Source: Methanocaldococcus fervens AG86 (GTDB lineage Archaea > AGJL01 > Methanococci > Methanococcales > Methanocaldococcaceae). From it: 64,000 nucleotides of DNA. The stretch spans positions 1,228,363 to 1,292,362 of the forward strand of contig NC_013156.1 of assembly GCF_000023985.1 (NCBI RefSeq). The letters run 5' to 3'. The position numbers and the translations under genes were made by a program. Below, in pieces: positions 1 to 64,000 of the stretch (positions are counted from its first letter, which is position 1; every line of letters starts with the position of its first letter). Below the pieces are notes generated by a model. The model did no database searches, was not told where the DNA came from, and saw nothing but the letters and a program-made list of their open reading frames with translations.

Positions 1-1
1 T

Positions 2-595
2 AATTATAATTCCATACTCAACAAAATATAGTTCTAAACCTTTTTTAATATCAACATCAAGATTGTTTATAATCCTCTGTCTCTCAGCTGGCGTATATGT
101 TTTTGAATCAACTCCCATACTACCCTCAACTATAACATCAACAATATTAAAGTTTTTTGTTGTGTTTTCTATTTTATTTGCAATATCTCTGAATGACTTT
201 CCTTCTATTGGATCTAATTCATAAAATATTATTGACTTTCCAATTGGATGCAATATTATCTTTTTTGCAGCTATGTCTTCCTGATAAGCCAATTCTCCAC
301 CAATAGTTATTGGTGTTCCATTATATATTGCATATAACGTCCCACCTTTTGCATCGTATATCTCAACCTCTCCATTGAAAGGTTTTTTAGATAGCGTCCA
401 TTTTCCAATGATAGTGGCATTTAAAGGAAAATTTTTATCCAAAATTTTCTCACACACCCATGCACATTTATACATCTGGTTTCCATCAAACTCATAATCA
501 TTTCCATTATTACTATAAAATTTATATGCCAAAGATATAGAAGTTATTAATATAGACAACATGACAACTACCTCGAGTATGCCAATTTTTTTCAT
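2..595 (-). CDS. Membrane-anchored protein of unknown function, 3' end outside window
   Basis: The open frame runs from an ATG at 595 to the window edge, at least 198 residues, with a GGTGATAATT ribosome site just upstream. Residues about 5-23 (GILEVVVMLSILITSISLA) form one hydrophobic segment after two lysines, so it is an N-terminal signal anchor or signal peptide. The rest is soluble, with a C-W-V-C pair near residue 46 and mixed beta/alpha composition. It is divergent from the PHP gene at 711. I do not recognise the family; position suggests an extracytoplasmic protein. The C-terminus is missing because the gene leaves the window. Confidence 0.75.
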   Translation of the reverse strand, partial: MKKIGILEVVVMLSILITSISLAYKFYSNNGNDYEFDGNQMYKCAWVCEKILDKNFPLNATIIGKWTLSKKPFNGEVEIYDAKGGTLYAIYNGTPITIGGELAYQEDIAAKKIILHPIGKSIIFYELDPIEGKSFRDIANKIENTTKNFNIVDVIVEGSMGVDSKTYTPAERQRIINNLDVDIKKGLELYFVEYGIII

Positions 596-710
596 AATTA
601 TCACCAATATCATAAAACTGTTAATAATTTATGTTAGTAAAACTTAAATTAATAGATTATCTTAATGAATCTTAAAATAAAAATTCTTATAAATAGTATC
701 GGGGACATCA

Positions 711-1424
711 ATGAAAGTAGATTTACATGTTCATTCTATAGTAAGTAAATGTTCTTTAAATCCAAGGAGCTTCTTGGAAAAATTTTGTATAAAGAGAAAT
801 ATTATTCCAGCAATTTGTGACCATAATAAACTAACTAAATTAAATTTTGCAATACCTGGGGAAGAAATAGCAACAAATAGAGGAGAATTTATTGGTTTAT
901 TTTTAAATGAAGAAATTCCTCCAAACTTAGATTTGTATGAAGCATTAGATAGAGTTAGAGAGCAAGGGGCTTTGATTTATCTTCCACACCCTTTTGATAT
1001 GAGTAGAAGAAGAAGTTTAGCAAAATTCAATGTATTAGAAGAGAAAGAGTTTTTAAAATATGTTCATATTGTTGAGGTTTTTAATAGTAGATGCCGTAGT
1101 ATAGAACTAAATTTAAAAGCTTTAGAGTATGCTGAAAAATACGATTTTGCAATGGCTTTTGGAAGTGATGCACATTTTATATGGGAGGTTGGAAATGCAT
1201 ATACAAGATTTAGTGAGCTAAATATAGAAAAACCAGATGATTTATCTCCAAAGGAGTTTTTAAATCTATTAGAAATAAAAACAAAAGAGTTAATAAAAAC
1301 AAGATCTAATCTATTAAAAAATCCATGGAAAACAAAATGGCATTTTGGAAAATTGGGGAGTAAATATAATATTGCATTGTATAGCAAAGCTGTTAAAAAA
1401 GTTAGAAGAAAATTGAACATCTAA
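711..1424 (+). CDS. PHP-domain metal-dependent phosphoesterase family protein
   Basis: The 237-residue protein opens with the PHP signature DLHVHSIVSKCS, and it has a second histidine motif YLPHPFD (about residues 91-97) and a late GSDAHF motif (about 151-156). These are the metal ligands expected of PHP hydrolases (families of HisN-type histidinol phosphatases and RNase/phosphoesterases). It is shorter than polymerase-associated PHP domains and stands alone. It is convergent with the zinc-ribbon gene that ends at 1432. The substrate cannot be told from the sequence; a small phosphate ester or nucleic acid is possible. Confidence 0.8.
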   Translation: MKVDLHVHSIVSKCSLNPRSFLEKFCIKRNIIPAICDHNKLTKLNFAIPGEEIATNRGEFIGLFLNEEIPPNLDLYEALDRVREQGALIYLPHPFDMSRRRSLAKFNVLEEKEFLKYVHIVEVFNSRCRSIELNLKALEYAEKYDFAMAFGSDAHFIWEVGNAYTRFSELNIEKPDDLSPKEFLNLLEIKTKELIKTRSNLLKNPWKTKWHFGKLGSKYNIALYSKAVKKVRRKLNI

Positions 1425-1431
1425 ATGAAGT

Positions 1432-2007
1432 TTATGGTTTTCTTTTAAGCCTGTAACCGCAGTATGGGCATATAATCCATTCTGGCTGTATCGGTCTTTT
1501 ACAATTTGGACATCTTAATACTCCTTCCTCTTCTTCTTCTTTCAACTTTGTACCACAATGAGCACAGAATTTCCAAGAATCTGAAATATAGTTGTTACAA
1601 TTTTTACATCTTTCAATTTCCTCCTCAAACGTCATATTTTTAATTTCAGCTCCACAGTTGGTACAGTAATCCCAACCTAAGTCAATAGGGGATTTACAGG
1701 AATTACAAAGTGGGACGAATGTTGAAAATTTAGTACCTAAAGCTTTTTTTACCTTTTCAAGAGTTATAGTTGCTTCTCTTCTTAGGATATCATCAGAATC
1801 GTATTCAATTATTTGATTTAACAATGTAATTATCTCGTTTAATGTTACTTTATCGTAGACATCCAAATATAAAATTGCTTCTGGTCTAACTTCAGCAATC
1901 TCCTGTAACTTTCTTAATGTAACTAATTTTGTAGCAGGTACTGAACTTCTTAGACCTGAGACAATACTCATCTTTTCTTCATCAGTTAAAGGAATTACAC
2001 GTACCAT
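1432..2007 (-). CDS. Double-zinc-ribbon protein with N-terminal helical region
   Basis: I start at the ATG at 2007 because AAAGGTGG lies six bases upstream; the GTG a few codons earlier is part of that ribosome site. The 191-residue product has a helical, HEAT-like N-terminal half (about 1-110) and a C-terminal half with three CxxC...CxxC knuckles: CNSCKSP...CTNCG, CKNCN...CAHCG, and CPNCKRP...CPYCG. These should bind zinc. Such proteins often act as scaffolds, but no partner is visible. It lies just downstream of the lipoprotein gene on the same strand with 11 bases between them, so the two may be cotranscribed. Confidence 0.75.
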   Translation of the reverse strand: MVRVIPLTDEEKMSIVSGLRSSVPATKLVTLRKLQEIAEVRPEAILYLDVYDKVTLNEIITLLNQIIEYDSDDILRREATITLEKVKKALGTKFSTFVPLCNSCKSPIDLGWDYCTNCGAEIKNMTFEEEIERCKNCNNYISDSWKFCAHCGTKLKEEEEEGVLRCPNCKRPIQPEWIICPYCGYRLKRKP

Positions 2008-2018
2008 ATTTTCCACCT

Positions 2019-2504
2019 TTATCCATATACCGATAATCTACTGTTAATCCAAAGATCCCCCAATGATTTTAATTTATCAAAGCTGTATATAACCACAGTA
2101 GGTAGTTCTCTTTCTGTAGCATTTAAAAGCCCGGATAATTCAGCTTCTTTCCTCCTTATTTTAAACTTGTAATATGGCTGAAGCTCCCCTTTTCCTGCAT
2201 AGTAGCATATAATTTGAACTTCATCAACATCTGTGTTTTTAAATACATAATATGTTATTTCTCCAATATCTCTTTTACTATCCGCATCTAAACTGTATGG
2301 GGTAGGTCTTGAACCAATATTTGATTTTACTTGATACACAATAGCAACATTTACACCGTTTATTGTTTTATTCTCTATTTTTACAACGTTATATTCTTTA
2401 TATAAAAAATCAGGGTATTTTTTTGGAAATAATAGAGTACAACCACTCATTACTGAGATGATCAATGTAAATATTATAAACACGCACAAGTTGGAGTGTC
2501 TCAT
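2019..2504 (-). CDS. Small predicted lipoprotein
   Basis: The N-terminus of this 161-residue protein is a signal sequence (CVFIIFTLIISV) followed by MSGC at residues 19-22, a good lipobox, so the mature protein is probably lipid-anchored at Cys22 on the outer face of the membrane. The mature part, about 140 residues, is mixed and has no motif I recognise. It has the same strand and close spacing as the zinc-ribbon gene. It is divergent from the RNA ligase gene across a 122-bp promoter region. Function is unknown. Confidence 0.7.
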   Translation of the reverse strand: MRHSNLCVFIIFTLIISVMSGCTLLFPKKYPDFLYKEYNVVKIENKTINGVNVAIVYQVKSNIGSRPTPYSLDADSKRDIGEITYYVFKNTDVDEVQIICYYAGKGELQPYYKFKIRRKEAELSGLLNATERELPTVVIYSFDKLKSLGDLWINSRLSVYG

Positions 2505-2626
2505 CTTATCCCTACTTTATTAGTAAATAATTTGTAGTAAAATACCTAAACATAATTTTGTGACTAAGGTTATTTATAATTTTATAATGCTTAGTTAATA
2601 TTAAAGTTAAAGTATGGTTGATATCT

Positions 2627-3799
2627 ATGCAGGTTTCAGCATACGCTTTGGATAAAATAGCAGAAAAACTTAATTTGTCCATAAAAGACTTGAATAAAGC
2701 ATTTAAAAAGAAAATTTTAAGAGAAGATGAATATAAAGAACAAAAATACCTGCTATTTAAAAAAGGATTTAGGGGGATAGAAAAAGGGACAGTCATATTT
2801 TTAAATGAAAACCTTGATGTCGTTAGGGGATATCCAAAAACTTATAGGGCCATAACCCTCTACCCAACAATAAAAAATCATTTTATTGACAAGGTTGTTG
2901 TTGAAGAAAAATTAAATGGCTACAACATAAGGATAGTTAAAGTAGATGATGAGATTTATGCGTTAACAAGGAGTGGTTATATCTGCCCATTTACAACAAA
3001 AAAAGTTAAAAAATTCTTAAATTTGGAGATTTTAGATGACTACAATGAATATATGCTATGTGGGGAGATGATTGGGCTAAATAATCCATACACTCCTTAT
3101 TATTACAAAGAGGCCGATAAAGGATATGAAAACCTTGGATTTTACATATTTGACATAAAAGAGAGAGAAACTAACAAATCTCTACCAGTAAAAGAAAGGA
3201 TGAAGCTATGTGAAAAATACAACTTACCTTACGTTAAGCCCTTAGCAATTGTTGATAAAGAAACTGCCCACATACAAGTAAGAAAAATTATTGAAAAATT
3301 AAATAAAGAGGGAAGGGAGGGAGTTGTTTTAAAAGATCCCGATATGGCCGTCTCCCCAATAAAATACACAACCCATTATACACAATGTGAAGATTTAAAA
3401 TCCGCATTTACATTTTTCTTTGATTTAGGTATTGATTTTATATTCAGTAGAGTTGTAAGAGAAGGATTTATGAGTTATGAGTTTAAAGAAAGTCTTGAAG
3501 AAAGAAAAATAAGGGCTAAAGATTTGGGAGAGGCAATTTTGCTACCGATGGTTGAAACAATAAATAAAGTGGCTAATGGGGAGAGGGTTTCTGAGGACTT
3601 TGAGTTAATATTTGATAGTGAAGAGGATTTTGAGGAATTTCTATATTTCATGAGAAAGATGAAGATGATCATAAATATAAAAAACGTTGAAGAAATTAAT
3701 ACCAATGAAGGAGTTAAAATTAAAGCGCTGATTGGAAAGATCTACAATAGAACTAACGATAAAATCATTAGCTATTTAAATGGAACGCTCTGGGAATAA
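2627..3799 (+). CDS. Archaeal homodimeric ATP-dependent RNA ligase (Rnl3 family)
   Basis: The start is the ATG at 2627, preceded by GGTTGAT; a TTG three codons earlier is less likely. The product is about 390 residues, the usual length of the Pab1020/MTH1221 type RNA ligases. It has the adenylylated lysine motif EEKLNGYNIR (Lys about 95), motif III-like LCGEMIGLN, motif IV EGVVLKD and a downstream motif V region (SPIKYTTHYTQ). A C-terminal helical domain completes the family fold. It seals or circularises RNA with ATP. The gene stands alone between divergent and downstream transport genes, so the natural RNA target is not shown. Confidence 0.88.
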   Translation: MQVSAYALDKIAEKLNLSIKDLNKAFKKKILREDEYKEQKYLLFKKGFRGIEKGTVIFLNENLDVVRGYPKTYRAITLYPTIKNHFIDKVVVEEKLNGYNIRIVKVDDEIYALTRSGYICPFTTKKVKKFLNLEILDDYNEYMLCGEMIGLNNPYTPYYYKEADKGYENLGFYIFDIKERETNKSLPVKERMKLCEKYNLPYVKPLAIVDKETAHIQVRKIIEKLNKEGREGVVLKDPDMAVSPIKYTTHYTQCEDLKSAFTFFFDLGIDFIFSRVVREGFMSYEFKESLEERKIRAKDLGEAILLPMVETINKVANGERVSEDFELIFDSEEDFEEFLYFMRKMKMIINIKNVEEINTNEGVKIKALIGKIYNRTNDKIISYLNGTLWE

Positions 3800-3887
3800 C
3801 AAAATTTAAATACTTTGGAATATACTTAAAGTTTTTATCAAATTTTTATTAATTTATGATACGTAAAAGTGAATTAAGGGGGTATAT

Positions 3888-4658
3888 GTGAATTTGAGAG
3901 ATGTAACTTTAAAAGTAATCCTCCCGATAGGTGTTATCGTCGCATGGGAAATTTTGGCCATATATTTAAACAAACCGGTTATATTACCAAAAGTTGAGGC
4001 AGTTATTAATGTTTTAGCCCACCCATTTGAAGGAGTTTTAGGAACTGGAAGTTTAATAGGGAATACAATAATTAGTATAAAAAGAGTTTTAAGCGGTTTC
4101 TTATTAGCTTCAGTTGTGGCAATTCCTTTGGGAATATTGATGGGGCATTATAGGGTAGTAAATAACTTCTGCGATGCATTAATTGAAGTTTTAAGGCCTA
4201 TTCCTCCATTAGCTTGGGTTCCATTATCGTTGGCATGGTTTGGACTTGGAGAGATGTCAATGATATTTATCATATTTATTGGGGCGTTCTTTCCAATATT
4301 AATAAATACAATATCTGGAGTTAAAGGTGTCCCTACTCCACTAATTGAAGCGGCTTTAACATTGGGAGCTAAGGGGAAGGATATTCTAATAAAGGTAGTT
4401 ATCCCAGCTTCATCTCCAAGCATTTTAACTGGACTTAGGGTTGGAGCTGGAATCGCATGGATGTGTGTCGTTGCCGCTGAGATGCTACCATCAAGCAACG
4501 CTGGATTGGGTTATTTAATTATGTATGCCTATTCGTTAAGTAGGATGGATGTGGTTATTGCCTGTATGATAATCATTGGATTAATTGGGCTTGTATTAGA
4601 TAGGGGCTTGAGATATATAGAAGATAAATACTTTGTTTGGAGAAAAATGATGAAATAA
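3888..4658 (+). CDS. ABC transporter permease, nitrate/sulfonate/taurine type
   Basis: A GTG start is chosen because AAGGGGG lies at the right distance. The 256-residue protein has about six hydrophobic segments and the permease EAA-type loop EAALTLGAKGKDILIKVVIP near residue 155, typical of SsuC/TauC/NrtB subunits. With the ATPase at 4805 it forms an importer for a small anion. No substrate-binding protein gene is next to them. The last codons (KMMK and stop) are duplicated 126 bp downstream by a repeat insertion that now separates permease and ATPase. Confidence 0.87.
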   Translation: MNLRDVTLKVILPIGVIVAWEILAIYLNKPVILPKVEAVINVLAHPFEGVLGTGSLIGNTIISIKRVLSGFLLASVVAIPLGILMGHYRVVNNFCDALIEVLRPIPPLAWVPLSLAWFGLGEMSMIFIIFIGAFFPILINTISGVKGVPTPLIEAALTLGAKGKDILIKVVIPASSPSILTGLRVGAGIAWMCVVAAEMLPSSNAGLGYLIMYAYSLSRMDVVIACMIIIGLIGLVLDRGLRYIEDKYFVWRKMMK

Positions 4659-4784
4659 TTGAAAGAACTATTATTGAGCTAAATATAAGAAAAGTAGATA
4701 AATAATCTTGATAAAATCTACGCTCTCTTAAAGTTTCATATCAATAGGGGGCTTTCCCCTATGGGGAGTAAAATGATGAAATAA
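4639..4784. repeat. Short hairpin repeat with target duplication between ABC genes
   Basis: The end of the permease gene (4639-4658) and positions 4765-4784 match at 19 of 20 bases, including an exact 15-mer AAAATGATGAAATAA. Between the copies lies a member of the window's hairpin family: AAAGTTTCATATCAATAG followed by the inverted repeat ATAGGGGGCTTTCCCCTAT (4744-4762). The arrangement is what a duplication-forming insertion would leave. The hairpin core is shared with copies at 11.8, 25.2, 46.2, 49.8 and 50.1 kb. Confidence 0.75.
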
Positions 4785-4804
4785 GCAAATTATAAAGGGA
4801 TAGG

Positions 4805-5578
4805 ATGAAAGTAAAGCTAAAGGTAGAAAATTTATCAAAAGTTTTTGAATTTAATGGAAATAGGGTTAAAGCATTGGATAATATTAATTTGGAAGTTTAT
4901 GAAAATGAATTTTTGACAGTTATGGGTCCAAGTGGTTGTGGAAAAACTACCTTATTACGGATTATTGCTGGGCTAGATTATCCAACTGAAGGAAAGGTTT
5001 TGTTGGATGGGAGGGAAGTTAAAGGACCAGGAGCTGATAGGGGTGTTGTGTTTCAGCAATACACATTAATGCCATGGAGAACTGTTTTAAAGAATGTTAC
5101 GTTTGGTTTGGAGTTAAAAGGCATTCCAAAAAAAGAAAGGATTGAGATAGCTAAAAAGTTCATTAAAATGGTTGGATTGGAAGGGTTTGAAGATGCCTAT
5201 CCTTATCAATTAAGCGGAGGAATGCAGCAAAGAGTAGCTATAGCAAGAACTCTTGCAAATAACCCAGAGATTGTTTTAATGGATGAGCCTTTTGCAGCAT
5301 TGGATGCTCAAACAAGGAATATTTTGCAAAATGAATTGTTAAAAATATGGGAAAAAGAGAAAAAGACCGTATTTTTTGTTACCCACAGTGTTGATGAGGC
5401 AGTTTATTTATCGGATAGGGTTGTTGTATTAACTGCAAGACCTGGAAAAATAAAGGAGATTGTTGAAATTGATTTAAAAAGGCCAAGAGATAGAACAAGC
5501 ATAGAATTCCTTGAGTATAGGAGAAAGATATTGGATATATTGGGAGATGAGGTTTTAAAATCATTAAAACAGGGATAA
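4805..5578 (+). CDS. ABC transporter ATP-binding protein, nitrate/sulfonate/taurine type
   Basis: The 257-residue ATPase shows Walker [10 protein letters not shown] (about 42-50), the Q-loop FQQYTLMPW, signature LSGGMQQR, Walker [12 protein letters not shown] and the switch histidine VTHSVDEA. The closest families are SsuB/TauB/NrtD, in agreement with the permease upstream. It energises import of a small oxyanion or sulfonate. The start is supported by GGGATAGG next to the ATG. It converges with hisF, with 15 bases between the stops. Confidence 0.9.
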
Positions 5579-5593
5579 ATTATTAATTAAATT

Positions 5594-6412
5594 TTATAAC
5601 AACCTCATAGGAATTCCTCTATCGGCACAATATTTCTTTATCTCTTCTATTGTATACTCCTTATAGTGTAATATTCCAGCCATTAATGCCGCATCCGCCT
5701 TTCCATGAACAAATGCTTCATAAACATGTTCTGGTTTTCCACAACCACCTGAAGCTATAACTGGTAATTTAACGCTTTTGGAAATCTCCCTTGTTAATAT
5801 TAAGTCGTAACCACTTTTTGTTCCATCTTTGTCAATACTTGTCAATAAAATCTCTCCAGCTCCCAATTCTTCAACTTTTTTAGCCCATTCTATGGCGTCT
5901 ATACCTGTCTCTTTTCTACCTCCATATATGTAAACTTCAAACCAGCAATAACCATCTTCTACCTTAACAACGTTTTTATCTATTTTATCTATCTCATCCT
6001 CATTAATGTAATGCCTCTTAGCATCTATGGCAACGACAACACATTGAGAGCCAAATATTTCACTCGCCTCTTTAATTAAATTAGGATTTTTTACTGCTGC
6101 AGTGTTTATTGAGATTTTATCAGCTCCAGCTCTCAAAATTTTTCTAAAATCTTCAATTGATTTAATTCCTCCACCAACGGTTAAAGGGATAAAAACCTTC
6201 TCAGCAGTTCTTTCAACAACATCAATAATTATATCTCTTTTTTCAGCTGAAGCTGTTATATCTAAAAATACAAGCTCATCGGCTCCTTCATCATCATACA
6301 GCTGAGCTAATTCAACAGGATCTCCGGCATCTCTTAGATTTAAAAATTTTGTTCCTTTAACCACCCTTCCATCCTTGATATCCAAACATGGGATTATTCT
6401 TTTTGTTAGCAT
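5594..6412 (-). CDS. hisF: Imidazole glycerol phosphate synthase cyclase subunit HisF
   Basis: This 272-residue TIM barrel has the two catalytic aspartates of HisF: Asp11 in CLDIKDG and Asp130 in VVAIDAKR. It also has the phosphate-binding loops TVGGGI and ASGGCG. It converts PRFAR, with ammonia from HisH, into imidazole glycerol phosphate and AICAR in histidine biosynthesis. No other his gene is adjacent, which is normal in Methanococcales where the pathway is scattered. A roughly 15-residue insertion (about 136-155) matches methanococcal HisF as I remember it. It lies directly downstream of the ParA-like gene, with 13 bases between. Confidence 0.95.
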
Positions 6413-6425
6413 CTATATCACTCCA

Positions 6426-7223
6426 TTATTCCAAATCTTTAAATTCAGTCTCTTCTTCAGATTTTTCTTCTTCAGTTATTCCAGATATGGCTTTTGCCAA
6501 TTTCAATGCTCTTAAAGATGCCAAATCTTTCTCTAAATATATACTTGCAAGCTCATTAGTTAATTTGGTTAGCTCTTTTGTGAATTTTGTTTTAATGTTT
6601 GCTATTGGACTACTCTCCACCCACTGTCTCTCTACGTTTGGATCATAAGGCAGGATTCCAATAACATCCTCTATTATTTCGGTAATATCTGTAAGCCCCC
6701 TGTATTTATTTACAATTATTCCTGTAAATCCTATGTCTAAATCTCTTATAAGATCCATAGATTTTAATGAATTTACAATTGATGGAACGCTATCTTCTCC
6801 GACAATAACAACTTTATTGACTAATTCAAACTCTCCAACGTATCCAATTAATGGATTATCTTCAGTAATGTTTGGCGGGAAATCGTAAACTATAACATCA
6901 TACTCTTCTTCCAAGATGTTAATTAGGTTTTCAAATCTTGATATATCAGCTTTGTATCCAAAAACTTTTGAAGAAACCTCTGTAGGTATAACTGCCAAGT
7001 CATCATAGTTATATATTATCTCATCAATTGTAGATTCTCCTGAAAGGTAGGTATTTAGATTGTGTTCTTTATCTTCAAGGTCAAATAACAAAGCGGTGGT
7101 TCCTCCATATATATCACAATCAATTAATACGGTTTTTACTGATTGACTAAGGATATAAGCAAAATTTGCGGCAACTGTAGTTTTTCCAGTACCTCCTTGA
7201 ATATTATAAAATCCTATTTTCAT
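6426..7223 (-). CDS. ParA/MinD-like ATPase
   Basis: The ATG at 7223 is chosen because GGTGAT precedes it by four bases. The 265-residue protein begins MKIGFYNIQGGTGKTT, a deviant Walker A with the signature lysine of the ParA/MinD/SIMIBI class. It has DCDIYGG switch I, and a switch II-like region VIVYDFPPNI. There is no HTH and no ferredoxin insertion, unlike the MinD pair near 59-60 kb. Family members position proteins or DNA or deliver metal clusters. No ParB is adjacent; instead it follows, with 17 bases between, a large exported protein gene on the same strand. An acidic tail (EEEKSEEETEFKD) may be a contact site. Confidence 0.82.
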   Translation of the reverse strand: MKIGFYNIQGGTGKTTVAANFAYILSQSVKTVLIDCDIYGGTTALLFDLEDKEHNLNTYLSGESTIDEIIYNYDDLAVIPTEVSSKVFGYKADISRFENLINILEEEYDVIVYDFPPNITEDNPLIGYVGEFELVNKVVIVGEDSVPSIVNSLKSMDLIRDLDIGFTGIIVNKYRGLTDITEIIEDVIGILPYDPNVERQWVESSPIANIKTKFTKELTKLTNELASIYLEKDLASLRALKLAKAISGITEEEKSEEETEFKDLE

Positions 7224-7240
7224 TTTTATCACCAAAAAAT

Positions 7241-8911
7241 TTAATTTAGATTAATTATTTCAGGAGGATTTACAATCACATATTTGCAATGCTCTTTATC
7301 AAATTCTTCAAAAGCATAATTGCTTATAGAAAAGTTCTTTTTAAATAAGGTAACTTTTATTCCGTTGTTGTCTTTTATTTTTATGGCAGTTCCATTGTAG
7401 AATATGTTGTTTTTACTGTATTTGTTAAGCCATTTAGCCAAGTCTTTGAACGAAACTATCGCAGTTCCATTTTCTTTTAATTCGATAATTAAGTTTTTAT
7501 CGTAATCTCTAATATCTGCAATATAAACTCCAAAGTCTTCATCCTCTGGAGGGATATATATGGTTTCAACGACATTTACCCCATAAATTTCTTTTAGAGG
7601 TGTCGGAACTCTTACAATAGGGATTCCTTCATGAATTTCAAACCCCCTGTCCCCTGGAATTACTAAATACTCAACTTTATCTTTTGAATCCAATTTCCAA
7701 TCTAAATCTTTGTTATAATTTCCAAGTATTGCATCTGTCAAGTTTTTATCTGAACTTTCTAAGAATAAGCCATTACAACCTCTCGCCAATGCATAACCGT
7801 AATTTTTCACAAACCAATGGTTGAAATATTCATATCTACTCCACATTTCACTGTCATCTTTTACTGAAACTGGTTTTCCTTCATAATACCATTTTGAAGG
7901 CTCTTCAGCTTCCTCTGTCCAATATGGTTCACCATCATCTAGATGATGGTAGTTATTTTCGCTTTTAGCTCCTTCTTCCCAATACCCACTTTCTATAGTT
8001 CCTTTGTAACTTATAGTTTTAGGGTAATAATCTCCAATAGGGTCGTTTCTAAATGTTTCTGGAGCTTTATCAACATAGATTAATGGGTAGTAGCTTAAAG
8101 CTAATATATCATCAGCTTTAATGTCTTCCAATTTTGATGGTCTAAAGTAGAGGTGGGTGTAGTTATCTTTGTACCATTTTTTGAACCAGTAATAGTTATA
8201 TAAATCTTCAAGTTCGTCTTTATCAACATTAGATTTCTCAACGATGTCGATGCCTTCACTACCTGCTACTATATAACTTACACTTATGTTTAGAGCCTCC
8301 AACGCCTTTATATGTTTTAATTTTTTGTTTATTATTTCATCTTCAAGCATATCAACTTTGATTTTTCTCCCTGCAACATCTATTGCATATTCTCCATTTT
8401 CATCAGGGATTATTTTATTTACTGCAACCCCTGAAACGAGTATCTCTTTATAGTAAGGTGGAACTTTATTTATGTATGCAAAAACCCCTCCCTTTTTAGC
8501 TACATACTCTCCAATAATATCAAGGGTTTCTTTATCGTTTAAGGATGTTGGATACATAAATAGAAGTTTATTTTCCTTAATTTCATAAACTCCATCGGAT
8601 ATTTTTTTGTGATCAGATGTGTAATATACTTTATTTTCATCTAAGCTATTATTCTCATAATCTGGTATTCTGGGTGGAGCATATCTTTTTATTCCTAAGT
8701 AAGATAGGATATCTTCGTTGATGGGCTCTGTATCAAAACAAAATACAGTTAAAGAGTTTTTATTTAAAAATGTATTGAGTTCATCAACATTTTTAACCTT
8801 TGACAATGGGACGAACTCTACTGGGATTGAGCTGGTGTATTTATAATTAACTTCTGACGAATATGCAAAAGTAAGTGCAAATAGCAAAATTAGTACTGCA
8901 AACTTTTTCAT
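7241..8911 (-). CDS. Exported protein of about 556 residues, unknown function
   Basis: The ATG at 8911 has GGTGAATGA upstream, so I use it rather than the earlier codon. Residues 1-18 ([18 protein letters not shown]) are a clear signal peptide. The mature part has no membrane segment and is rich in aromatic and acidic residues, with a D/E-rich region around 310-360. This fits a secreted or surface protein. It is probably cotranscribed with the ParA-like ATPase downstream. I do not recognise the family; a cell-surface or polysaccharide-active role is only a guess. Confidence 0.75.
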
Positions 8912-8970
8912 TTCATTCACCTGATAATTTAGTACATATCAAAATTTTCTAATTAGTAAAATAAATACTT

Positions 8971-9339
8971 TTATTCTTCGTACAACTCTTTTACATACAT
9001 AAGGGGGTAATCAATTTCCGCTATATACTCAAGTTTTAAATGGGCAATTGTCCTGTTTATTTTAATTTTTAAGTCAACATCCAACATTCTTCCATCTAAA
9101 GAAGTATATTTTTCCCCAACATCTTTAATTTTAACTTTTATGTCATAAACGCATGGCTGATTTTTCATAGCCTCTTCTATAGCTCTCTCTAAGGACTCTT
9201 TGTTGTCTTTACTAACTGGAGTGCCAACAAACTGATGAAATAAAGCTCCTAATGTAATTCCCCCTTCAAAAACTGCCCTCTCCCTATCAGTTAAATTCTC
9301 AAAATATTTTTTAAAAATTTCAGTTTCTTCTACCCTCAT
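8971..9339 (-). CDS. mptD: Archaeal dihydroneopterin aldolase MptD
   Basis: The 122-residue protein matches the COG2098 (DUF372) family, from memory M. jannaschii MJ0408: it has the N-terminal ERAVFEGGITLGALFHQFVG segment and a C-terminal EYIAEIDYPLMYVKELYE. MptD cleaves 7,8-dihydroneopterin to 6-hydroxymethyl-7,8-dihydropterin and glycolaldehyde in the methanopterin pathway. The next enzyme, MptE, lies at 27.4-28.1 kb in this same window. It is followed closely by nadA on the same strand (seven bases between mptD and the nadA stop), though transcription order is nadA first. Confidence 0.9.
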   Translation of the reverse strand: MRVEETEIFKKYFENLTDRERAVFEGGITLGALFHQFVGTPVSKDNKESLERAIEEAMKNQPCVYDIKVKIKDVGEKYTSLDGRMLDVDLKIKINRTIAHLKLEYIAEIDYPLMYVKELYEE

Positions 9340-9346
9340 GTTCCCC

Positions 9347-10267
9347 CTACTTAATCTCTAACATTCTTTCAATAGCATTTTTAGCTCTTTCAATAATCTC
9401 TTTGTCTAATTTAATTTCATACCTCTCCTCTAATAAACATCTTTCTACTTTCTCCAAAGTAATTTTTTTCATCTCATTACAAATAGCATCTTCTCTCAAT
9501 GGGATGAGTTTTTTAGTTTTACCCAATTTTTCAAGTTCTAATTCAATTCTATTTATAAGTCCTACTTCAGTTCCAATTATAAATTCCTCATCCTCAGAGT
9601 TTAATACAGCTTTTACCATTCCACTCGTGCTTAACACGTAATCGGCATTCTCCTGTAGCTCTGGACTACATTCTGGATGAATTAAAACTTTAGCATTTGG
9701 ATATTTGCTTTTAACTCTTTTTAAATCATCCATTGTGAATTTTTTATGTACATAACAACCTCCACCTTCTGGAATAGGGATTATTTTTTTATCAGTTCTT
9801 TTTTGAACATAATAGGCTAAGTTGTTGTCTGGTCCGAATAAAACCGTATCTGCATCTAATGAATTAACAACTCTATCTGCATTTGCTGAAGTGCAGGTTA
9901 TATCAGCCATTGCCTTTGTTTCAGCAGTTGTGTTTACGTAAACAACCAATGGGGCATCTGGATATTCCTCCCTATATTTTTTTATAACTTCTGAAGGTAG
10001 TTGGTGAGCCATTGGGCATTGAACTCCTTCAATCTCTGGCATCAGGACTTTTTTATCAGAATTTAAAATCTTTGCAGATTCAGCCATAAAATCTACTCCA
10101 CAAAATACAATTATATCAGCATCAGTTTCCTTTGCTTTAATGCAGAGTTCTAAAGAGTCCCCTAAAAAATCAGCTATTTTCTGTATTTCTTTTGGCTGAT
10201 AGTTGTGGGCTAAGATTACAGCGTTTTTTTCCTCCTTTAATTTATTTATTCTCTCCACAATATCCAT
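9347..10267 (-). CDS. nadA: Quinolinate synthase NadA
   Basis: I use the ATG at 10267, which has GAGGGATATT upstream. The 306-residue enzyme has the three conserved cysteines that hold the [4Fe-4S] cluster: Cys84 (EGVQCPMAH), Cys171 (GGGCYVH) and Cys263 (AICNEM). It also has the substrate motifs AHNYQ and HPECSPE. It condenses iminoaspartate with dihydroxyacetone phosphate to quinolinate in NAD synthesis. It is full length. The nucleoside kinase gene lies upstream on the same strand with about 30 bases between, and mptD lies downstream, so these may be one unit. Confidence 0.96.
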   Translation of the reverse strand: MDIVERINKLKEEKNAVILAHNYQPKEIQKIADFLGDSLELCIKAKETDADIIVFCGVDFMAESAKILNSDKKVLMPEIEGVQCPMAHQLPSEVIKKYREEYPDAPLVVYVNTTAETKAMADITCTSANADRVVNSLDADTVLFGPDNNLAYYVQKRTDKKIIPIPEGGGCYVHKKFTMDDLKRVKSKYPNAKVLIHPECSPELQENADYVLSTSGMVKAVLNSEDEEFIIGTEVGLINRIELELEKLGKTKKLIPLREDAICNEMKKITLEKVERCLLEERYEIKLDKEIIERAKNAIERMLEIK

Positions 10268-10297
10268 AATATCCCTCAAATGTGTATTAATTTTATT

Positions 10298-11200
10298 TTA
10301 AATTTTAAATCCATGCTTTTCCAATCTTTCAACAACCATATCCCATGTTGGTAGGTTAGTTTGACATCCTTTTGCCTCAACAACAAATGAAGCAGTTGTC
10401 GCTCCAATTAAACCACATTTTTTTAAGCTGTATCCTTTAACATATGCAGATAAAAATCCTGCTCTATAGCTATCTCCAGCTCCTGTTGGATCTACAACAG
10501 CCTCTGCTTTAATACAAGGAATATCTATTTTTTCATCTTTGGTGTATATTACACTACCCTTAGAGCCCTTTGTTACTATAAGGACATCAACCCTCTTTAG
10601 ATAATCATCAATGTCAAAATTCAAGAGTTTTAATGCTCTCTCAAATTCATGCTTATTCATAAATAAAAAGTTTGTATGCTCAATCATCTCTAATAAATTT
10701 TCTTTTGAGTATTGTGGTAGATCTTGCCCAGGATCGAAAGATACTAGATTATTTCCATATGCTTTTTTAGCACATTTTAGATTAAATTCCGGATCTCCTG
10801 TGGCTATGTGAACAATTTCAGTATTAAACTTTGGTGGATTCAGCTCTTTATAATGCTTAGCCGCTCCCCATAGGAAGAAGGTGATTTGATTGTTATCTTT
10901 ATCTGTGAATATCCATGCCTTTGGAGTTTCCTCCTCTTCAGAGTAGTAAAGTTTGGAGATATTTATTCCTAAATTCTTTAAATATCTCTCATATCCACTG
11001 TTTTTAAAATCATAACCAACACATGATAAAAGTTCTGAATCAACATCAAGCTTTTTTATCCCTACTGCTGTATTAGCAGCGGCTCCACCATAATACTTTC
11101 TCGCTGAAGGAATTTGTACAGAAGTGTTTGGTTCTGGAAATTTTTCTACATTAAAAATATAATCAAGGGCTGTATGTCCTACACAAGTAATTTTTTCCAT
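10298..11200 (-). CDS. PfkB-family nucleoside kinase
   Basis: This 300-residue PfkB/ribokinase-fold protein shows the anion-hole motif DPTGAGDSYRAGF (about 237-249) with the catalytic Asp and an N-terminal GGAAANTAVG. From memory it corresponds to the broad-specificity archaeal nucleoside kinase MJ0406, which phosphorylates inosine, guanosine and cytidine. It would act in nucleoside salvage. GGTGG precedes the ATG. It is divergent from the DUF2111 gene, with about 97 bp containing both promoters. Confidence 0.87.
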   Translation of the reverse strand: MEKITCVGHTALDYIFNVEKFPEPNTSVQIPSARKYYGGAAANTAVGIKKLDVDSELLSCVGYDFKNSGYERYLKNLGINISKLYYSEEEETPKAWIFTDKDNNQITFFLWGAAKHYKELNPPKFNTEIVHIATGDPEFNLKCAKKAYGNNLVSFDPGQDLPQYSKENLLEMIEHTNFLFMNKHEFERALKLLNFDIDDYLKRVDVLIVTKGSKGSVIYTKDEKIDIPCIKAEAVVDPTGAGDSYRAGFLSAYVKGYSLKKCGLIGATTASFVVEAKGCQTNLPTWDMVVERLEKHGFKI

Positions 11201-11297
11201 TCTACCACCTAATTTTTAAGAAGAATATGTTTATATACAGTTAGCTTTTAAACTAAAATTATCAAACTATTACTTAAAGATTTATGGGGGATAAGTT

Positions 11298-11684
11298 ATG
11301 ATAAATATATCTGAAAATTCTGAAGCAAAGGAATTAATACCTATTGCCCAAGCTGTTCATATATTGGTTAACAAACTACCTGTTGCTGCAAGAAGTAAAA
11401 ATAAACCTGGAGTTAGATTAGAGAAAGGGGAGGTTGTTGATACAAACTATGAAGGATATGTTTTAAGAGTAGCCATTAAACAAGGAAAGGTTATTAGAGC
11501 AACGCCTATTGTAGGCCCTTATGCGGGACTTCCAGTCATTGTGGCCCCAATTAAAGATGGGGATAAAGTTGTAGGTGCTATTGGTGTGGTTGATATTACA
11601 GCAGGGATATTTGAGGATATAATAGCAATAGCAAGAAGACCTGAGCTCCATAAATTCCTACCAGAAGATGCATTTCCAAAATAA
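11298..11684 (+). CDS. DUF2111 methanogen protein
   Basis: The 128-residue protein matches the DUF2111 family found in methanogens: a GAF-like small domain with KLPVAARSKNKPGVRLEKGE and a conserved PYAGLPVIVAPI...GAIGVVDITAG region. GGGGGATAAGTT precedes the ATG. It lies just upstream of the Mmp5 gene and opposite mmp3, a context in which methanogenesis marker genes cluster. This supports a role linked to methyl-coenzyme M reductase or its cofactors, but the function is unproven. A short repeat sits between it and mmp5. Confidence 0.75.
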   Translation: MINISENSEAKELIPIAQAVHILVNKLPVAARSKNKPGVRLEKGEVVDTNYEGYVLRVAIKQGKVIRATPIVGPYAGLPVIVAPIKDGDKVVGAIGVVDITAGIFEDIIAIARRPELHKFLPEDAFPK

Positions 11685-11751
11685 GTAAAATATATAAAAC
11701 CGCAAAAATCCCATACTATAACGGTTTGCTCAATGTTGCAAATACGTCAAT

Positions 11752-11850
11752 AGTATTTAAAAAGAGCTGGACATTAATTGCCCCTAAAAGGGGGCAACTT
11801 AATGGACGTGGGTATACCAATAGGAGTTTACCCTATGGTTTCAAAATAAA
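11752..11850. repeat. Hairpin repeat between DUF2111 and mmp5 genes
   Basis: This intergenic stretch holds two short dyads: GCCCCTAAAAGGGGGC around 11780-11796 and the family hairpin GTATACCAATAGG...CCCTATGG around 11812-11837. The second matches copies at 46.2 and 49.8 kb (GGGTATACCAATAGGGCG). There is a weak flanking similarity, TTTCCAAAATAA at the DUF2111 stop and TTTCAAAATAA at 11839, which could be a decayed target duplication. No coding potential is seen here. Confidence 0.6.
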
Positions 11851-11867
11851 AATTTTAAGGTGATGAA

Positions 11868-12320
11868 ATGAAAAAAATATTTATCTACCCCCCAAATAGC
11901 TTAATATTGAGTGATTTAGTTGAAAGATTTGGACATAAGCCGTTAAATCTAAACATAGTTATAGGAAAGTTGGTAAGAAATCCTGAGATAGACAGCCCAC
12001 CAATGAACATAACTGATGAAGAACCAAAAAAAGGTTTAAAGTATGCTGCTGTAGAAGTTCCTTCAGGTGTTAGAGGGAGAATGGCTTTAATTGGGCCTTT
12101 AATTGAAGAAGCTGAAGCGGCAATAATAATGGAAGACGCTCCAATAGCCTTTGGATGCATAGGATGCCAGAGAACTAATGAGTTAACCCTATACTTAGTA
12201 AGAAGAAAAAATATCCCTACATTGAAAGTTAAATATCCAACAAATGAAGAAGAGGCTGAAATTTTAGTTAATAAGATAGCCAACTTTTTAAAAAGCTTAG
12301 AAGAGAGTAAAGAGAATTAA
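11868..12320 (+). CDS. Methanogenesis marker protein 5 (Mmp5, DUF2102)
   Basis: The 150-residue protein begins [20 protein letters not shown] and has a Cys-containing motif [12 protein letters not shown] near residue 100. I recognise this as the methanogen-only marker 5 family. Marker proteins of this cluster are linked to maturation or activation of methyl-coenzyme M reductase, but the exact job of Mmp5 is not known. AAGGTGATGAA precedes the ATG. Mmp3 is encoded on the opposite strand just beyond a pseudogene. Confidence 0.82.
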
Positions 12321-12333
12321 AAAATTTGGGAAG

Positions 12334-12532
12334 ATGATTATAACAACAACACCAACTATTGAAGGAAAAAATATAGCAAATTTTTGGGAATTGTTGATAG
12401 AGTAGCTTGTATTGAAATTCTATATTACCATGAGGATATGTATGAAAAAGCGTTAAAAGAAGCAAAAAGATTGGAGCAAATGCGATTGTTGGAGTAAGAT
12501 CTGAATTTAAAGGAAATGTAGTAGTTGTTTAG
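12334..12532 (+). pseudogene. Broken YbjQ/UPF0145-type gene
   Basis: Reading from the ATG at 12334 gives MIITTTPTIEGKNIA and then the frame is lost. Another frame continues FLGIVDRVAC, and a third, near 12460-12530, reads KEAKRLGANAIVGVRSEFKGNVVVV before a stop. These pieces are the start, middle and end of a YbjQ/UPF0145 (heavy-metal-binding-like) domain, which is normally about 105 residues. Here the total length is only about 66 codons, so there are at least two frameshifts and an internal deletion. It is a dead gene with no promoter of note. Confidence 0.75.
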
Positions 12533-12563
12533 TAAAAAATAAAAATAAATAATTTTATATACT

Positions 12564-14060
12564 TTATTTTTTTAGCAATAGATAAACATCTTCTCCACTT
12601 TTAACATTCTTTAGGTATTCAGCGTTTTCAACTATTCTTCCAACAATGTTTGTTTTTTCAAAACTCTCCCCTGTAGGACCAAATTTATCGCTTTCTCCTA
12701 ATCTAACCCCAATCATTCCTTTATACCTACTAACCATGTTTGTTACTCCAATGGCGCATGGCTCAACCTTATCGGTTGGGATGTTTTCAGGTAACAAACC
12801 TTTTGAGTAATCTGGATTTCCTTTAAACATTACAACATCTTTATGTTTGAAATAAACGTGGAGCTTTCCAACTCTTTTTGTTGTTAAGCCAGTAGTTTTT
12901 CTAAAGTACCATGTAGTTATAGGTGCCTTATCTTCATAAAGCTCAATAACAACTATTTTGCTCTTATCCAATCCTCTTATTTTAACTTTCTTTTCCTTTA
13001 ACACATCTAAGGTATATTCTGGCTCCTGTTCAACAACAATGGCATTTTCTAAATCTCCCTCTTTCTCAACCTCTATGTTGTATTTTTTAAACATCTCCTC
13101 TGCTTCTTCCATAGTTAAACCAATAGCACACAACCTTTCAGGAATTGTTTTTACAGACAAAATTCCTGAATCAGAGAAATCAATTAGTTCTATTCCTTCT
13201 TTAACTCTTCCAACAACTGTATGGGATAAAGAGGAGCTTCTACCCTCCCTATAGATATAAACTTTACCTTCTCCAACTCCATAATTCCTTACGGTTATAA
13301 ATCCTCTCTCCCTGTCAATTAAATTCCCTTCTTCAATCTTCAATGTTTGTAATCTACAATCAGCGACATAAGTGTTTGTTTTTTCAGAAATTTCAAATAT
13401 TCCATCTTCCATTAAAGCTAAACAATGTTCTACAGCTGAAGGTGTTCCATCAAACTCAGCTGTGAAGTATGTAAAGATTTTCCAACCATCTTCCAACTTT
13501 GTATCTAAGTTTGTTGTTACTAAGTAATCAACAGCTTCTTTTTCCTCTTTAATTGGCTCTATGTCAATAATTTTGTCTCCGATATCTAATCTATCAATAA
13601 CCCATTTACCTCCAACAACAATACCAATTTTTGGATTTTTTAACCCATAAATCCCTTCAGTTTTTTTCTTAATAAATACTATATGCCCTTCATCCTTATC
13701 TAAACCAGAAATGCTTAAAAGAACATCCCACTTTTTAAAAGCTCCTGGTTCAGCTGAAATCTCTAAATCGATGGTTGTTGGACCAAATGCGGTATCAACT
13801 CCACTAACCCATCTAAGCTTTTTTACGAAATTTTTGTAATTATTTACAAAAAATTTGGCTGTTTCATTATCTTCAGTTATCGCCACCGTTATATTCCCTT
13901 TAGTGGTTTTAATTAAAAACTTCTTAGCTATCTTTTCAGCTTCCCTTTTAACTCCCTTTATAATAACTATATTTGCCCCTTCTTTGTAATATTCATCTTT
14001 TATTACATCTTTCAAAGTTTCTCCAACTTTTTCCTTTCCGTTTACAATTACCTTAGCCAT
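12564..14060 (-). CDS. Methanogenesis marker protein 3 (Mmp3, UPF0288)
   Basis: The 498-residue protein has the UPF0288 layout: an N-terminal ubiquitin-like segment ([18 protein letters not shown]), a central region and two beta-rich domains resembling cyclophilin folds ([12 protein letters not shown] and the [11 protein letters not shown] region). It occurs only in methanogens and relatives. Published work, as I recall, places Mmp3 in the ATP-dependent activation complex of methyl-coenzyme M reductase with McrC, Mmp7 and Mmp17. GGTGGAACT precedes the ATG. It lies 11 bases downstream of the lactaldehyde dehydrogenase gene on the same strand. Confidence 0.88.
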
Positions 14061-14071
14061 AGTTCCACCAA

Positions 14072-15463
14072 TTATTTGGATATTATAACTGTCTTTATAC
14101 TGCTCATCTCTTCCATTGCATATTTAATTCCTTCCCTTCCTAAACCACTCTTCTTAACTCCTCCAAACGGCATATTATCCTGCCTAAATAATGATGAATC
14201 GTTTATAATAACCCCTCCAAACTCTAAGTTCTCTGCAAATTTCAATGCCTTATTTATATCATTTGTAAATACAGCTGAGTGCAACCCATACTCTGTACTG
14301 TTGGCTATATCAATCATCTCCTCTTCATTAGCCCTAATTATTGGAATTACGGGAGCAAAAGTTTCTGTTTTACATAAGATGTTGTCTCTATCAACTTCTA
14401 ATATTGTTGGATAGAATATAGCTTTATCCCTCTTTCCTCCTAAAAGTAATTTTCCTCCTTCATCTATGGCTTTTTCAACAATTCCCTCAACCCACTCTGC
14501 ATGTTCAACACTTATTAATGGTCCCACATCAGTTCTCTCATCCAATGGATTACCTACATTTAGCTCTTTAGCTTTATTTACAAACATCTCTATAAATCTA
14601 TCTGCTATACTTTCATCAACTAAAATCATCCCTACAGAGATGCAAACCTGCCCAGCGTATATAAAGCTACCTTTTATTAGAGAGTTAACAGCTTTCTCTA
14701 AGTTTGCATCCTTTAATACAATATTTGGATTGACTCCTCCTAATTCTAAAGTAATCTTTTTAAATCCAGCTTTTTTAGCTATCATCTCTCCAACTTTCAA
14801 ACTTCCAGTGAATGAAATCATATTAACCTTTTCATTGACAACCATTTCATCTCCTACAACTTCCCCAGCTCCAGTAAGTAGGTTATAAACTCCCAATGGA
14901 ACTTTATATTTCTTTAAAGCTCTCTCTATAATTTTAGCCAACTCTATGCAAGCAAGAGGGGCTTTTGATGACGGGTGGTGAATTACAACGTTTCCAGTAG
15001 CTATTGCTGAAGCTATCTTATGGGCTGATAAATTTAAAGGAAAGTTGAATGGTGTTATAGCTCCGACTATTCCAACAGGTTCTCTTTTTGTAAATATCAA
15101 TTTATCGTCTGAAGGAATTGCCTCATCTCTAAACTCTTTAGCATAAAAGGCAGCTAATTTGAATGTTCCAATACTTCTTTCAACTTCTACTCTCGCCTGT
15201 TTTATTGGTTTTCCAGCATCTATAGCTAATATTTTAGCAAGCTCTTCTTTCCTTTCTTTAATTTGTTTTGCAATATTCATTAAGATGTTGTATCGTTTAG
15301 ATATAGAAAGGTTTTTCATAACTTCTTTATATTTCTCTGCAGTATCTATTGCCTCTTTAACTTCTTCCCTACTTAGAGCAGGGATTTTTTTAATAACTTC
15401 TAAAGTATATGGGTTGATAACTTCAAAATCTTCCCTATCAATCCACTTTCCATCAATGAACAT
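14072..15463 (-). CDS. Lactaldehyde dehydrogenase (CofA type)
   Basis: This 463-residue aldehyde dehydrogenase has the catalytic cysteine in GQVCISVG (about 270), the general base in [14 protein letters not shown]-binding FTGSLKVGE and the C-terminal [15 protein letters not shown]. The length and sequence fit the M. jannaschii enzyme MJ1411, which oxidises lactaldehyde to lactate for coenzyme F420 synthesis. Other aldehydes are possible. GGTGGAATT precedes the ATG. The gene lies ahead of mmp3 on the same strand and is divergent from the RuBisCO gene. Confidence 0.88.
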
Positions 15464-15604
15464 AATTCCACCATAATAAAATTTAGAAAATCTACTTAAT
15501 AGTTTTGTATCTCATATCTTAAATGTTTTTAGCAAATGTATTTATATCTTCATTTAGTAAAATAGTAGTATCCAAATATAAATCAATAAATTAAGTGGGA
15601 TATC

Positions 15605-16882
15605 ATGGATTACATAGATTTAAATTATACTCCAAACGAAAATGATTTGTTATCATGCATGATAATCAAAGGAGAAAATTTAGAAAAATTGGCAAATGAG
15701 ATTGCTGGTGAGAGTTCTATTGGAACATGGACTAAAGTTCAAACAATGAAGAGCGATATTTATACAAAATTAAAACCAAAAGTTTATGAAATTAAAGAGA
15801 TTGGAAATGAAGGCAGATACAAAATAGGCCTAATAAAGATTGCTTATCCGTTGTATGCTTTTGAAATAAACAACATGCCAGGGGTTTTGGCAGGGATTGC
15901 TGGAAATATATTTGGAATGAAGATTGCCAAAGGTTTGAGGATATTAGATTTTAGATTTCCAGAAGAGTTTGTTAAATCCTATAAAGGCCCAAGATTTGGA
16001 ATTGAAGGGGTTAGAAAAACTCTTAAAATTAAGGAAAGACCATTATTGGGAACTATAGTTAAACCAAAAGTGGGTTTAAGGACAGAGGAGCATGCAAAAG
16101 TGGCTTACGAAGCATGGGTAGGAGGGGTTGATTTAGTTAAGGATGATGAAAACTTAACGTCCCAAGAATTTAACAAATTTGAAGATAGAGTTTATAAAAC
16201 CTTGGAGATGAGGGATAAGGCGGAGGAAGAGACTGGAGAAAGGAAGGCATATATGCCAAATATAACAGCCCCATACAGAGAAATGCTGAGGAGGGCAGAG
16301 ATTGCTGAAGACGCTGGAAGTGAATATGTGATGATTGACGTGGTTGTTAGCGGGTTTTCAGCAGTTCAATCATTCAGAGAGGAGGAATTTAATTTTATAA
16401 TACATGCACATAGGGCAATGCATGCGGCAATAACAAGAGGGAGGGATTTTGGAATATCGATGCTCGCATTAGCCAAGATTTACAGGTTGTTGGGAGTTGA
16501 TCAACTGCATATAGGAACGGTTGTTGGAAAAATGGAAGGAGGAGAGAAGGAGGTTAAAGCAATTAGGGATGAGATAGTTTATGATAAGGTTGAGGCAGAT
16601 AACGAAAACAAATTTTTCAATCAAGAATGGTTTGGTATTAATCCAATATTCCCAGTATCTTCAGGAGGAGTTCATCCTAAGTTGGTTCCAAAAATAGTTG
16701 AAATTTTAGGAAGAGATTTAATTATACAAGCTGGAGGAGGGGTGCATGGGCATCCAGATGGAACTAAAGCTGGAGCTAAGGCAATGAGAGCGGCTATAGA
16801 GGCAGTTGTAGAAGGGAAGTCGTTGGAAGAAAAGGCTGAAGAAGTTGAAGAATTAAAGAAGGCATTGGGGTATTGGAAATAA
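15605..16882 (+). CDS. rbcL: Form III ribulose-bisphosphate carboxylase large subunit
   Basis: The 425-residue protein has the RuBisCO active site: Lys153 in KPKVG, the carbamylated Lys179 with Asp181 and Glu182 in DLVKDDEN, loop 6 Lys in VGKMEGG, and GGVHPK/GGGVHGHP phosphate-binding motifs. The sequence is of the archaeal form III, which works in AMP/nucleoside recycling rather than in a Calvin cycle, fixing CO2 onto RuBP derived from ribose-1,5-bisphosphate. GTGGGATATC precedes the ATG. No phosphoribulokinase, AMP phosphorylase or R15P isomerase lies nearby in this window. Confidence 0.96.
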   Translation: MDYIDLNYTPNENDLLSCMIIKGENLEKLANEIAGESSIGTWTKVQTMKSDIYTKLKPKVYEIKEIGNEGRYKIGLIKIAYPLYAFEINNMPGVLAGIAGNIFGMKIAKGLRILDFRFPEEFVKSYKGPRFGIEGVRKTLKIKERPLLGTIVKPKVGLRTEEHAKVAYEAWVGGVDLVKDDENLTSQEFNKFEDRVYKTLEMRDKAEEETGERKAYMPNITAPYREMLRRAEIAEDAGSEYVMIDVVVSGFSAVQSFREEEFNFIIHAHRAMHAAITRGRDFGISMLALAKIYRLLGVDQLHIGTVVGKMEGGEKEVKAIRDEIVYDKVEADNENKFFNQEWFGINPIFPVSSGGVHPKLVPKIVEILGRDLIIQAGGGVHGHPDGTKAGAKAMRAAIEAVVEGKSLEEKAEEVEELKKALGYWK

Positions 16883-17021
16883 GCATAAATATTTAGTTTT
16901 TTTGTTAGCGCAATATTTAAATATTCAATTTTTTTATAGTAATCATCTTATACCAATTTGAGAATAGATTATTTGAGAGAAGTTTTATCGAATTTTAAAA
17001 ATATTTAATTATGTGATTATT

Positions 17022-20000
17022 ATGGTTCATGTCGCATGTTCTGAAAACATGAAAAAATATTTTGAAAGTATTGTTGATGAAGTTAAAAAAATTTACAAAA
17101 TTGCAGAAGAGTGTAGAAAAAAAGGTTTTGACCCAGTTGATGAAGTAGAGATTCCATTAGCTGCTGATATGGCTGATAGAGTTGAGGGATTGGTGGGGCC
17201 GAAAGGTGTTGCTGGGAGAATTAGGGAATTGGTTAAAGAGTTAGGTAAAGAGCCAGCAGCATTGGAAATAGCTAAAGAAATTGTAGAAGGAAAATTTGGA
17301 GATTTTGACAAAGAAAAAAAGGCAGAGCAGGCAGTTAGAACTGCATTAGCTGTATTGACAGAAGGTATTGTTGCCGCTCCACTGGAGGGAATTGCAGACG
17401 TTAAAATCAAAAAAAATCCAGATGGGAGTGAATATTTAGCTATATACTATGCAGGACCTATAAGAAGTGCTGGGGGAACAGCTCAGGCGTTATCTGTCTT
17501 AGTTGGGGATTTCGTTAGAAAGGCAATGGGATTGGATAGGTATAAACCAACAGAGGATGAGATTGAGAGGTATGTTGAGGAGGTTGAGCTGTATCAATCA
17601 GAAGTTGGAAGTTTTCAATACAACCCAAAAGCTGATGAAATTAGAACAGCTGTAAGAAATATTCCAATTGAGATTACTGGAGAAGCTACAGATGATGTTG
17701 AAGTTTCTGGGCATAGGGATTTACCGAGAGTTGAGACAAACCAGCTAAGGGGAGGGGCTTTATTAGTTTTAGTTGAAGGGGTTTTGTTGAAAGCTCCTAA
17801 AATATTGAGGCATGTAGATAAATTAGGAATAGAAGGATGGGATTGGCTTAAAGATTTAATGAGTAAAAAAGAAGAGGAAGAAGAGGAAAAAGATGAAAAA
17901 ATAGATGATGAAGATGTGGATGAAGAGGAAGAAGAGATAAGTGGGTACTGGAGAGATATTAAAATAGAGGCAAATAAAAAGTTTATAAGCGAAGTTATTG
18001 CTGGAAGGCCTGTATTTGCTCATCCATCAAAAGTTGGAGGATTTAGGCTGAGATATGGAAGGAGTAGGAATACTGGATTTGCTACTCAAGGATTTCATCC
18101 TGCTTTAATGTACTTAGTTGATGAATTCATGGCTGTTGGAACTCAGTTAAAGACTGAAAGACCTGGAAAAGCTACATGCGTTGTGCCGGTTGATAGCATT
18201 GAGCCACCAATTGTTAAGCTTAAAAATGGGGATGTTATTAGAGTTGATACAATAGAGAAGGCTATAGAAGTAAGGGATAGAGTTGAGGAAATCTTATTCT
18301 TAGGAGATGTTTTAGTTAATTATGGGGATTTTTTAGAGAACAACCATCCTTTATTACCAAGTTGCTGGTGTGAAGAGTGGTATGAGAAGGTTTTGATAGC
18401 TAGCAACGTAGGGTATGATAAAGAGTTTATAAAGAATCCAAAGCCAGAAGAGGCTGTTAAATTTGCCTTAGAAACAAAAACTCCACTACATCCAAGATAT
18501 ACATATCATTGGCATGATGTTAGCAAAGAAGATATAATATTATTAAGAAATTGGTTATTAAAAGGAAAAGAAGATGATTTTGAAGGAAAAAAAGTTTGGA
18601 TTGTTGGCTTAGAAACTGAGGATGATAAGAAGGCAAAGAGAATTTTAGAGTTAATTGGTTGCTGTCATTTAGTTAGAAATAAAAAGGTGATGATTGAGGA
18701 ATACTATCCACTTCTATACTCTTTAGGTTATGATGTTGAAAATAAGAAGGATTTGATTGAAAACATAGATGAAATTTTAAATTCTGCAAAAAATAGCATG
18801 CATCTTATAAATCTATTGGCTCCATTTGAGGTTAGGAGAAACACCTATGTGTATGTTGGGGCAAGAATGGGAAGACCTGAAAAAGCTGCTCCAAGAAAGA
18901 TGAAACCTCCAGTTAATGGTCTCTTCCCTATAGGTAATGCTGGAGGACAAGTTAGATTGATAAATAAGGCTGTTGAAGAAAATAACACGGATGATATTGA
19001 CGTTTCATATACAAGATGTCCAAAATGTGGGAAAATCTCTTTATATAGAGTTTGTCCATTCTGTGGAACTAAAGTGGAATTAGATACTTTTGGAAAAATC
19101 AAAGCCCCATTAAAGGAGTACTGGTATGCTGCTTTAAAGAGGTTAGGGATAAATAAGCCAGGAGATGTTAAATGTATTAAAGGGATGACATCAAAGCAAA
19201 AAATTGTTGAACCATTGGAAAAGGCCATATTAAGGGCTATGAATGAGGTTTATGTCTTTAAAGATGGAACTACAAGGTTCGATTGTACAGATGTGCCAGT
19301 AACTCACTTCAAGCCAAATGAGATAAATGTTAGTGTTGAAAAGCTTAGGGAACTTGGCTATGATAAAGACATTTATGGCAATGAGTTGGTTGATGGAGAT
19401 CAGGTTGTTGAGCTAAAGCCACAGGATGTTATTATTCCAGAGAGTTGTGCAGAGTATTTTGTTAAAGTAGCTAATTTTATTGATGATTTATTGGAGAAAT
19501 TTTACAATATGGAGAGATTCTACAATGTAAAAAAGAAAGAGGATTTAATTGGGCATTTAGTTATCGGTATGGCTCCTCACACATCAGCAGGGATGGTTGG
19601 AAGAATTATTGGCTACACAAAGGCAAATGTTGGCTATGCTCATCCTTATTTCCATGCTGCAAAGAGAAGGAACTGTGACGGAGATGAGGATTCTTTCTTT
19701 TTACTTTTAGACGCATTTCTAAACTTCTCTAAAAAATTCCTCCCAGATAAAAGAGGAGGACAGATGGACGCTCCATTAGTTTTAACTACAATATTGGATC
19801 CAAAAGAGGTTGATGGGGAAGTTCATAACATGGATACGATGTGGAGCTATCCTTTAGAGTTTTATGAGAAAACCTTAGAGATGCCTTCACCAAAAGAGGT
19901 TAAAGAGTTTATGGAAACTGTTGAAGATAGATTAGGAAATCCAGAACAGTATGAAGGAATCGGTTATACGCATGAAACTTCAAGAATAGATTTAGGTCCA

Positions 20001-20435
20001 AAGGTTTGTGCTTACAAAACCCTCGGATCAATGTTAGAAAAAACAACATCTCAATTATCAGTTGCTAAAAAGATTAGAGCTACTGATGAGAGGGATGTTG
20101 CTGAAAAGGTTATTCAATCCCACTTTATCCCGGATTTAATTGGAAATTTAAGGGCTTTCTCAAGGCAGGCAGTTAGATGTAAGTGTGGGGCTAAGTTTAG
20201 AAGGATTCCGTTAAGAGGAAAATGTCCAAAATGTGGCTCTAACTTAATATTGACGGTTTCAAAAGGGGCTGTTGAAAAGTATATGGACGTAGCGGAAAAG
20301 ATGGCTGAGGAGTACGATGTAAATAATTATATAAAACAAAGATTAAAAATTATTAGAGAGGGAATAAATTCAATATTTGAAAATGATAAAAGTAAGCAAG
20401 TTAAGTTAAGTGATTTCTTTAAAATGAAGACCTAA
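17022..20435 (+). CDS. polC: Archaeal DNA polymerase D large subunit (DP2)
   Basis: I use the ATG at 17022, three codons into the longer frame, giving about 1137 residues, the expected DP2 size. Features are the [11 protein letters not shown] segment near 150, an acidic linker near 285-310, two zinc-knuckle pairs (CPKCG...CPFCG near 670 and CKCGAKF...CPKCG near 1060), and the catalytic NCDGDED motif near 885. The frame is uninterrupted, so no intein is present, in contrast to Pyrococcus DP2. It replicates the genome with the small subunit DP1, which is not in this window. Confidence 0.97.
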
Positions 20436-20458
20436 TTTTATTTTATATTGGTGGGATT

Positions 20459-21337
20459 ATGAAAGTCATTCCTTTAGCTTCTGAAAGCTTAGGGGTTAGG
20501 TCAATGGCAACCTATGTAAAAACAAACGATGTTGGGATTTTAATAGACCCTGGTGTTGCCTTAGCCCCTGATAGATATGGATTAAAGCCAAATGAAATTG
20601 AATTCAAAAAATTAAAAGAATTGAGAAATAAAATTAATGACTATGCAAAAAAATCAGATATTATAACAATTTCTCACTATCATTACGACCATTATACACC
20701 ATTTTTTGATGATATTTATTTGGATTCAAAGGATTATGCTAAAGAACTATACAAAGATAAAATTTTACTGATAAAGCATCCAACTGAGTTTATAAATAAG
20801 AGTCAGATGGAGAGGGCAAGGAAATTTTTGGAAAGTGTTAAAGATATTGCAAAGAAGATAGATTATGCTGACAACAAAACGTTTAAATTTGGAAAGACTG
20901 AGATAAAGTTTTCTCCACCATTCCCACATGGAAGGGATGATAAATTAGGATACGTTTTAATAACAACAGTTAAAGAAGGGAATTTTAAGTTTATGCACAC
21001 TTCTGATACTCAAGGAGTTATATTTGATGATATTAGGGATTATATAGTCAAGGAAAAGCCAAACTTAATACTCATGGGAGGGCCTCCAACATATTTAATG
21101 CATAGGTATGGTAAGAAGAATTTAGAGAAGACCAACGAAAACTTAAAATATATAGTTGAAAATACTGGAGCTGAGATTATAATTGACCACCATTTATTGA
21201 GGGATAAGAAGTTTAGAGAGAGAATAAATATTGATTTTAAAACAGTTGCTGAGTTTTCAGGAGAGAAAAATTTGCTATTGGAAGCATATAGAAAAGAGAT
21301 TAATCAAGGAAAAGATATCAATGAGTTGTTTAAATAA
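20459..21337 (+). CDS. UPF0282 metallo-hydrolase-fold protein
   Basis: The 292-residue protein begins MKVIPLASESLGVRSMATYV and carries a metallo-beta-lactamase motif ISHYHYDHYTP (about 76-86), a later MHTSDTQG and a C-terminal IIDHHLLRD. This is the archaeal UPF0282 family. It is probably a metal-dependent hydrolase, substrate unknown. GGTGGGATT precedes the ATG, and the gene follows polC with 23 bases between, so it may be cotranscribed with the polymerase. A C/D box RNA lies six bases past its stop. Confidence 0.85.
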   Translation: MKVIPLASESLGVRSMATYVKTNDVGILIDPGVALAPDRYGLKPNEIEFKKLKELRNKINDYAKKSDIITISHYHYDHYTPFFDDIYLDSKDYAKELYKDKILLIKHPTEFINKSQMERARKFLESVKDIAKKIDYADNKTFKFGKTEIKFSPPFPHGRDDKLGYVLITTVKEGNFKFMHTSDTQGVIFDDIRDYIVKEKPNLILMGGPPTYLMHRYGKKNLEKTNENLKYIVENTGAEIIIDHHLLRDKKFRERINIDFKTVAEFSGEKNLLLEAYRKEINQGKDINELFK

Positions 21338-21342
21338 TTTTA

Positions 21343-21410
21343 TACCTCGATGATGAAAGTTACCCCCACTGACCTTTTGGAATGAAGAAATCGGCACTGT
21401 CTGAGAGGTA
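21343..21410 (+). ncRNA. C/D box guide sRNA
   Basis: All four boxes are in order: box C ATGATGA at 21350-21356, box D' CTGA at 21369-21372, box C' ATGAAGA at 21382-21388 and box D CTGA at 21401-21404. A terminal stem TACCTC (21343-21348) pairs with GAGGTA (21405-21410). The D' guide is 21357-21368 and the D guide 21389-21400, both 12 nt, the usual archaeal spacing. By the five-base rule the D' guide would direct 2'-O-methylation of a G within TGGGGGTAACTT and the D guide of a U within ACAGTGCCGATT. It may be cut from the UPF0282 transcript. Confidence 0.92.
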
Positions 21411-21461
21411 TTATTTTTTGATTTTAATTTATTTTTAAAAATCATAATTTTAGTGATTTCC

Positions 21462-22808
21462 ATGTTCATAGATGAGATTATTGGCAATTTAAAAGGAAAT
21501 GAATTTTTAAACGCAGCTCTTTTAACTAAAAGTAATAAAAATAGGTTGTATTATGCAGTAAAACAGCCAGATGGTAATATAAAAGTAGTTCTTCCATTTG
21601 TTTTTCAAAATAAAAATTTTTTAAAACTTTCTGAATATAAAGAGGGGATAGAAGGAGCTACACAGAGAGTTATTGAAGAGATAAAAAATGAAATAATTAA
21701 GAAAAATAGATTTTTGCCGTTGGCAGGATATTTTGGTAGAATATATAAAGCTTTGTATGAGCCATTAACCGTGGTGAATTGTGATTTAAATATAGGCTAT
21801 GACCTATGGAGAGCTGATAAGTACAACTATATTGAAGGAGATAAGATATATTTAATGCTTAGAATGATTTTTAAGGAAAGTGAAGCTAAAGATATAGCCA
21901 AACAAATTAATGAAATCTGCTATGATTTGGATAAATTTATTAAAAATATACCTATTGATTTGTTGATTGAAGAAGCAAAGAATATAATAAATCAAAAATA
22001 TCTTAGGAACAAATTGGATGAGCTTGGATTAGTTTGCTTTATAGCTAATAATTCAAGACCTGCGAGAAAGTATACTGATGTTAGGAGGCATTACAGAATA
22101 GCAGGACCTAAAGAGGTGAATATTCCATTTGAATGCCCAGAAGAACTTGAGCCAGTGGAGATAGAGCTTAAATATGGTAAAAAAGTTAAAGGATTGGGAA
22201 TAAAGAAGGGGGAGATATTTATAATTACTGGAAGAAATGCTCAAGGAAAAACTACTCTTTTACAGGCAATAGATAGTGGGAGAGACGACCACCTAATTGG
22301 GGATGGAAGAGAATTTATAATAACAACTAAAAGCTTGTCAAAAGCATCAACAGGAAGCATGGAGATGAGTGGGCAAGATATAAGCTTATTTTTCCAAAAA
22401 TTACCTCCAGGAATTAAAGGGACATCACAAGCTGTTTATGGAACCGCTTCTGGCTCAATGTATATGGCTTATCAAATACAAAGAGCCATAAAAAACAAAA
22501 TTAAGCTTATTTTAATAGATGAGGATAATTCTGCAGTTAATTTATTGGTTAGTGGGGTTTTAAGCAAGTGGTTTGAAGGGGTTAAATCGTTGGCTGAAAT
22601 AATTATTAAGGAGAGGAAAAAGCTTGGAGATAGCTCATTTGTTATAGTAACAAGTTCATTGGACTTATTGACTGCTTTAGGTGATAGAGCAATTTATTTA
22701 GAAGACCACAAAGCTAAATATCTCGATTTGGGTCTTTTTAGAGAAGAGCTTGGGAGATATTATTTGGAGTTGGCCTCAAGGTTTATTGGGATAAAAAATG
22801 AAAGGTAA
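21462..22808 (+). CDS. Predicted ABC-class ATPase (COG3044 family)
   Basis: The ATG at 21462 is preceded by GTGATTTCC. The 448-residue product has a Walker A of the unusual COG3044 kind, ITGRNAQGKTTLLQAI (about 251-266), followed by DGREFIIT, a signature-like STGSMEMSGQDIS, and Walker B LILIDEDNSAVN (about 350-361). The N-terminal 200 residues are specific to the family. Members are soluble ATPases with no permease, so this is unlikely to be a transporter; a nucleic-acid role is suspected but unproven. UPF0179 follows. Confidence 0.82.
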   Translation: MFIDEIIGNLKGNEFLNAALLTKSNKNRLYYAVKQPDGNIKVVLPFVFQNKNFLKLSEYKEGIEGATQRVIEEIKNEIIKKNRFLPLAGYFGRIYKALYEPLTVVNCDLNIGYDLWRADKYNYIEGDKIYLMLRMIFKESEAKDIAKQINEICYDLDKFIKNIPIDLLIEEAKNIINQKYLRNKLDELGLVCFIANNSRPARKYTDVRRHYRIAGPKEVNIPFECPEELEPVEIELKYGKKVKGLGIKKGEIFIITGRNAQGKTTLLQAIDSGRDDHLIGDGREFIITTKSLSKASTGSMEMSGQDISLFFQKLPPGIKGTSQAVYGTASGSMYMAYQIQRAIKNKIKLILIDEDNSAVNLLVSGVLSKWFEGVKSLAEIIIKERKKLGDSSFVIVTSSLDLLTALGDRAIYLEDHKAKYLDLGLFREELGRYYLELASRFIGIKNER

Positions 22809-22881
22809 GTTTTTGTAATGGAAACACATTTATTTTATAGTGAATATTAAAATAATTTTTTATAATTATGATTGGGATATC

Positions 22882-23346
22882 ATGAGCAAAGAAAGCAAAA
22901 TAACTTTGATTGGTAGTAAGCTGGCAAAGACTGGAGGAGAATTTGTATATTTAGGCGAGATTGAAGAATGCAAGAATTGCAAGTTTAGAAGGTTGTGCCA
23001 TGGAAATTTGGAAGTTGGGAGAAAATACAAAATAATTTCAGTTAGATCTGCAAATCATCCTTGCACTGTTCATGAAGGAGGAGTTAAAGTAGTTGAGGTG
23101 GTTTTAGCTGATTTGACAATTATGATTGAGTCAAAAAAAGCACTTGAAGGGGTTATATTAAATCACAAGCCAATAAATTGTGAAAATTTTGATTGCGAAT
23201 ATTATAATTTTTGCAACCCTGATGGGATAATGGAGGGTGAAAAATATAAAATAAAGCAAGTCCTAAATGAAAAAATAAACTGTCCAAATGGAAAATCATT
23301 AAAAAAAGTGGTAATTGAAATTGTTGAAGATAACAATACCTCATAA
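22882..23346 (+). CDS. UPF0179 cysteine-rich protein
   Basis: The ATG at 22882 has TTGGGATATC upstream and starts at the family's normal N-terminus ([19 protein letters not shown]); an in-frame upstream extension is ignored. The 154-residue protein has two related cysteine sets, [10 protein letters not shown] and later [12 protein letters not shown], plus CPNG. This suggests a duplicated zinc or Fe-S binding fold. UPF0179 is archaeal and uncharacterised. The gene follows the COG3044 ATPase closely on the same strand. Confidence 0.85.
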
Positions 23347-23459
23347 ACTTAAAATATGATAAAAGCTGAAAATATTATTAAGTTTAAACTAATGGTTTAA
23401 TCTGATTTTTAACTTATTTTTTGATATTGATCTTGAAGAAATGAAAATTGGGGGAAATT

Positions 23460-25019
23460 ATGAAACCAACAGCTTATTTCTGCATGGAATTTGCAATTCA
23501 CCAACCACTAAAAACCTACGCTGGGGGATTGGGATTTTTAGCAGGTTCACATTTTAGGGCTGCTAAAAGGTTAAATCAACCTCTTGTGGGGGTTTCCATT
23601 CTATGGAGTTATGGGTATTACGATCAAGTAAGGGATAGAGAAGGAAGGATGAAAGTTGAATACATAAGGAAATATTACGATTTTTTAGAAGATATTAATT
23701 TAAAAGTCCCAGTTACAATAAATAACAATACTGTCTGGGTTAAGGCTTATAAATTGGAAGAAGATGTTTTTGGAACATGTCCAATCTATTTTTTAACTAC
23801 TGATATCCCAGAGAATGATGATTTTTCAAGAACTATAACTCATAACTTATATGATGCAAACAACATACTCCACATAGCTCAGCAGATTGTTTTAGGTGTT
23901 GGAGGTTATAAGGTTATAAAAGAATGTGAAAATGTAAAACTCTTTCATATGAACGAGCCCCATCCTCTTCCATTGGTATTTAAATTAATTGAAGATTACG
24001 GTTTAGAGTATACAAGAGAGCACGTTGTTTTCACAACCCATACGCCTCTGCCAGAAGGTAATGAAGTCCAAGATATTAATTTATTGAAATCCATGGGATT
24101 CTTTGGAAACGTTGATGTGAGCTTAGCTGAAAAATTAGGAGGAAATCCATTTAATTATACAGTTTGTGCTTTAAGAACATGTAAAAGAGCTAATGCAGTT
24201 TCTAAAAAGCATAAAGAAGTTTGCGATAAAATGTGGAGTTGGGTTAAAGATAAGTGTGAGATAATAGCTATAACAAACGCTCAAGATAAATATTACTGGC
24301 AAGACCCTGTTATTAGGGAAGCTGCAAAAAAATATGATATAGATGCATTAAGAGAGAGGAAAATGGAGTTAAAAGAGATTTTGTTTGAAGAGGTTGCAGA
24401 TCAAACAGGAAAATTATTTAAAAAAGATAGATTGACGGTTGTTTGGGCAAGGAGATTTACAGCTTATAAGCGGCCCCATATATTGCTTCATGATGAGATG
24501 AGGTTGATAGAGCTATTAAAGAAGAAAAAAATACAGGTTATTTGGGCAGGAAAGCCACATCCTAATGATAGTAACATGATAGCAACATTTAACTGGATTG
24601 TTTCAAAAACAAGGGACATGAAAGGGGCTACAATATTAACTGGCTATGAGTTGAAGTTAAGTAAGATGTTGAAGCAGGGTTCAGATATCTGGCTTAATAC
24701 GCCAAAATTAAACCATGAAGCCTCTGGAACTTCTGGAATGACAGCATCTATGAATGCTTCCATACACATGAGTACCTTAGATGGGTGGCATGTAGAATGG
24801 GCTAAGATGTATCCGGATGATAGCTTTACAATTGGTGATGGAGTTAGAGATGACGATGCCTATGTAGCTAATTGCATCTATAACTTATTAGAAGAGGCTG
24901 CTGACATGTATGATACTGAAAGATGGTGGATGAAAGCCTGCAACTGTGTAAACCATATAGTTGAATACTTTGACGCTGAAAGGATGGCTAAGGAGTATGC
25001 TGAAAAGTTATATAAATGA
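23460..25019 (+). CDS. glgP: Alpha-glucan (glycogen) phosphorylase, GT35
   Basis: Starting at the ATG at 23460 (GGGGGAAATT upstream) the enzyme is 519 residues, the short archaeal form. It has YFCMEFAIHQPLKTYAGGLG, the FTTHTPLPEGNE region, GRK-type VWARRFTAYKRP and the PLP-lysine region LNHEASGTSGMTASMNAS, consistent with the short GT35 subfamily. It releases glucose 1-phosphate from glycogen. It is followed directly by a hairpin repeat that begins two bases before its stop ends. Confidence 0.9.
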   Translation: MKPTAYFCMEFAIHQPLKTYAGGLGFLAGSHFRAAKRLNQPLVGVSILWSYGYYDQVRDREGRMKVEYIRKYYDFLEDINLKVPVTINNNTVWVKAYKLEEDVFGTCPIYFLTTDIPENDDFSRTITHNLYDANNILHIAQQIVLGVGGYKVIKECENVKLFHMNEPHPLPLVFKLIEDYGLEYTREHVVFTTHTPLPEGNEVQDINLLKSMGFFGNVDVSLAEKLGGNPFNYTVCALRTCKRANAVSKKHKEVCDKMWSWVKDKCEIIAITNAQDKYYWQDPVIREAAKKYDIDALRERKMELKEILFEEVADQTGKLFKKDRLTVVWARRFTAYKRPHILLHDEMRLIELLKKKKIQVIWAGKPHPNDSNMIATFNWIVSKTRDMKGATILTGYELKLSKMLKQGSDIWLNTPKLNHEASGTSGMTASMNASIHMSTLDGWHVEWAKMYPDDSFTIGDGVRDDDAYVANCIYNLLEEAADMYDTERWWMKACNCVNHIVEYFDAERMAKEYAEKLYK

Positions 25020-25195
25020 AACTTTAAGAAAGTTGAATGAAAATCATAGATTTTCATAGCTGGAAAGCAGAGCTTTCCATTTCATCAAAGCCTAACATCT
25101 CCTCGCTTACGCTCGGAGGTGTAAATTAGAAAGATTTGGAGATAATATCAAAATTTTATCAAATAGAGGGGCTATGCCCCTATGGAAATAAAATT
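25020..25195. repeat. Multi-hairpin mosaic repeat, 3' of phosphorylase gene
   Basis: The unit starts GAAACTTTAAGAAAGTT at the phosphorylase stop, then has the stems TGAAAATC-ATA-GATTTTCA, GGAAAGC-AGA-GCTTTCC and CCTC-GCTTACGC-GAGG, then a separate core TAGAGGGGCTATGCCCCTA near 25162-25180. The first 110 bases align with the copy at 30.7 kb, including the end GAGGTGTAAATTA. No flanking duplication is seen. The upstream end of the radical SAM open frame (25136-25207) lies in this repeat and is not likely to be translated. Confidence 0.8.
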
Positions 25196-25207
25196 TTTGG
25201 TGGTTTA

Positions 25208-25897
25208 ATGCTAATCTCTCACATCTCTTTAAGTGATAAAATAACCCTTTTAACTTATGGATGCAATTTTAAATGCAAATACTGCTTTTTCAAACCATTA
25301 TCTTGTAAAAACTATAGCGTAGAGGAGCTTTTAAATAAGATTTTGGAAGTTAATGAAAATTACAATATAAATAAAATCTTAATTGCAGGAGGGGAGCCAA
25401 CGTTACAAAAGGATTTGCCAAAATTAACAAATATTTTAAAAGATGAGGGATTTTACATCATGCTCTCTACAAATGGTTATTATTTAAAAGATATGGTTGA
25501 TAAACTTGAAGTTGATGAAATACATATAGATCTAAAGGCTTACACTGAAAAGAAGCATATTTATTTAACCTCTTTCTCCAACAAAAAAGTTTTAGATTGC
25601 ATAAGTTATATTGGAGATAATAGAGATAAGTTCAATTTTAAAGTAGAAGTTGATACAGTTTTAATACCAAATATTATTGATTTGGATGAAATTGAAAAGA
25701 TAACTAAATTTTTAAGCAATTGGGATTTGCCATATAGAATTACTGGCTATGTAAAATACAACAACAATTTAAATGCAGAAAAACCAGATAAAGAGAGGAT
25801 ATTAAAAGCAAAGGAAATTGCTTCAAAATACCTTTCCAATGTATCCTGCTCATTAGATTTTAAAAGGCATAAAAAATCCAAAAAGATTATTATTTAA
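25208..25897 (+). CDS. Radical SAM protein
   Basis: I start at the ATG at 25208, which has GGTGGTTTA upstream; the longer frame begins inside a repeat. The 229-residue protein has the cluster motif TYGCNFKCKYCFF (CxxxCxxC, about residues 18-26) and the GGEPTLQ SAM-contact motif. The rest is a compact barrel without SPASM cysteines, resembling the anaerobic ribonucleotide reductase activase or pyruvate formate-lyase activase group. The substrate cannot be told. It converges directly with the DHH gene: the stops are adjacent. Confidence 0.82.
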   Translation: MLISHISLSDKITLLTYGCNFKCKYCFFKPLSCKNYSVEELLNKILEVNENYNINKILIAGGEPTLQKDLPKLTNILKDEGFYIMLSTNGYYLKDMVDKLEVDEIHIDLKAYTEKKHIYLTSFSNKKVLDCISYIGDNRDKFNFKVEVDTVLIPNIIDLDEIEKITKFLSNWDLPYRITGYVKYNNNLNAEKPDKERILKAKEIASKYLSNVSCSLDFKRHKKSKKIII

Positions 25898-27325
25898 TTA
25901 TTTTTCCTCTTCCTTTATACCTATAATTTCCAATATCTTAGCTCTAATAGCTTCTTCAACCAATTTTCTTAATGCCTCTTTATCAGAGACTGATTTAAAT
26001 ATCCCTAAAGGAATTTTAGCTGCTGCCGCTGTTTGATGCCCTCCCCCACCAAACGCTTTACTTAATATCTCTCCAAGATTTAACCTTAAATCCTTGGTTC
26101 TTGCAGATATGTGAATTTCATCTCCAACAATGCCAAAGACAAATGTTGTGGAAATTCCTTCCATCTTTAATAAGAAATCAGCAGCTTTTGGTAATGCATC
26201 TCTATTTGAAATTTCACCAACGTATGCTAAAGCTATGTTTCCTTTAACGACCTTTCTATTCATTATTGCTTTTGCTAGAACTTCCATTACTTCAGTAGAG
26301 ATTTCCGGATTTTCTATCATGTTTAAGAGGGAGGCGTCTATATAACCTTGGAGATAGGCAGCTGCCTCAAAATCTAACTTTGAAACTTCTCTTTTAAAGT
26401 AATCAGTATCTGCCTGTATCCCATAAAATAAAGCGGTTGCTAAGTTTCTTGACGGCTCCATCTCCAATTCCATGAGGTATTGTGTTAATATAGAGGCAGT
26501 AGCCCCAACATCCGGTCTAATATCCATATATTTGGCTGTTAAATCAGTGCTGTTGTGGTGATCTATAATTATATCAATTTCATCAATCTCTACTGGCAAT
26601 TGTTTTGATACAGAGGTATCTACAACTGCAATAACGCAATAATCATTTAAATTTACATCTTCAATATTTAGAAGATTTATCCCCAATAGGTTAATCATTG
26701 CCTTGTTTTCATCATAACCAATATTTCCTCCGTAGGCGATGTCTGCATCAACCCCCCATTTTTCAGCAAGTGTCTTTAAAGCCATCGCACTTGCTATAGC
26801 GTCTGGATCAGGATTTATGTGGGTTAATATTAAAAGAGGAGCTTTTTTCTCTTCTTCAGTTTTTTCAGAACTTAGGCATTTTTTCTTACCCTCAATTAAT
26901 AGAGATTTTAATTGCATTAGCTTTCTCTTTAATTTTGCATCTTCAACTTCTTTTGCAATATCTTTAGCTCCACTTTCTAAAATGTTTATAACTTTATCTA
27001 TATCCAATCCACTATAAAGCTCAGGATATCCCGGAATAGCTCTTGCTATTTTGTATGAATTTGGGCTTAATTTACAAACATTTTCGGCTATTTTCCTATT
27101 TACTTCTGAATTGTTTGTTAATATCAATACAATATCTGCTTTATCAATTTCAGCTTTTTTTAACACTTCTTCATTAGTAGCATCTCCAACAACTACTCTC
27201 ACACCTTCTTTTATCAAATCATCCGTATCGTCAATATCTTTATCAATAATTGTGATAGGTTCCTTATTTTTAATAAAGTTCACAACTTTTCTACCAAAAG
27301 AACCAAAACCTATTACGGTTATCAT
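25898..27325 (-). CDS. TrkA-N and DHH/DHHA1 phosphoesterase fusion protein
   Basis: This 475-residue protein joins an N-terminal NAD-binding TrkA domain (TVIGFGSFGRKVV, with VVVGDATNEEVL) to a DHH phosphoesterase. The DHH motifs are LILTHINPDPDAIASAMAL, AVVDTS, the name motif IIDHH, and the DHHA1 end FGGGGHQTAAAA. The enzyme class cleaves phosphoesters such as oligoribonucleotides or cyclic dinucleotides (c-di-AMP). The TrkA link suggests a nucleotide-controlled potassium function, as in c-di-AMP signalling, but this is inference. CGTGAGATT precedes the ATG. Confidence 0.85.
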   Translation of the reverse strand: MITVIGFGSFGRKVVNFIKNKEPITIIDKDIDDTDDLIKEGVRVVVGDATNEEVLKKAEIDKADIVLILTNNSEVNRKIAENVCKLSPNSYKIARAIPGYPELYSGLDIDKVINILESGAKDIAKEVEDAKLKRKLMQLKSLLIEGKKKCLSSEKTEEEKKAPLLILTHINPDPDAIASAMALKTLAEKWGVDADIAYGGNIGYDENKAMINLLGINLLNIEDVNLNDYCVIAVVDTSVSKQLPVEIDEIDIIIDHHNSTDLTAKYMDIRPDVGATASILTQYLMELEMEPSRNLATALFYGIQADTDYFKREVSKLDFEAAAYLQGYIDASLLNMIENPEISTEVMEVLAKAIMNRKVVKGNIALAYVGEISNRDALPKAADFLLKMEGISTTFVFGIVGDEIHISARTKDLRLNLGEILSKAFGGGGHQTAAAAKIPLGIFKSVSDKEALRKLVEEAIRAKILEIIGIKEEEK

Positions 27326-27432
27326 AATCTCACGTAAAAATCTTATTATTGTTTGAGTTCTTATTTTATGATCACAAAATAAGCATGATTCTATATAACA
27401 TATATTGGGTGGTATATAAATCTTGCCTAAAC

Positions 27433-28149
27433 TTATTTTAAAAATTCTATCTCTATTTTGTCCTTTAAATAGTTTATCAACCTTTCAGCATATTTTAGCT
27501 TTTTAATCTTTACTTCATCACCAACAGCTATATCACCATTTATATTAGGTCTCGAATATTTAGTTACATATATTCCAAAATCCATGCCCCCCAATATTAG
27601 CTTCTTAGCTTTAAAATAATACGCTAAAAAACAACACCTATCCCCATCTGTAAATCCTCCAAAGTTAATTATATTTTTTAAACCCAACTCTCTATAACTA
27701 GGGATTTGGCAACTTCCAATAATGTTTTTTAATTTTGGAACGTATTCTTTAATTTTTTCAATATTATCCCCATGTGCGTGAACTACAACAATAGAGCCGT
27801 TTTTATTACATTCAATTAAGGCATTTAAATCCCCATCTAAATCTGAAACTATAATATCTGGGATTATCCCCTCTTCCAAAAATGCCTTACAAGCTCCATC
27901 AGCCACTATTATTGGATAATCTTTTTTTAATTCCTTTATGATTTTAATATGCCTTTTTATTGACGGTCCAGCACCAAAAACAAAGACTTCTTTACCTTCA
28001 ACAATATCTTTAATTTTGTCAGTTGATAACTTATCGGCTTTTTCTAAAATGTTATTTAAGATAATTGCAGCTTCAACATCTTTATCTTTATCAAATCCAA
28101 AATCTTCAATAATTTGATTGTAAAATTTTTCCCACTCTTTCATGTCCAT
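27433..28149 (-). CDS. mptE: 6-hydroxymethyl-7,8-dihydropterin pyrophosphokinase MptE
   Basis: The 238-residue protein matches COG1634 (from memory MJ1634). It has VFGAGPSIKRH, the VADGACKAFLEEGIIPDIIVSDLDGD stretch (given here as ADGACKAF and SDLDGD motifs) and GGFTDGDRC, typical of this DUF115-like fold. It pyrophosphorylates 6-hydroxymethyl-7,8-dihydropterin for tetrahydromethanopterin synthesis. GTGATA lies before the ATG at 28149; an in-frame ATG two codons later is possible. It is divergent from mch, an enzyme that uses the finished cofactor. Confidence 0.9.
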   Translation of the reverse strand: MDMKEWEKFYNQIIEDFGFDKDKDVEAAIILNNILEKADKLSTDKIKDIVEGKEVFVFGAGPSIKRHIKIIKELKKDYPIIVADGACKAFLEEGIIPDIIVSDLDGDLNALIECNKNGSIVVVHAHGDNIEKIKEYVPKLKNIIGSCQIPSYRELGLKNIINFGGFTDGDRCCFLAYYFKAKKLILGGMDFGIYVTKYSRPNINGDIAVGDEVKIKKLKYAERLINYLKDKIEIEFLK

Positions 28150-28277
28150 ATTATCACATTTATTTATTCCATTTAAATAAACTCAAATCATAAATTATAA
28201 AAAAGATATAGCTACAACTTATATAGGTTATAGCCATAAAAAAGCTATATAAAGCTATTGTCTTCTTTGGTGATAAG

Positions 28278-29249
28278 ATGTTGAGTGTAAATAAAAAAGC
28301 TTTGGAGATTGTAAATAAGATGATAGAAAATAAAGAAGAGTTGAATATTGATGTTTTAAAATTGGAGAACGGAGCAACTGTTTTAGATTGTGGAGTTAAT
28401 GTTACTGGAAGCTGGGAAGCTGGGAAGTTATATACAAAGGTTTGTTTAGGTGGCTTAGCTCATGTTGGCATATCATTATCACCATGTGAGTGCACTGGAT
28501 TAAACCTTCCTTATGTTAAAGTGAAAACATCTCATCCATCAATAGCTACATTAGGTGCTCAAAAAGCTGGATGGGCTGTTAAAGTTGGAAAGTTTTTTGC
28601 AATGGGTTCAGGACCTGCAAGAGCTTTAGCTAAGAAGCCAAAGAAAACTTACGATGAGATTGGATATGAAGACGATGCTGATGTTGCCGTTTTGTGTTTA
28701 GAATCATCAAAATTACCAAATGAAGAAGTTGCTGATTATGTTGCTAAAGAATGTGGTGTTGAGTCAGAGAATGTTTATTTGTTGGTTGCTCCAACAGCTT
28801 CATTGGTTGGTTCAATACAAATTAGTGGAAGAGTTGTTGAAAACGGAACATACAAAATGTTAGAGGTTTTAGAGTTTGATGTCTCAAAGGTTAAGTATGC
28901 CGCAGGTTTAGCCCCAGTAGCTCCAATAATTGGTGATGACTTCGCTATGATGGGAGCTACAAACGATATGGTACTGTATGGAGGAATAACATACTACTAC
29001 ATTAAAAGCGATGAAAATGATGACATTGAAAGCTTATGCAAATCCCTCCCATCAAACAACTCAAAAGATTACGGAAAACCATTCATGGAAATTTTCAAAG
29101 CAGCTGACTACGACTTCTACAAAATTGATAAAGGAATGTTTGCTCCAGCAGTTGTCATAATTAACGATATAACAAATGGTAAAGTCTATAAAGCTGGAAA
29201 AGTTAATGCAGAGGTTATTAAAAAATCATTAGGATGGGTTGAATTATAA
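28278..29249 (+). CDS. mch: Methenyltetrahydromethanopterin cyclohydrolase
   Basis: The 323-residue protein is full-length Mch: [14 protein letters not shown] at the start, the glycine-rich [16 protein letters not shown] region, and [16 protein letters not shown]. It catalyses reversible hydrolysis of N5,N10-methenyl-H4MPT to N5-formyl-H4MPT in the CO2-reducing branch of methanogenesis. GGTGATAAG precedes the ATG and a TATAAAG box lies about 40 bases upstream. Codon use is smooth and typical of a highly expressed gene. It overlaps by six bases with the convergent PP-loop gene. Confidence 0.97.
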
Positions 29250-30026
29250 AAGCTCTAAAATATCGATTATATTTTTAAATCCTTCTTCTTCATCAACCAC
29301 TCTTCCCCTAACTTCTCTCAAAATTCTCTGAATTGTAAATTTATATCCTCTATTGTTTTTGTGATAAGCTTTTAATAATGGGCATCCATAGCTCATTTTT
29401 AGTTCAATGCCATTATTTTTTAATATAGTTCTTTCTTCATTTTTTGTTAGGGCGAAAAAAGACGGTAAATTAAATCTAAAAATTTCATTATCTTTATATA
29501 AAGCCAAATACCCAAAAGCCAATAAATCTCCAAATATGACAAACTCAACATTATTTTCTTTAGCATAATTCATAACAGCACTTTCAACGATTTTATGGCA
29601 TCTACCGCATGGGTGGTATCTCCCTTTAATTGTATCTTCATAAACTTCTTTTAAATTGATATCTATGAATTCTAAATCTACACCAATCTTTTTAACTAAC
29701 TTTTTAACATTTTTTTTCATTTCTTCAGTCATAATATATTCTGAATAGCAGGAAACTGCCTTAACATTAAAAATCTGCTTAGCTATTATCGTAGATGTTG
29801 AGCTATCAACCCCTCCACTGAATGCAACAACAGCATCTGGCTTTTTATCAATGGAAATTTTATAAAACTCTTTATCTCCATTTAATCGTTTTAAAAGCAT
29901 ATTTTTTAAAGCTTCTTTAAGTTCTTTATATATATTTAACTTTTCTAAAAGTTCTAAAGAATTTTTTAATCTCAATTCTTTGAGTTTTTTATTTACTTCT
30001 TCTTCAATAATTTTTTCATAATTCAT
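29244..30026 (-). CDS. PP-loop superfamily ATPase (COG1365)
   Basis: The 260-residue protein has the PP-loop [16 protein letters not shown] near residue 65 and a CGRCHK motif near 142 that could hold a metal or disulfide. Relatives adenylate a substrate, often for tRNA thiolation or cofactor sulfur transfer. COG1365 itself has no assigned substrate that I know of. The N-terminal 60 residues are a charged helix. It lies downstream of trmY on the same strand with about 40 bases between, so a joint tRNA-modification role is possible. Confidence 0.8.
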
Positions 30027-30068
30027 AAAATCCCCTTTTATTAGATATACTAAAAAATCTCTTCTTTT

Positions 30069-30689
30069 TTATTCAGTATTGTTAAATCCCCTTTTGTCCA
30101 ACACATTATGTATTATTGTTATGCAGTGGTTTGCATGCAATTCCAAAGGTGATAAAGAGACTTTTTTAGCACCAATTTCGTCTAAAAATTTTTCATCATC
30201 TTCTCCAATCCCTATATGATCTCCAATTACAAAGACTGGATTTTCTATATCAACGTTTTCAACATCTTCTCCATCTCTATGTAAATAGTAAATATTCTTC
30301 CCTTCTCTTAACTTTTCTAAAATTAAATCCCTAAATCCTAACCTTTTTACATAAATACCAGGGGTTGATAAATTCCAGTATTTTCTATCTTCCTCATCGA
30401 GCTCTTCAAATTTTTTAAGAGCTTTTTTTATAAATATGGCTATATTTCTCTCATCTGGGGAAACCTTCTTTAATTCATTACCTACAAACTTTATGCAAAC
30501 TGGTGGATTTGGCTGTCCATACAAAACAGCGTAAAAAACAACATCCCTCCTAATGTCATGGGATAAAAAGAATGCATCGCTAACGCATCTACAGAGTAAA
30601 TCCAACCTTCCACAACTTCCTGGCAAATCTTTTAAATTTATATCTGAAGAAGTTATTGTTTTATTTGCTTTAAATATAAATTCTCTCAT
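30069..30689 (-). CDS. trmY: tRNA (pseudouridine54-N1)-methyltransferase TrmY
   Basis: The 206-residue SPOUT-family protein (UPF0217) begins [25 protein letters not shown] and has the knot residues [12 protein letters not shown] and a C-terminal [12 protein letters not shown]. It methylates pseudouridine 54 in archaeal tRNAs to m1-pseudouridine. GAGGGATGTT precedes the ATG. That start region (30679-30699) is repeated at 30839-30859 within the end of the HTH-PhoU gene. The two genes therefore once overlapped and were split by the repeat now between them. Confidence 0.93.
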
Positions 30690-30699
30690 AACATCCCTC

Positions 30700-30838
30700 C
30701 GAAACTTTAAGAAAGTTAAACAAATCCTACGGATTTGTAGCCAGAAAGCAAAGCTTTCTGTTTCATCAAAGCAAACATCTCTTCACTTACGTTCAGAGGT
30801 GTAAATTAAATTTCAAAATTGGTTGATTTGGTAAAATT
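30700..30838. repeat. Multi-hairpin repeat between PhoU and trmY genes
   Basis: The unit begins GAAACTTTAAGAAAGTT at 30701 and has the stems CAAATCC-TAC-GGATTTG and AGAAAGC-AAA-GCTTTCT, then TCATCAAAGC and CTCTTCACTTACGTTCAGAG, ending in GGTGTAAATTA. It aligns base by base in layout with the 25.0-kb copy, but both central stems differ by paired changes. It is flanked by a 21-bp imperfect duplication (30679-30699 and 30839-30859, 18 matches). Confidence 0.85.
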
Positions 30839-30845
30839 AATTTTC

Positions 30846-31691
30846 TTACAACATCCCTCTTTTTAACCTTTCAGGAACTGGATTTCTTGGTATGTTGTGA
30901 TACAACTCTAAGGCAATATCTACAATATTCACACATCTATCTCCAAATCTTTCAATATCCTTTAAAAACATTCCAAATTGAACATAGAAGTTTAGATCTT
31001 CCCTTCTATTTTCTAAAACCTTTTTCAATAATGATTCAAGATTTTTATGCAATTGTTCTTCAAGCTCATGAATCTTTGTTTCCTTTCTTTTGCTTTTAAC
31101 AACGTCTATAGCTTCAACTAACATCTCTCTAAGTATGCCAAATATTTCTTCCACATCATTTTCAATATCTTCATCTAACTTGAGCCCATGAACTACCTCT
31201 TCAGCAATGTTTGCTATATAATCCCCCAACCTCTCGAGATTTGAGGCGATTGTTGAAAAAGCATTGGCATAGGCTCCTGGTAAATATTTTAAAGCATTCA
31301 TTCCTAAAAGTAATCTAATCTCCTCCTCCATTTTATTTAATGCGTAATCTTTAATTATTATATCTTCAGCCAATTTTTTATCGTTATTTTTTAAAGCAGT
31401 ATATACTAAATCCAAGTTGCTTAAAAGTGTTTTTTCCATTTTTTCCAAGGTTGTTTTTATCTCTTTCATCAAAAGATTTTCATCAAACTCTAAGTTTATT
31501 TTGTGTAATTTGCTCATATCTACTACATAAGGATGTTTAACGATTTTTTCATCAATTAGTGGCTTTAAAAGTTTGGCAACGTATCTCCTACTAATTCCAA
31601 GTTTTTCAGCTATTTCATCCTGTGTTTCAGGTTCTTCTTCAATAATAACCCTTATTATCCCAGCTAATGTGGCTTCCTTCCCTCTCAACAT
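30846..31691 (-). CDS. HTH-PhoU domain regulator
   Basis: The 281-residue product joins an N-terminal winged HTH (EEPETQDEIAEKLGISRRYV, about 17-36) to a PhoU-type three-helix repeat region with the acidic metal-binding patches of that family. It is likely a phosphate-responsive transcription regulator or PhoU homologue. I prefer the ATG at 31691, which has GGGATACC next to it. A start at 31709 would add six residues, with its GGTGAT 14 bases away. The C-terminus KRGML and stop lie in the duplicated target sequence of the repeat downstream. Confidence 0.8.
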   Translation of the reverse strand: MLRGKEATLAGIIRVIIEEEPETQDEIAEKLGISRRYVAKLLKPLIDEKIVKHPYVVDMSKLHKINLEFDENLLMKEIKTTLEKMEKTLLSNLDLVYTALKNNDKKLAEDIIIKDYALNKMEEEIRLLLGMNALKYLPGAYANAFSTIASNLERLGDYIANIAEEVVHGLKLDEDIENDVEEIFGILREMLVEAIDVVKSKRKETKIHELEEQLHKNLESLLKKVLENRREDLNFYVQFGMFLKDIERFGDRCVNIVDIALELYHNIPRNPVPERLKRGML

Positions 31692-31843
31692 GGTATCCCG
31701 TAAATTCATATTTTATGTAATTAATCACCCAACTTTCTATAAATAGTTTTTTAAAATTACCCAAATGCTTATAAAAGATGTCAAACAAAATAATTAATGA
31801 ATTTAAAATCATTGAAAAATAAATTGCTCTGAAAAAAATCGAA

Positions 31844-31878
31844 AGGTATATATACTTTGAACTAATATATTATAGTTC
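31844..31878 (+). promoter_or_regulatory. TATA box with downstream operator dyad for DUF169 gene
   Basis: A TATA element GGTATATATAC lies at 31845-31855. Next to it is a perfect 6-8-6 inverted repeat, GAACTA at 31859-31864 and TAGTTC at 31873-31878. It lies where the transcript should begin (about 26 bases past the TATA centre), a good position for a repressor. The promoter leads to the DUF169 gene at 31912, with a leader of about 35 bases. Confidence 0.65.
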
Positions 31879-31911
31879 GTAAGATATACACAACCATTCA
31901 CAGGTGATATT

Positions 31912-32604
31912 ATGGATGTCAATGAAATAAGAGAAAATGCAAAAAAATTAATGGAATTGTTAGGAGTAGATAAACCATTAGTTGCTGTAAAATTGGCAAA
32001 AACAAAGGATGAGATTCCAGAAGGCTATGAAACTTTAGAAGAAGAGAAAAGACATTGTGAAATGATTCAACTTGCAAGATTAGAAAGAAAAAAATTGTAT
32101 GCAACAGCTGACAAACACCTCTGTAAGGGAGGGGCTTACGCAATTGGAGTATTTAGAAACCCACCAGAACCTTTAGCAACAGGAAAATTGTATGTTAAGT
32201 TAGGAAACTACAAAGATGAAGAAGCAGCTAAAAAAACTGTTGATGCAATACCAAGAGTTGAAGAAGAGATTTACGCATCAGTCTATGCCCCATTAGATGA
32301 AACTGATTTCGTTCCAGACTCAATTGTCTTCATTGGGTTGCCAAAGCATGCATTAAGATTGGTTCAGGCAATACTCTACCACAAAGGTGGAAGATTCCAG
32401 GCAGATTACTCAGGAATTCAGTCATTGTGTGCTGATGCTGTAGCAGCAGTTTATACAAGAAAAGCTCCAAATATGACCTTAGGATGTAACGGTTCAAGAA
32501 AATACGCTGGAATACAGCCTGAAGAGGCAGTTGTAGCCTTCCCACCAGAGAAATTGAAAGATATTGTAGAGGCATTAGAACACTTCAAACAAGTGTGGGG
32601 CTAA
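31912..32604 (+). CDS. DUF169 family protein
   Basis: The 230-residue protein matches the DUF169 family: N-terminal helices, VAVKLAKTKDEIPEGYE, HLCKGGAYAIGVF with a conserved Cys-Lys-Gly, and the C-terminal CNGSRKYAGI and SIQSLCADAVAAVYT-like cysteine motifs (Cys near 36, 65, 174 and 192). These cysteines may bind a metal or Fe-S cluster. The function is not known. GGTGATATT precedes the ATG, and codon use is biased as in abundant proteins. The strong TATA and operator suggest regulated high expression. Confidence 0.8.
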   Translation: MDVNEIRENAKKLMELLGVDKPLVAVKLAKTKDEIPEGYETLEEEKRHCEMIQLARLERKKLYATADKHLCKGGAYAIGVFRNPPEPLATGKLYVKLGNYKDEEAAKKTVDAIPRVEEEIYASVYAPLDETDFVPDSIVFIGLPKHALRLVQAILYHKGGRFQADYSGIQSLCADAVAAVYTRKAPNMTLGCNGSRKYAGIQPEEAVVAFPPEKLKDIVEALEHFKQVWG

Positions 32605-32696
32605 ACTTTTTTAATTTAATTTTTTGAAAAAACTATTTATAATATTTTAACCAAGAGTTTTTATGTCAACAAAATAAGATTTGATAAGGTGTTAGT

Positions 32697-32954
32697 ATGT
32701 CAAAAGTAAAAATAGAACTCTTTACATCTCCTATGTGCCCTCACTGTCCTGCAGCTAAAAGGGTAGTTGAAGAGGTAGCTAATGAAATGGCAGATGTGGT
32801 TGAAGTAGAATACATAAATGTTATGGAAAATCCACAAAAAGCTATGGAATATGGAATAATGGCAGTCCCAACTATTGTAATAAATGGGGATGTTGAATTT
32901 ATCGGAGCTCCTACAAAAGAGGCATTAGTTGAAGCAATAAAGAAAAGATTGTAA
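32697..32954 (+). CDS. Small archaeal thioredoxin/glutaredoxin-like protein
   Basis: The 85-residue protein is nearly the same, from memory, as the characterised M. jannaschii thioredoxin MJ0307. The redox motif is CPHC at residues 13-16 (SPMCPHCPAAK), followed by the cis-proline VPTI near residue 60. It reduces protein disulfides with a thioredoxin reductase. AAGGTGTTAGT precedes the ATG. A 60-codon gene follows on the same strand with 14 bases between. Confidence 0.93.
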   Translation: MSKVKIELFTSPMCPHCPAAKRVVEEVANEMADVVEVEYINVMENPQKAMEYGIMAVPTIVINGDVEFIGAPTKEALVEAIKKRL

Positions 32955-32968
32955 ATTCAGGGGAGGGT

Positions 32969-33151
32969 ATGAAATTAAGGATTGTTTGTAAAGATGAGGA
33001 GCTTACAGATGATGAGCTCTGCATAAAATGTGAATTATGCCTTGGAAGAGATTTAACAACAATGATAGAGATTATGCAGGAAGAATATGATATTAAAGAG
33101 ATTGTAATTCCAGACTGTGAAAAGTTGAAGAATATTTTGATTTTGGAATAA
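32969..33151 (+). CDS. Small CxxC protein, unknown function
   Basis: The 60-residue protein starts MKLRIVCKDEELTDDELCIKCELCLGRD, with a CIKCELC cluster (residues 18-24) plus Cys7 and Cys50. GGGGAGGGT directly precedes the ATG, a strong ribosome site. It is probably cotranscribed with the thioredoxin gene, and four to five cysteines in 60 residues suggest a metal- or cluster-binding redox partner. I do not recognise the family. Confidence 0.7.
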   Translation: MKLRIVCKDEELTDDELCIKCELCLGRDLTTMIEIMQEEYDIKEIVIPDCEKLKNILILE

Positions 33152-33195
33152 AATTAAATTCTTTTTTATTTTTATTTTTGAATTTTAAATCTTTT
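33152..33195. terminator. T-rich bidirectional termination region
   Basis: The space between two convergent stops (33151 and 33196) holds three runs of T (CTTTTTTATTTTTATTTTTG on the plus strand) and AAAAGATTTAAAATT-type runs for the other strand. Archaeal termination commonly uses oligo-T tracts without a hairpin. It could end both the small CxxC gene and the ClC gene. Confidence 0.5.
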
Positions 33196-34374
33196 TTAAA
33201 ACTTTATATACTTAAATATTGTTTCAAATTTCGTTATTTGATAACCAATAACTGCTCCTATTGATGCTGGAACTGCAAAATCAAATCCAAAAATCTCTGT
33301 GCATAACACTGCTCCACCCAATGGGGAGTTTGTTGAAGCTGATAATGATGTTGCTATTCCTAAAATTATGAAAGGTATTGGATCTGCCCCAATTATGGAA
33401 CTAAATATCATTCCAGAGATTGCCCCCACACAGATGGATGGAAACACAACTCCTCCAGGGACTCCAGAACCAACTGTAAATGATGTAGCTAAAATCTTTC
33501 CAATTAATAGCAATATTAGTAATTCTAAAGGAAAACTTAGGAAAAATAGGTCTTTTACAAGCTCTAAACCTAATCCCAAAACCTCTGGAATAAAGTATCC
33601 AATTATGGCAACTAAAATTCCTCCAATTAATGTTTTAATGCAGTAAGGGGCTTTAAAGTTATCAAACGTCGTTGCTATTTTTCTGTAAGTTTTTATATAA
33701 TAGTAGGATATGGCTGAACAAAAGAACGCAGCTAATAAAAACAAAATAAAATCGAGTGGGTGTATTGAATAGGATAGGTAAATATCAAAAAGATGTTTTT
33801 TTCCAGTAATCATATAGAAGATTATATAACCTACAACACTTGCAATGATTGGGGGGAGTAGGTTAATGTAATTAAAGTTTTCATGCTCAATAATTTCACA
33901 TGCCAATATTGCTGTTCCTAATGGAGCTGAAAACGCCCCTCCTAAACCTCCAGCAATTCCTGTTATAATAACTAACTCTCTATTTTTTAGTTTTAACAAT
34001 CTATAAAGCTCATCTGCAAACGACGCACTCGACTGCACACAAGGTCCCTCTTTTCCAGCACTTCCTCCTACGGCAATAACAACGCCAGCCAACAAAACCT
34101 TTAAAAAACCGTTTATCCACGTTAATTTCTCGTTAATGTTTAAAGCTTTTAAAACCCTATCAATACCAGAACCTTTTAACTCGTAAATATAATCAACAAA
34201 TAAACCAGAAATAAAAAATACTATTGGTATCAAAAAAATATTGTGTTTTTCTGGAAAATATTTTATAATAATTGCCATAATTACTGAGCTTAAACCCCCA
34301 ACAATACCTATTAACGATGCAATACCAATCCATCTTATCATCTGTATAAATTTATCAAATACATTAACAACCAT
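33196..34374 (-). CDS. ClC-family chloride channel or transporter
   Basis: The 392-residue protein has 10 or more membrane segments and the ClC selectivity motifs: GSGIDR (about 62-67), GKEGPCVQ (about 105-112) with the gating glutamate, and GVVFPSICVG (about 307-316). It moves chloride, in exchange for protons if a second inner glutamate is present. From memory it is the counterpart of MJ0305. AGTGGATATTT precedes the ATG. It is convergent with the small CxxC gene and divergent from tiaS. Confidence 0.92.
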   Translation of the reverse strand: MVVNVFDKFIQMIRWIGIASLIGIVGGLSSVIMAIIIKYFPEKHNIFLIPIVFFISGLFVDYIYELKGSGIDRVLKALNINEKLTWINGFLKVLLAGVVIAVGGSAGKEGPCVQSSASFADELYRLLKLKNRELVIITGIAGGLGGAFSAPLGTAILACEIIEHENFNYINLLPPIIASVVGYIIFYMITGKKHLFDIYLSYSIHPLDFILFLLAAFFCSAISYYYIKTYRKIATTFDNFKAPYCIKTLIGGILVAIIGYFIPEVLGLGLELVKDLFFLSFPLELLILLLIGKILATSFTVGSGVPGGVVFPSICVGAISGMIFSSIIGADPIPFIILGIATSLSASTNSPLGGAVLCTEIFGFDFAVPASIGAVIGYQITKFETIFKYIKF

Positions 34375-34480
34375 AAATATCCACTTTGTAATTTACTTTT
34401 TTATCAGATATTAATATATAGGTTTTATTTATTTGTAACTGGCATAGCAAAATAAAATTTACAAAATTTGGTGATATGTG

Positions 34481-35746
34481 ATGTTTATTGGGATTGACGA
34501 CACCGATAGCCCAAATAAATACTGCACCACCTATATAGCAACTTTATTGGTGGAGGAGTTAAAAGGCAATGGATACAGTGTAGATATGCCAAAACTCATT
34601 AGAATGAATCCAATGGTTAAGTATAAAACAAGAGGTAATGGAGGAGTGGCAATACATGTTTTAGATGAGCTTTATTCAAAAGATAGGGAGGAGATTAAAA
34701 ATATAACAATTAGTTTGGTTGAAAAATATACGGATTTTGAATGCGAAAACACGAATCCTGGAATTGTATTTTTAGATGAAGATAAATATAAAGAAAATAG
34801 GGAAAATCTCAGCTATTATTATAAAAAAGTCCTTTATGATATCGTTGACGTTAATTACGCTGAAAAATTTATATTAAAGGTTGGAGGGGAGTTTATAAAG
34901 TATAAATTAGGTAGGGGAATAATTGGAGCTTTAGGGGCGATATCATCAACTCCACCATACACCTACGAGCTTTTAGCTTATAGAAAGAGGGAAATGTGGG
35001 GTAAAAAAAGGGAAGTTAATGAGAATAGCGTTATAAAAATGGATAAGGAAACATTCCCACATACCTTTGACAACTACGATTATGAAAATAACAAAATTTT
35101 AATAACTCCAAATACACCATGCCCTGTTTTGTTTGGGATTAGGGGAATTGATGCTGAGGTTTTACTAAAAGCCATGAACATGATTGAAGGAGAAAAACCA
35201 GAAAGATTTATGATTTTTAAAACAAATCATGGGACAGATGTGCATTTAAGAAGATTAGATATTAAAGATATTTATCCAAATACTGGAGTTATTGTTTATG
35301 GTAAAGTTGTTGAGGAGCCAAAAAATATAGAAGGGGGGCATGTTATATTTAAAATATCGGACGGCACTGGAGAAATTGACTGTGTAGCTTATGAACCAAC
35401 AAAAGGATTTAGGGATATTGTAAGAAAGCTGATAGTTGGGGATTATGTAGCTGTTTACGGCACTATTAGGGAAGAGCCATTTGGAATAAATATAGAAAAA
35501 ATAAAAATCTTAAAATTGGAGAAAAAATTTGTTAAGGATAAGAGATGTCCATACTGTGGAGGAACTTTAAAATCAAAGGGTAAAAAGGCAGGTTATAAAT
35601 GTAAAAAATGTAAAAAATCTATAGCCTATGATGAGATTAAAAAGATAGAGGTTGAAAGGGATTTGAAAGTTGGATTTTATGAAGTGCCGGGTTCTGCAAG
35701 AAGGCATTTAAGTAAGCCAATACAGTTGATAGATTTAATAGGGTAA
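34481..35746 (+). CDS. tiaS: tRNA(Ile2) 2-agmatinylcytidine synthetase TiaS
   Basis: The ATG at 34481 has GGTGAT seven bases upstream. The 421-residue enzyme opens MFIGIDDTDSPNKYCTTYIA, the IDDTDSP motif of TiaS. It has an OB-like domain near 275-350 and a C-terminal zinc ribbon CPYCGG...CKKCKKS (about 352-375). It uses ATP and agmatine to convert C34 of tRNA-Ile(CAU) to agmatidine so that AUA codons are read, and is essential in archaea. It leads directly into the YcaO gene with 21 bases between. Confidence 0.95.
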   Translation: MFIGIDDTDSPNKYCTTYIATLLVEELKGNGYSVDMPKLIRMNPMVKYKTRGNGGVAIHVLDELYSKDREEIKNITISLVEKYTDFECENTNPGIVFLDEDKYKENRENLSYYYKKVLYDIVDVNYAEKFILKVGGEFIKYKLGRGIIGALGAISSTPPYTYELLAYRKREMWGKKREVNENSVIKMDKETFPHTFDNYDYENNKILITPNTPCPVLFGIRGIDAEVLLKAMNMIEGEKPERFMIFKTNHGTDVHLRRLDIKDIYPNTGVIVYGKVVEEPKNIEGGHVIFKISDGTGEIDCVAYEPTKGFRDIVRKLIVGDYVAVYGTIREEPFGINIEKIKILKLEKKFVKDKRCPYCGGTLKSKGKKAGYKCKKCKKSIAYDEIKKIEVERDLKVGFYEVPGSARRHLSKPIQLIDLIG

Positions 35747-35767
35747 AATTATAATGAGGTTGATTAT

Positions 35768-36922
35768 ATGGATATAAGGTATAAGTTGGCAAGTTATAGA
35801 ATTTGTTCCCCAGAAGAGACATTTGAAAAAATTCAAGATGCTTTAAAAAAGATACAAACGATAGAGATTGGAAATATACAACATTTAGATAAGTTAGGAA
35901 TTCCAGTTTATTATTTAAAGAGGAGGGTTGTTGTGAATGGAAAAGAAGGGGAAGTTGTGCACTATGGAAAGGGGGCTACTGATATTCAAGCAAAGGTCTC
36001 TGCATGCATGGAGGCAATAGAGAGATTTTCAGCAAGTTATGATGAAGATAAAGTTAAAGAAAAGGCGGATAATCCAATAAATATTGAGGATTTAATATTA
36101 CCACAATATGCGGATAAAAATGTTAAAGAATGGGTTGAAGGGGTTGATATTATTAATGATGAGATTGTTGATGTTCCAGCAGATGCTGTTTTTTATCCCA
36201 CAGAAGGAAAATTGTTTAGGGGGCATACAAACGGTTTGGCTAGTGGAAACACTTTGGATGAGGCAATTTTACATGCTACTTTAGAAATTATAGAGAGGGA
36301 TGCTTGGAGCTTGGCTGATTTATCAAGAAGAATTCCAACAAAAATAAATCCTGAGGATGCAAAAAACCCTCTAATTCATGAATTAATTGAAAAGTTTGAA
36401 AAAGCTGGAGTAGAAGTGATTTTAAAGGATTTAACATCAGAGTTTGAAATTCCAGTGGTTGCCGCTATAAGTGATGATTCAAGCAAAGACCCTCTAATGC
36501 TCTGTGTTGGTGTAGGTTGCCATTTACATCCAGAGATAGCTATTTTAAGAGCTTTAACTGAAGTTGCTCAAAGTAGGGCTTCTCAACTACATGGATTTAG
36601 GAGAGATGCTAAATTGAGGAAAGAATTTACGTCAAAAATTCCTTATGAGAGGTTAAAAAGAATCCACAAGAAGTGGTTTGAATATGAAGAGGAGATAAAT
36701 GTTGCAGAAATGCCAAACAATGCGAGATACGATTTAAAGAAAGATTTGGAGTTTATAAAAGATAAAATCTCTGAATACGGATTTGATAAATTGATATACG
36801 TTAATTTAAATAGGGTTGGAGTTGATGCTGTAAGAGTTATAATTCCTAAAATGGAAGTTTATACAATGGATAGGGATAGGTTATCAAAAAATGCCTTAGA
36901 GAGAGTTAAAAGGAAACTTTAA
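35768..36922 (+). CDS. ycaO: YcaO-type McrA thioamidation protein (methanogenesis marker 1)
   Basis: The 384-residue YcaO protein shows the family ATP-binding glutamates in [21 protein letters not shown] and [10 protein letters not shown]. In methanogens this member thioamidates a glycine in the active site of McrA to make thioglycine. A TfuA partner is not adjacent. The gene is probably cotranscribed with tiaS. The stop at 36922 lies inside the start of a hairpin repeat: the last lysine-leucine codons and stop are part of AAACTTTAAGAAAGTTT. Confidence 0.87.
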
Positions 36923-37022
36923 GAAAGTTTCATCAAAACGGATGCATTAAGGAAGGGCTTTCAGCCCTTCATAATACCTCTTAATTTAAGTGAGGCTGAA
37001 CGTAGTGAAGCCACTCTGGTTA
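36914..37022. repeat. Multi-hairpin repeat between convergent ycaO and nifB
   Basis: It begins with the stem AAACTTT-AAG-AAAGTTT (36915-36931), which overlaps the ycaO stop. Next are TCATCAAAACGGATGCATT, a stem GAAGGGC-TTTCA-GCCCTTC, CCTCTTAATTTAAG and GAGGCTGAACGTAGTGAAGCC, ending ACTCTGG. The second half matches the 46.2-kb copy (opposite strand) and the 49.9-kb copy almost base for base. No target duplication is visible here. Confidence 0.8.
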
Positions 37023-37049
37023 TATTCAATAAAATTAGGATTTTCCTTA

Positions 37050-37964
37050 TTAATGTGAAAAATGTTTTAAAGTAAATGCATCTAACTCTTTGTTCATTTC
37101 TTTATTTTTTTCTTTAAAGAAATCTTCCAATATCTTTCTCTCTTTTATTAAACCTGCTGAATCAGCCCTACACTGCCCACAAGCTCTAAATTGTGGGAGG
37201 TATTTTTCACAATCTTCTCTAACTCTTTTTATCTCTTCACATGTTGGAGGCCTCAAATGGCTCATTTTGTATAATGGGATTAAAGGAATGATGTTTTGTA
37301 TGTAGGCGAAGTCTTTCAACTCTCTAGCTATATCAACAACGTGATTCATATTTATATCTGGGATTAAGACAGTGTTTATTTTTATTATTAAACCTTCATC
37401 AAAAGCCTTTTTTATCCCATCTATTTGATTCTCTATCAATATTTTGGCTCCTTCAATGCCATGATGTATTTTTTTATCATAATACACCCATTCAACTATA
37501 TCCTTTAAAATCTCTGGATCTATGGCATTCACAGTAACAGTAACTGTCTTTACATTTAAATCAGCCAATTTTTTATAGTATTTATTTAACAAAAGCCCGT
37601 TTGTTGAAATACATTTTATTAAATCTGGGAATTTTTCATCAAGAATCTCTAAAGTTTCAAACGTCTCCTTATTGAATAAACTATCTCCCGGCCCAGCAAT
37701 ACCAACAACTTTGATGTTTGGAATCTCTTCCAACAATTTTTTTACATAGCTTTCAACGTCCTCTGGCTTTAATACTGATAAAGCCACTCCTGGCCTGTGC
37801 TCACACGCGTCTTTCCCCAAACTTCTTCTGCAAAACTTACATGCAATGTTACACTTTGGAGCTACTGGAAGATGAACTCTCCCAACTTTATCATGGATTT
37901 TTTCGTTAAAGCAGGGATGTATTTTTGTTATATGGGCAAACTTCGACATCTTCTTTTTATCCAT
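37050..37964 (-). CDS. nifB: NifB radical SAM FeMo-cofactor precursor synthase
   Basis: The 304-residue protein is a short archaeal NifB without the C-terminal NifX domain. It has the conserved HPCFN near residue 16, GRVHLPVAPKCNIACKFC with the CxxxCxxC cluster, CEHRPG, and a late CGQCRADSAG. These are the ligands for the radical SAM cluster and the K clusters that are fused into NifB-co. No nifHDK is in the window, so whether the cell fixes nitrogen is open. GTGATA precedes the ATG. Confidence 0.93.
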   Translation of the reverse strand: MDKKKMSKFAHITKIHPCFNEKIHDKVGRVHLPVAPKCNIACKFCRRSLGKDACEHRPGVALSVLKPEDVESYVKKLLEEIPNIKVVGIAGPGDSLFNKETFETLEILDEKFPDLIKCISTNGLLLNKYYKKLADLNVKTVTVTVNAIDPEILKDIVEWVYYDKKIHHGIEGAKILIENQIDGIKKAFDEGLIIKINTVLIPDINMNHVVDIARELKDFAYIQNIIPLIPLYKMSHLRPPTCEEIKRVREDCEKYLPQFRACGQCRADSAGLIKERKILEDFFKEKNKEMNKELDAFTLKHFSH

Positions 37965-38085
37965 ATTATCACATGCATAATTTAGTTATTTTGAACAAAG
38001 TTATAATTTTGTTTTTAGATTTAGATTTTGCTTATAAAACATACATTTGTTTTTACTCATATAAAATATTATCAATAAAATTTGG

Positions 38086-38715
38086 TTAGACAATACATTC
38101 AATTATTGGATGAATTGCTGTATATATTCCGATAGATATTATAATTCCCCCAGTTATTAAAGGGAGTTTTGTTATTTTTCTACTACCAATGTATTTTTTT
38201 ATTAGTTCTTTACTCTCAACAAATGCAACAGCTAAACCAGTTAATGATATGGCCAACCCAACACTAAATATTGCTACATAAATCAAACCATCAATTAAAT
38301 TTCCTGATGAGATTGATAACAGCAAAACTGCCAATGCCGCAGGGCAAGGGACTAAACCAGCAGATAATCCTAAGGCAATAACTCCTTTTTTTGTATCTAC
38401 ATTGTGCTCATGGGGGTGAAAGTAATGCCTAACTATCCAAACCCCAACGGCAATTAAAATTAATCCCCCTACAACGCTCATCATATCATGAACTAAATCA
38501 ATATTCAATTTTTCAACCAAATATAATGACAAAATTCCCAATAAAAATATCACTGCTGTGTGTGAGATAGTTATTGTAGTCCCTAACAATATGGCATCTT
38601 TTAAATCCGATTTTGTTCCTAAAATATATGCTGCTATAACGCTCTTTCCATGTCCTGGTTCTAATGCATGAAGCATTCCGAGTATGAATGCGGTAACTGT
38701 ATATAGTAGATTCAT
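38086..38715 (-). CDS. NicO/RcnA-family nickel or cobalt transporter
   Basis: The ATG at 38715 (GTGATACCC upstream) gives 209 residues. There are six hydrophobic segments, the family motif MLHALEPGHGKSVIAAY (residues 14-30) and a second GLSAGLVPCPAALAVLLL motif. A histidine-rich loop (HYFHPHEHN) near 103-111 can bind metal. Members move Ni or Co across the membrane, in either direction by subfamily. The neighbouring cbiMNQO genes point to nickel and cobalt supply for F430, hydrogenases and corrinoids. Confidence 0.85.
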   Translation of the reverse strand: MNLLYTVTAFILGMLHALEPGHGKSVIAAYILGTKSDLKDAILLGTTITISHTAVIFLLGILSLYLVEKLNIDLVHDMMSVVGGLILIAVGVWIVRHYFHPHEHNVDTKKGVIALGLSAGLVPCPAALAVLLLSISSGNLIDGLIYVAIFSVGLAISLTGLAVAFVESKELIKKYIGSRKITKLPLITGGIIISIGIYTAIHPIIECIV

Positions 38716-38739
38716 GGGTATCACGATAATACTTAGTTT

Positions 38740-38775
38740 TTATATAAACCAAATTTATGTAATATTTAGTATTAC
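38740..38775 (-). promoter_or_regulatory. nicO promoter with 6-5-6 palindrome
   Basis: On the minus strand a TATA element (TTTATATAAAA, about 38738-38748) lies 25-30 bases before the nicO start. Directly upstream of it is a perfect inverted repeat at 38759-38775: GTAATA, five bases, TATTAC. The placement next to TATA/BRE suits a metal-responsive regulator such as NikR, but the sequence is not the classic NikR site. Confidence 0.55.
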
Positions 38776-39012
38776 TATATTGTCACATATATTTAAATAG
38801 TTTATTACTAAAAAAGAAAACTTAATCACTACTAAAAATGTCTTTAATTTAGATTATTAATAAAAAATAATAAAAAATTAACAATAATTTATTAAAGATA
38901 ATACAATTAAAGTTTATTTTATTAATAATAAAATACCGTTAAATTTTTATATGATAAAAAATACTGTAAAAGTGTTAAGTTTTTTTGAATTATATTATAT
39001 TGGGGTGATAAT
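38776..39012. other. AT-rich divergent spacer before cbiM
   Basis: About 237 bases without a gene, almost all A and T. There are several TATA-like strings (TTTTTATATG near 38945; TTATATTATATTGG near 38991), many TTAATAATAA words and no coding potential. It holds the promoter of the cbi operon. I see no cobalamin riboswitch: there is no conserved B12-box, and such riboswitches are not expected in archaea of this group. Confidence 0.5.
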
Positions 39013-39711
39013 TTGCACATAATGGAAGGGTTTCTTCCACTCCAATGGTGTATAATTTGGTACGTTATCTCAGGTATTGTTGTTATTTATGGGATAATGC
39101 AACTAAAGAAAATAATCTCTGAAAATCCAGAAGCAAAACCATTAATAGCAGTTGCTGGAGCATTCATGTTTGTTTTAAGCTCTTTAAAAATGCCATCTGT
39201 TACAGGAAGTTGTTCTCACCCATGCGGTAACGGTTTGGGGGCAGCATTGTTTGGTCCTGCAGTTACGGCAGTGTTGGCAACTATTGTTCTATTGTTCCAG
39301 GCATTATTGTTGGCCCATGGTGGAATAACTACCTTAGGGGCTAATGTTTTTTCAATGGGTATTGTTGGGCCATTTGTTGGTTGGATTATTTATAAAGCGT
39401 TAAAAGGAAAAATAAACTCAACTTATGCAATTGGTTTGGCAGCGATATTTGCTGACTGGGCAACTTATGTTACAACATCAATTCAATTAACTTTGGCGTT
39501 CCCAGGAGCTGATCCAATTAAGACATTTACAGCCTTTGCTACGGTGTTTGCAATAACACAAATTCCACTGGCAATTGCAGAAGGTCTTTTAACAATGATA
39601 TTGTGGGATTACATAAAGAAATTGAGACCAGACATTTTGTTGAAGTTGGGAGTTATTGATGAAAGTGAAGTCCCTCACTTAAATGTAACTCCATCTGCAG
39701 GGGGTGAATAA
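39013..39711 (+). CDS. cbiM: CbiM, substrate-binding component of cobalt/nickel ECF transporter
   Basis: A TTG start at 39013 with GGGGTGATAATT upstream gives [12 protein letters not shown]. This start is right because the N-terminus MHI(M/P)(E/D)GFL is needed: the amino group and His2 coordinate the metal. The 232-residue protein has about seven membrane segments and [10 protein letters not shown] (about 66-75). It binds cobalt (or nickel) outside the membrane. It heads cbiMNQO and overlaps cbiN closely. Confidence 0.93.
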
Positions 39712-39712
39712 T

Positions 39713-40003
39713 TTGGAAACAAAACACATTTTAATGCTCTTAGGGGTCGTAATTTTGTGTATCATTCCATTGGTAATGTATGCAGGCAAAGGTGAAGAAG
39801 AAGGATACTTTGGAGGAGCAGATGATGCAGCAGGGGATGTAATTCAAGAGGTAAATCCTGATTATCAGCCATGGTTTGAACCAATCTGGGAGCCACCAAG
39901 TGGGGAAATTGAGAGTCTATTATTTGCTTTGCAGGCAGCAATTGGGGCTATAATTATTGGCTACTTCATAGGCTACTACAAGGCAAAATCTCAATATGCT
40001 TAA
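39713..40003 (+). CDS. cbiN: CbiN, cobalt transporter accessory subunit
   Basis: I choose the TTG at 39713 (METKHILML...), with GGGGGTGAATAA upstream; a GTG at 39704 would overlap CbiM by eight bases. The protein is 96 residues, with two membrane segments near the ends and an exposed loop between, with YAGKGEEEGYFGGADD and WFEPIWEPPSGEIESLLFA, typical of CbiN. It helps CbiM load metal. Confidence 0.9.
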   Translation: METKHILMLLGVVILCIIPLVMYAGKGEEEGYFGGADDAAGDVIQEVNPDYQPWFEPIWEPPSGEIESLLFALQAAIGAIIIGYFIGYYKAKSQYA

Positions 40004-40053
40004 ATTTTTATTTTTAATTTTTATTTTGAAAGAAATTTAAAGGTGATGTGTTG

Positions 40054-40833
40054 TTGCAGAATACAATTGATAACATTGCTTTTAACAACAATTTAAGGAA
40101 TATTAATCCAAAATTAAAGGTTATTTTTGCTATTTTATCATTATTTGTCTGTGTAGCTTCAAAATCTATAGTAGTTCCTTTAATTATAGCAGCTGTAATG
40201 ATTTACTTAACCCTGTTTAAGGCAAAAGTGCCAAAAAAAGTATATTTAACTTTATTTCTTCCAGTTGTTGGGTTTGGGTTATTTACGTTAGTATTTATGG
40301 GCTTTTGGTATGGAGAAGAGATTATATGCTCGTTTAAAATATTAAACTTTACAGTTGGATTTTATAAAGATGGTTTGGGTATGGGTTTGCTGGTTTTTAG
40401 CAGAATGCTTGGAGGAGTCGCATCAACTCTATTTTTAGCTTTAACAACGCCAATGACTGAAATTTTTTATATATTAAGGAGTTTGGGTTTGCCGAGTGTT
40501 GTGGTTGATATAGCTATGATGATGTATAGATACATCTTTGTATTATTGGATGAGCTTATAAAAATGCAGAATGCACAGGAAACAAGATTGGGTTATAGAA
40601 ATTTAAAAACAGCGTATAAATCACTAGGGATGTTGGCATCACATTTATTTATAAGGACTTGGGAAAAAGGGGAGCGTTTATTTATAACCATGAGTTCAAG
40701 ATGTTATGATGGAGAGCTAAAGCCACTCGGGGAAATAGAGAATCCAAAACTGATTTATATAATTGGGATAGTATTATTTGAAATAATACTAATAATAATC
40801 TCCCACCTTACTATGGATTTCAAGCTCATTTAG
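40054..40833 (+). CDS. cbiQ: CbiQ, transmembrane coupling (T) component
   Basis: Upstream is AGGTGAT at 40041-40047, so of the in-frame GTG (40048), TTG (40051) and TTG (40054) the last has the best spacing. The protein is about 259 residues with five or so membrane segments and cytoplasmic coupling helices, including the AQETRLGYRN and SSRCYDGEL motifs. It links CbiO ATP hydrolysis to CbiM. Spacing to cbiO is nine bases. Confidence 0.92.
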   Translation: MQNTIDNIAFNNNLRNINPKLKVIFAILSLFVCVASKSIVVPLIIAAVMIYLTLFKAKVPKKVYLTLFLPVVGFGLFTLVFMGFWYGEEIICSFKILNFTVGFYKDGLGMGLLVFSRMLGGVASTLFLALTTPMTEIFYILRSLGLPSVVVDIAMMMYRYIFVLLDELIKMQNAQETRLGYRNLKTAYKSLGMLASHLFIRTWEKGERLFITMSSRCYDGELKPLGEIENPKLIYIIGIVLFEIILIIISHLTMDFKLI

Positions 40834-40842
40834 GTGAAATAG

Positions 40843-41682
40843 ATGTATATGATAGAAACAAGGGATTTGCATTTTAGATATCCTGATGGAACAGAGGTTT
40901 TGAAAGGTATAAATTTTAAAGTAAACAAAGGAGAAATTGTTTCCATACTCGGCCCAAATGGGGTAGGAAAATCTACTTTATTTTTACATTTCAATGGAAT
41001 TTTAAGACCTACAAAAGGAGAGGTTTTGATAAAAGGAAAACCAATAAAATATGATAAAAAAAGTTTAATAGAAGTTAGAAAAACTGTAGGTTTGGTTTTT
41101 CAAAATCCAGATGACCAGATATTTGCCCCAACAGTTAAGGAAGATGTGGCCTTTGGACCTTTAAACCTTGGCTTACCAAAAGATGAAGTTGAGAGGAGAG
41201 TTAAAGAAGCTTTAAAAGCTGTGGGAATGGAAGGGTTTGAAAATAAGCCTCCTCACCATTTAAGCGGGGGACAAAAAAAGAGGGTTGCCATAGCTGGGAT
41301 TTTGGCAATGGAGCCAGAAGTTATTGTTTTGGATGAACCAACATCCGGTTTAGACCCTGTTGGAGCATCAAAGATTATGAAATTGTTGTATGATTTAAAT
41401 AAAAAAGGAATGACCATAGTTATCTCAACCCACGACGTGGATTTAGTTCCTGTCTATGCAGACAAGGTTTATGTTATGTATGACGGAAAGATTTTGAAAG
41501 AGGGAACGCCAAAAGAAGTTTTCAGCGACATTGAAACAATAAGGAAGGCAAATTTAAGATTGCCAAGGGTTACCCATTTAATTGAGATTTTGAATAAAGA
41601 GGATAAGATTCCTATTGAATGGGGCTTTACCATTGGGGAGGTTAGGAGAAATATAGCCGAATATTTAAAAGAAAAGTGTTAA
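40843..41682 (+). CDS. cbiO: CbiO, ATP-binding subunit of cobalt/nickel ECF transporter
   Basis: The 279-residue ATPase has Walker A GPNGVGKST, the Q-loop VFQNPDDQIF (typical of ECF-type ATPases), signature HLSGGQKKR, Walker B VIVLDEPTSGLD and ISTHDVD. TTTAGGTGAAATAG precedes the ATG at 40843; a second ATG two codons later is possible. It drives metal import with CbiMNQ. The stop overlaps by four bases with the convergent mevalonate kinase gene. Confidence 0.95.
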   Translation: MYMIETRDLHFRYPDGTEVLKGINFKVNKGEIVSILGPNGVGKSTLFLHFNGILRPTKGEVLIKGKPIKYDKKSLIEVRKTVGLVFQNPDDQIFAPTVKEDVAFGPLNLGLPKDEVERRVKEALKAVGMEGFENKPPHHLSGGQKKRVAIAGILAMEPEVIVLDEPTSGLDPVGASKIMKLLYDLNKKGMTIVISTHDVDLVPVYADKVYVMYDGKILKEGTPKEVFSDIETIRKANLRLPRVTHLIEILNKEDKIPIEWGFTIGEVRRNIAEYLKEKC

Positions 41683-42614
41683 TATACCATTTTGCACTCA
41701 AAGATTTTTACATTCTCTTTATTTAACTCTTTTAGTAATTCTTTTTCCTTTTCTTCATTAACTAAGATTATTACACATCCTCCTCCTCCAGCTCCTGTTA
41801 GTTTTGCTCCAAAACCAAGTTTATTTCCAATATCAACAACTTTATCGATTTTTGGTGTTGATATATTTAGTTTTTTTAATAAATCATGATTTTTTGCCAT
41901 ACATTTCCCAAATTCCTCTTTGTTATATGTTTTTAAGGCATTTTCAATAACCTTATCTATCTCCTTAAATATCTCATCCTTATTTTCAATTTTTGCTACT
42001 TCATTGACTAATTCAGCAGTTTTTTTCTTTCTTTTTTCAACATAAACAATTAAAAATTTACAACTTTTTAAAAATTCCTCAAAATCCTCTCTAATTTTTC
42101 TAAATTTATTGTTTTTTATTTCTAAAATCCCTTTATAAGTTATTGTTGATGTATCTGTAACACTCGCCTTTCCTTGGATTTTTTTCTCAACACTGAAGCC
42201 GAGTTTTGCAATCTCATCATCTTTAAGAGGTTTGTTGTAAAATTTGCCAATTGCTTTTATAGTTCCAATTGTTATTGAAGCTGAGCTACCTAAACCACAG
42301 CTTATTGGAATATTTGAGCTTATATTTAATTCAAAACCTTTTTTTGGCTCTATATTTAAATAATCCATGGTTTCTTTTATTGCACAAAGGCAATATTTAA
42401 AATCTCCAAAGTTATTTGGCTCTATTTCTTTTAAATCCTTCAAATTTAACTTTAAACTTTTATTCAAATCGTTTAGATTTAAAATTATTTTGTCGCTATT
42501 TTCTTTAATTTCTACAGTTGATGTTAAATCAATTGCCATAGATATGGCTCTATAACCATAAACTACTGCATGCTCTCCAAATAGTATAACCTTTGACGGA
42601 GTTTTGACTATCAT
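41679..42614 (-). CDS. mvk: Mevalonate kinase
   Basis: I start at the ATG at 42614, giving 311 residues, with ATAGGTATTGCT upstream; the first in-frame ATG adds five residues. The GHMP kinase motifs are present: PSKVILFGEHAVVYG (motif 1, N-terminus), PISCGLGSSASIT (motif 2, about 103-115) and KLTGAGGGGCVI (motif 3, about 276). It phosphorylates mevalonate for archaeal isoprenoid lipid synthesis. It follows the nucleotidyltransferase gene closely, so mvk, the nucleotidyltransferase and aroE may form one unit. Confidence 0.95.
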   Translation of the reverse strand: MIVKTPSKVILFGEHAVVYGYRAISMAIDLTSTVEIKENSDKIILNLNDLNKSLKLNLKDLKEIEPNNFGDFKYCLCAIKETMDYLNIEPKKGFELNISSNIPISCGLGSSASITIGTIKAIGKFYNKPLKDDEIAKLGFSVEKKIQGKASVTDTSTITYKGILEIKNNKFRKIREDFEEFLKSCKFLIVYVEKRKKKTAELVNEVAKIENKDEIFKEIDKVIENALKTYNKEEFGKCMAKNHDLLKKLNISTPKIDKVVDIGNKLGFGAKLTGAGGGGCVIILVNEEKEKELLKELNKENVKIFECKMVY

Positions 42615-42625
42615 AGCAATACCTA

Positions 42626-43654
42626 TCATTTATGTTTTCTTAATTTTATGTACTCATTAAACGCCTCTCTTGTAGTTCCAACAACAATCCTTTTGTAGTT
42701 TTCTCCATTTTTGCATATAACTTCTTCTAATTTACCTCTCGCTATAATCTCTTCACCATTGAAACACTGACCCGCATAGGTGTGGGTGAAGGAAACAACT
42801 TCCTTTATATCATTATCGTTATAGCACTCTATTTTATAAACTGCAGGGTTGTCAAAGGCAAAGTCATCGTTTAAAACTCTTCCCTCTATCTCTTTAAATC
42901 CTAAATTTTTATATCTTCTATCTCCATATTTTTCATTTATTTCTTCCCACTCTCTTGTAAATAACAAATCAAACATTGTATTATCTATAACTCCCCTATT
43001 AAACTTCCTTTTTTCATAAAATACAAATTCCTCATAGCTTAGAGTTCCGTCTTTAATTCTCTTTTCATAGGCAATCTTCCAAAAATTATCTGACAATGGT
43101 GTTAATTTGTTATCTTCAAATGCTTGCTTTAAAGCCTCTCTTGCCTTTTTATGCATTTCTTTTCCATAAATCACAAAATCAATATCTGAATTTTTATTGT
43201 TTAATTTTAACAACAATGAACCGCTAACACCCATACTTTTAATTGAAACTCCGTAATCTTCCAATGTTAAAGCCAATTTTCTACATTTTTCCTCCAAATT
43301 ATTTAAATTTCCATCCTCATTTACAATTTCTTTTAATCTCTCTTTTGGACTTAAAATTCTCTTAACATCTTCTTTTGGGATAGCGTGCATTAAAACGTTA
43401 ATTGTTTCATCATAAAAAAGATATTTATCAAATTTTTCTTTTAAAAATTTGTAGGCTTTATCTGTCTCAGCCATTTTTACATACTTTTTTCCATTAATCT
43501 CCCTAAGATTATTTTTATCCACTTCAAAATCTACAAATTCATAAGGAACGTATCTTAAAAAAGCAAAAAATCTATCTTCTGGGTGATAATAGGTGTTTAC
43601 AGCAAAGTATAGCCCTTCAACTGTTTCTATAAAATCTCTAATCCTTACTTTCAT
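42626..43654 (-). CDS. Predicted nucleotidyltransferase (COG2413-like)
   Basis: The 342-residue protein has a nucleotidyltransferase core near 140-160, SGSLLLKLNNKNSDIDFVIYG: the GS...DxD pattern that binds metal and NTP. The N-terminal 110 residues and a C-terminal EIIARGKLEEVI-type region are family-specific. It is found in archaea and lacks a known substrate. GTGAGATT precedes the ATG. It is 11 bases upstream of mvk and four bases downstream of aroE, in the same direction. Confidence 0.75.
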   Translation of the reverse strand: MKVRIRDFIETVEGLYFAVNTYYHPEDRFFAFLRYVPYEFVDFEVDKNNLREINGKKYVKMAETDKAYKFLKEKFDKYLFYDETINVLMHAIPKEDVKRILSPKERLKEIVNEDGNLNNLEEKCRKLALTLEDYGVSIKSMGVSGSLLLKLNNKNSDIDFVIYGKEMHKKAREALKQAFEDNKLTPLSDNFWKIAYEKRIKDGTLSYEEFVFYEKRKFNRGVIDNTMFDLLFTREWEEINEKYGDRRYKNLGFKEIEGRVLNDDFAFDNPAVYKIECYNDNDIKEVVSFTHTYAGQCFNGEEIIARGKLEEVICKNGENYKRIVVGTTREAFNEYIKLRKHK

Positions 43655-43658
43655 AATC

Positions 43659-44507
43659 TCACTTCTTTATCTTATCAATTATTGCATTTTTCATAACTTC
43701 TATATTTGGTTCTACTCCAGTCCATATCTTAAATGCAACAGCCCCTTGATAAATCAACATTCCTAAACCATTTATTGCCTTTGCATTGGCTTTTTTAGCC
43801 TCTTTTAACAAAACAGTTTCTAATGGATTGTAGATTAAATCCATAACCACCATATCTTCTCTCAACTTATCAGCTTTAACTATCGGCTCAACATCAACGT
43901 TTGGATACATTCCAATAGGTGTGGCATTTATTACTACATCAATGTCATCTAAATCAACATTTAATCCTCCAAATTTAATTTCTTCACCAAATTTCTTATT
44001 TAATTTTTCGGCAATTTCTCTTGCCAATTTTTCAGCTTTTTCAACTGTTCTATTAGCTATTATAATATTGTTATCCTTTGCCAGGTCAAAAGCTACTGCC
44101 CTTGCGGCTCCCCCAGCTCCATAGATAACTATATTTTTCCCTTTAACTTCTCCGATTTCTTCCTCTAAAGCCTTTCTTGCCCCAATACCATCTGTGTTGT
44201 ATCCAATAGCTTTTCCATTCTCTATCTTTATTGTATTCACAGCTCCAATCAATTGGGCGTCTCTATCAATTTCATCTAAATACTTCATAATCTCTATTTT
44301 GTGAGGAATTGTTACATTAAATCCAACTATTCCAAGAGCTTTAGCTCCATCTATTACATACTTTAAATTTTCTGGTAAAACATCAAATGCAACATAAACG
44401 TAATTCAATCCTTTATCTTTAAAAGCAGCGTTGTGCATAATTGGTGAAAAAGAGTGTTCTACAGGATGACCAATCAATCCAATAACCTTGGTTTTTGCAT
44501 CTATCAT
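43659..44507 (-). CDS. aroE: Shikimate dehydrogenase
   Basis: The 282-residue protein has HPVEHSFSPIMHNAAF (shikimate binding), the catalytic Lys in NVTIPHKIEIMKYLDE, NTDGIGA, the NADP loop YGAGGAARAVA, and INATPIGM near 197. It reduces 3-dehydroshikimate with NADPH in aromatic amino acid synthesis. Length and motifs are standard. A tetranucleotide-like close spacing to the nucleotidyltransferase gene downstream suggests an operon. Confidence 0.96.
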   Translation of the reverse strand: MIDAKTKVIGLIGHPVEHSFSPIMHNAAFKDKGLNYVYVAFDVLPENLKYVIDGAKALGIVGFNVTIPHKIEIMKYLDEIDRDAQLIGAVNTIKIENGKAIGYNTDGIGARKALEEEIGEVKGKNIVIYGAGGAARAVAFDLAKDNNIIIANRTVEKAEKLAREIAEKLNKKFGEEIKFGGLNVDLDDIDVVINATPIGMYPNVDVEPIVKADKLREDMVVMDLIYNPLETVLLKEAKKANAKAINGLGMLIYQGAVAFKIWTGVEPNIEVMKNAIIDKIKK

Positions 44508-44551
44508 ACTATCACGTAATTTAGCTTTAAAATAAAAAATAAAATTAAAAT

Positions 44552-45133
44552 TTATTTTTTCATTAATTTGAGAACTTCAGCTATCTTTTTACCTAAGTTT
44601 CTTGATGTTTCTAGCCCAATCTTATCATTTTTACAATCTCCTGGGGCACCACCAACACCAGTACCTCCATAGTGGGCTGATGGGTCACTATCTCCGACAA
44701 CTATCATTGAGTGGATTAAGAAGAAGTTGTGAATTTGTTGAATTGTTGTTTCTTGCCCACCATTTCTAGCTGCTCCAACTGCTATTGCTCCACCAACTTT
44801 GTTTTTTAATTGAAAACCTCTTCTTAAAACTCTTGATCTGTCCATCAACATCTTTAATTGGGCTGTAACCCCACCAAAGTAGACTGGTGAACCGATGATG
44901 ATTCCGTCAGCTTCTTTCATTTTCTCCAATATTTCATCAACATCATCAACTATCTGACAGCTTCCTGTCTCTACACATACATTGCAACCAATGCATGGGT
45001 TTAATTCCTTATCAGCTAATGATATGAATTCTGTTTCAATTCCTTCTTCAGCAACGGCATTTAAAGCTTCTCTAACTAACAAAGTTGTATTTCCTTCTGG
45101 TCTTGGACTACCGCTTATTCCAATAACTTTCAT
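44552..45133 (-). CDS. Iron-sulfur flavoprotein (NADPH-dependent FMN reductase fold)
   Basis: The ATG at 45133 has GGGTGAGAATT in front. The 193-residue protein has a flavodoxin-like fold with SGSPRPEGNTTLLV for FMN phosphate and the compact cluster motif C47-x2-C50-x2-C53-x5-C59 of Isf proteins, followed by GSPVYFGG. It carries electrons from ferredoxin and may reduce O2 or peroxide. The gene stands alone with its own promoter. Confidence 0.9.
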   Translation of the reverse strand: MKVIGISGSPRPEGNTTLLVREALNAVAEEGIETEFISLADKELNPCIGCNVCVETGSCQIVDDVDEILEKMKEADGIIIGSPVYFGGVTAQLKMLMDRSRVLRRGFQLKNKVGGAIAVGAARNGGQETTIQQIHNFFLIHSMIVVGDSDPSAHYGGTGVGGAPGDCKNDKIGLETSRNLGKKIAEVLKLMKK

Positions 45134-45246
45134 AATTCTCACCCACGTTTAATTGTCATTAAAATATTCAATTATTATGTTTTAAATAATTTTCGCTATT
45201 TATTTACTTAAATTAAAATATTTAAGTCATTTTTAACGTTATTTGG

Positions 45247-45654
45247 TTATTTCTCATTATCAGCTATTATTTTTACATAAAATTCCCTTCTTCTCGGTCC
45301 ATCAAATTCAGCAAAAAATATTCCCTGCCATGTTCCCAATAGTGGTTTTCCATCTTTGATAATGATTGTTTGGGAACAGCCTACTAAAGAACTTTTTATA
45401 TGCGCATCTGAATTTCCTTCTAAGTGTGTAAAATTCCAGTTTTTTGGAATAAGATGGGATAAGAAGTTTATTATATCATGCTTTACTGAAGGATCGGCAT
45501 TTTCATTTATGGTTATTCCAGCAGTTGTGTGTGGAACATAAATTACAGCAATTCCATCACTAATTTTTGATTCAGATATTGCTGAAACTATTTGTGGAGT
45601 TATATCTACTAACTCTTCCCTTCTATTTGTTTTTATTTGAAATTTGAATAGCAT
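45247..45654 (-). CDS. YjbQ/UPF0047 family protein
   Basis: The ATG at 45654 follows GGTGGTGTTA and gives 135 residues. Motifs VPHTTAGITINENADPSV and THLEGNSDAHIKSSLVG, plus GTWQGIFFAEFDGPR, define the UPF0047 family. Some relatives show weak thiamine phosphate synthase activity, but the role in archaea is unclear. It is a single-gene unit, upstream of tRNA-Ser on the opposite side. Confidence 0.88.
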   Translation of the reverse strand: MLFKFQIKTNRREELVDITPQIVSAISESKISDGIAVIYVPHTTAGITINENADPSVKHDIINFLSHLIPKNWNFTHLEGNSDAHIKSSLVGCSQTIIIKDGKPLLGTWQGIFFAEFDGPRRREFYVKIIADNEK

Positions 45655-45815
45655 TAACACCACCAACAGGGTTTTATAGAATTTTTATTCTGACAGTTTT
45701 AAATATCTTATGACAAAAAATTTAAATATAAAAATATATGGATGTTATGGATTATTATTAAAAAACAAAACTTATAGATTAATTTTTAAAATTAAAAAGA
45801 GTTTTAGAAAAATCA

Positions 45816-45903
45816 TGGCGCGGGGGCCGGGACTTGAACCCGGGCTGGGCGTTGCCCAACGGGATTAGCAGTCCCGCGCCGTACCAGGCTGGGCCACCCC
45901 CGC
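45816..45903 (-). tRNA. tRNA-Ser (GCT)
   Basis: Read on the minus strand from 45903, the gene starts GCGGGGG and pairs with CCCCCGC at the 3' end, then has a discriminator G and an encoded CCA (45818-45816). The anticodon loop CTGCTAA sits between GGGA-type stems, giving anticodon GCT for serine codons AGC/AGU. The long variable arm (TTGGGCAACGCCCAG region) is as expected for tRNA-Ser. Length is 88 nt with no intron. It lies back to back with tRNA-Val. Confidence 0.96.
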
Positions 45904-46004
45904 ACTAAAAGCAAACACTAATTGTGTATAAGAGATATATATAGTTTTCGTTCAACATACCATAAAAATTTTATACTCTAACTATTTTTAAATTCTTATT
46001 GATT

Positions 46005-46080
46005 GGGCTCGTGGTCTAGTGGCTATGATGCCGCCCTCACAAGGCGGTGGTCGCGGGTTCGAATCCCGCCGAGCCCACCA
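46005..46080 (+). tRNA. tRNA-Val (CAC)
   Basis: The gene starts GGGCTCG and ends CGAGCCC with discriminator A and an encoded CCA at 46078-46080. The anticodon stem CCGCC/GGCGG encloses CTCACAA, giving CAC, the valine anticodon for GUG. The T arm is GCGGGTTCGAATCCCGC. Length is 76 nt, no intron. Its last 24 bases are repeated in decayed form at 46343-46366 beyond a hairpin repeat. Confidence 0.97.
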
Positions 46081-46366
46081 AATATTTACCTACATAGGAA
46101 CAAAGCTCCTATAAGATGAAATCCTACGGATTTCATTACTCTCCTATTGGCGATTGCTATACTCCAGAGCGGGCTTCACTACGTTCAGCCTCGCTTAAAT
46201 TAAGAGACATTGCCGAGTGTAGCGAGGCAATGCATCCCGGGTATACCAATAGGGCGTAAGCCCTATGGTTTTGATGAAATGGAAAGCTTTGCTTTCCAGC
46301 TAGGAAATCTATGATTTTCATTCAACTTTTACTAAAAGTTTCGTTCGAATCCTCTTGAGTCCACTA
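46081..46366. repeat. Large mosaic multi-hairpin repeat next to tRNA-Val, with decayed tRNA-end copy
   Basis: Read on the minus strand from 46343 the order is: AACTTTT-AGT-AAAAGTT stem, TGAAAATC-based stem, GGAAAGC-AAA-GCTTTCC, core ATAGGGC-TTAC-GCCCTAT, GCATTGCC...GGCAATG, GAGGCTGAACGTAGTGAAGCC, CGCTCTGG, then GAAATCC-GTA-GGATTTC and AGGAGC-TTT-GTTCCT. It is the most complete copy in the window and contains modules otherwise seen separately. At 46343-46366, 18 of 24 bases match the tRNA-Val 3' end; five of six changes are C to T. The stretch 46367-46437 holds no gene. Confidence 0.85.
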
Positions 46367-46437
46367 TATTTACATTATGTAGCTTTTTTATTTGTTTATT
46401 TTTCTTTTTAAAGAGTTTAAATTCGAGGGGTGATTTT

Positions 46438-47628
46438 ATGAAGCTTAGAATGAAACCAGAAGATTTTATAGTTGAAGAGATTGTCGATTTTGATAAGATA
46501 TCTGGAAATAAGTGTTATCTCTATAAATTAACAAAGAGGAATATAGAGAGTTTAAGGGCATTTTCATACATATCAAAAAAATTTAGAATTCCACTTAGGG
46601 ATATTGGATATTGTGGGTTAAAAGATAGGCATGCTTTAACAACTCAATATGTATCGATACCAAAAAAATATGGAAAGTTTAGCTTAGATGAACCAAATTT
46701 AAAGTTAGAATTGATTGGAGAATCAAAATTTTTATTATTAGGTGATTTAGAGGGGAATAGATTTACAATAACAGTTAGAGGTTTAAAAAAGGAAGATATT
46801 CCAAAAATGAAGGAAAATTTAAAATATTTGGAGTTTGGGGCTCCAAATTATTTTGACAGTCAGCGGTTTGGTAGCGTCTTTGATAAAAAATTTATCTCCA
46901 AAGAGGTGATAAAAGGAAATTATGAAGAGGCTGTAAAAATATTATTAACAAAATACAAAAAATCTGAAAAAAAGATAATAAAGGATTTAAAAAGATTTAT
47001 TGCTAAAAATTGGGGAGATTGGAATAAAATTTGGAATTATATTGAAAAAAATAATATAAAAGCAAGATTGTATGTAAATATGGTTAAAGAGCTTAAAGAA
47101 AGTGGAGATTATAAAAAGGCACTGAGTTATGTTGATGATAGGTTAAAGAAGATTTTTGTCGCTGCTTATCAAAGCTATTTATGGAATGAGTGTGTAAAAG
47201 AGTTGTTAAGTAAATACATACCTGAGGAGGATAGGGTCTATTATGAATATGAATGTGGAACTCTCATGTTCTACAAAAAAATGGATGAAGATATTTTCAA
47301 CATGTTAAAAGATAAAAAATTTCCAACAATAGCTCCAGATATTGAATACAGCGGAGAGGAGAAGAAAATTATTGAAAAAATTTTAAAAAATGAAGGTGTT
47401 GGTATAAAAGATCTAAACAATATAGGGGATTTGGGAAGATTCATATATAGTGAGAGAAAGATTTTATCAATACCTAAAAATCTAAAGATTGGAGATTTTG
47501 AAGAAGATGAGTTAAATAAGGGAAAATACAAAATAACTTTGAGCTATGAATTGGAAAAGGGAAGTTATGCAACAATTATTATAAAGAGGGCTTTCTTAGG
47601 TGTAAAAACTAAAAAAAGGAAGAGATAA
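46438..47628 (+). CDS. truD: tRNA pseudouridine synthase TruD
   Basis: This 396-residue protein has the TruD catalytic motif GYCGLKDRHALT with Asp63, an N-terminal FIVEEI (about 10-15), NYFDSQRFG near 139-147, and the late AAYQSYLWNE. It converts U13 of certain tRNAs to pseudouridine in archaea and bacteria. GGGGTGATTTT precedes the ATG. A TraB-family gene follows with a few bases between. A second TruD-type gene lies at the right edge of the window. Confidence 0.93.
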   Translation: MKLRMKPEDFIVEEIVDFDKISGNKCYLYKLTKRNIESLRAFSYISKKFRIPLRDIGYCGLKDRHALTTQYVSIPKKYGKFSLDEPNLKLELIGESKFLLLGDLEGNRFTITVRGLKKEDIPKMKENLKYLEFGAPNYFDSQRFGSVFDKKFISKEVIKGNYEEAVKILLTKYKKSEKKIIKDLKRFIAKNWGDWNKIWNYIEKNNIKARLYVNMVKELKESGDYKKALSYVDDRLKKIFVAAYQSYLWNECVKELLSKYIPEEDRVYYEYECGTLMFYKKMDEDIFNMLKDKKFPTIAPDIEYSGEEKKIIEKILKNEGVGIKDLNNIGDLGRFIYSERKILSIPKNLKIGDFEEDELNKGKYKITLSYELEKGSYATIIIKRAFLGVKTKKRKR

Positions 47629-47642
47629 TATTGGTGATTACT

Positions 47643-48824
47643 TTGAAATATATTAAAGTGTTTAATGGAGTTAATGAATGTGATATCTATTTAATTGGAA
47701 CCGCCCATGTTTCAAAAGATAGTGTTGAAGAAGTTGAAAAAATCATATCCTCTACATCTCCAGAAGGGATTGCCGTAGAGCTTGATGATAGGAGGTTTTT
47801 CTCATTAATTACAAATGAAAATAAAAAAATAAGTTTAAAAAAGGTATTGGAAGAAGGAGATTTCATAAAATTTTTTATATATTTAATTTTGGCCAATTCT
47901 CAAAAAAGGATAGGGGAGAGTTTTGGAATAAAGCCTGGTAGTGAGATGAAAAAAGCTATAGAAATAGCTGGAAGATATGGGGTGCCAGTATATTTAATAG
48001 ATAGAGATATAAATATCACATTATCAAGGTTGATAGACAAAATGTCCTTTAAAGAAAAAATGAAGATTCTTTGGGAGCTTTTAAACTCTGAGGATGAGGA
48101 TTTAGAGGTGAATGATGATTTATTAAAGGAGATGGTTGAACATCCTGAAAAATTTACAAAACTGTTAAAGGAGATATCCCCGACAATATATGAAGTTATG
48201 GTTGATGAAAGAGATAAATTTATGGCTAAAAGATTATTTGAGTTAAGCAAAGGGAAAAATTCATTAGTTGCAGTTGTAGGGGCTGGACACGTTGAGGGAA
48301 TTATAAGATATTTGAAAAAACTTGAAAGTGGGGATGATATAGATTTGATGGAATTAATAAAAGTGAGGAGAAAGAAAAAATCCTTAACAAAAGTTTTAGC
48401 TTATGCTATCTCATTTTTAATAATTGCTATATTTTTGTATGCCGTATATTATGCCTTAAACAACCCTGAGCTGTTAGAGATGATCACCTTTCAATGGGTG
48501 TTATTTACTGGGGGGTTATCTGCTTTAGGTGTTTTATTGGCGAGAGGTAAGTTAATAACCGCTTTAGTTGCCTTTCTCTCAGCCCCTATAACAACCCTCG
48601 TTCCATTGCCATTAGCAGCTGTTGGAACAATAGCTGGACTTGTAGAGTTGAAGTATAGGGAGATAACAGATAAGGATTTAACTGGAATAATAAACGCTGA
48701 ATCAATAAAAGAGCTTTTAAATAACAATTTGTTCAGGATTTTGTTAGTTGCTACTCTCTCAAATATAGGCGCTTCTATTGGAGTATTTTACTGCTTAGGA
48801 AAGTTTATTGGATTTTTAGGATAA
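47643..48824 (+). CDS. TraB-family membrane protein
   Basis: The TTG at 47643 has GGTGAT just upstream and gives about 393 residues. The N-terminal domain is TraB-like: LIGTAHVSKDSVEEV (with the TAHVS motif), EGIAVELDDRR, and VGAGHVEGI near 212. The C-terminal 140 residues contain three or four membrane segments. The family is widespread and poorly known; relatives include GumN/TiKI-type proteases. truD is just upstream and is perhaps cotranscribed. Confidence 0.85.
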   Translation: MKYIKVFNGVNECDIYLIGTAHVSKDSVEEVEKIISSTSPEGIAVELDDRRFFSLITNENKKISLKKVLEEGDFIKFFIYLILANSQKRIGESFGIKPGSEMKKAIEIAGRYGVPVYLIDRDINITLSRLIDKMSFKEKMKILWELLNSEDEDLEVNDDLLKEMVEHPEKFTKLLKEISPTIYEVMVDERDKFMAKRLFELSKGKNSLVAVVGAGHVEGIIRYLKKLESGDDIDLMELIKVRRKKKSLTKVLAYAISFLIIAIFLYAVYYALNNPELLEMITFQWVLFTGGLSALGVLLARGKLITALVAFLSAPITTLVPLPLAAVGTIAGLVELKYREITDKDLTGIINAESIKELLNNNLFRILLVATLSNIGASIGVFYCLGKFIGFLG

Positions 48825-48840
48825 AAAAAGAAAATTTAAT

Positions 48841-50108
<1,268 letters not shown>

Positions 50109-51755
50109 TTATTCAATCTCTAATTCAAACCCAACAACTGGAAACTCCAATTCAAAGTTTGTAATAACCTCTGGGTGAATTTCCCCAAAGTATCCAATGA
50201 TTTTTCCATCCTTTATTATCTTTGCACATCTTCCTTTAATAAATGATGGATGTTCGAAATTATCAATCTCGTATTTAATTTTGAGCTCTCTTAATAAGCC
50301 CTCAACATAGCTCTTTATCTCATTAAAGTTCGTTTCATTATCTACAATAACTCCAGCTATTTTTTTAACAACCCTTGATCTTGTTTCAGTATTTTCATCA
50401 ATAATTACGCAATCTCCAATCTCAAATATTTTTTGTGGCAACTCCTTATGTTTGTTTATCCTTAAAGTTTCCATTAATAATGGTAGAATGCTTTTCCTAA
50501 CAATTCTATGTTCAATTGATGCAGGTTTTAGAACTTCTATGTAATTGCTGTCTTCAATTCTCATCTTTTTAAATAAGACATCATCATTTGATAGCATTAG
50601 GTTTATAACCTCATAGAATCCAAATCCAACCATAATCTCTCTTATAAAATCACACTTCTTTTCCAATTTATTTAGTTCTCCAATAGTTCCAATAATTGGA
50701 TATTCTCCAGTGAATTTGTTGTAGCCGTAGGCGATAGCTACCTCTTCAGCAATATCAATCTCTCCAAATACATCCACCCTATATGCAGGAATATAAACCT
50801 TTATTTTATTGTCTGCAAATTGAGCATCTAATCTACATCTTCTCAAATAGTTTATTATAGCCCCGGGTGTTAAATTAGTCCCCAAAATTTTGTTTATAAA
50901 CTCTGGAGTAGTTTCCACGACATCTTCTTTCAAATCTGGATAAATAATCTTTTTATTATCTTTAATTACTTCAACAGCATGTATTTTACCATATTTCCTC
51001 TCTGCTAATGCAGTGACGATGATATTTAGAGTTTTTTCTACGGCATATTTATCAGTTCCAGTAACATCAATAAATAAATTCCTTGTTTCAGTTGTAACCC
51101 TTGTTAATTCTCCGTTGATTATTGGTGGCATGGATAAAACGTTTCCTTCACTATCTAAAATGATTGGAAACCTATCATCTTTAATTAAATGAGCGTATTT
51201 TATCCCTTTTTCATGTTTTTCTAAAATCTCTTTTGGTGTTATCTCTTCATCATAGTTTAATGGAACGAATTTAATCTCATCCCCTTTAACTTCTTTGTAA
51301 TAGAAAGGAGGCTTAACCTTATCAACATCATGAATTCCTATTGCCACTTTTTTCCTATCTCTACCCATAACCCAGTGTAATTTTTCTTGGAGGTTTATTA
51401 TGCTCTCTAAAACATAATCGTCAATAATAACCCCTTTAACCATAGCCGCAGCTATATATGGTCTTGTTTCAACACCTTCATTGTATAGCTTTACATCAGA
51501 ATATTCGATATCATATTTTTTTAAACCTGTTTCTATCCCAATAATTCCTCTAAACCCTCTTGCCAAACCTTCAGCACTTAAATAATCAGGTCTATTTGGA
51601 TTTATTGAAAATTGGATAACTTTTTCTCCATCTTCTTCAAAGATGCCTTCAACTTCAACACCCATCATTGGAAACTTTTCTTCAATAAATTCATCTTCTA
51701 ATGGCATATTTACCAATCTCTCTAAATCAACTTTCTTAACATTTATTGTAGGCAT
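50109..51755 (-). CDS. pheT: Phenylalanine-tRNA ligase beta subunit
   Basis: The ATG at 51755 follows GGGTGATAAGA and gives 548 residues, the archaeal PheT length. It has the N-terminal [15 protein letters not shown], the B3/B4 editing domain (with [11 protein letters not shown] near 310), the B5 domain [11 protein letters not shown], and the C-terminal FGEIHPEV motif. With PheS it charges tRNA-Phe and edits tyrosine. The stop sits at the right end of the repeat region. Confidence 0.96.
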
Positions 51756-51973
51756 TCTTATCACCCATATGATAATAAGTTAAACTTATAAACTTAATAT
51801 TTTAATAGGACTTTGTAGTTTATATATAAAAGGTGTGGTGAATTTCATCTTATTTATATCATCTCCATTAAAAATTAACTAAAATTGGAATAAATAGCTC
51901 TTATTTAGTAGAGGAAAATTTTAAATATTTGATTTAAAAATTTTTTGTTCAATCATAAACGTTTTTGGTGTAA

Positions 51974-53395
<1,422 letters not shown>

Positions 53396-53426
53396 TTTTT
53401 TATTTTATAATTTTTGGGTGTTAATT

Positions 53427-53636
53427 ATGGATGAGAATGTTAAAAAGGCAGAATATTATTACAAAAAAGGTGTTGAAATAGGAAATAAAGGAGATGTGGA
53501 AAAGGCTTTGGAGTATTTTAATAAGGCAATTAAACTAAATCCATTTTATATAGATGCATGGTTTAATAAAGCTTTGGCTTTGAGAATTTTGGGAAGGTAC
53601 GAAGAGGCAAGGAAGTGTTTTTTTTTAGAGGTTTAA
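53427..53636 (+). CDS. Short TPR protein, probably truncated at a T tract
   Basis: The ATG at 53427 follows GGGTGTTAATT. The 69-residue product is one and a half TPR repeats: AEYYYKKGVEIGNKGDVEKA-type helix pair, then ALEYFNKAIKLNPFYIDAW and a third helix ending KCFFLEV. The stop comes right after a run of ten T bases (53618-53627). In the next frame the text would read CFFRGLTLQNSKK. A slip in the T run may have cut or changed the C-terminus. Function is protein contacts; the partner is unknown. Confidence 0.65.
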   Translation: MDENVKKAEYYYKKGVEIGNKGDVEKALEYFNKAIKLNPFYIDAWFNKALALRILGRYEEARKCFFLEV

Positions 53637-53690
53637 CCCTTCAAAATAGTAAAAAATAGTTATTATTTTTTGATTATCTATATTAAAACA

Positions 53691-53746
53691 TTTAAATATT
53701 TTTTAAACATATTAAAACACATTAATTAATCGAAAATTATAAATAT
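53691..53746 (+). promoter_or_regulatory. Shared 56-nt promoter block, copy A (radical SAM gene)
   Basis: This block ends in the TATA box TATAAATAT (53738-53746). It aligns without gaps to copies at 55274, 56975 and 60796; against the 55274 copy I count four differences in 56. The part just before TATA is AATTAATCGAAAAT, the likely regulator site. The next gene on this strand is the radical SAM/SPASM gene at 53831. Confidence 0.8.
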
Positions 53747-53830
53747 CATCGAAGTTTTAAATTCAACTAAAAGGTTACGTTTGTAATTTTTTATAATTTT
53801 TATTATAACTAATTCAGTTTGGTGTTATAT

Positions 53831-55231
53831 ATGAAAGCTGAAGAAATGGCAATGGTATTTTCAAAATTGATATTGAATCCAATCACAAGAAAACAAATAC
53901 TGGGACTTTTTAAAAAAGGTGAAAATGGAAAGTTAATAATTGAAAATTATTTAGATGCTTATGCAAAGGGGAAGGAGGTAAATTCAATAAAATACAAAGT
54001 CCTAAAGGAAATTTTAGATAAAGGACTTAAAACTTTTGCTGGAGAGTGTTATAAAGAAACATTTAAAGAATATTTGAAAGACCCATACTTTAAAAGAGGA
54101 TTGATAAGTGTTGTAAGGGGATTAGGATATTTTGGAGTTAAAAAGCCCTTCACTTCTGGCTCTCCTTTCTTAGTTGTATGGGATGTAACGTATAGATGTA
54201 ATTTAAGATGCAAGCATTGTTATGCAAATGCTGGGAAGCCATTAGAAGATGAATTAAATACAGAAGAGGCTAAGAAAGTTATAGATATTTTAGGAAATGC
54301 TGGGGTTGTAGCTTTGGCGTTTTCTGGAGGAGAGCCGTTAATGAGGAAGGATTTATTTGATTTAATAAATAGGGCAAAAGATTATGGCATGTCTGTTTCT
54401 ATAGCAACAAATGGAACTTTATTAACAAAAGAGAATGTGAAAAAATTAAAAGAGCATGAAGTAGATTTTATACAAATAAGTTTGGATGGAACAAAGGAAA
54501 CTCATGAGAAATTTAGAGGAATAAAGGGAATCTATGAGAAGACAATTAACGGAATAAAGAATGTTGTTGAGGAAGGGATATGCTGTGCAATAGCCATAAC
54601 TGCAACTAAGTTAAATTATAAAGATGTTCCTAAAGTCATGGATTTAGCTGAAGAGCTTGGAGTTAATTTCTTTATGCTCTACAACTACATTCCAGTAGGT
54701 GCTGGAGATTTTGACATAGATTTGTCTCCTGAAGAGAGGGAAGATCTGTTAAACATGTTGTGGGAAAAATTGAATAGTGATACTGGGAAAAAATGCAAAA
54801 CAGCGTTTTTATCGACAGCTCCATATTACTCAAGAATTGCATTGGAGCATAATAGATATTACCTTGCAACACATTTTGCAAATGTTGATTTGGATAAAAA
54901 TGAGCATTTAAAAAGCTTAGCTGATTTTATCGGCGGTTGTGGATGCGGAAGATTTTACTTAAGTTTGAGGGCTAATGGGGATATTCAACCATGTGTATTC
55001 TTCCCATTAAAATTAGGGAATATTAGAGAATTTAATGATGAAAATGACTTTTTGGAGTTTTGGAGAAATAATAAGGTATTAAATGATTTGAGAGATAGAG
55101 ATAAGTTAAAAATCTGTGGAAAATGTAAGTATAGATATGTATGTGGTGGTTGTAGGGCAAGGGCTTATTCATACTATAGAGATTATTTAAGAGAAGATCC
55201 TGGATGTATTTTAACTAAAAAACTCTCATAA
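53831..55231 (+). CDS. Radical SAM/SPASM domain protein
   Basis: The ATG at 53831 has TTTGGTGTTATAT before it, giving 466 residues. About 105 N-terminal residues are helical. The radical SAM cluster is [17 protein letters not shown] (about 119-135) and GGEPLMRKD follows. The C-terminal SPASM region has [17 protein letters not shown], a CVFFP cysteine, and [19 protein letters not shown], so one or two extra clusters. It resembles enzymes that modify peptides or tetrapyrroles (heme d1/Ahb types), but the substrate is unknown. It has its own copy of the shared promoter. Confidence 0.85.
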
Positions 55232-55273
55232 ATTGTTTTTATTTTTATTATTTTATTAAAATATATCCAAAAA

Positions 55274-55329
55274 TTTAAATATTTTTTAAAAATATTAAAA
55301 TACATCGATTAATCGAAAATTATAAATAT
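55274..55329 (+). promoter_or_regulatory. Shared 56-nt promoter block, copy B (ferredoxin gene)
   Basis: This copy contains the perfect palindrome TCGATTAATCGA (55305-55316) just before TATA (TATAAATAT, 55321-55329). The other three copies have one to three changes in the palindrome. The distance from TATA puts the transcript start near 55350, within the first codons of the ferredoxin frame, so the message would be almost leaderless. Confidence 0.8.
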
Positions 55330-55342
55330 TACCTAAATTCTA

Positions 55343-55618
55343 ATTAATAACAACAACAAAAATGATAAGTGTATTGGTTGCGGAGTTTGCTTTATAACTT
55401 GTGCTAATAGGGTTGTTTTTGATTGGGATATGGAAAAGAAAAAGCCAGTTGTAGCGAGACCATACAATTGTGTTGTTGCATGCACAACCTGCAAAACTCT
55501 ATGTCCAGTAGATGCATTGGAATTCCCGGATAAAGAGTATATGCAAAACATTATTAAAGAGTATAAGATTTTGGTAAAGGCTAAAGAAAAATTAAAGGAG
55601 CATGGTTTAATTGAATAA
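55343..55618 (+). CDS. Two-cluster ferredoxin-like protein with no ATG start
   Basis: The frame has no ATG before the first cluster. It reads from ATT at 55343, NNNNKNDKCIGCGVCFITC..., with a first set CIGCGVCFITC and a second set CVVACTTCKTLCP. The two cysteine groups are spaced as in a [4Fe-4S] ferredoxin, with the second slightly unusual. The C-terminus ends KLKEHGLIE. An ATG at 55362 is one base out of frame; a single lost A would restore MIKCIGC. So it is either an ATT start or a gene just broken by a frameshift. It has its own copy of the shared promoter. Confidence 0.6.
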   Translation: MNNNNKNDKCIGCGVCFITCANRVVFDWDMEKKKPVVARPYNCVVACTTCKTLCPVDALEFPDKEYMQNIIKEYKILVKAKEKLKEHGLIE

Positions 55619-55698
55619 GCTAATTAGTTATTATTTTATTTTATAACGTTTTTTAATTTTAATTGGTATAAACAAAAATAAATTTAATTGGTGATAAG

Positions 55699-56268
55699 AT
55701 GAACCCAGAAATGATTAAAGAAATGATGAATTCAGAAATGGCTAAGGAGATGGCTCCAAAGATGATGCCAGAAATTATGCCTGAAGCTTTAAACAAATTT
55801 CTGCCATACATTCCAGAAGATAAAAGAAAAGAGTTTATAGCAAAGATTGTCGATATAATAGTAAGTAAAGATGAGAAAAAGGAAATTTACGCCGAGTTTT
55901 TAGATATGTTTGAAACCTTATTAAACATTAAGGGGCTAATAGTTCATTCAAGGGGAGGAAAAGGTAGTGTAAAAGAAATGGTATCTCCAATGGACTTATT
56001 TTTAGCTGGATTATGCGGATGTATCTGTATAGCGGTTGGAAACACATTAAAAGATAATAACATTAAAGCAGAAGTAAAAGTTGATGGAAAAGTTGAAAAA
56101 TCATTTGAATTGGGAAAAATAACAAAAGTAACTCTAAACATACATGTAAAAGTTGATGGAGATGTTGATAAAGAAAAATTGAAAGATATTATTTTAGAGG
56201 GCTCCAAAAAATGTTTAATAAGCAATAGTTTAAATTGTGAGGTTGAGAAAAACGTTATATTTGAATAA
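55699..56268 (+). CDS. OsmC-family protein
   Basis: The 189-residue protein has a Met- and Glu-rich N-terminal helix region ([20 protein letters not shown], about 75 residues) and a C-terminal OsmC domain with the two family cysteines in [12 protein letters not shown] (about 110-121) and KKCLISNSL (about 172). OsmC/Ohr proteins reduce peroxides or act on persulfides. The N-terminal extension is unusual for the family. GGTGATAAG precedes the ATG. A DUF166 gene overlaps in the next unit with about 13 bases between. Confidence 0.82.
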
Positions 56269-56281
56269 TAGCCGTGAGATT

Positions 56282-56971
56282 ATGGCAAAGATTTTGGTTG
56301 TTACTGATGGGGCTTATGGTTATAGAATTAGAGGAACAGTAGATTCATTTGGAAAGAAAAATGAGTTTATTGGCATATATAAAATTGAAAAACCTAATGA
56401 TTTGGTTGTGGATGACATAGAATTTCCAGAGGAATTATTGGAAAAGATTAAAGAGGCAGACATTTTATTGCTATATACTCAACATCCAGACAACACATAT
56501 TATTTATGCTATGAAGCAAGGATATTGAATGAAGATATTGCCATAATAGTTGCTACGTGGAAAGGAGAGGGGGAAAAGAAAGAGCTGAGAAAGTTTGATG
56601 CTATATGTCCAGAAGAGATGTGTTTATTAGATGAGAATGAGGTTGGGGACTTAATAAATAAATATCCAAAGTTAAAGGAGTTTTTAGAGGAATTTGGAGC
56701 TCCAAAGGTTAAAGTTTATGTTAAAGATAATAAGGTTGTAGATGTTGAGGTTTTAAGAACTTCAATATGTGGCTCAACTCTATTCATGGCTAAGTTGATG
56801 AAAGGGATGGAAGTTAATGATTTGGAAGAGTTTGGCAAAAAATCAGCCATGTTAATCCAGAGATATCCATGCGTTGCCGGAAAGATAAAGATTTTTAGAG
56901 GTGACTGTAAAAAGCAAAAAGCTTTAAACATACATAAAGAGGCAGTTTTAAAGGGGATAACTTATATTTAA
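56282..56971 (+). CDS. DUF166 family protein
   Basis: I use the ATG at 56282, with GTGAGATT upstream; the longer frame overlaps the OsmC gene without support. The 229-residue protein starts [19 protein letters not shown] and has [28 protein letters not shown], a [11 protein letters not shown] motif and a C-terminal YPCVAG. This is the DUF166 archaeal family, with several conserved cysteines. Its function is unknown; older databases sometimes call it thymidylate-synthase-like without proof. It is likely in one unit with OsmC. Confidence 0.8.
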
Positions 56972-56974
56972 ATA

Positions 56975-57030
56975 TTTAAATCTTTTTTAAAAATATTAAA
57001 ATATATCAATTAATCAAAAAGTATAAATAT
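56975..57030 (+). promoter_or_regulatory. Shared 56-nt promoter block, copy C (TehA/UspA genes)
   Basis: Against the 55274 copy I count five differences in 56 with no gaps. The palindrome here reads TCAATTAATCAA, so it is one-sided. TATA is TATAAATAT at 57022-57030, so transcription should begin near 57052. The transcript covers the TehA-type carrier and UspA. Confidence 0.78.
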
Positions 57031-57045
57031 TTTATACATTATTTT

Positions 57046-57061
57046 GCACTTATGTGTAAAA
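57046..57061 (+). promoter_or_regulatory. 16-bp element shared with nifX promoter, at predicted transcript start
   Basis: The 16-mer GCACTTATGTGTAAAA occurs here exactly and again at 60740-60755. Its core CAC-TTAT-GTG is a dyad, so it works in either orientation. It lies over the predicted transcript start of the TehA/UspA unit. An upstream in-frame ATG (57052) falls in it and is probably not used. Confidence 0.55.
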
Positions 57062-57081
57062 CTTTAAAAATAGGGGATAGT

Positions 57082-58125
57082 ATGTTAGATGCATGTGAAT
57101 CAAAATTGGATGTAATAAAAAACTTCGTTCCTTCATGGTTCGCCGCAGTAATGGGAACTGGGATTTTGGCAATCAATAGCTTATTGTATTCTGGTTATTT
57201 GCCAATTTTAAAAGATGTTTCTGTTATATTATTTTACTTTAATGTGTTGTTATTCTTTGTTCTCTTAGTCCCATGGACTTTAAGATGGATAATATTCCCT
57301 AAAAATGCCTTAGCAGATTTAAAACATCCAGTTTTAAGTGCATTCTATCCAACCATTGCAGTTGGTTGTTTAGTTTTAGGAGCTGATTTTATAAGTATAG
57401 GGAATAATATGTTTTGGGGAGAAGTATTTTGGTCTCTTGGAGCAGTTGGGATGGTTTTATTCAGTTTAATAGTTTTATTTTATATGTTTAAATCAGACAG
57501 TATAAAATTAGACCACGTTAATCCTGGATGGTATATTCCACCAGTAGGTTTAGTTGTTATTCCAATAGCTGGAAGTTTAATAATGCCTCATTTAACTGGA
57601 ATTTGGCATGAGTTGGCAGTTCTTATTAATTACTTTGGATGGGGAACCGGATTTTTCCTATATTTGGCTTTATTGGCTGTTGTAGTTTATAGATTTATAC
57701 TGCATCATCCTTTACCTTCAGCGATGGCTCCAACGGTCTGGATTAATTTAGGTCCGATAGGAGCTGGAATTGTTGCTTTAATAAATATGGTAAACAACTC
57801 ACCATTTATAACTGTAAAAGAGCCATTTTATATTTTTTCCTTTGTATTCTGGGGCTTCGGTTTGTGGTGGAGTGTAATGGCAATGATTATGACAGCATAT
57901 TATATTAAAAAACTAAAACTGCCTTATGCAATGTCTTGGTGGGCATTCATCTTCCCCTTAGGGGCTTATGTAGCATCATCCCATTTAGTTTATAACATAT
58001 TCAAATTTCAGATGATTGATTATATTGGCTTTGTGTTATATTGGCTTTTATTCGCCTTCTGGGCAATAACTTTAATAAAAACATCTGCCAAAGTATATAC
58101 TGGGGAAGTGTTTAAAGGGCATTAA
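57082..58125 (+). CDS. TehA/Mae1-family voltage-dependent anion or C4-dicarboxylate carrier
   Basis: The ATG at 57082 has ATAGGGGATAGT upstream. The 347-residue protein has ten hydrophobic segments and the family opening NFVPSWFAAVMGTGILA, with two repeats of five helices. Relatives are plant SLAC1, TehA and fungal malate carriers; ligands include chloride, nitrate, sulfite (Ssu1) and malate. In this redox/sulfur block a sulfite or small anion exporter is as likely as a malate carrier. UspA follows with 13 bases between. Confidence 0.85.
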   Translation: MLDACESKLDVIKNFVPSWFAAVMGTGILAINSLLYSGYLPILKDVSVILFYFNVLLFFVLLVPWTLRWIIFPKNALADLKHPVLSAFYPTIAVGCLVLGADFISIGNNMFWGEVFWSLGAVGMVLFSLIVLFYMFKSDSIKLDHVNPGWYIPPVGLVVIPIAGSLIMPHLTGIWHELAVLINYFGWGTGFFLYLALLAVVVYRFILHHPLPSAMAPTVWINLGPIGAGIVALINMVNNSPFITVKEPFYIFSFVFWGFGLWWSVMAMIMTAYYIKKLKLPYAMSWWAFIFPLGAYVASSHLVYNIFKFQMIDYIGFVLYWLLFAFWAITLIKTSAKVYTGEVFKGH

Positions 58126-58138
58126 AGTGGTGATTATT

Positions 58139-58606
58139 GTGTATAAAAAAATTCTTTACCCGACAGATTTTTCTGAAACTGCAGAATCAACATTAAATCA
58201 TGTTAAAGCATTCAAAAATCTTGGTGGAGAAGTTGTTATTTTACTACATATTGTGGATGAAAGGGATGTTAAAAAGAATGACATATTTTCTTTATTATTG
58301 GGAGTTGCTGGCTTAAATAAATCAGTGGAAGAGTTTGAGAATGAATTAAAAAAGAAACTTACTGAAGAGGCAAAAAGTAAAATGGAAAAAATTAAGAGAG
58401 AACTTGAGGGCGTTGGATTTAAAGTTAAGGATATGGTTATAGTGGGAAAACCTCATGAAAAAATAGTTAAAGTCGCAGAAGAAGAGGATGTTGATGTAAT
58501 TATAATTGGAAAAACTAACTTAAAGGAGATCTTAGGTAAAATCACTGAAAATGTTATTAAAAAGTCAGATAAGCCAGTTTTAATTGTTAAAGGGGAGGGG
58601 TATTAA
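58139..58606 (+). CDS. UspA-family protein lacking the usual ATP-binding loop
   Basis: A GTG start at 58139 follows GGTGATTATT and gives 155 residues, MYKKILYPTDFSETAES. It is close to M. jannaschii MJ0577, whose ATP loop has the pattern G-x2-G-x9-G-(S/T). Here the region reads VIIIGKTNLKEILGKITENV: the SHG after the first glycine is missing and the last G is followed by K. This leaves no standard loop, so ATP binding is probably lost or changed. The stop overlaps by four bases with the opposite MinD gene. Confidence 0.85.
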   Translation: MYKKILYPTDFSETAESTLNHVKAFKNLGGEVVILLHIVDERDVKKNDIFSLLLGVAGLNKSVEEFENELKKKLTEEAKSKMEKIKRELEGVGFKVKDMVIVGKPHEKIVKVAEEEDVDVIIIGKTNLKEILGKITENVIKKSDKPVLIVKGEGY

Positions 58607-59412
58607 ATAAACTCTTTTAATTTTTCATACAACTCTTTTATTGATTCAGAGACTTTGCTATTACTATCACAAAGTAGAATTTTATTTGCGATTAGCTTTG
58701 GCACGTCTAAATCAAAAGGAATTGAATGGAATATTTTAAACGGATACTGAATGTTGTTCATGCCTTTTTTATTCTCAATAATTAGGCTCTCTACATTAAA
58801 AAATTTTAATGTATCTATTAATCTTAAACAATCATTAACGCTCGATTTTGTTGGCTCAACTATGCAGATGGCTAAATCCACATCTTTAACCGTTGATATT
58901 AAGGGACATCCAATTCCCGGAGGGCCGTCTATAATCTCAACTTCAGCATTATGCTTTTTTGCATGTCTTTTTATATGCTCTATGATATTCCCGCTTCCAC
59001 TTTCTCCAACTTCCAACTCTCCCCAGATTAATGGAAAGCCAACAAAGCCCTCATATATATAGCCACTTTCGCGTTTAATTGGCTCTACTGCGTTAAACTC
59101 GCATATTAACTCACAGGCACCACAACCTTCGCATAGTATTGGATTTATTTTAAAATCTTCTATAGCATCAAATTGGCATATTTCTAAGCATTTTCCACAT
59201 TTTATACAGTTATTGTTTATTTTATACACTTCCCTGTAAATAATTTCCAACAATCTTTTATCTTTAACATCAAACATTAAATTAAAGTTTGGAGCATCAA
59301 CATCACAATCCAATGCCACTATATTAAAATCTTTTGAAAATAATTTGGCGAGAGATGTTGAGATAGACGATTTCCCAACTCCTCCCTTTCCTGATACGAC
59401 TGCTATCTTCAT
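58603..59412 (-). CDS. MinD/Mrp-type ATPase with inserted two-cluster ferredoxin domain
   Basis: The 269-residue protein starts MKIAVVSGKGGVGKSSIS (deviant Walker A). It contains an insertion with CIKCGKCLEICQF and CEGCGACELICEF (about 68-107), enough for two [4Fe-4S] clusters, then IIDGPPGIGCPLIST (switch II). Such proteins pair up next to NifX-like proteins and are believed to handle metal clusters or redox proteins. The start lies in a duplicated stretch beside a repeat, and once overlapped the stop of the upstream gene. Confidence 0.87.
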   Translation of the reverse strand: MKIAVVSGKGGVGKSSISTSLAKLFSKDFNIVALDCDVDAPNFNLMFDVKDKRLLEIIYREVYKINNNCIKCGKCLEICQFDAIEDFKINPILCEGCGACELICEFNAVEPIKRESGYIYEGFVGFPLIWGELEVGESGSGNIIEHIKRHAKKHNAEVEIIDGPPGIGCPLISTVKDVDLAICIVEPTKSSVNDCLRLIDTLKFFNVESLIIENKKGMNNIQYPFKIFHSIPFDLDVPKLIANKILLCDSNSKVSESIKELYEKLKEFI

Positions 59413-59586
59413 CCTATCCCCAATTTAAATATATGTGAAGAGGCATTGCTGAGCGTAGCGAAGCAATGCATCCTGTTTTGATGAAACAGAAAGCTTTGCT
59501 TTCTGGCTATGAAAACTCGGAGAGTTTTCATTTAACTTTTTCTAAAAGTTTCCCTGAGATGATTGCTATCTTCATCCTATCCCCAA
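59391..59586. repeat. Multi-hairpin repeat with 33-bp target duplication between the MinD genes
   Basis: Positions 59391-59423 and 59554-59586 match at 30 of 33 bases, including 23 consecutive. The right copy holds a leftover start of the downstream gene (minus strand MKIAIISGK, compared with the true MKIAVVSGK). Between the copies lie stems GAAAACTC-TCC-GAGTTTTC, AGAAAGC-AAA-GCTTTCT and GCATTGC...GCAATGC. It is the clearest insertion in the window. Confidence 0.9.
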
Positions 59587-60372
59587 AATCCAATTTGCTA
59601 TCTCTCCCACATAATTTCTCAAATCATCATACTTTAAAAAGCTCTCTCCTTTGCAGTAGCATTCAACTATCCTTTTATCATATGGAATTTTAAAATCATA
59701 GTTAATTTTTAAATCACTAATCCCATACCTATTTAAAACAATCTTGTATGGGATATTTAACTTTTCAACAACTTTAATTATTCTCTTAGCATCTGAAATG
59801 CTAAAAGGAGTTGGTTCAGTGACTATAATAACTTTATCTGCGTTAATTAATGCCCTTACAACATTACAGTGAGTTCCTGCGGCAGTGTCTATAATGTTAA
59901 TTTCGCAATGTTTTGATAATCCGTATTTTTTTGTTTCAGTTACAATTTTTGCTGTCTTCCTCTCTCCTAAATTTGATTTTCCTACAATTAAATAACCGTT
60001 ATCAAATTTTTTCTCATAGATTTTTCCAATACTTCTCTTTTTAAATGTTATATTGCTATTTATCCCACATGCTTTGCATCCACTACACAACTCTTCAACA
60101 AATATCAATTTATTTCTAACTTTCAATAAAGCCCCTTCTTTACATACATTATTGTAGTTATATGTTTTTCCCTCCTCTATATTTGGAACTTCAATGAAAA
60201 TATCTTTTATTGGATTTAGATTCTCACAACCTAATAGATAAGGAAGGTTAGGGGTTTCAACATCACAATCAATTAAAGCAGTTTTATAATTCTCAACAAA
60301 ATAAAAAAATAAATTGGATGAGAGGGTGGATTTTCCAGTCCCTCCCTTACCTCCAGTTACTGCAACAATCAT
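59572..60372 (-). CDS. MinD/Mrp-type ATPase with reduced ferredoxin domain
   Basis: The ATG at 60372 follows GAGTGAGATA and gives 266 residues, MIVAVTGGKGGTGKSTLSSN. The inserted ferredoxin domain is reduced: only Cys77 and Cys96, Cys99, Cys102 (LCSGCKACG) remain, so at most one cluster. The switch region is NIIDTAAGTHCNVVRAL. It is paired with the next MinD gene and with a NifX-like gene as in the ORP-type cluster. Its stop overlapped the start of the downstream MinD gene before a repeat was inserted. Confidence 0.85.
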   Translation of the reverse strand: MIVAVTGGKGGTGKSTLSSNLFFYFVENYKTALIDCDVETPNLPYLLGCENLNPIKDIFIEVPNIEEGKTYNYNNVCKEGALLKVRNKLIFVEELCSGCKACGINSNITFKKRSIGKIYEKKFDNGYLIVGKSNLGERKTAKIVTETKKYGLSKHCEINIIDTAAGTHCNVVRALINADKVIIVTEPTPFSISDAKRIIKVVEKLNIPYKIVLNRYGISDLKINYDFKIPYDKRIVECYCKGESFLKYDDLRNYVGEIANWILGIG

Positions 60373-60376
60373 TATC

Positions 60377-60706
60377 TCACTCAAACTTTTCTAATTTTTT
60401 CTCTAAAAATAGCTTTATGCATTCATCAATAGATGTTGAATTTGCCTTATAAATCTCAATGCCAAGCTGTTTTAAAACATTGTATGCCTTTGGACCTATA
60501 TTTTGGACTATAATGGCATCTACCCCTTTGTCTGCAATTAACGATGCTGATGTTGTTCCAACCCCCTCCCTTCCCTCTCTTGCAGTGTTTTCAATAATTT
60601 CTTTTCCTTTTATCTCCCCATTTTCAATCTCTACAATCATAAATTTTTCACATCTTCCAAAGTGTTGAGATAATTCATTATTTTCTATTGGCAGTGCTAT
60701 TTTCAT
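60377..60706 (-). CDS. NifX/NafY-type dinitrogenase iron-molybdenum cofactor domain protein
   Basis: The ATG at 60706 has GGTGAATATG upstream and gives 109 residues: MKIALPIENNELSQHFGRCEKFMIVE, then TTSASLIADKGVDAIIVQNIGPKAYNVLKQLGI-type motifs (PF02579). The family holds MoFe or other metal clusters without being the enzyme. It is placed upstream of the two MinD ATPases, and the stop is four bases before the next ATG, so the three are one operon. Confidence 0.88.
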   Translation of the reverse strand: MKIALPIENNELSQHFGRCEKFMIVEIENGEIKGKEIIENTAREGREGVGTTSASLIADKGVDAIIVQNIGPKAYNVLKQLGIEIYKANSTSIDECIKLFLEKKLEKFE

Positions 60707-60739
60707 CATATTCACCTTAAAATTTTTTAAACGATATTA

Positions 60740-60755
60740 GCACTTATGTGTAAAA
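60740..60755 (-). promoter_or_regulatory. 16-bp element shared with TehA promoter, between TATA and start of nifX unit
   Basis: The same 16-mer as at 57046-57061 lies here in the opposite sense relative to its gene (TTTTACACATAAGTGC on the minus strand). It sits just past a minus-strand TATA (TTTATATAT, about 60758-60766) and before the expected transcript start near 60735. This suggests one repressor controls both units. Confidence 0.55.
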
Positions 60756-60795
60756 ATATATAAACCTTACTGACCATATAAAATAGATTTATAAA

Positions 60796-60851
60796 TTCAA
60801 ATCTTTTTAAAAAATATTAAAATACATCAATTAATCGAAAACTATAAATAT
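60796..60851 (+). promoter_or_regulatory. Shared 56-nt promoter block, copy D (thioredoxin-permease operon)
   Basis: I count five differences from the 55274 copy in 56 bases, with no gaps. The palindrome here reads TCAATTAATCGA. TATA is TATAAATAT (60843-60851). The predicted transcript start, near 60872, falls right before the GGTGAAATC ribosome site of the thioredoxin-fold gene at 60883, which gives independent support for the promoter. Confidence 0.8.
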
Positions 60852-60882
60852 TATGTTAACTCCAATAACATATGGTGAAATC

Positions 60883-61134
60883 ATGGTCGTGATAAGGATA
60901 TTCGGAACTGGTTGTCCAAAATGTCAGCAAACTTATGAGAACGTTAAAAAAGCAGTAGAAGAGCTTGGGATAGACGCAGAGATTGTTAAAGTTACAGATG
61001 TGAATGAGATAGCTGAGTGGGTGTTTGTTACACCAGGAGTTGCATTTGACGATGTAATAGTCTTTGAAGGAAAAGTTCCATCTGTTGAAGAAGTTAAGGA
61101 AGAGTTAAAAAGCTACTTAGAGGAGAAAGAATGA
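60883..61134 (+). CDS. Thioredoxin-fold redox-active disulfide protein
   Basis: The ATG at 60883 follows GGTGAAATC and gives 83 residues. The N-terminus MVVIRIFGTGCPKCQQT carries CPKC at residues 11-14, a TlpA/MTH895-like thioredoxin active site, and the cis-proline is in FVTPGVAFDD. Such proteins often pair with a DUF318 permease, as here. The stop overlaps the next gene start (ATGA). Confidence 0.88.
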   Translation: MVVIRIFGTGCPKCQQTYENVKKAVEELGIDAEIVKVTDVNEIAEWVFVTPGVAFDDVIVFEGKVPSVEEVKEELKSYLEEKE

Positions 61135-61517
61135 AAGTGGCAATTATAGCATGTCAAAAAATGGTTGAAATGGGATGTCCTGGAAAAGAGGCATGTGTAT
61201 CATGTTTTAAAGCGATAAATGAGAAGAGTGGAGCTTTTGAAAGGTATAAAGATGTTGAGTTAGTTGCATTTACAACTTGTGGAGGATGTCCTGGAAAGAG
61301 ATTTCCAATGAGAGTTAAGTTGTTAAAAAATGCTGCAGGAGCTGAAGCTATTCATATAGCAAACTGCACCTTCTTACAGCCAGAATGCCCATACATAAAC
61401 TTTGATGAAATCTGCAAAAAATTAATGGAAGAATTGGAGATTCCAATTGTGTTTGGAACTCATACATTGGTTAAGAAGGGAGAAGTTGTTTGCACTTGTG
61501 GAGACGACAAAAAATAA
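61131..61517 (+). CDS. CGGC-domain protein
   Basis: The 128-residue protein starts in overlap with the previous gene (GAATGAAAG). It has CPGKEACVSCF, TTCGGCPGKRF (the family CGGC signature), CTFLQPECPY and a C-terminal CTCGDDKK, so about nine cysteines, likely binding a metal or cluster. The family is unassigned. Its place in the thioredoxin-permease operon indicates a redox or metal task. Confidence 0.85.
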   Translation: MKVAIIACQKMVEMGCPGKEACVSCFKAINEKSGAFERYKDVELVAFTTCGGCPGKRFPMRVKLLKNAAGAEAIHIANCTFLQPECPYINFDEICKKLMEELEIPIVFGTHTLVKKGEVVCTCGDDKK

Positions 61518-61582
61518 CTTTTACTTATTTTTATAAATATTTTGATTAATTAACTCAAATTTATAGATTATGTGGTGAGAAG

Positions 61583-61756
61583 GTGATTGTCTGGAACTTA
61601 ATCTGTCCAAAGTGTGGGAAGAGGTTGAGGTATAAAGTAGATGTCTGCCCATGCATGGCTTCTGAGGTAGAATTGCCAAACTGCCCAGATTGTGGAGAAA
61701 AGATGGTTCACGACTACACATCATTAAAAGGTAGAAGAAGAATTAGGAGGGGATGA
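61583..61756 (+). CDS. Small zinc-ribbon protein (57 residues)
   Basis: A GTG start at 61583 is set by GGTGAGAAG just before it. The product reads MIVWNLICPKCGKRLRYK..., with CPKCG, CPCM and CPDCG knuckles that could bind one or two zinc ions, and ends in a basic tail KGRRRIRRG. The stop at 61754-61756 overlaps an ATG of the permease frame, a sign of coupled translation. It is shorter than usual gene-calling limits. Confidence 0.75.
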   Translation: MIVWNLICPKCGKRLRYKVDVCPCMASEVELPNCPDCGEKMVHDYTSLKGRRRIRRG

Positions 61757-61758
61757 AT

Positions 61759-62850
61759 ATGGATGTTGTAAGCTTTATAATGAATATTATTAATGTTATG
61801 ATAAATACAATCATCGATTATTTAAATGTAAATAGAGTTTTAGCCCTACTCTTAGCTTTTTTAATGGCTGGTGGAATTGCATCAATGATTAATAAAAACT
61901 TTATTATAAAATACTTTGGCTCAAACACACCAAAATATATCTCCTATACAGTAGCCGCAATTAGTGGAACCTTATTGGCTGTTTGTTCTTGCACCATCCT
62001 TCCATTATTTGCCAGTATTTACAAAAGGGGGGCTGGAATAGGACCGGCAACAACATTCTTGTTTTCTGGACCAGCAATTAATGTTTTGGCAATATTTTAC
62101 TCAGCAGCATTACTTGGTTGGGATATTGGATTTTTAAGAGCTGTTTTTGCAGTAATTGTTTCCATATTTATAGGTTTAGGTATGGAATTAATTTTTAGAG
62201 AACATGAGAAAAAAAGAGCTTTGAGAGTCCCAAAGGCAGATAAGATATCAGATAGACCATTATATCAAACAATAACATTCTTTGGATTGCAGTTTGTCAT
62301 GCTACTTGTAATCACCGCTTCACCTAAGCTATTCCCAACATTATCAACACCAATATACGGCGGATTTTTATTGAAACACTTGCTGTTCATAATATTTGGG
62401 GCCATATTAATTATAACAACAAAAATGTGGTTTAAAAAAGAAGAAATAAAAAACTGGCTTAGAGAGAGCTTTGCATTATTAAAAATTGTCTTTCCACTGC
62501 TAATTATTGGAGTTGCAATAGCGGGAGCTATTAAAGCTATTATCCCACCAATCTATATAGCAACGTACGTAGGTGGAAACTCCATAACCGCCAACTTTAT
62601 AGCCTCGTTTATTGGAGCTTTGATGTATTTTGCCACATTGACAGAAGTTCCTATTATAAAGGCGTTAATGGAGCTCGGTATGGGTGTGGGGCCGGCAATG
62701 GCTTTGTTGTTGGCAGGACCAAGTTTAAGTATTCCTACAGTTTTAACAGTCTCAAAAATATTGGGTAAGGTAAAAGCAGTGACTTATTTAACTTTGGTCG
62801 TTATATTCTCAACTATTTGTGGTTATTTAGCTGGAATAATTCTTGGATAA
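61759..62850 (+). CDS. DUF318/ArsP-type permease
   Basis: The ATG at 61759 has AGGAGGGG seven bases upstream; the ATG at 61753 overlaps the previous stop and is the other option. The protein is about 363 residues with eight to ten membrane segments, a SCTILPLFASIYKRGAGIGPA motif (with CSCTILP cysteines) and GPAINVLAI, repeated as GPSLSIPTV. DUF318/ArsP permeases export organoarsenicals or other thiol compounds and usually pair with a thioredoxin-fold protein, as here. Confidence 0.87.
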   Translation: MDVVSFIMNIINVMINTIIDYLNVNRVLALLLAFLMAGGIASMINKNFIIKYFGSNTPKYISYTVAAISGTLLAVCSCTILPLFASIYKRGAGIGPATTFLFSGPAINVLAIFYSAALLGWDIGFLRAVFAVIVSIFIGLGMELIFREHEKKRALRVPKADKISDRPLYQTITFFGLQFVMLLVITASPKLFPTLSTPIYGGFLLKHLLFIIFGAILIITTKMWFKKEEIKNWLRESFALLKIVFPLLIIGVAIAGAIKAIIPPIYIATYVGGNSITANFIASFIGALMYFATLTEVPIIKALMELGMGVGPAMALLLAGPSLSIPTVLTVSKILGKVKAVTYLTLVVIFSTICGYLAGIILG

Positions 62851-62854
62851 GTTT

Positions 62855-63025
62855 TTAAAGCTCTTTTTTAACCTTTTCATTTAACTCCTTTAATTTGTTA
62901 TATAACTCTTCATATTCCTTAGTTTCTAATCCAAGTTCTTTTAATTGGTTTATTATGGCTTCAAAGTGCTCTTCTGTATGCTTTAAAGTATGAAGAAGCT
63001 TTTTTATCAACTTTTCTTTTTCCAT
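62855..63025 (-). CDS. Small coiled-coil protein (56 residues)
   Basis: On the minus strand the ATG at 63025 has GGTGGAACT upstream. The product MEKEKLIKKLLHTLKHTEEHF... is 56 residues, nearly all charged heptads with EELYNKLKELNEKVKKEL at the end, a coiled coil with no other motif. It lies between the permease stop (62850) and the MBF1 start, converging with the permease with four bases between. It may be a regulatory or assembly factor; I do not recognise the family. Confidence 0.7.
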   Translation of the reverse strand: MEKEKLIKKLLHTLKHTEEHFEAIINQLKELGLETKEYEELYNKLKELNEKVKKEL

Positions 63026-63115
63026 AGTTCCACCAGTTAGTTATTTATACCCAACGATTATAAACTAATGTTATCAAACTATATAAATGTTATTAAATTT
63101 TTGAGGGATAGTAAT

Positions 63116-63613
63116 ATGCAAATGTGTGAGTTGTGCGGAAAGCTAACAAATAAGCTTTACAAGGTAATAATTGAAGGTTCTGAAATGCAAGTTTGTAAAG
63201 AGTGTGCAAAATTTGGAAAAAGCCCAAAGACATATTCAAGATTAGGTAAAAAACCAACAATAATTGGAAGAGGAACATCAACCAACATGCAAACTAAAAA
63301 ACCTGCAAAAAGAAGAAGGGATATATTTGATACCTTACCAATGTTAAGAGAAGATTATGGGGATGTTATTAGAGAGGCGAGGGAGAAGAGAGGTTTATCA
63401 ATAGAAGATCTTGCTAAAAAACTTAAAATGAAAGCTTCAACATTACAAAAATTTGAAAGGTATGAATTGGAGCCAAATGAGAGAGAAATTAAGATATTGG
63501 AAAAAGAGTTAAAAATTAATTTAACTGAGAGTGCTGGAGAAGAAAGCCCATACTACGCTGGAGGAGATGAAGAAGGCTTTACTTTAGGAGATTTCATTAA
63601 AATTAAGAAATAA
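63116..63613 (+). CDS. Multiprotein bridging factor 1 (MBF1) homologue
   Basis: The ATG at 63116 has GAGGGATAGTA upstream and gives 165 residues. The N-terminus is the archaeal MBF1 zinc ribbon ([13 protein letters not shown]...CKECAKFG), then a basic linker, then an HTH Xre/Cro domain ([20 protein letters not shown], about 85-104) and an acidic tail. MBF1 in archaea binds the small ribosomal subunit and may affect transcription. An upstream in-frame start at 63068 has no support. Confidence 0.93.
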
Positions 63614-63633
63614 GTTATTTATTAATTTTATTT
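63614..63633. terminator. T-rich bidirectional termination region after MBF1
   Basis: The 20 bases between the convergent stops are TTATTTATTAATTTTATTTT-like, with oligo-T and oligo-A runs on both strands, and no coding content. Archaeal RNA polymerase stops at such tracts. Confidence 0.45.
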
Positions 63634-63999
63634 TTATTTTTTCTTCTCTATAAATTCCCTTAAAACAGATGTTGCATAGTTTCCTTTTTTTAAGCAGAAC
63701 TGTAATACATAGCTACCATCTTCAATCCAATATTTCATATTGTATATTTTTCCAATCATTGCCCTTCTATCTCCAATAAATGAACCAAATTCTCCAATTT
63801 TGAAATCTTCGGGGCTTAGATTTTCTCTTTCATAGATTTCTTTCTCAATCTCTCCCTGTATTCCAGAGGCAAATTTTGTTTTATATCCAAATAACGCTCC
63901 ACTTGGAACACCATCAATTAAAATATCTCCTTCCATAGGTTCAAAGCCATATTCAAACCTTCTATTAATTATCTCATTGAATAGATAGGATTGATAGGC
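63634..63999 (-). CDS. C-terminal part of a second TruD-type pseudouridine synthase, 5' end outside window
   Basis: The frame runs to the window edge and reads AYQSYLFNEIINRRFEYGF at the N-terminal side, then GALFGYKTKFASG and finally LQFCLKKGNYATSVLREFI. These are TruD C-terminal motifs (compare AAYQSYLWNE and KGSYATIIIKRAF in the gene at 46438). About 122 codons lie in the window. The catalytic domain is outside, so activity cannot be judged. Two TruD-type genes in one window suggests different tRNA or rRNA targets. Confidence 0.82.
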   Translation of the reverse strand, partial: AYQSYLFNEIINRRFEYGFEPMEGDILIDGVPSGALFGYKTKFASGIQGEIEKEIYERENLSPEDFKIGEFGSFIGDRRAMIGKIYNMKYWIEDGSYVLQFCLKKGNYATSVLREFIEKKK

Positions 64000-64000
64000 G

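Follow-up and report, generated by a model that had tools for sequence, protein, structure and literature searches.

The sequence that follows tRNA-Val(CAC) in the window, i.e. in the whole stretch of 64,000 nucleotides of Methanocaldococcus fervens AG86 DNA that was analysed, is very likely a short, non-coding, hairpin-structured and non-autonomous insertion element, and the tRNA tails on its two flanks are very likely the halves of a long target-site duplication. Dispersed copies, empty sites in relatives and a target-site duplication, by which a non-autonomous insertion element in the broad sense is recognised, were all found. The features of the locus and the other copies of the family in the window are listed in Table 1.

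Table 1. Features of the tRNA-Val(CAC) locus and further family copies in the window
Feature	Position	Strand	Evidence
tRNA-Val(CAC), intact	46005..46080	+	ARAGORN; Rfam RF00005
Probable target-site duplication, proximal half: T-loop, acceptor strand, CCA, trailer AAATATTTAC	46057..46089	+	Flank local alignment
Hairpin-rich non-coding element, ~253 bp, several hairpin modules (composite)	46090..46342	+	
Two-hairpin core in the tRNA-Val element	46198..46268	+	Model R1, 87.9 bits
Probable target-site duplication, distal decayed half ('tRNA tail')	46343..46373	+	Alignment; orthologous tail copies
Family copy, duplication not detected	25018..25128	+	
Family copy, diverged duplication of ~42-45 bp on both sides	30700..30809	+	
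Family copy, duplication not detected	36913..37023	+	
Composite family copy	49837..50074	+	
Family copy with 37-bp duplication on its flanks	59437..59552	+	

The duplicated tail at tRNA-Val(CAC)

The tRNA gene was recognised over its whole length by ARAGORN and at positions 46005-46077 by Rfam, and its part from the T-loop to the CCA forms the first half of the duplication. The original prediction had reported that the 24 bases at 46057-46080 (GTTCGAATCCCGCCGAGCCCACCA) match those at 46343-46366 (GTTCGAATCCTCTTGAGTCCACTA) at 18 positions, that five of the six differences are C to T (the sixth is G to C) and that TATTTAC directly follows both copies; all of these observations were reproduced from the sequence. 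The duplication was found to extend slightly beyond the 24 bases first noted, i.e. to about 46057-46089 and about 46343-46373. No integrase gene lies between the two tails, the interval consisting of the non-coding repeat alone. This element, whose clustered span is 46089-46343, is matched in part at 55 further sites of the 1.5-Mb genome, and its predicted fold surpassed those of all 200 shuffled sequences (z = -4.5). Taken by itself, the window tail copy stands out only modestly from shuffled downstream DNA (z = 4.9), and in a stricter tail-only test it scores 16, while chance gets to 18-20. Because the copy is too decayed for the strict cut, it was accepted by orthology. As judged from these sequence comparisons, the window tail is one old half of a target-site duplication.

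Occupied and empty sites at tRNA genes

At the tRNA-Val(CAC) genes of three relatives (G001, G003 and G010) repeat sequence is likewise followed by a copy of the tail, which reads TTTGAATCTCGTCGAGCCCACCA in G001 and is more decayed in G003 and G010. Neither repeat nor tail was found at this tRNA in G004, G005, G006, G009, G012 and G013. The site in G004 and G005 reads CCCACCATTTTTAACATAATTTTTTAGAGTGG, and since the sequence after CCCACC in these two genomes is the same as that past the tail copy of G010, the empty site is directly visible.

In six Methanocaldococcus genomes, 209 tRNA genes were inspected together with their flanks. The repeat was found no more than 50 nt downstream of 21 of them, and in the single upstream case this same repeat separates two tRNAs that belong to a cluster. 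It was present at eleven tRNA genes, those for Val(CAC), Val(GAC), Ile, Gly, Met (assigned from sequence), Leu, Cys, Ala, Arg, Thr and Pro. Under a strict test, a strong copy of the tRNA's own tail accompanied the repeat at 11 of the 21 repeat-bearing tRNAs and was found at none of the 188 tRNAs without a repeat; comparisons with the tails of non-cognate tRNAs yielded no strong copy either (0/816). The remaining ten repeat-linked tRNAs (10/21) showed no strong tail copy in this test, which counts against the insertion reading.

Duplications at tRNA sites run from the T-loop through the CCA into the T-rich trailer, some 30 bp in total, and leave the tRNA intact. One boundary lies in the T-loop (around positions 54-57) at every tRNA with a surviving distal copy, and the other is variable within the T-rich trailer. 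Two element types occur at Val(CAC) and likewise at Val(GAC) with the same T-loop boundary, indicating that the boundary is a property of the target. The trailer variants at Val(GAC) differ between G003 and G006 and are common to both halves within each genome. Orthologues with empty sites, in which the sequence runs straight on, were found at the Ile, Cys and Met tRNAs; the Ile tRNA carries the repeat in G000, G003, G006 and G013 and lacks it in G001.

These comparisons uphold the original prediction that the repeat had been inserted behind the tRNA, leaving a second tail, and that the hairpin family is linked to tRNA 3' ends; the check it had suggested at other Methanocaldococcus tRNA genes gave the tail counts reported above. 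The finding it had named as a refutation, a tail copy without a repeat as would be left by an ancient tandem tRNA, did not turn up at any of the 188 repeat-less tRNAs. Decay by C-to-T changes, which had also been proposed, describes the window copy and does not describe several other tRNAs, where the tail copy is near perfect.

The distal tails differ in what they have kept. The invariant C56 of the T-loop is replaced by T in nearly every one of them, whichever end of the element adjoins (distal-tail C56 loci L134, L151, L156, L165, L166, L170, L173, L186, L193, L197 and L221), and this was counted against the insertion reading; the window copy is the only distal tail in which C56 is kept. Positions 57-59 of the distal tails are altered more often than the acceptor strand. 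The Ile and Thr tRNA genes of G000 (L126 and L130) have kept the repeat and are missing the distal tail, which looks like the result of a deletion between short T runs.

Duplications at protein genes and CRISPR arrays

Seventy-three copies were read with their flanks and compared with permuted flanks. The mean similarity between the two flanks was 44.8, against 19.8 after permutation, and it exceeded the permuted 95% limit in 32/73 copies and the 99% limit in 19/73. More than half of the copies thus show no duplication above the 95% limit, which counts against the insertion reading. The distal copy of a visible duplication starts, in most cases, 0-5 nt past the CCCTATGG end of the element, and the opposite side of the element is ragged. 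At sites other than tRNAs and CRISPR arrays the duplications measure from about 20 to more than 75 bp. Many of the duplicated sites are ends of protein genes, and duplications were also found at copies in a second genus. In the window, the copy at 59437-59552 lies around the stop/start overlap of two genes, and because 59387-59423 is repeated at 59550-59586 across this overlap, each gene keeps its end.

Several further observations were made on copies at gene ends. In minimal copies, the AAGAGG side of the two-hairpin core is the one on which the intact gene is found, regardless of gene direction; of the non-tRNA duplication sites, 14 were left-only and none right-only, and a wider set gave 15 against 4. 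In L077 and L260 the insertion took place a few codons before the stop codon, so that the element now encodes the C-terminus of the gene product, and the original gene ending survives in the distal duplication. The same gene ends are occupied in more than one species, and even across the two genera (L077 in G013 and L333 in G035; further shared gene-end copies are L252, L270, L279 and L288), which marks some ends as hot spots or else as sites of old, shared occupation. A copy directly upstream of cas1 was seen in two genomes (L287 in G003; L256 with L319 in G011), and at L287 a duplication of about 62 bp seemingly takes in the cas1 ribosome-binding site together with the terminus of the gene that precedes cas1.

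In G004, G005 and G009 many copies lie in or beside CRISPR arrays (L083, L084, L096, L247, L264-L269, L273-L275, L281-L282, L296-L300 and L350). The CCCTATGG end adjoins the start of a repeat at these sites, and on the opposite side stand the initial 25 nt of a repeat. As the CRISPR-site copies of the three genomes share their flanks, they probably go back to few original events; some of the duplicated CRISPR-repeat flanks are copies made with the array and not independent events, and this counts against the insertion reading.

Structure and distribution of the family

The family centres on a genus of methanogenic archaea that includes Methanocaldococcus jannaschii, the first archaeon with a sequenced genome. 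Among 14 Methanocaldococcus genomes, a covariance model of the two-hairpin core (R1), built from 16 copies, detected 8-52 copies each in 11, a single copy in one and none in two. Two genomes of one other genus contained 6 and 43 copies, and no copies were detected by R1 in 20 genomes of three further genera. Among named genomes, an exact-pattern scan returned only records of Methanocaldococcus, Methanocaldococcaceae and 'Methanococci'.

The core is about 75 bp long and codes for nothing; its copies have no terminal inverted repeats, and their ends differ. In 80 copies (66 of them distinct), 98.7% of the cells were paired and 16 of the 21 pairs had changed on both sides, values that no shuffle attained. 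In one orientation G-U pairs outnumbered A-C pairs by 30 to 8, an excess that is possibly inflated by the model and by the relatedness of the copies; together with the covariation, this leans towards selection acting on an RNA. No Rfam family corresponds to the element: in the window only tRNAs exceeded the gathering score, and around one copy the only Rfam matches were sub-threshold CRISPR repeats outside the element. No description of this hairpin family was found in the literature searched. Hairpin and palindrome counts for M. bathoardescens and M. vulcanius are tabulated in a palindrome survey (PMC12306157), in which no description of the family was found.

Discussion

The original prediction had likened the two tails to attL and attR. 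In elements that are integrated into tRNA genes, attL and attR repeat an att site that belongs to the element and serves one tRNA. The present elements resemble these in their position at tRNA 3' ends, in carrying a second tRNA 3' end on the distal side of the insert and in having one boundary in the T-loop, so that the repeat might be regarded as the remnant or satellite of an element recombined by an integrase that has since been lost or acts in trans. We consider this very improbable, as every target, tRNA or not, contributes its own sequence: many different tRNAs are each followed by a duplicate of their own tail, the duplicated stretch is of variable length and takes in trailer DNA, and long and variable duplications of the same kind flank copies at the ends of protein genes. 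A single element-borne sequence common to every site was not found. The exact core pattern was not found in viral contigs, and a plasmid search with one copy and its flanks gave no match. Since the tRNA's own tail and trailer are duplicated, and duplications occur at protein-gene ends as well, the tail copy is more readily explained as a target-site duplication than by recombination at an element-borne attachment site. An old tandem tRNA-Val, with its 5' part lost or replaced by the repeat, would account for a copy that shows only the 3' part of the tRNA; this origin is extremely improbable, given that the same layout, starting in the T-loop and including the trailer, recurs at many different tRNA genes, that no repeat-less tRNA among the 188 has a tail copy and that relatives have clean empty sites. 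An origin of the tail from mature tRNA, by way of cDNA, was rejected, since the duplicated sequence continues past the CCA into the genomic trailer.

If the element is an insertion element, as we favour, the means of its mobilisation has to be sought among several candidates. Like SINEs and other target-primed retroposons, it combines a structured non-coding sequence with variable target duplications and one fixed end, and element RNA might have been copied into a nicked target to give a fixed 3' end at CCCTATGG and a ragged 5' side. The placing of the distal copy just past CCCTATGG, the conserved structure and the G-U excess agree with such a route. We nevertheless regard it as unlikely, since no reverse transcriptase (RVT_1, PF00078) was found in the 14 Methanocaldococcus genomes, the only RVT_1 match of the order is in G033, a genome without copies, no poly(A)-like tail is seen and the G-U excess may be inflated. 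An RNA intermediate, if there is one, would be expected to be stable, to measure some 75 nt and to end in CCCUAUGG. Just as unlikely, in our estimate, is transposition of DNA by a DDE-type transposase acting in trans, for which IS1549 and IS1634 (IS1634 family) offer a precedent with target duplications of variable length, 8-514 bp (PMC2266710), in the same range as those observed here. Those elements are, however, 1.5-2 kb long and have a transposase and terminal inverted repeats, whereas the two-hairpin core has neither, and no DDE_Tnp_1 (PF01609) was detected at E 0.001 in G000, G005, G006 and G009, each of which contains at least 20 copies. Integration by Cas1 at T-loops and CRISPR repeats, either as in CRISPR adaptation or by a casposase-like activity, seems rather improbable. 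All 11 element-rich Methanocaldococcus genomes have Cas1, as do the two genomes of the second genus that bear the element, and it is missing from G008, which has no copies, and from G012, which has one; the element adjoins the repeat start at CRISPR sites, and casposons favour the 3' ends of archaeal tRNA genes and duplicate part of the tRNA (PMC6977970). Casposon duplications, however, are 14-15 bp long and contain, in the example given, only the last 4 bp of the tRNA (PMC6977970), as opposed to 20 to more than 75 bp and no fixed length here. Casposons moreover encode Cas1 and have terminal inverted repeats, whereas the hairpin element is non-coding; Cas1 also occurs in element-free genomes, G002 included, and only the first 25 nt of the CRISPR repeat are duplicated, in arrays that seem to have been copied from one event. 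The family is similar to REP/BIME palindromes and to MITEs in being made up of small non-coding hairpins with composite copies and tens of copies per genome. Terminal inverted repeats and short duplications of fixed length characterise MITEs; here the ends of the copies differ and the duplications range from 20 to more than 75 bp. To our knowledge, no long target duplications are known for REP elements, and mobilisation of a REP by a Y1 (HUH) transposase was rejected, as Y1_Tnp (PF01797) occurs in just 2/14 Methanocaldococcus genomes.

For the insertion that we favour, the following course may be envisaged. One strand would be cut in the T-loop and the other about 20-75 nt downstream, after which the element would be joined in and the gaps filled. 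The halves of the duplication could later be equalised by gene conversion, as sites shared between species suggest, or they could recombine with each other and remove the element precisely. At the window copy equalisation would have stopped, leaving the tail to decay. The mobilising enzyme would act in trans; none of the enzyme families tested (RVT_1, DDE_Tnp_1, Y1_Tnp and Cas1) matches the distribution of the element, which counts against the insertion reading. RVT_1 is missing from the genus and DDE_Tnp_1 and Y1_Tnp from most carriers, and Cas1 is not specific to them. Only tentatively do we propose that the structured elements insert by an undescribed process, in which a cut in the T-loop or gene end and a second cut 20-75 nt away would precede the joining of the element through its CCCTATGG end; the element RNA might serve as a template, or the CRISPR integrase of the cell might take part. 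Such a process would be at work in genomes where no reverse transcriptase was detected and where a DDE_Tnp_1 or Y1 transposase is often missing too.

The presence of a second tRNA tail does not suffice to prove that an integrase was involved. The family combines long and variable target duplications with a preference for tRNA T-loops and has no evident enzyme, and identification of this enzyme would reveal either a new insertion mechanism or a second role of a known enzyme. The arrangement also suggests how compact genomes may tolerate insertions at the ends of genes and tRNAs, the end being rebuilt in the same event.

Follow-up and report, generated by a model that had tools for sequence, protein, structure and literature searches.

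The question raised by this locus is whether the nearly identical blocks of DNA that precede four transcription units of Methanocaldococcus fervens mark one regulatory system or have another source. In the window, the whole 64,000-nt stretch of M. fervens DNA that was analyzed, ungapped copies of the block begin at positions 53691, 55274, 56975, and 60796; compared with the 55274 copy, they have 4, 0, 5, and 5 mismatches in 56 bases, respectively. The counts of 4, 5, and 5 mismatches given in a preliminary description of this DNA are confirmed, as is its remark that the proximal site is perfect in one copy: among the four, TCGATTAATCGA is intact in the 55274 copy only. The 56-nt block is real and lies where it had been placed, but its length had been underestimated, as the constraint covers about 66 nt, a few bases more on the 5′ side. 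All four copies have the same orientation and are spread over 7.2 kb:

53690..53746, + strand, element copy 1: distal dyad 53690-53718, proximal dyad 53722-53733, TATA box 53738-53746; predicted to drive the radical SAM/SPASM gene
55273..55329, + strand, element copy 2: distal dyad 55273-55301, perfect proximal dyad TCGATTAATCGA 55305-55316, TATA box 55321-55329; predicted to drive the ferredoxin remnant-OsmC-DUF166 unit
56974..57030, + strand, element copy 3: distal dyad 56974-57002, proximal dyad 57006-57017, TATA box 57022-57030; predicted to drive TehA-UspA
60795..60851, + strand, element copy 4: distal dyad 60795-60823, proximal dyad 60827-60838, TATA box 60843-60851; predicted to drive thioredoxin-CGGC-zinc ribbon-ArsP

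The genes behind these copies are as follows:

53831..55231, + strand, radical SAM/SPASM protein of 466 aa, AhbC/AhbD/NirJ-like, yet under every NCBIfam cutoff shown
55340..55618, + strand, 4Fe-4S ferredoxin remnant, 5′-truncated, recognized by reading-frame inspection and comparison with relatives
55699..56268, + strand, OsmC-family protein (PF02566, E 8e-17)
56282..56971, + strand, DUF166 protein (PF02593, E 2e-65)
57082..58125, + strand, TehA/TDT (SLAC1-type) anion transporter (TIGR00816, 419 bits, above cutoff)
58127..58606, + strand, UspA-family universal stress protein
60883..61134, + strand, MTH895/ArsE-family thioredoxin-like protein (TIGR00412, above cutoff)
61131..61517, + strand, CGGC-domain protein (PF08821)
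61583..61756, + strand, zinc-ribbon protein of 57 aa that accompanies ArsP throughout the order
61753..62850, + strand, ArsP_1 permease (PF03773, E 3e-92)

Three of the controlled units agree with those first proposed (radical SAM/SPASM; TehA/UspA; thioredoxin/CGGC/zinc ribbon/permease), but the unit taken for a ferredoxin is a truncated remnant followed by OsmC and DUF166. The ferredoxin reading frame behind copy 2 has no in-frame ATG, GTG, or TTG ahead of the first cysteine motif, and about 30-40 N-terminal codons are gone in comparison with relatives. There the protein is intact (123-124 aa), starts further downstream, and carries an N-terminal stretch ending in ...EWYPKINYDKCIGC that is missing in M. 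fervens. Judged by this comparison, a deletion has evidently taken the ferredoxin start and moved OsmC-DUF166 close to element copy 2.

Three further observations were made on these units. An exact 16-nt repeat, GCACTTATGTGTAAAA, occurs at 57046-57061, after copy 3, and at 60740-60755, before copy 4; it could be due to chance. Between two MinD-like genes, at 59387-59586, lies a 163-nt stretch that is flanked by 37-nt direct repeats (89%) and can form a chain of hairpins (fold z = -4.9). A gap of similar size separates the MinD genes in genome G011, not in G003 or G006, as judged by gene spacing, and the stretch is possibly a small insertion element. In ten genomes, at loci including L062, L063, L065, L100, L101, L110, and L114, a PLDc_N-type membrane protein of 82 aa accompanies OsmC in the regulon units; it is missing from the window.

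When the window was scanned with a matrix, the four copies scored 72-75 bits and the runner-up place 11 bits. The proximal 22-nt part, searched with up to 3 mismatches, gave 4 matches, all of them the known copies, where 0.18 were expected. The scan of the whole genome that had been called for (1,507,251 bases in 2 contigs, of which C1 has 1,485,061) led to the same four copies and no fifth: with the model R1, built from the four window copies alone, their E-values, which are rough, ranged from 1e-12 to 1e-14, and the next match was at E = 0.06. M. fervens thus carries one element before several separate units of a single genome. An Rfam search returned two tRNAs only, and so no known RNA element.

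Anchoring on the TATA box, with position 0 at the final A of TATAAATA, places the constraint from about -63 to +1, with a sharp end. Read toward the gene, the element consists of a distal dyad, a proximal dyad TCRATWWATCGA, and the TATA box TATAAATAT. The distal dyad is A+T-rich, 29 bp long (ATTYAAATnTwTTTwAAAwATATTAAAAT), and centered at -41 (column-permutation p = 0.0007); the proximal dyad is 12 bp long and centered at -17.5 (p = 0.004), leaving 23.5 bp between the centers. At its right arm, the proximal dyad merges into the BRE (CGAAAA). The placing relative to the core promoter is fixed, in that anchoring on TATA aligns the dyads gap-free in most of about 60 sites; the distance to TATA does not vary, and the distance from dyad to dyad hardly does. 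The exceptions are a few sites that are off by 1 nt and five sites in Methanococcus, located upstream of ArsC or of a second ArsP (ArsP2), in which an extra TATCGATATA-like unit is inserted. In genome G026, the proximal dyad and the TATA box are kept and nothing else of the element.

The comparison was extended to 36 genomes, all of the order Methanococcales. At E ≤ 1e-3 (a rough value), R1 found 52 sites in the other genomes, and all 52 precede members of one gene set. A broader model, R2, was made from 32 non-redundant sites; it was trained on R1 matches, and the R1 count is therefore the sole independent test. With R2, at a similarly rough E ≤ 1e-4, we found 68 sites in 31 of the 36 genomes, 1-4 per genome, and for 67 of them a gene of the set follows at a distance of 3-218 nt; the strict figure is 66/68, because GAPOR joined the gene list only after its site had been seen. 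The first genes behind these sites are the zinc ribbon (12), TehA (12), thioredoxin (10), ferredoxin (9), OsmC (8), and ArsP (6), and more rarely DUF166 (3), radical SAM (2), ACR3 (2), ArsC, ArsP2, and GAPOR (1 each). The one R2 site with no recognizable regulon gene (G033:C1:1490991, L146) has E = 1.4e-7, and its next ORF is 532 nt off. Weak R1 matches within coding DNA (L106, L108, L113, L119, L120, and L121) were dismissed as chance.

The units are often clustered in Methanocaldococcus and scattered in other genera, and the element accompanies them regardless. Element and gene set are thus conserved jointly between species (67/68 sites, 31 genomes). A clade of five genomes (G024, G025, G027, G028, and G032) has kept the ArsP gene, whose promoter lacks the element there; ArsP is followed by thioredoxin in G027 and G028, and CGGC is also present in G028. 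Many copies before housekeeping genes, which the preliminary description had named as a refutation, were seen neither in M. fervens nor across the order. This association supports the original proposal of a common regulatory element and a single physiological system. As far as gene neighborhoods can tell, the element marks one co-controlled defense system across Methanococcales.

The regulon comprises the ArsP permease, thioredoxin, CGGC, zinc-ribbon, OsmC, ferredoxin, radical SAM, DUF166, TehA, and UspA proteins. In Methanococcaceae, the element also precedes an ACR3 arsenite exporter (TIGR00832, 373 bits, cutoff 283) found with an ArsC-like low-molecular-weight phosphatase; further sites lie ahead of ArsC by itself, of a second ArsP_1 permease, and of a zinc ribbon-MFS-thioredoxin unit, and one lies ahead of GAPOR. 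ACR3, ArsC, and ArsP are arsenic-type genes by family, and for this reason we read the regulon as a defense against metalloids and thiol toxicants in preference to sulfur stress. No regulon site found in Methanocaldococcus stands before ACR3 or ArsC, so that the arsenic link is borrowed from relatives. With the gene content as guide, metalloids or thiol-reactive toxicants are a reasonably likely signal. The sulfur or redox stress first suggested, with arsenic named among the tests, holds in part, but ACR3, ArsC, and ArsP favor arsenic or other metalloids and thiol-reactive toxicants.

Such similarity could also have arisen if a single promoter had recently been duplicated and its four copies spread by local recombination, no regulator being shared, and their position within 7.2 kb in a single orientation would agree with this. 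However, in five related Methanocaldococcus genomes core identity is 85% when different genes of the same genome are compared, 87% for orthologs, and 85% for different genes taken from two genomes, and for the 32 nt downstream of the element the same three comparisons give 34%, 44%, and 35%. A genome's own copies resemble each other no more closely than orthologs of different species do, and the similarity does not extend past the edges of the element. Since the within-genome copies are as alike as orthologs and the flanks are near background, the pattern argues for selection and against duplication; such a pattern is expected when a sequence-specific binder common to all copies exerts selection. 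In other genera, moreover, the elements are dispersed and still stand before the identical gene set, and we regard recent duplication as hardly credible. The high A+T content and the presence of BRE and TATA would equally suit a generic strong-promoter or chromatin element made of A/T tracts, BRE, and TATA, with no specific regulation. An element of this kind is quite improbable, considering that the block is absent before all other M. fervens genes and is restricted to one gene set in 31 genomes.

What, then, would act on the element? The compound structure can be compared with promoters of studied archaeal activators, in which one site lies just upstream of the BRE and more sites further up, and which recruit TBP or TFB (PMC2995911, PMC5512572). 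Ptr2 (Lrp family), with redox proteins among its targets, acts on paired sites just upstream of BRE/TATA at fdxA, rb2, and rbr of M. jannaschii (PMC2995911), and the family was found in 15/15 genomes tested; EarA acts on repeated sites directly upstream of the BRE at the fla promoter of Methanococcus maripaludis (PMC5512572). Despite this likeness in architecture, the target genes differ, and none of the 68 strong sites precedes fdxA, rb2, rbr, or the fla operon. Ptr2 is also present in the element-less clade. EarA is unlikely because the fla operon has no strong site, and its promoter has four 6-bp sites before one motility operon, whereas two long dyads before a detoxification set are found here. 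We therefore consider it very unlikely that either known activator acts on the element. In G003, probably M. jannaschii, sites lie before the OsmC, TehA, and thioredoxin units, with a weak fourth (E = 6e-4, a rough value) by a tRNA-like gene.

The overlap of the proximal dyad with the BRE raises the alternative of an ArsR-like or other repressor that would sit on this dyad and be released by metalloid, the distal dyad serving as a second cooperative operator. An 89-aa ArsR with a CxC sensor (MCVC; HTH_metalloreg above cutoff) is found in 36/36 genomes, and the regulon contains ars genes. Indeed, ACR3, ArsC, and ArsP, the transport and reduction genes of ArsR/SmtB ars operons (ArsR, ACR3, ArsC, ArsP), are under the element, ACR3 and ArsC in Methanococcaceae only. 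In contrast to those operons, the units here lack arsR, share one compound BRE-adjacent promoter among separate units, and include OsmC, radical SAM, DUF166, TehA, and UspA. The clade that lacks the element has this ArsR as well, down to an identical recognition helix, and TCGATWWATCGA was missing wherever the region upstream of arsR was inspected, so that arsR shows no sign of autoregulation through this dyad and the universal CxC ArsR is a possible, unproven candidate regulator. The distal dyad lies rather far upstream for simple occlusion. Taken together, the repressor version appears rather doubtful.

The search for other regulators was carried out by clustering the ORFs around the sites, which showed no HTH or regulator gene as a conserved neighbor apart from MBF1 in a single genus; nor does a regulator gene follow any of the 68 strong sites. 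A GbsR/MJ1563-like regulator tracked the element well, yet is absent from the element-bearing Methanococcus genomes G014, G015, and G017, which excludes it. The presence or absence of Lrp/Ptr2, short TrmB, and MarR-type proteins fails to separate the element-less clade from the others. A match to an HTH protein of roughly 420 aa turned out to be an AAA ATPase, and the zinc-ribbon protein was rejected as regulator because the unit in G002 has no room for it. Separately, at L134 and L140, upstream of an ArsR-type gene preceding a P-type ATPase, TTGAACAAATGTTCAA / TTGAACAATTGTTCAA stand directly before the start codon; by analogy, they look like the classic CzrA/SmtB operator.

We think it probable that the block acts as a compound operator/promoter and thereby defines a single Methanococcales regulon, in which a predicted dimeric protein reads both dyads in response to metalloids or thiol toxicants. 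A dedicated dimeric DNA-binding protein would bind the two dyads cooperatively and, once bound, would control the recruitment of TFB/TBP upon exposure to metalloids or other thiol-reactive toxicants. Efflux by ArsP, TehA, and, where present, ACR3 would then be switched on together with thiol and iron-sulfur repair proteins. A single trans-acting regulator very probably stands behind the element, and one protein that reads both dyads would be the simplest account for activator and repressor alike. By analogy with the studied activators, the fixed two-dyad layout would fit an activator, and the overlap of the right arm with a good BRE would fit a repressor equally well; we lean slightly toward an activator.

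In a literature search that mostly covered sources outside subscription journals, no description of this regulon was found. This orphan regulon is real, spans the order, and is tightly defined; as a transcription-factor regulon of archaea it is of an ordinary kind, and it is apparently undescribed. To our knowledge, the number of known archaeal regulons is small, and in even fewer cases has comparison alone defined the operator so sharply. In Methanococcus maripaludis or M. jannaschii, species in which genetics should be feasible, the element could serve as a ready bait for the regulator. More tentatively, a dedicated regulator of a new target class may link metalloid efflux with an uncharacterized radical SAM-ferredoxin-OsmC-DUF166 repair or detoxification pathway that is conserved in the order and lost in one clade. 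Finally, the grouping of DUF166, CGGC, the 57-aa zinc ribbon, the AhbD-like radical SAM, the OsmC-like, and the TehA proteins with arsenite and ArsP exporters suggests a hypothesis for their role.

Follow-up and report, generated by a model that had tools for sequence, protein, structure and literature searches.

The 64,000-nucleotide window analysed here comes from Methanocaldococcus fervens, a heat-loving methanogen, and contains two MinD/ParA-like P-loop ATPase genes that are read from the minus strand in the order gene A, then gene B (Table 1). The conserved start of gene A is probably the ATG at 60372. Of 14 genomes from the genus, four contain the pair: that of M. fervens (G000) and those of three relatives (G003, G006 and G011); a contig scan with gene B as the query returned only distant relatives.

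In M. fervens, the junction of the two genes carries a direct repeat in which 33 of 37 positions are identical, with a spacing of 163 bp made up of a 126-bp insert and one 37-bp copy. The first-pass annotation had described a 33-bp duplication and a 163-bp unit plus 33 bases; the duplication is real, but its length is 37 bp by alignment (37–39 bp on the DNA of relatives), and the unit was overstated, as the 163 bp already include one duplicated copy. As single-stranded DNA, the insert folds into four consecutive hairpins (fold z = −6.8). Its ends (ACTTTTAG.. and ..ATATATTTAAA) are not inverted copies of each other, and the ORF list of the window gives it no open reading frame (ORF) of its own. 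An Rfam search of the neighbourhood of the insert returned one sub-threshold match, snoR29, located elsewhere. A promoter supplied by ATATATTTAAA is not supported, because a TATA box at this position would put the start of the transcript at or inside the start codon; the retention of the ribosome-site-like GGGGAT is a further point against it.

The duplication rebuilt the start codon and ribosome-site region of gene B and left the end of gene A intact, as had been proposed. The right (upstream) copy still reads ATG AAG ATA GCA ATC ATC TCA GGG AAA (MKIAIISGK), followed by LLEKVK and a stop within the insert. Its sequence bears out the earlier view that it is a relic of the gene B start, but the relic is not necessarily silent: it keeps the start region and could be translated as a 15-codon mini-ORF.

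Table 1. Features of the gene A–gene B junction and of other targets discussed in the text. Positions refer to the window unless a genome (G) or locus (L) is named.
Feature	Position	Strand	Description
Gene A	59572-60384	minus	MinD/ParA-like P-loop ATPase (PF01656, PF10609); coordinates of the longest ORF
Gene B	58603-59412	minus	MinD/ParA-like P-loop ATPase with ferredoxin-type 4Fe-4S motifs (PF10609, PF01656, PF00037)
NifX-like gene	60377-60715		Upstream of gene A (PF02579)
Upstream target copy	59550-59586	minus	Real gene A stop (TGA 59574-59572) and relic gene B start; single copy in G003 and G006
Downstream target copy	59387-59423	minus	Active gene B start (ATG 59412-59410) with GGGGAT upstream
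126-bp insert	59424-59549	minus	Chain of four hairpin modules and an AT-rich end; absent from G003 and G006
Hairpin 1	59534-59550	minus	AACTTTTAGAAAAAGTT (module GAAACTTTTAG...); from fold; module recurs at other sites
Hairpin 2	59509-59531	minus	ATGAAAACTC tcc GAGTTTTCAT; from fold
Hairpin 3	59487-59505	minus	CAGAAAGC aaa GCTTTCTG; from fold
Hairpin 4	59443-59469	minus	GCATTGCT..AGCAATGC; from fold and alignment; inner part reversed in orientation in G011
Relic mini-ORF	59528-59575	minus	MKIAIISGKLLEKVK*; ATGA overlap with gene A stop; ends within the insert
Split-gene target, A–B junction	see above		Genes abutting in G003 and G006
Split-gene target, G000 1259128	30655-30859		ATGA overlap in G006
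Split-gene target	G006 1025680		
Split-gene target	G006 82829		TAAATG in G003
Split-gene target	G001 41384		Convergent pair
Split-gene target	G003 1428187		Convergent pair
Apparent box C/D small RNA gene	about 21330-21419; L130:2657-2809; L132 about 7333-7398		Target at its 3′ end

Direct comparison of the junction in relatives, the check suggested at first pass, revealed the empty site. In G003 and G006, the target is present once, the insert is absent and genes A and B abut, with 1–2 bp between stop and start; the net gain at the filled junction relative to the empty one is 163–164 bp. As an independent measure of the length of the duplication, the BLAST pieces from the left and right of the insert share 39 bp of the G003 sequence and 37 bp of the G006 sequence. 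Two relatives with a single target and no insert thus show that an insertion with a long target duplication took place. Bases found in both M. fervens copies but not in the relatives (ATAGGATG, GGGGATAGGATG and a third-position C in the ATC/GTC codon) place the duplication on the M. fervens branch. The ATGA overlap that the two genes were thought to have once shared is seen in both M. fervens-type copies but not in the empty relatives; on this comparison, it was probably confined to the M. fervens branch and already in place when the insertion occurred.

The junction is also filled in G011. This genome differs from G000 by approximately 15% over most of the region but by approximately 3% over 59150–60650, an insert-bearing tract of about 1.5 kb with approximately 97% identity against a background of approximately 84%. 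The pattern of identity suggests that the insert probably reached G011 by recent interspecies homologous recombination, and we dropped G011 as an independent filled lineage because the insert lies within this tract. The sole difference inside the insert is that the interior of hairpin 4 is inverted in G011 (L034/L118) relative to G000 (TTCGCTACGCTC versus GAGCGTAGCGAA).

The hairpin modules are repeated dozens of times in the genome of M. fervens and in related genomes (38 matches in G000, 37 in G003 and 22–31 in G001, G006 and G011), in chains that combine them variously (CCATAGGGC..GCCCTATTGGTATACC, GGATGCATT..AATGCCTCTT, GAAACTTTTAG.., AACCTTTT..AAAAGGTTGATC and GGACATTAATTGGGGC..). Across 144 kb of M. 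fervens sequence and the orthologous stretches in four relatives, we recorded all insertions of 40–450 bp (91 sites). Their flanks were scored for direct repetition, with cross-site pairs as the null (mean of 15, 99.9% at 31, maximum of 45); the A–B site scored 54. After identical sites in several species were merged by hand, approximately 15 independent targets, including the A–B site, showed long duplications of sequence that is single in an empty relative (20, 20, 24–27, 27, 27, 28, 32, 34, 37, 25–42, 28–44, 41, 42, 44–53 and 46–49 bp). The two weaker targets are G000 1314585, with a score of 29, and G006 633734, with a degenerate insert; sites with flank scores within the null were left out (for example, G000 25025, 12 bp, and G000 11684, 11 bp). 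About 70 of the 91 insertions lack a clear duplication, which we attribute to age, another mechanism or other element types, and the duplication-bearing fraction is not a genome-wide estimate because an extra 80 kb of G000 was chosen as repeat-rich. At some sites several species have the insertion and one lacks it, which shows that precise loss or interspecies recombination also takes place.

Long, variable target duplications of about 20–50 bp are thus a general property of the hairpin family, whose inserts are 59–204 bp in length, are mosaic in content and mostly end at the bases or boundaries of hairpin modules. In contrast, an insert with AGGACTTTCGCAG terminal repeats, by appearance a conventional miniature inverted-repeat transposable element (MITE), has an overlap of approximately 5 bp or less, in agreement with the earlier remark that long target duplications are unusual for miniature elements. 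A MITE and a second, MITE-like element are nested within hairpin modules: the first in G003 with ACAGGACTTTCACAG ends, inside a CCTATTGG/TATACC module (L103:350-554), and the second in G001 with AACCAATTATCAAA / TTTGATAATTGGTT ends (L230:7482-7671), inside a module of an insertion that G001 shares with G003.

At nearly all of the approximately 15 targets, one or both copies of the duplication include a gene end, as called from mechanical ORFs with a minimum of 60–70 codons, whereas 6–7.5% of size-matched random segments do so. The sparing of both genes, first noted at the A–B junction, is recurrent: at six targets in all, genes that overlap or abut in the empty relative end or start in different copies in the filled genome. 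Another target is the 3′ end of an apparent box C/D small RNA gene, which has a hairpin insert and a duplication on the 30-bp scale in G003 and G011 but not in G000. Selection against broken genes can by itself account for the locations of the inserts, and the long duplication is what makes gene junctions tolerant of insertion.

We favour a reading, to which we assign a probability of roughly 70%, in which a hairpin chain was inserted at the A–B junction, with the 37-bp duplication, through a staggered break and gap filling. The insert is a non-autonomous chain of palindromic modules from the family with dozens of copies per Methanocaldococcus genome, and it entered at the junction of the two abutting genes. 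Two nicks on opposite strands, or a break, would leave ends 20–50 nt apart, with a spacing that is wide and variable; the chain would be joined to these staggered ends, and gap filling would duplicate the 37-bp target, which holds the last bases of gene A and the first of gene B. Each gene has kept one working copy of the target, with the insert between them. Selection would then mainly preserve insertions at the junctions between genes, where the long duplication leaves both genes intact. Several points count against this explanation: profile searches with PF00078 and PF01797 identified no mobilizing enzyme for the hairpin chains in M. fervens, most of the 91 insertions lack a clear duplication, the spread of duplication lengths is so wide that a dedicated enzyme is not required, and the sites at which a single species is empty point to loss or recombination as well. 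More tentatively, at somewhat under even odds, Methanocaldococcus may have an uncharacterized hairpin-chain insertion system that makes staggered duplications of 20–50 bp, by which it enters harmlessly at overlapping operon genes and separates them.

The main rival, which we consider clearly less probable yet worth serious attention, is template switching during replication or repair: a nascent strand would jump to a hairpin repeat elsewhere, copy 60–200 bases and return 20–50 bases behind its point of departure. Such a switch re-copies the target without a transposase and predicts much the same anatomy as staggered-break insertion. Variable duplication lengths and module content, together with the mosaic make-up of the chains, are consistent with it, as are a possible GAAA microhomology at the A–B junction and the nature of hairpins as classic sites of stalling and switching; the inversion in hairpin 4 of G011 would fit a switch within an inverted repeat. 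However, insert ends are mostly not random but coincide with module boundaries, and the junction at G000 30699 lacks microhomology. Duplications also outnumber visible deletions, although deletions at gene junctions would be hidden by selection.

Staggered-break insertion with gap filling is favoured far more strongly over the known enzymatic routes. Movement of an ordinary MITE by the DDE transposase of a resident insertion sequence would account for short, non-coding, multi-copy and mostly intergenic inserts, but it is highly improbable, as no terminal inverted repeats join the two ends and a fixed-stagger transposase does not leave duplications as variable as those described above. Methanocaldococcus genomes carry CRISPR systems, and off-target integration by Cas1–Cas2 is known; a Cas1-type integrase acting off its array would produce a duplication of similar length, as CRISPR adaptation likewise duplicates a target of approximately 30 bp. 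Cas1–Cas2 has a length ruler and inserts 30–40-bp pieces, however, which the spread of duplications and the inserts of up to 204 bp contradict, and we give this route an equally small chance. Smaller still is the chance of target-primed reverse transcription of a hairpin RNA, or of single-strand insertion of the Y1/RAYT type, as for REP elements. Target-primed insertion typically gives variable target duplications, and Y1 enzymes typically act on hairpins, but none of the 14 genus genomes has a match to reverse transcriptase RVT_1 (PF00078), for which the control was positive in three known genomes, and Y1_Tnp (PF01797) is present in only 2 of the 14 and absent from M. fervens. In G013 (L275 and L276), Y1-type transposase genes are broken by several TAG stops. 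About as implausible is the view that the relatives deleted what was an ancestral spacer or old coding segment: precise loss does happen, as shown by sites where just one of several species is empty, but the insert is a multi-copy hairpin repeat, both copies carry bases derived on the M. fervens branch and the flanks would still require an original duplication of coding sequence.

Insertion with a long target duplication gives overlapping genes in compact genomes a concrete way to acquire an intergenic spacer undamaged. The sites also show that repeats resembling a known archaeal class insert with duplications that exceed those of miniature transposons by far in length and variability, and the filled and empty sites can serve directly as a test set in the search for the insertion mechanism. 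To our knowledge, neither long target duplications nor the separation of overlapping genes is reported for such palindromic repeats, and a search of the open-access literature, which does not extend to the text of Suyama 2005, returned no description of such long duplications in these elements.

Palindromic repetitive DNA elements have been described in Methanocaldococcus jannaschii (Suyama, Lathe and Bork 2005, FEBS Lett 579:5281; cited in PMC2229807 and PMC2996958). The hairpin repeats look like these elements, a likeness drawn from the title and the citing papers rather than from consensus sequences: both belong to the same genus and are short, palindromic (fold z of −6.8 here), present in many copies (22–38 matches per genome here) and mostly extragenic in M. 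jannaschii and its kin. Prokaryotic MITEs such as Correia/NEMIS, RUP and ERIC (PMC2229807) are similarly shorter than 200 bp, non-coding and multi-copy, with strong hairpins. The 126-bp insert shares their short, non-coding character, whereas its family lacks terminal inverted repeats joining the ends and a TA-type target, and its duplications (37 bp at the A–B junction and 20–53 bp across the approximately 15 targets) stand against the short, fixed duplications of MITEs. REP/BIME sequences with RAYT transposases also form chains of palindromes at gene ends in mosaic combinations, but M. fervens has no Y1 transposase, and the Methanocaldococcus family has clear, long target duplications. Rickettsia palindromic elements are likewise palindromic inserts that spare host genes; whereas those elements stay in frame inside genes, the Methanocaldococcus inserts duplicate gene ends.
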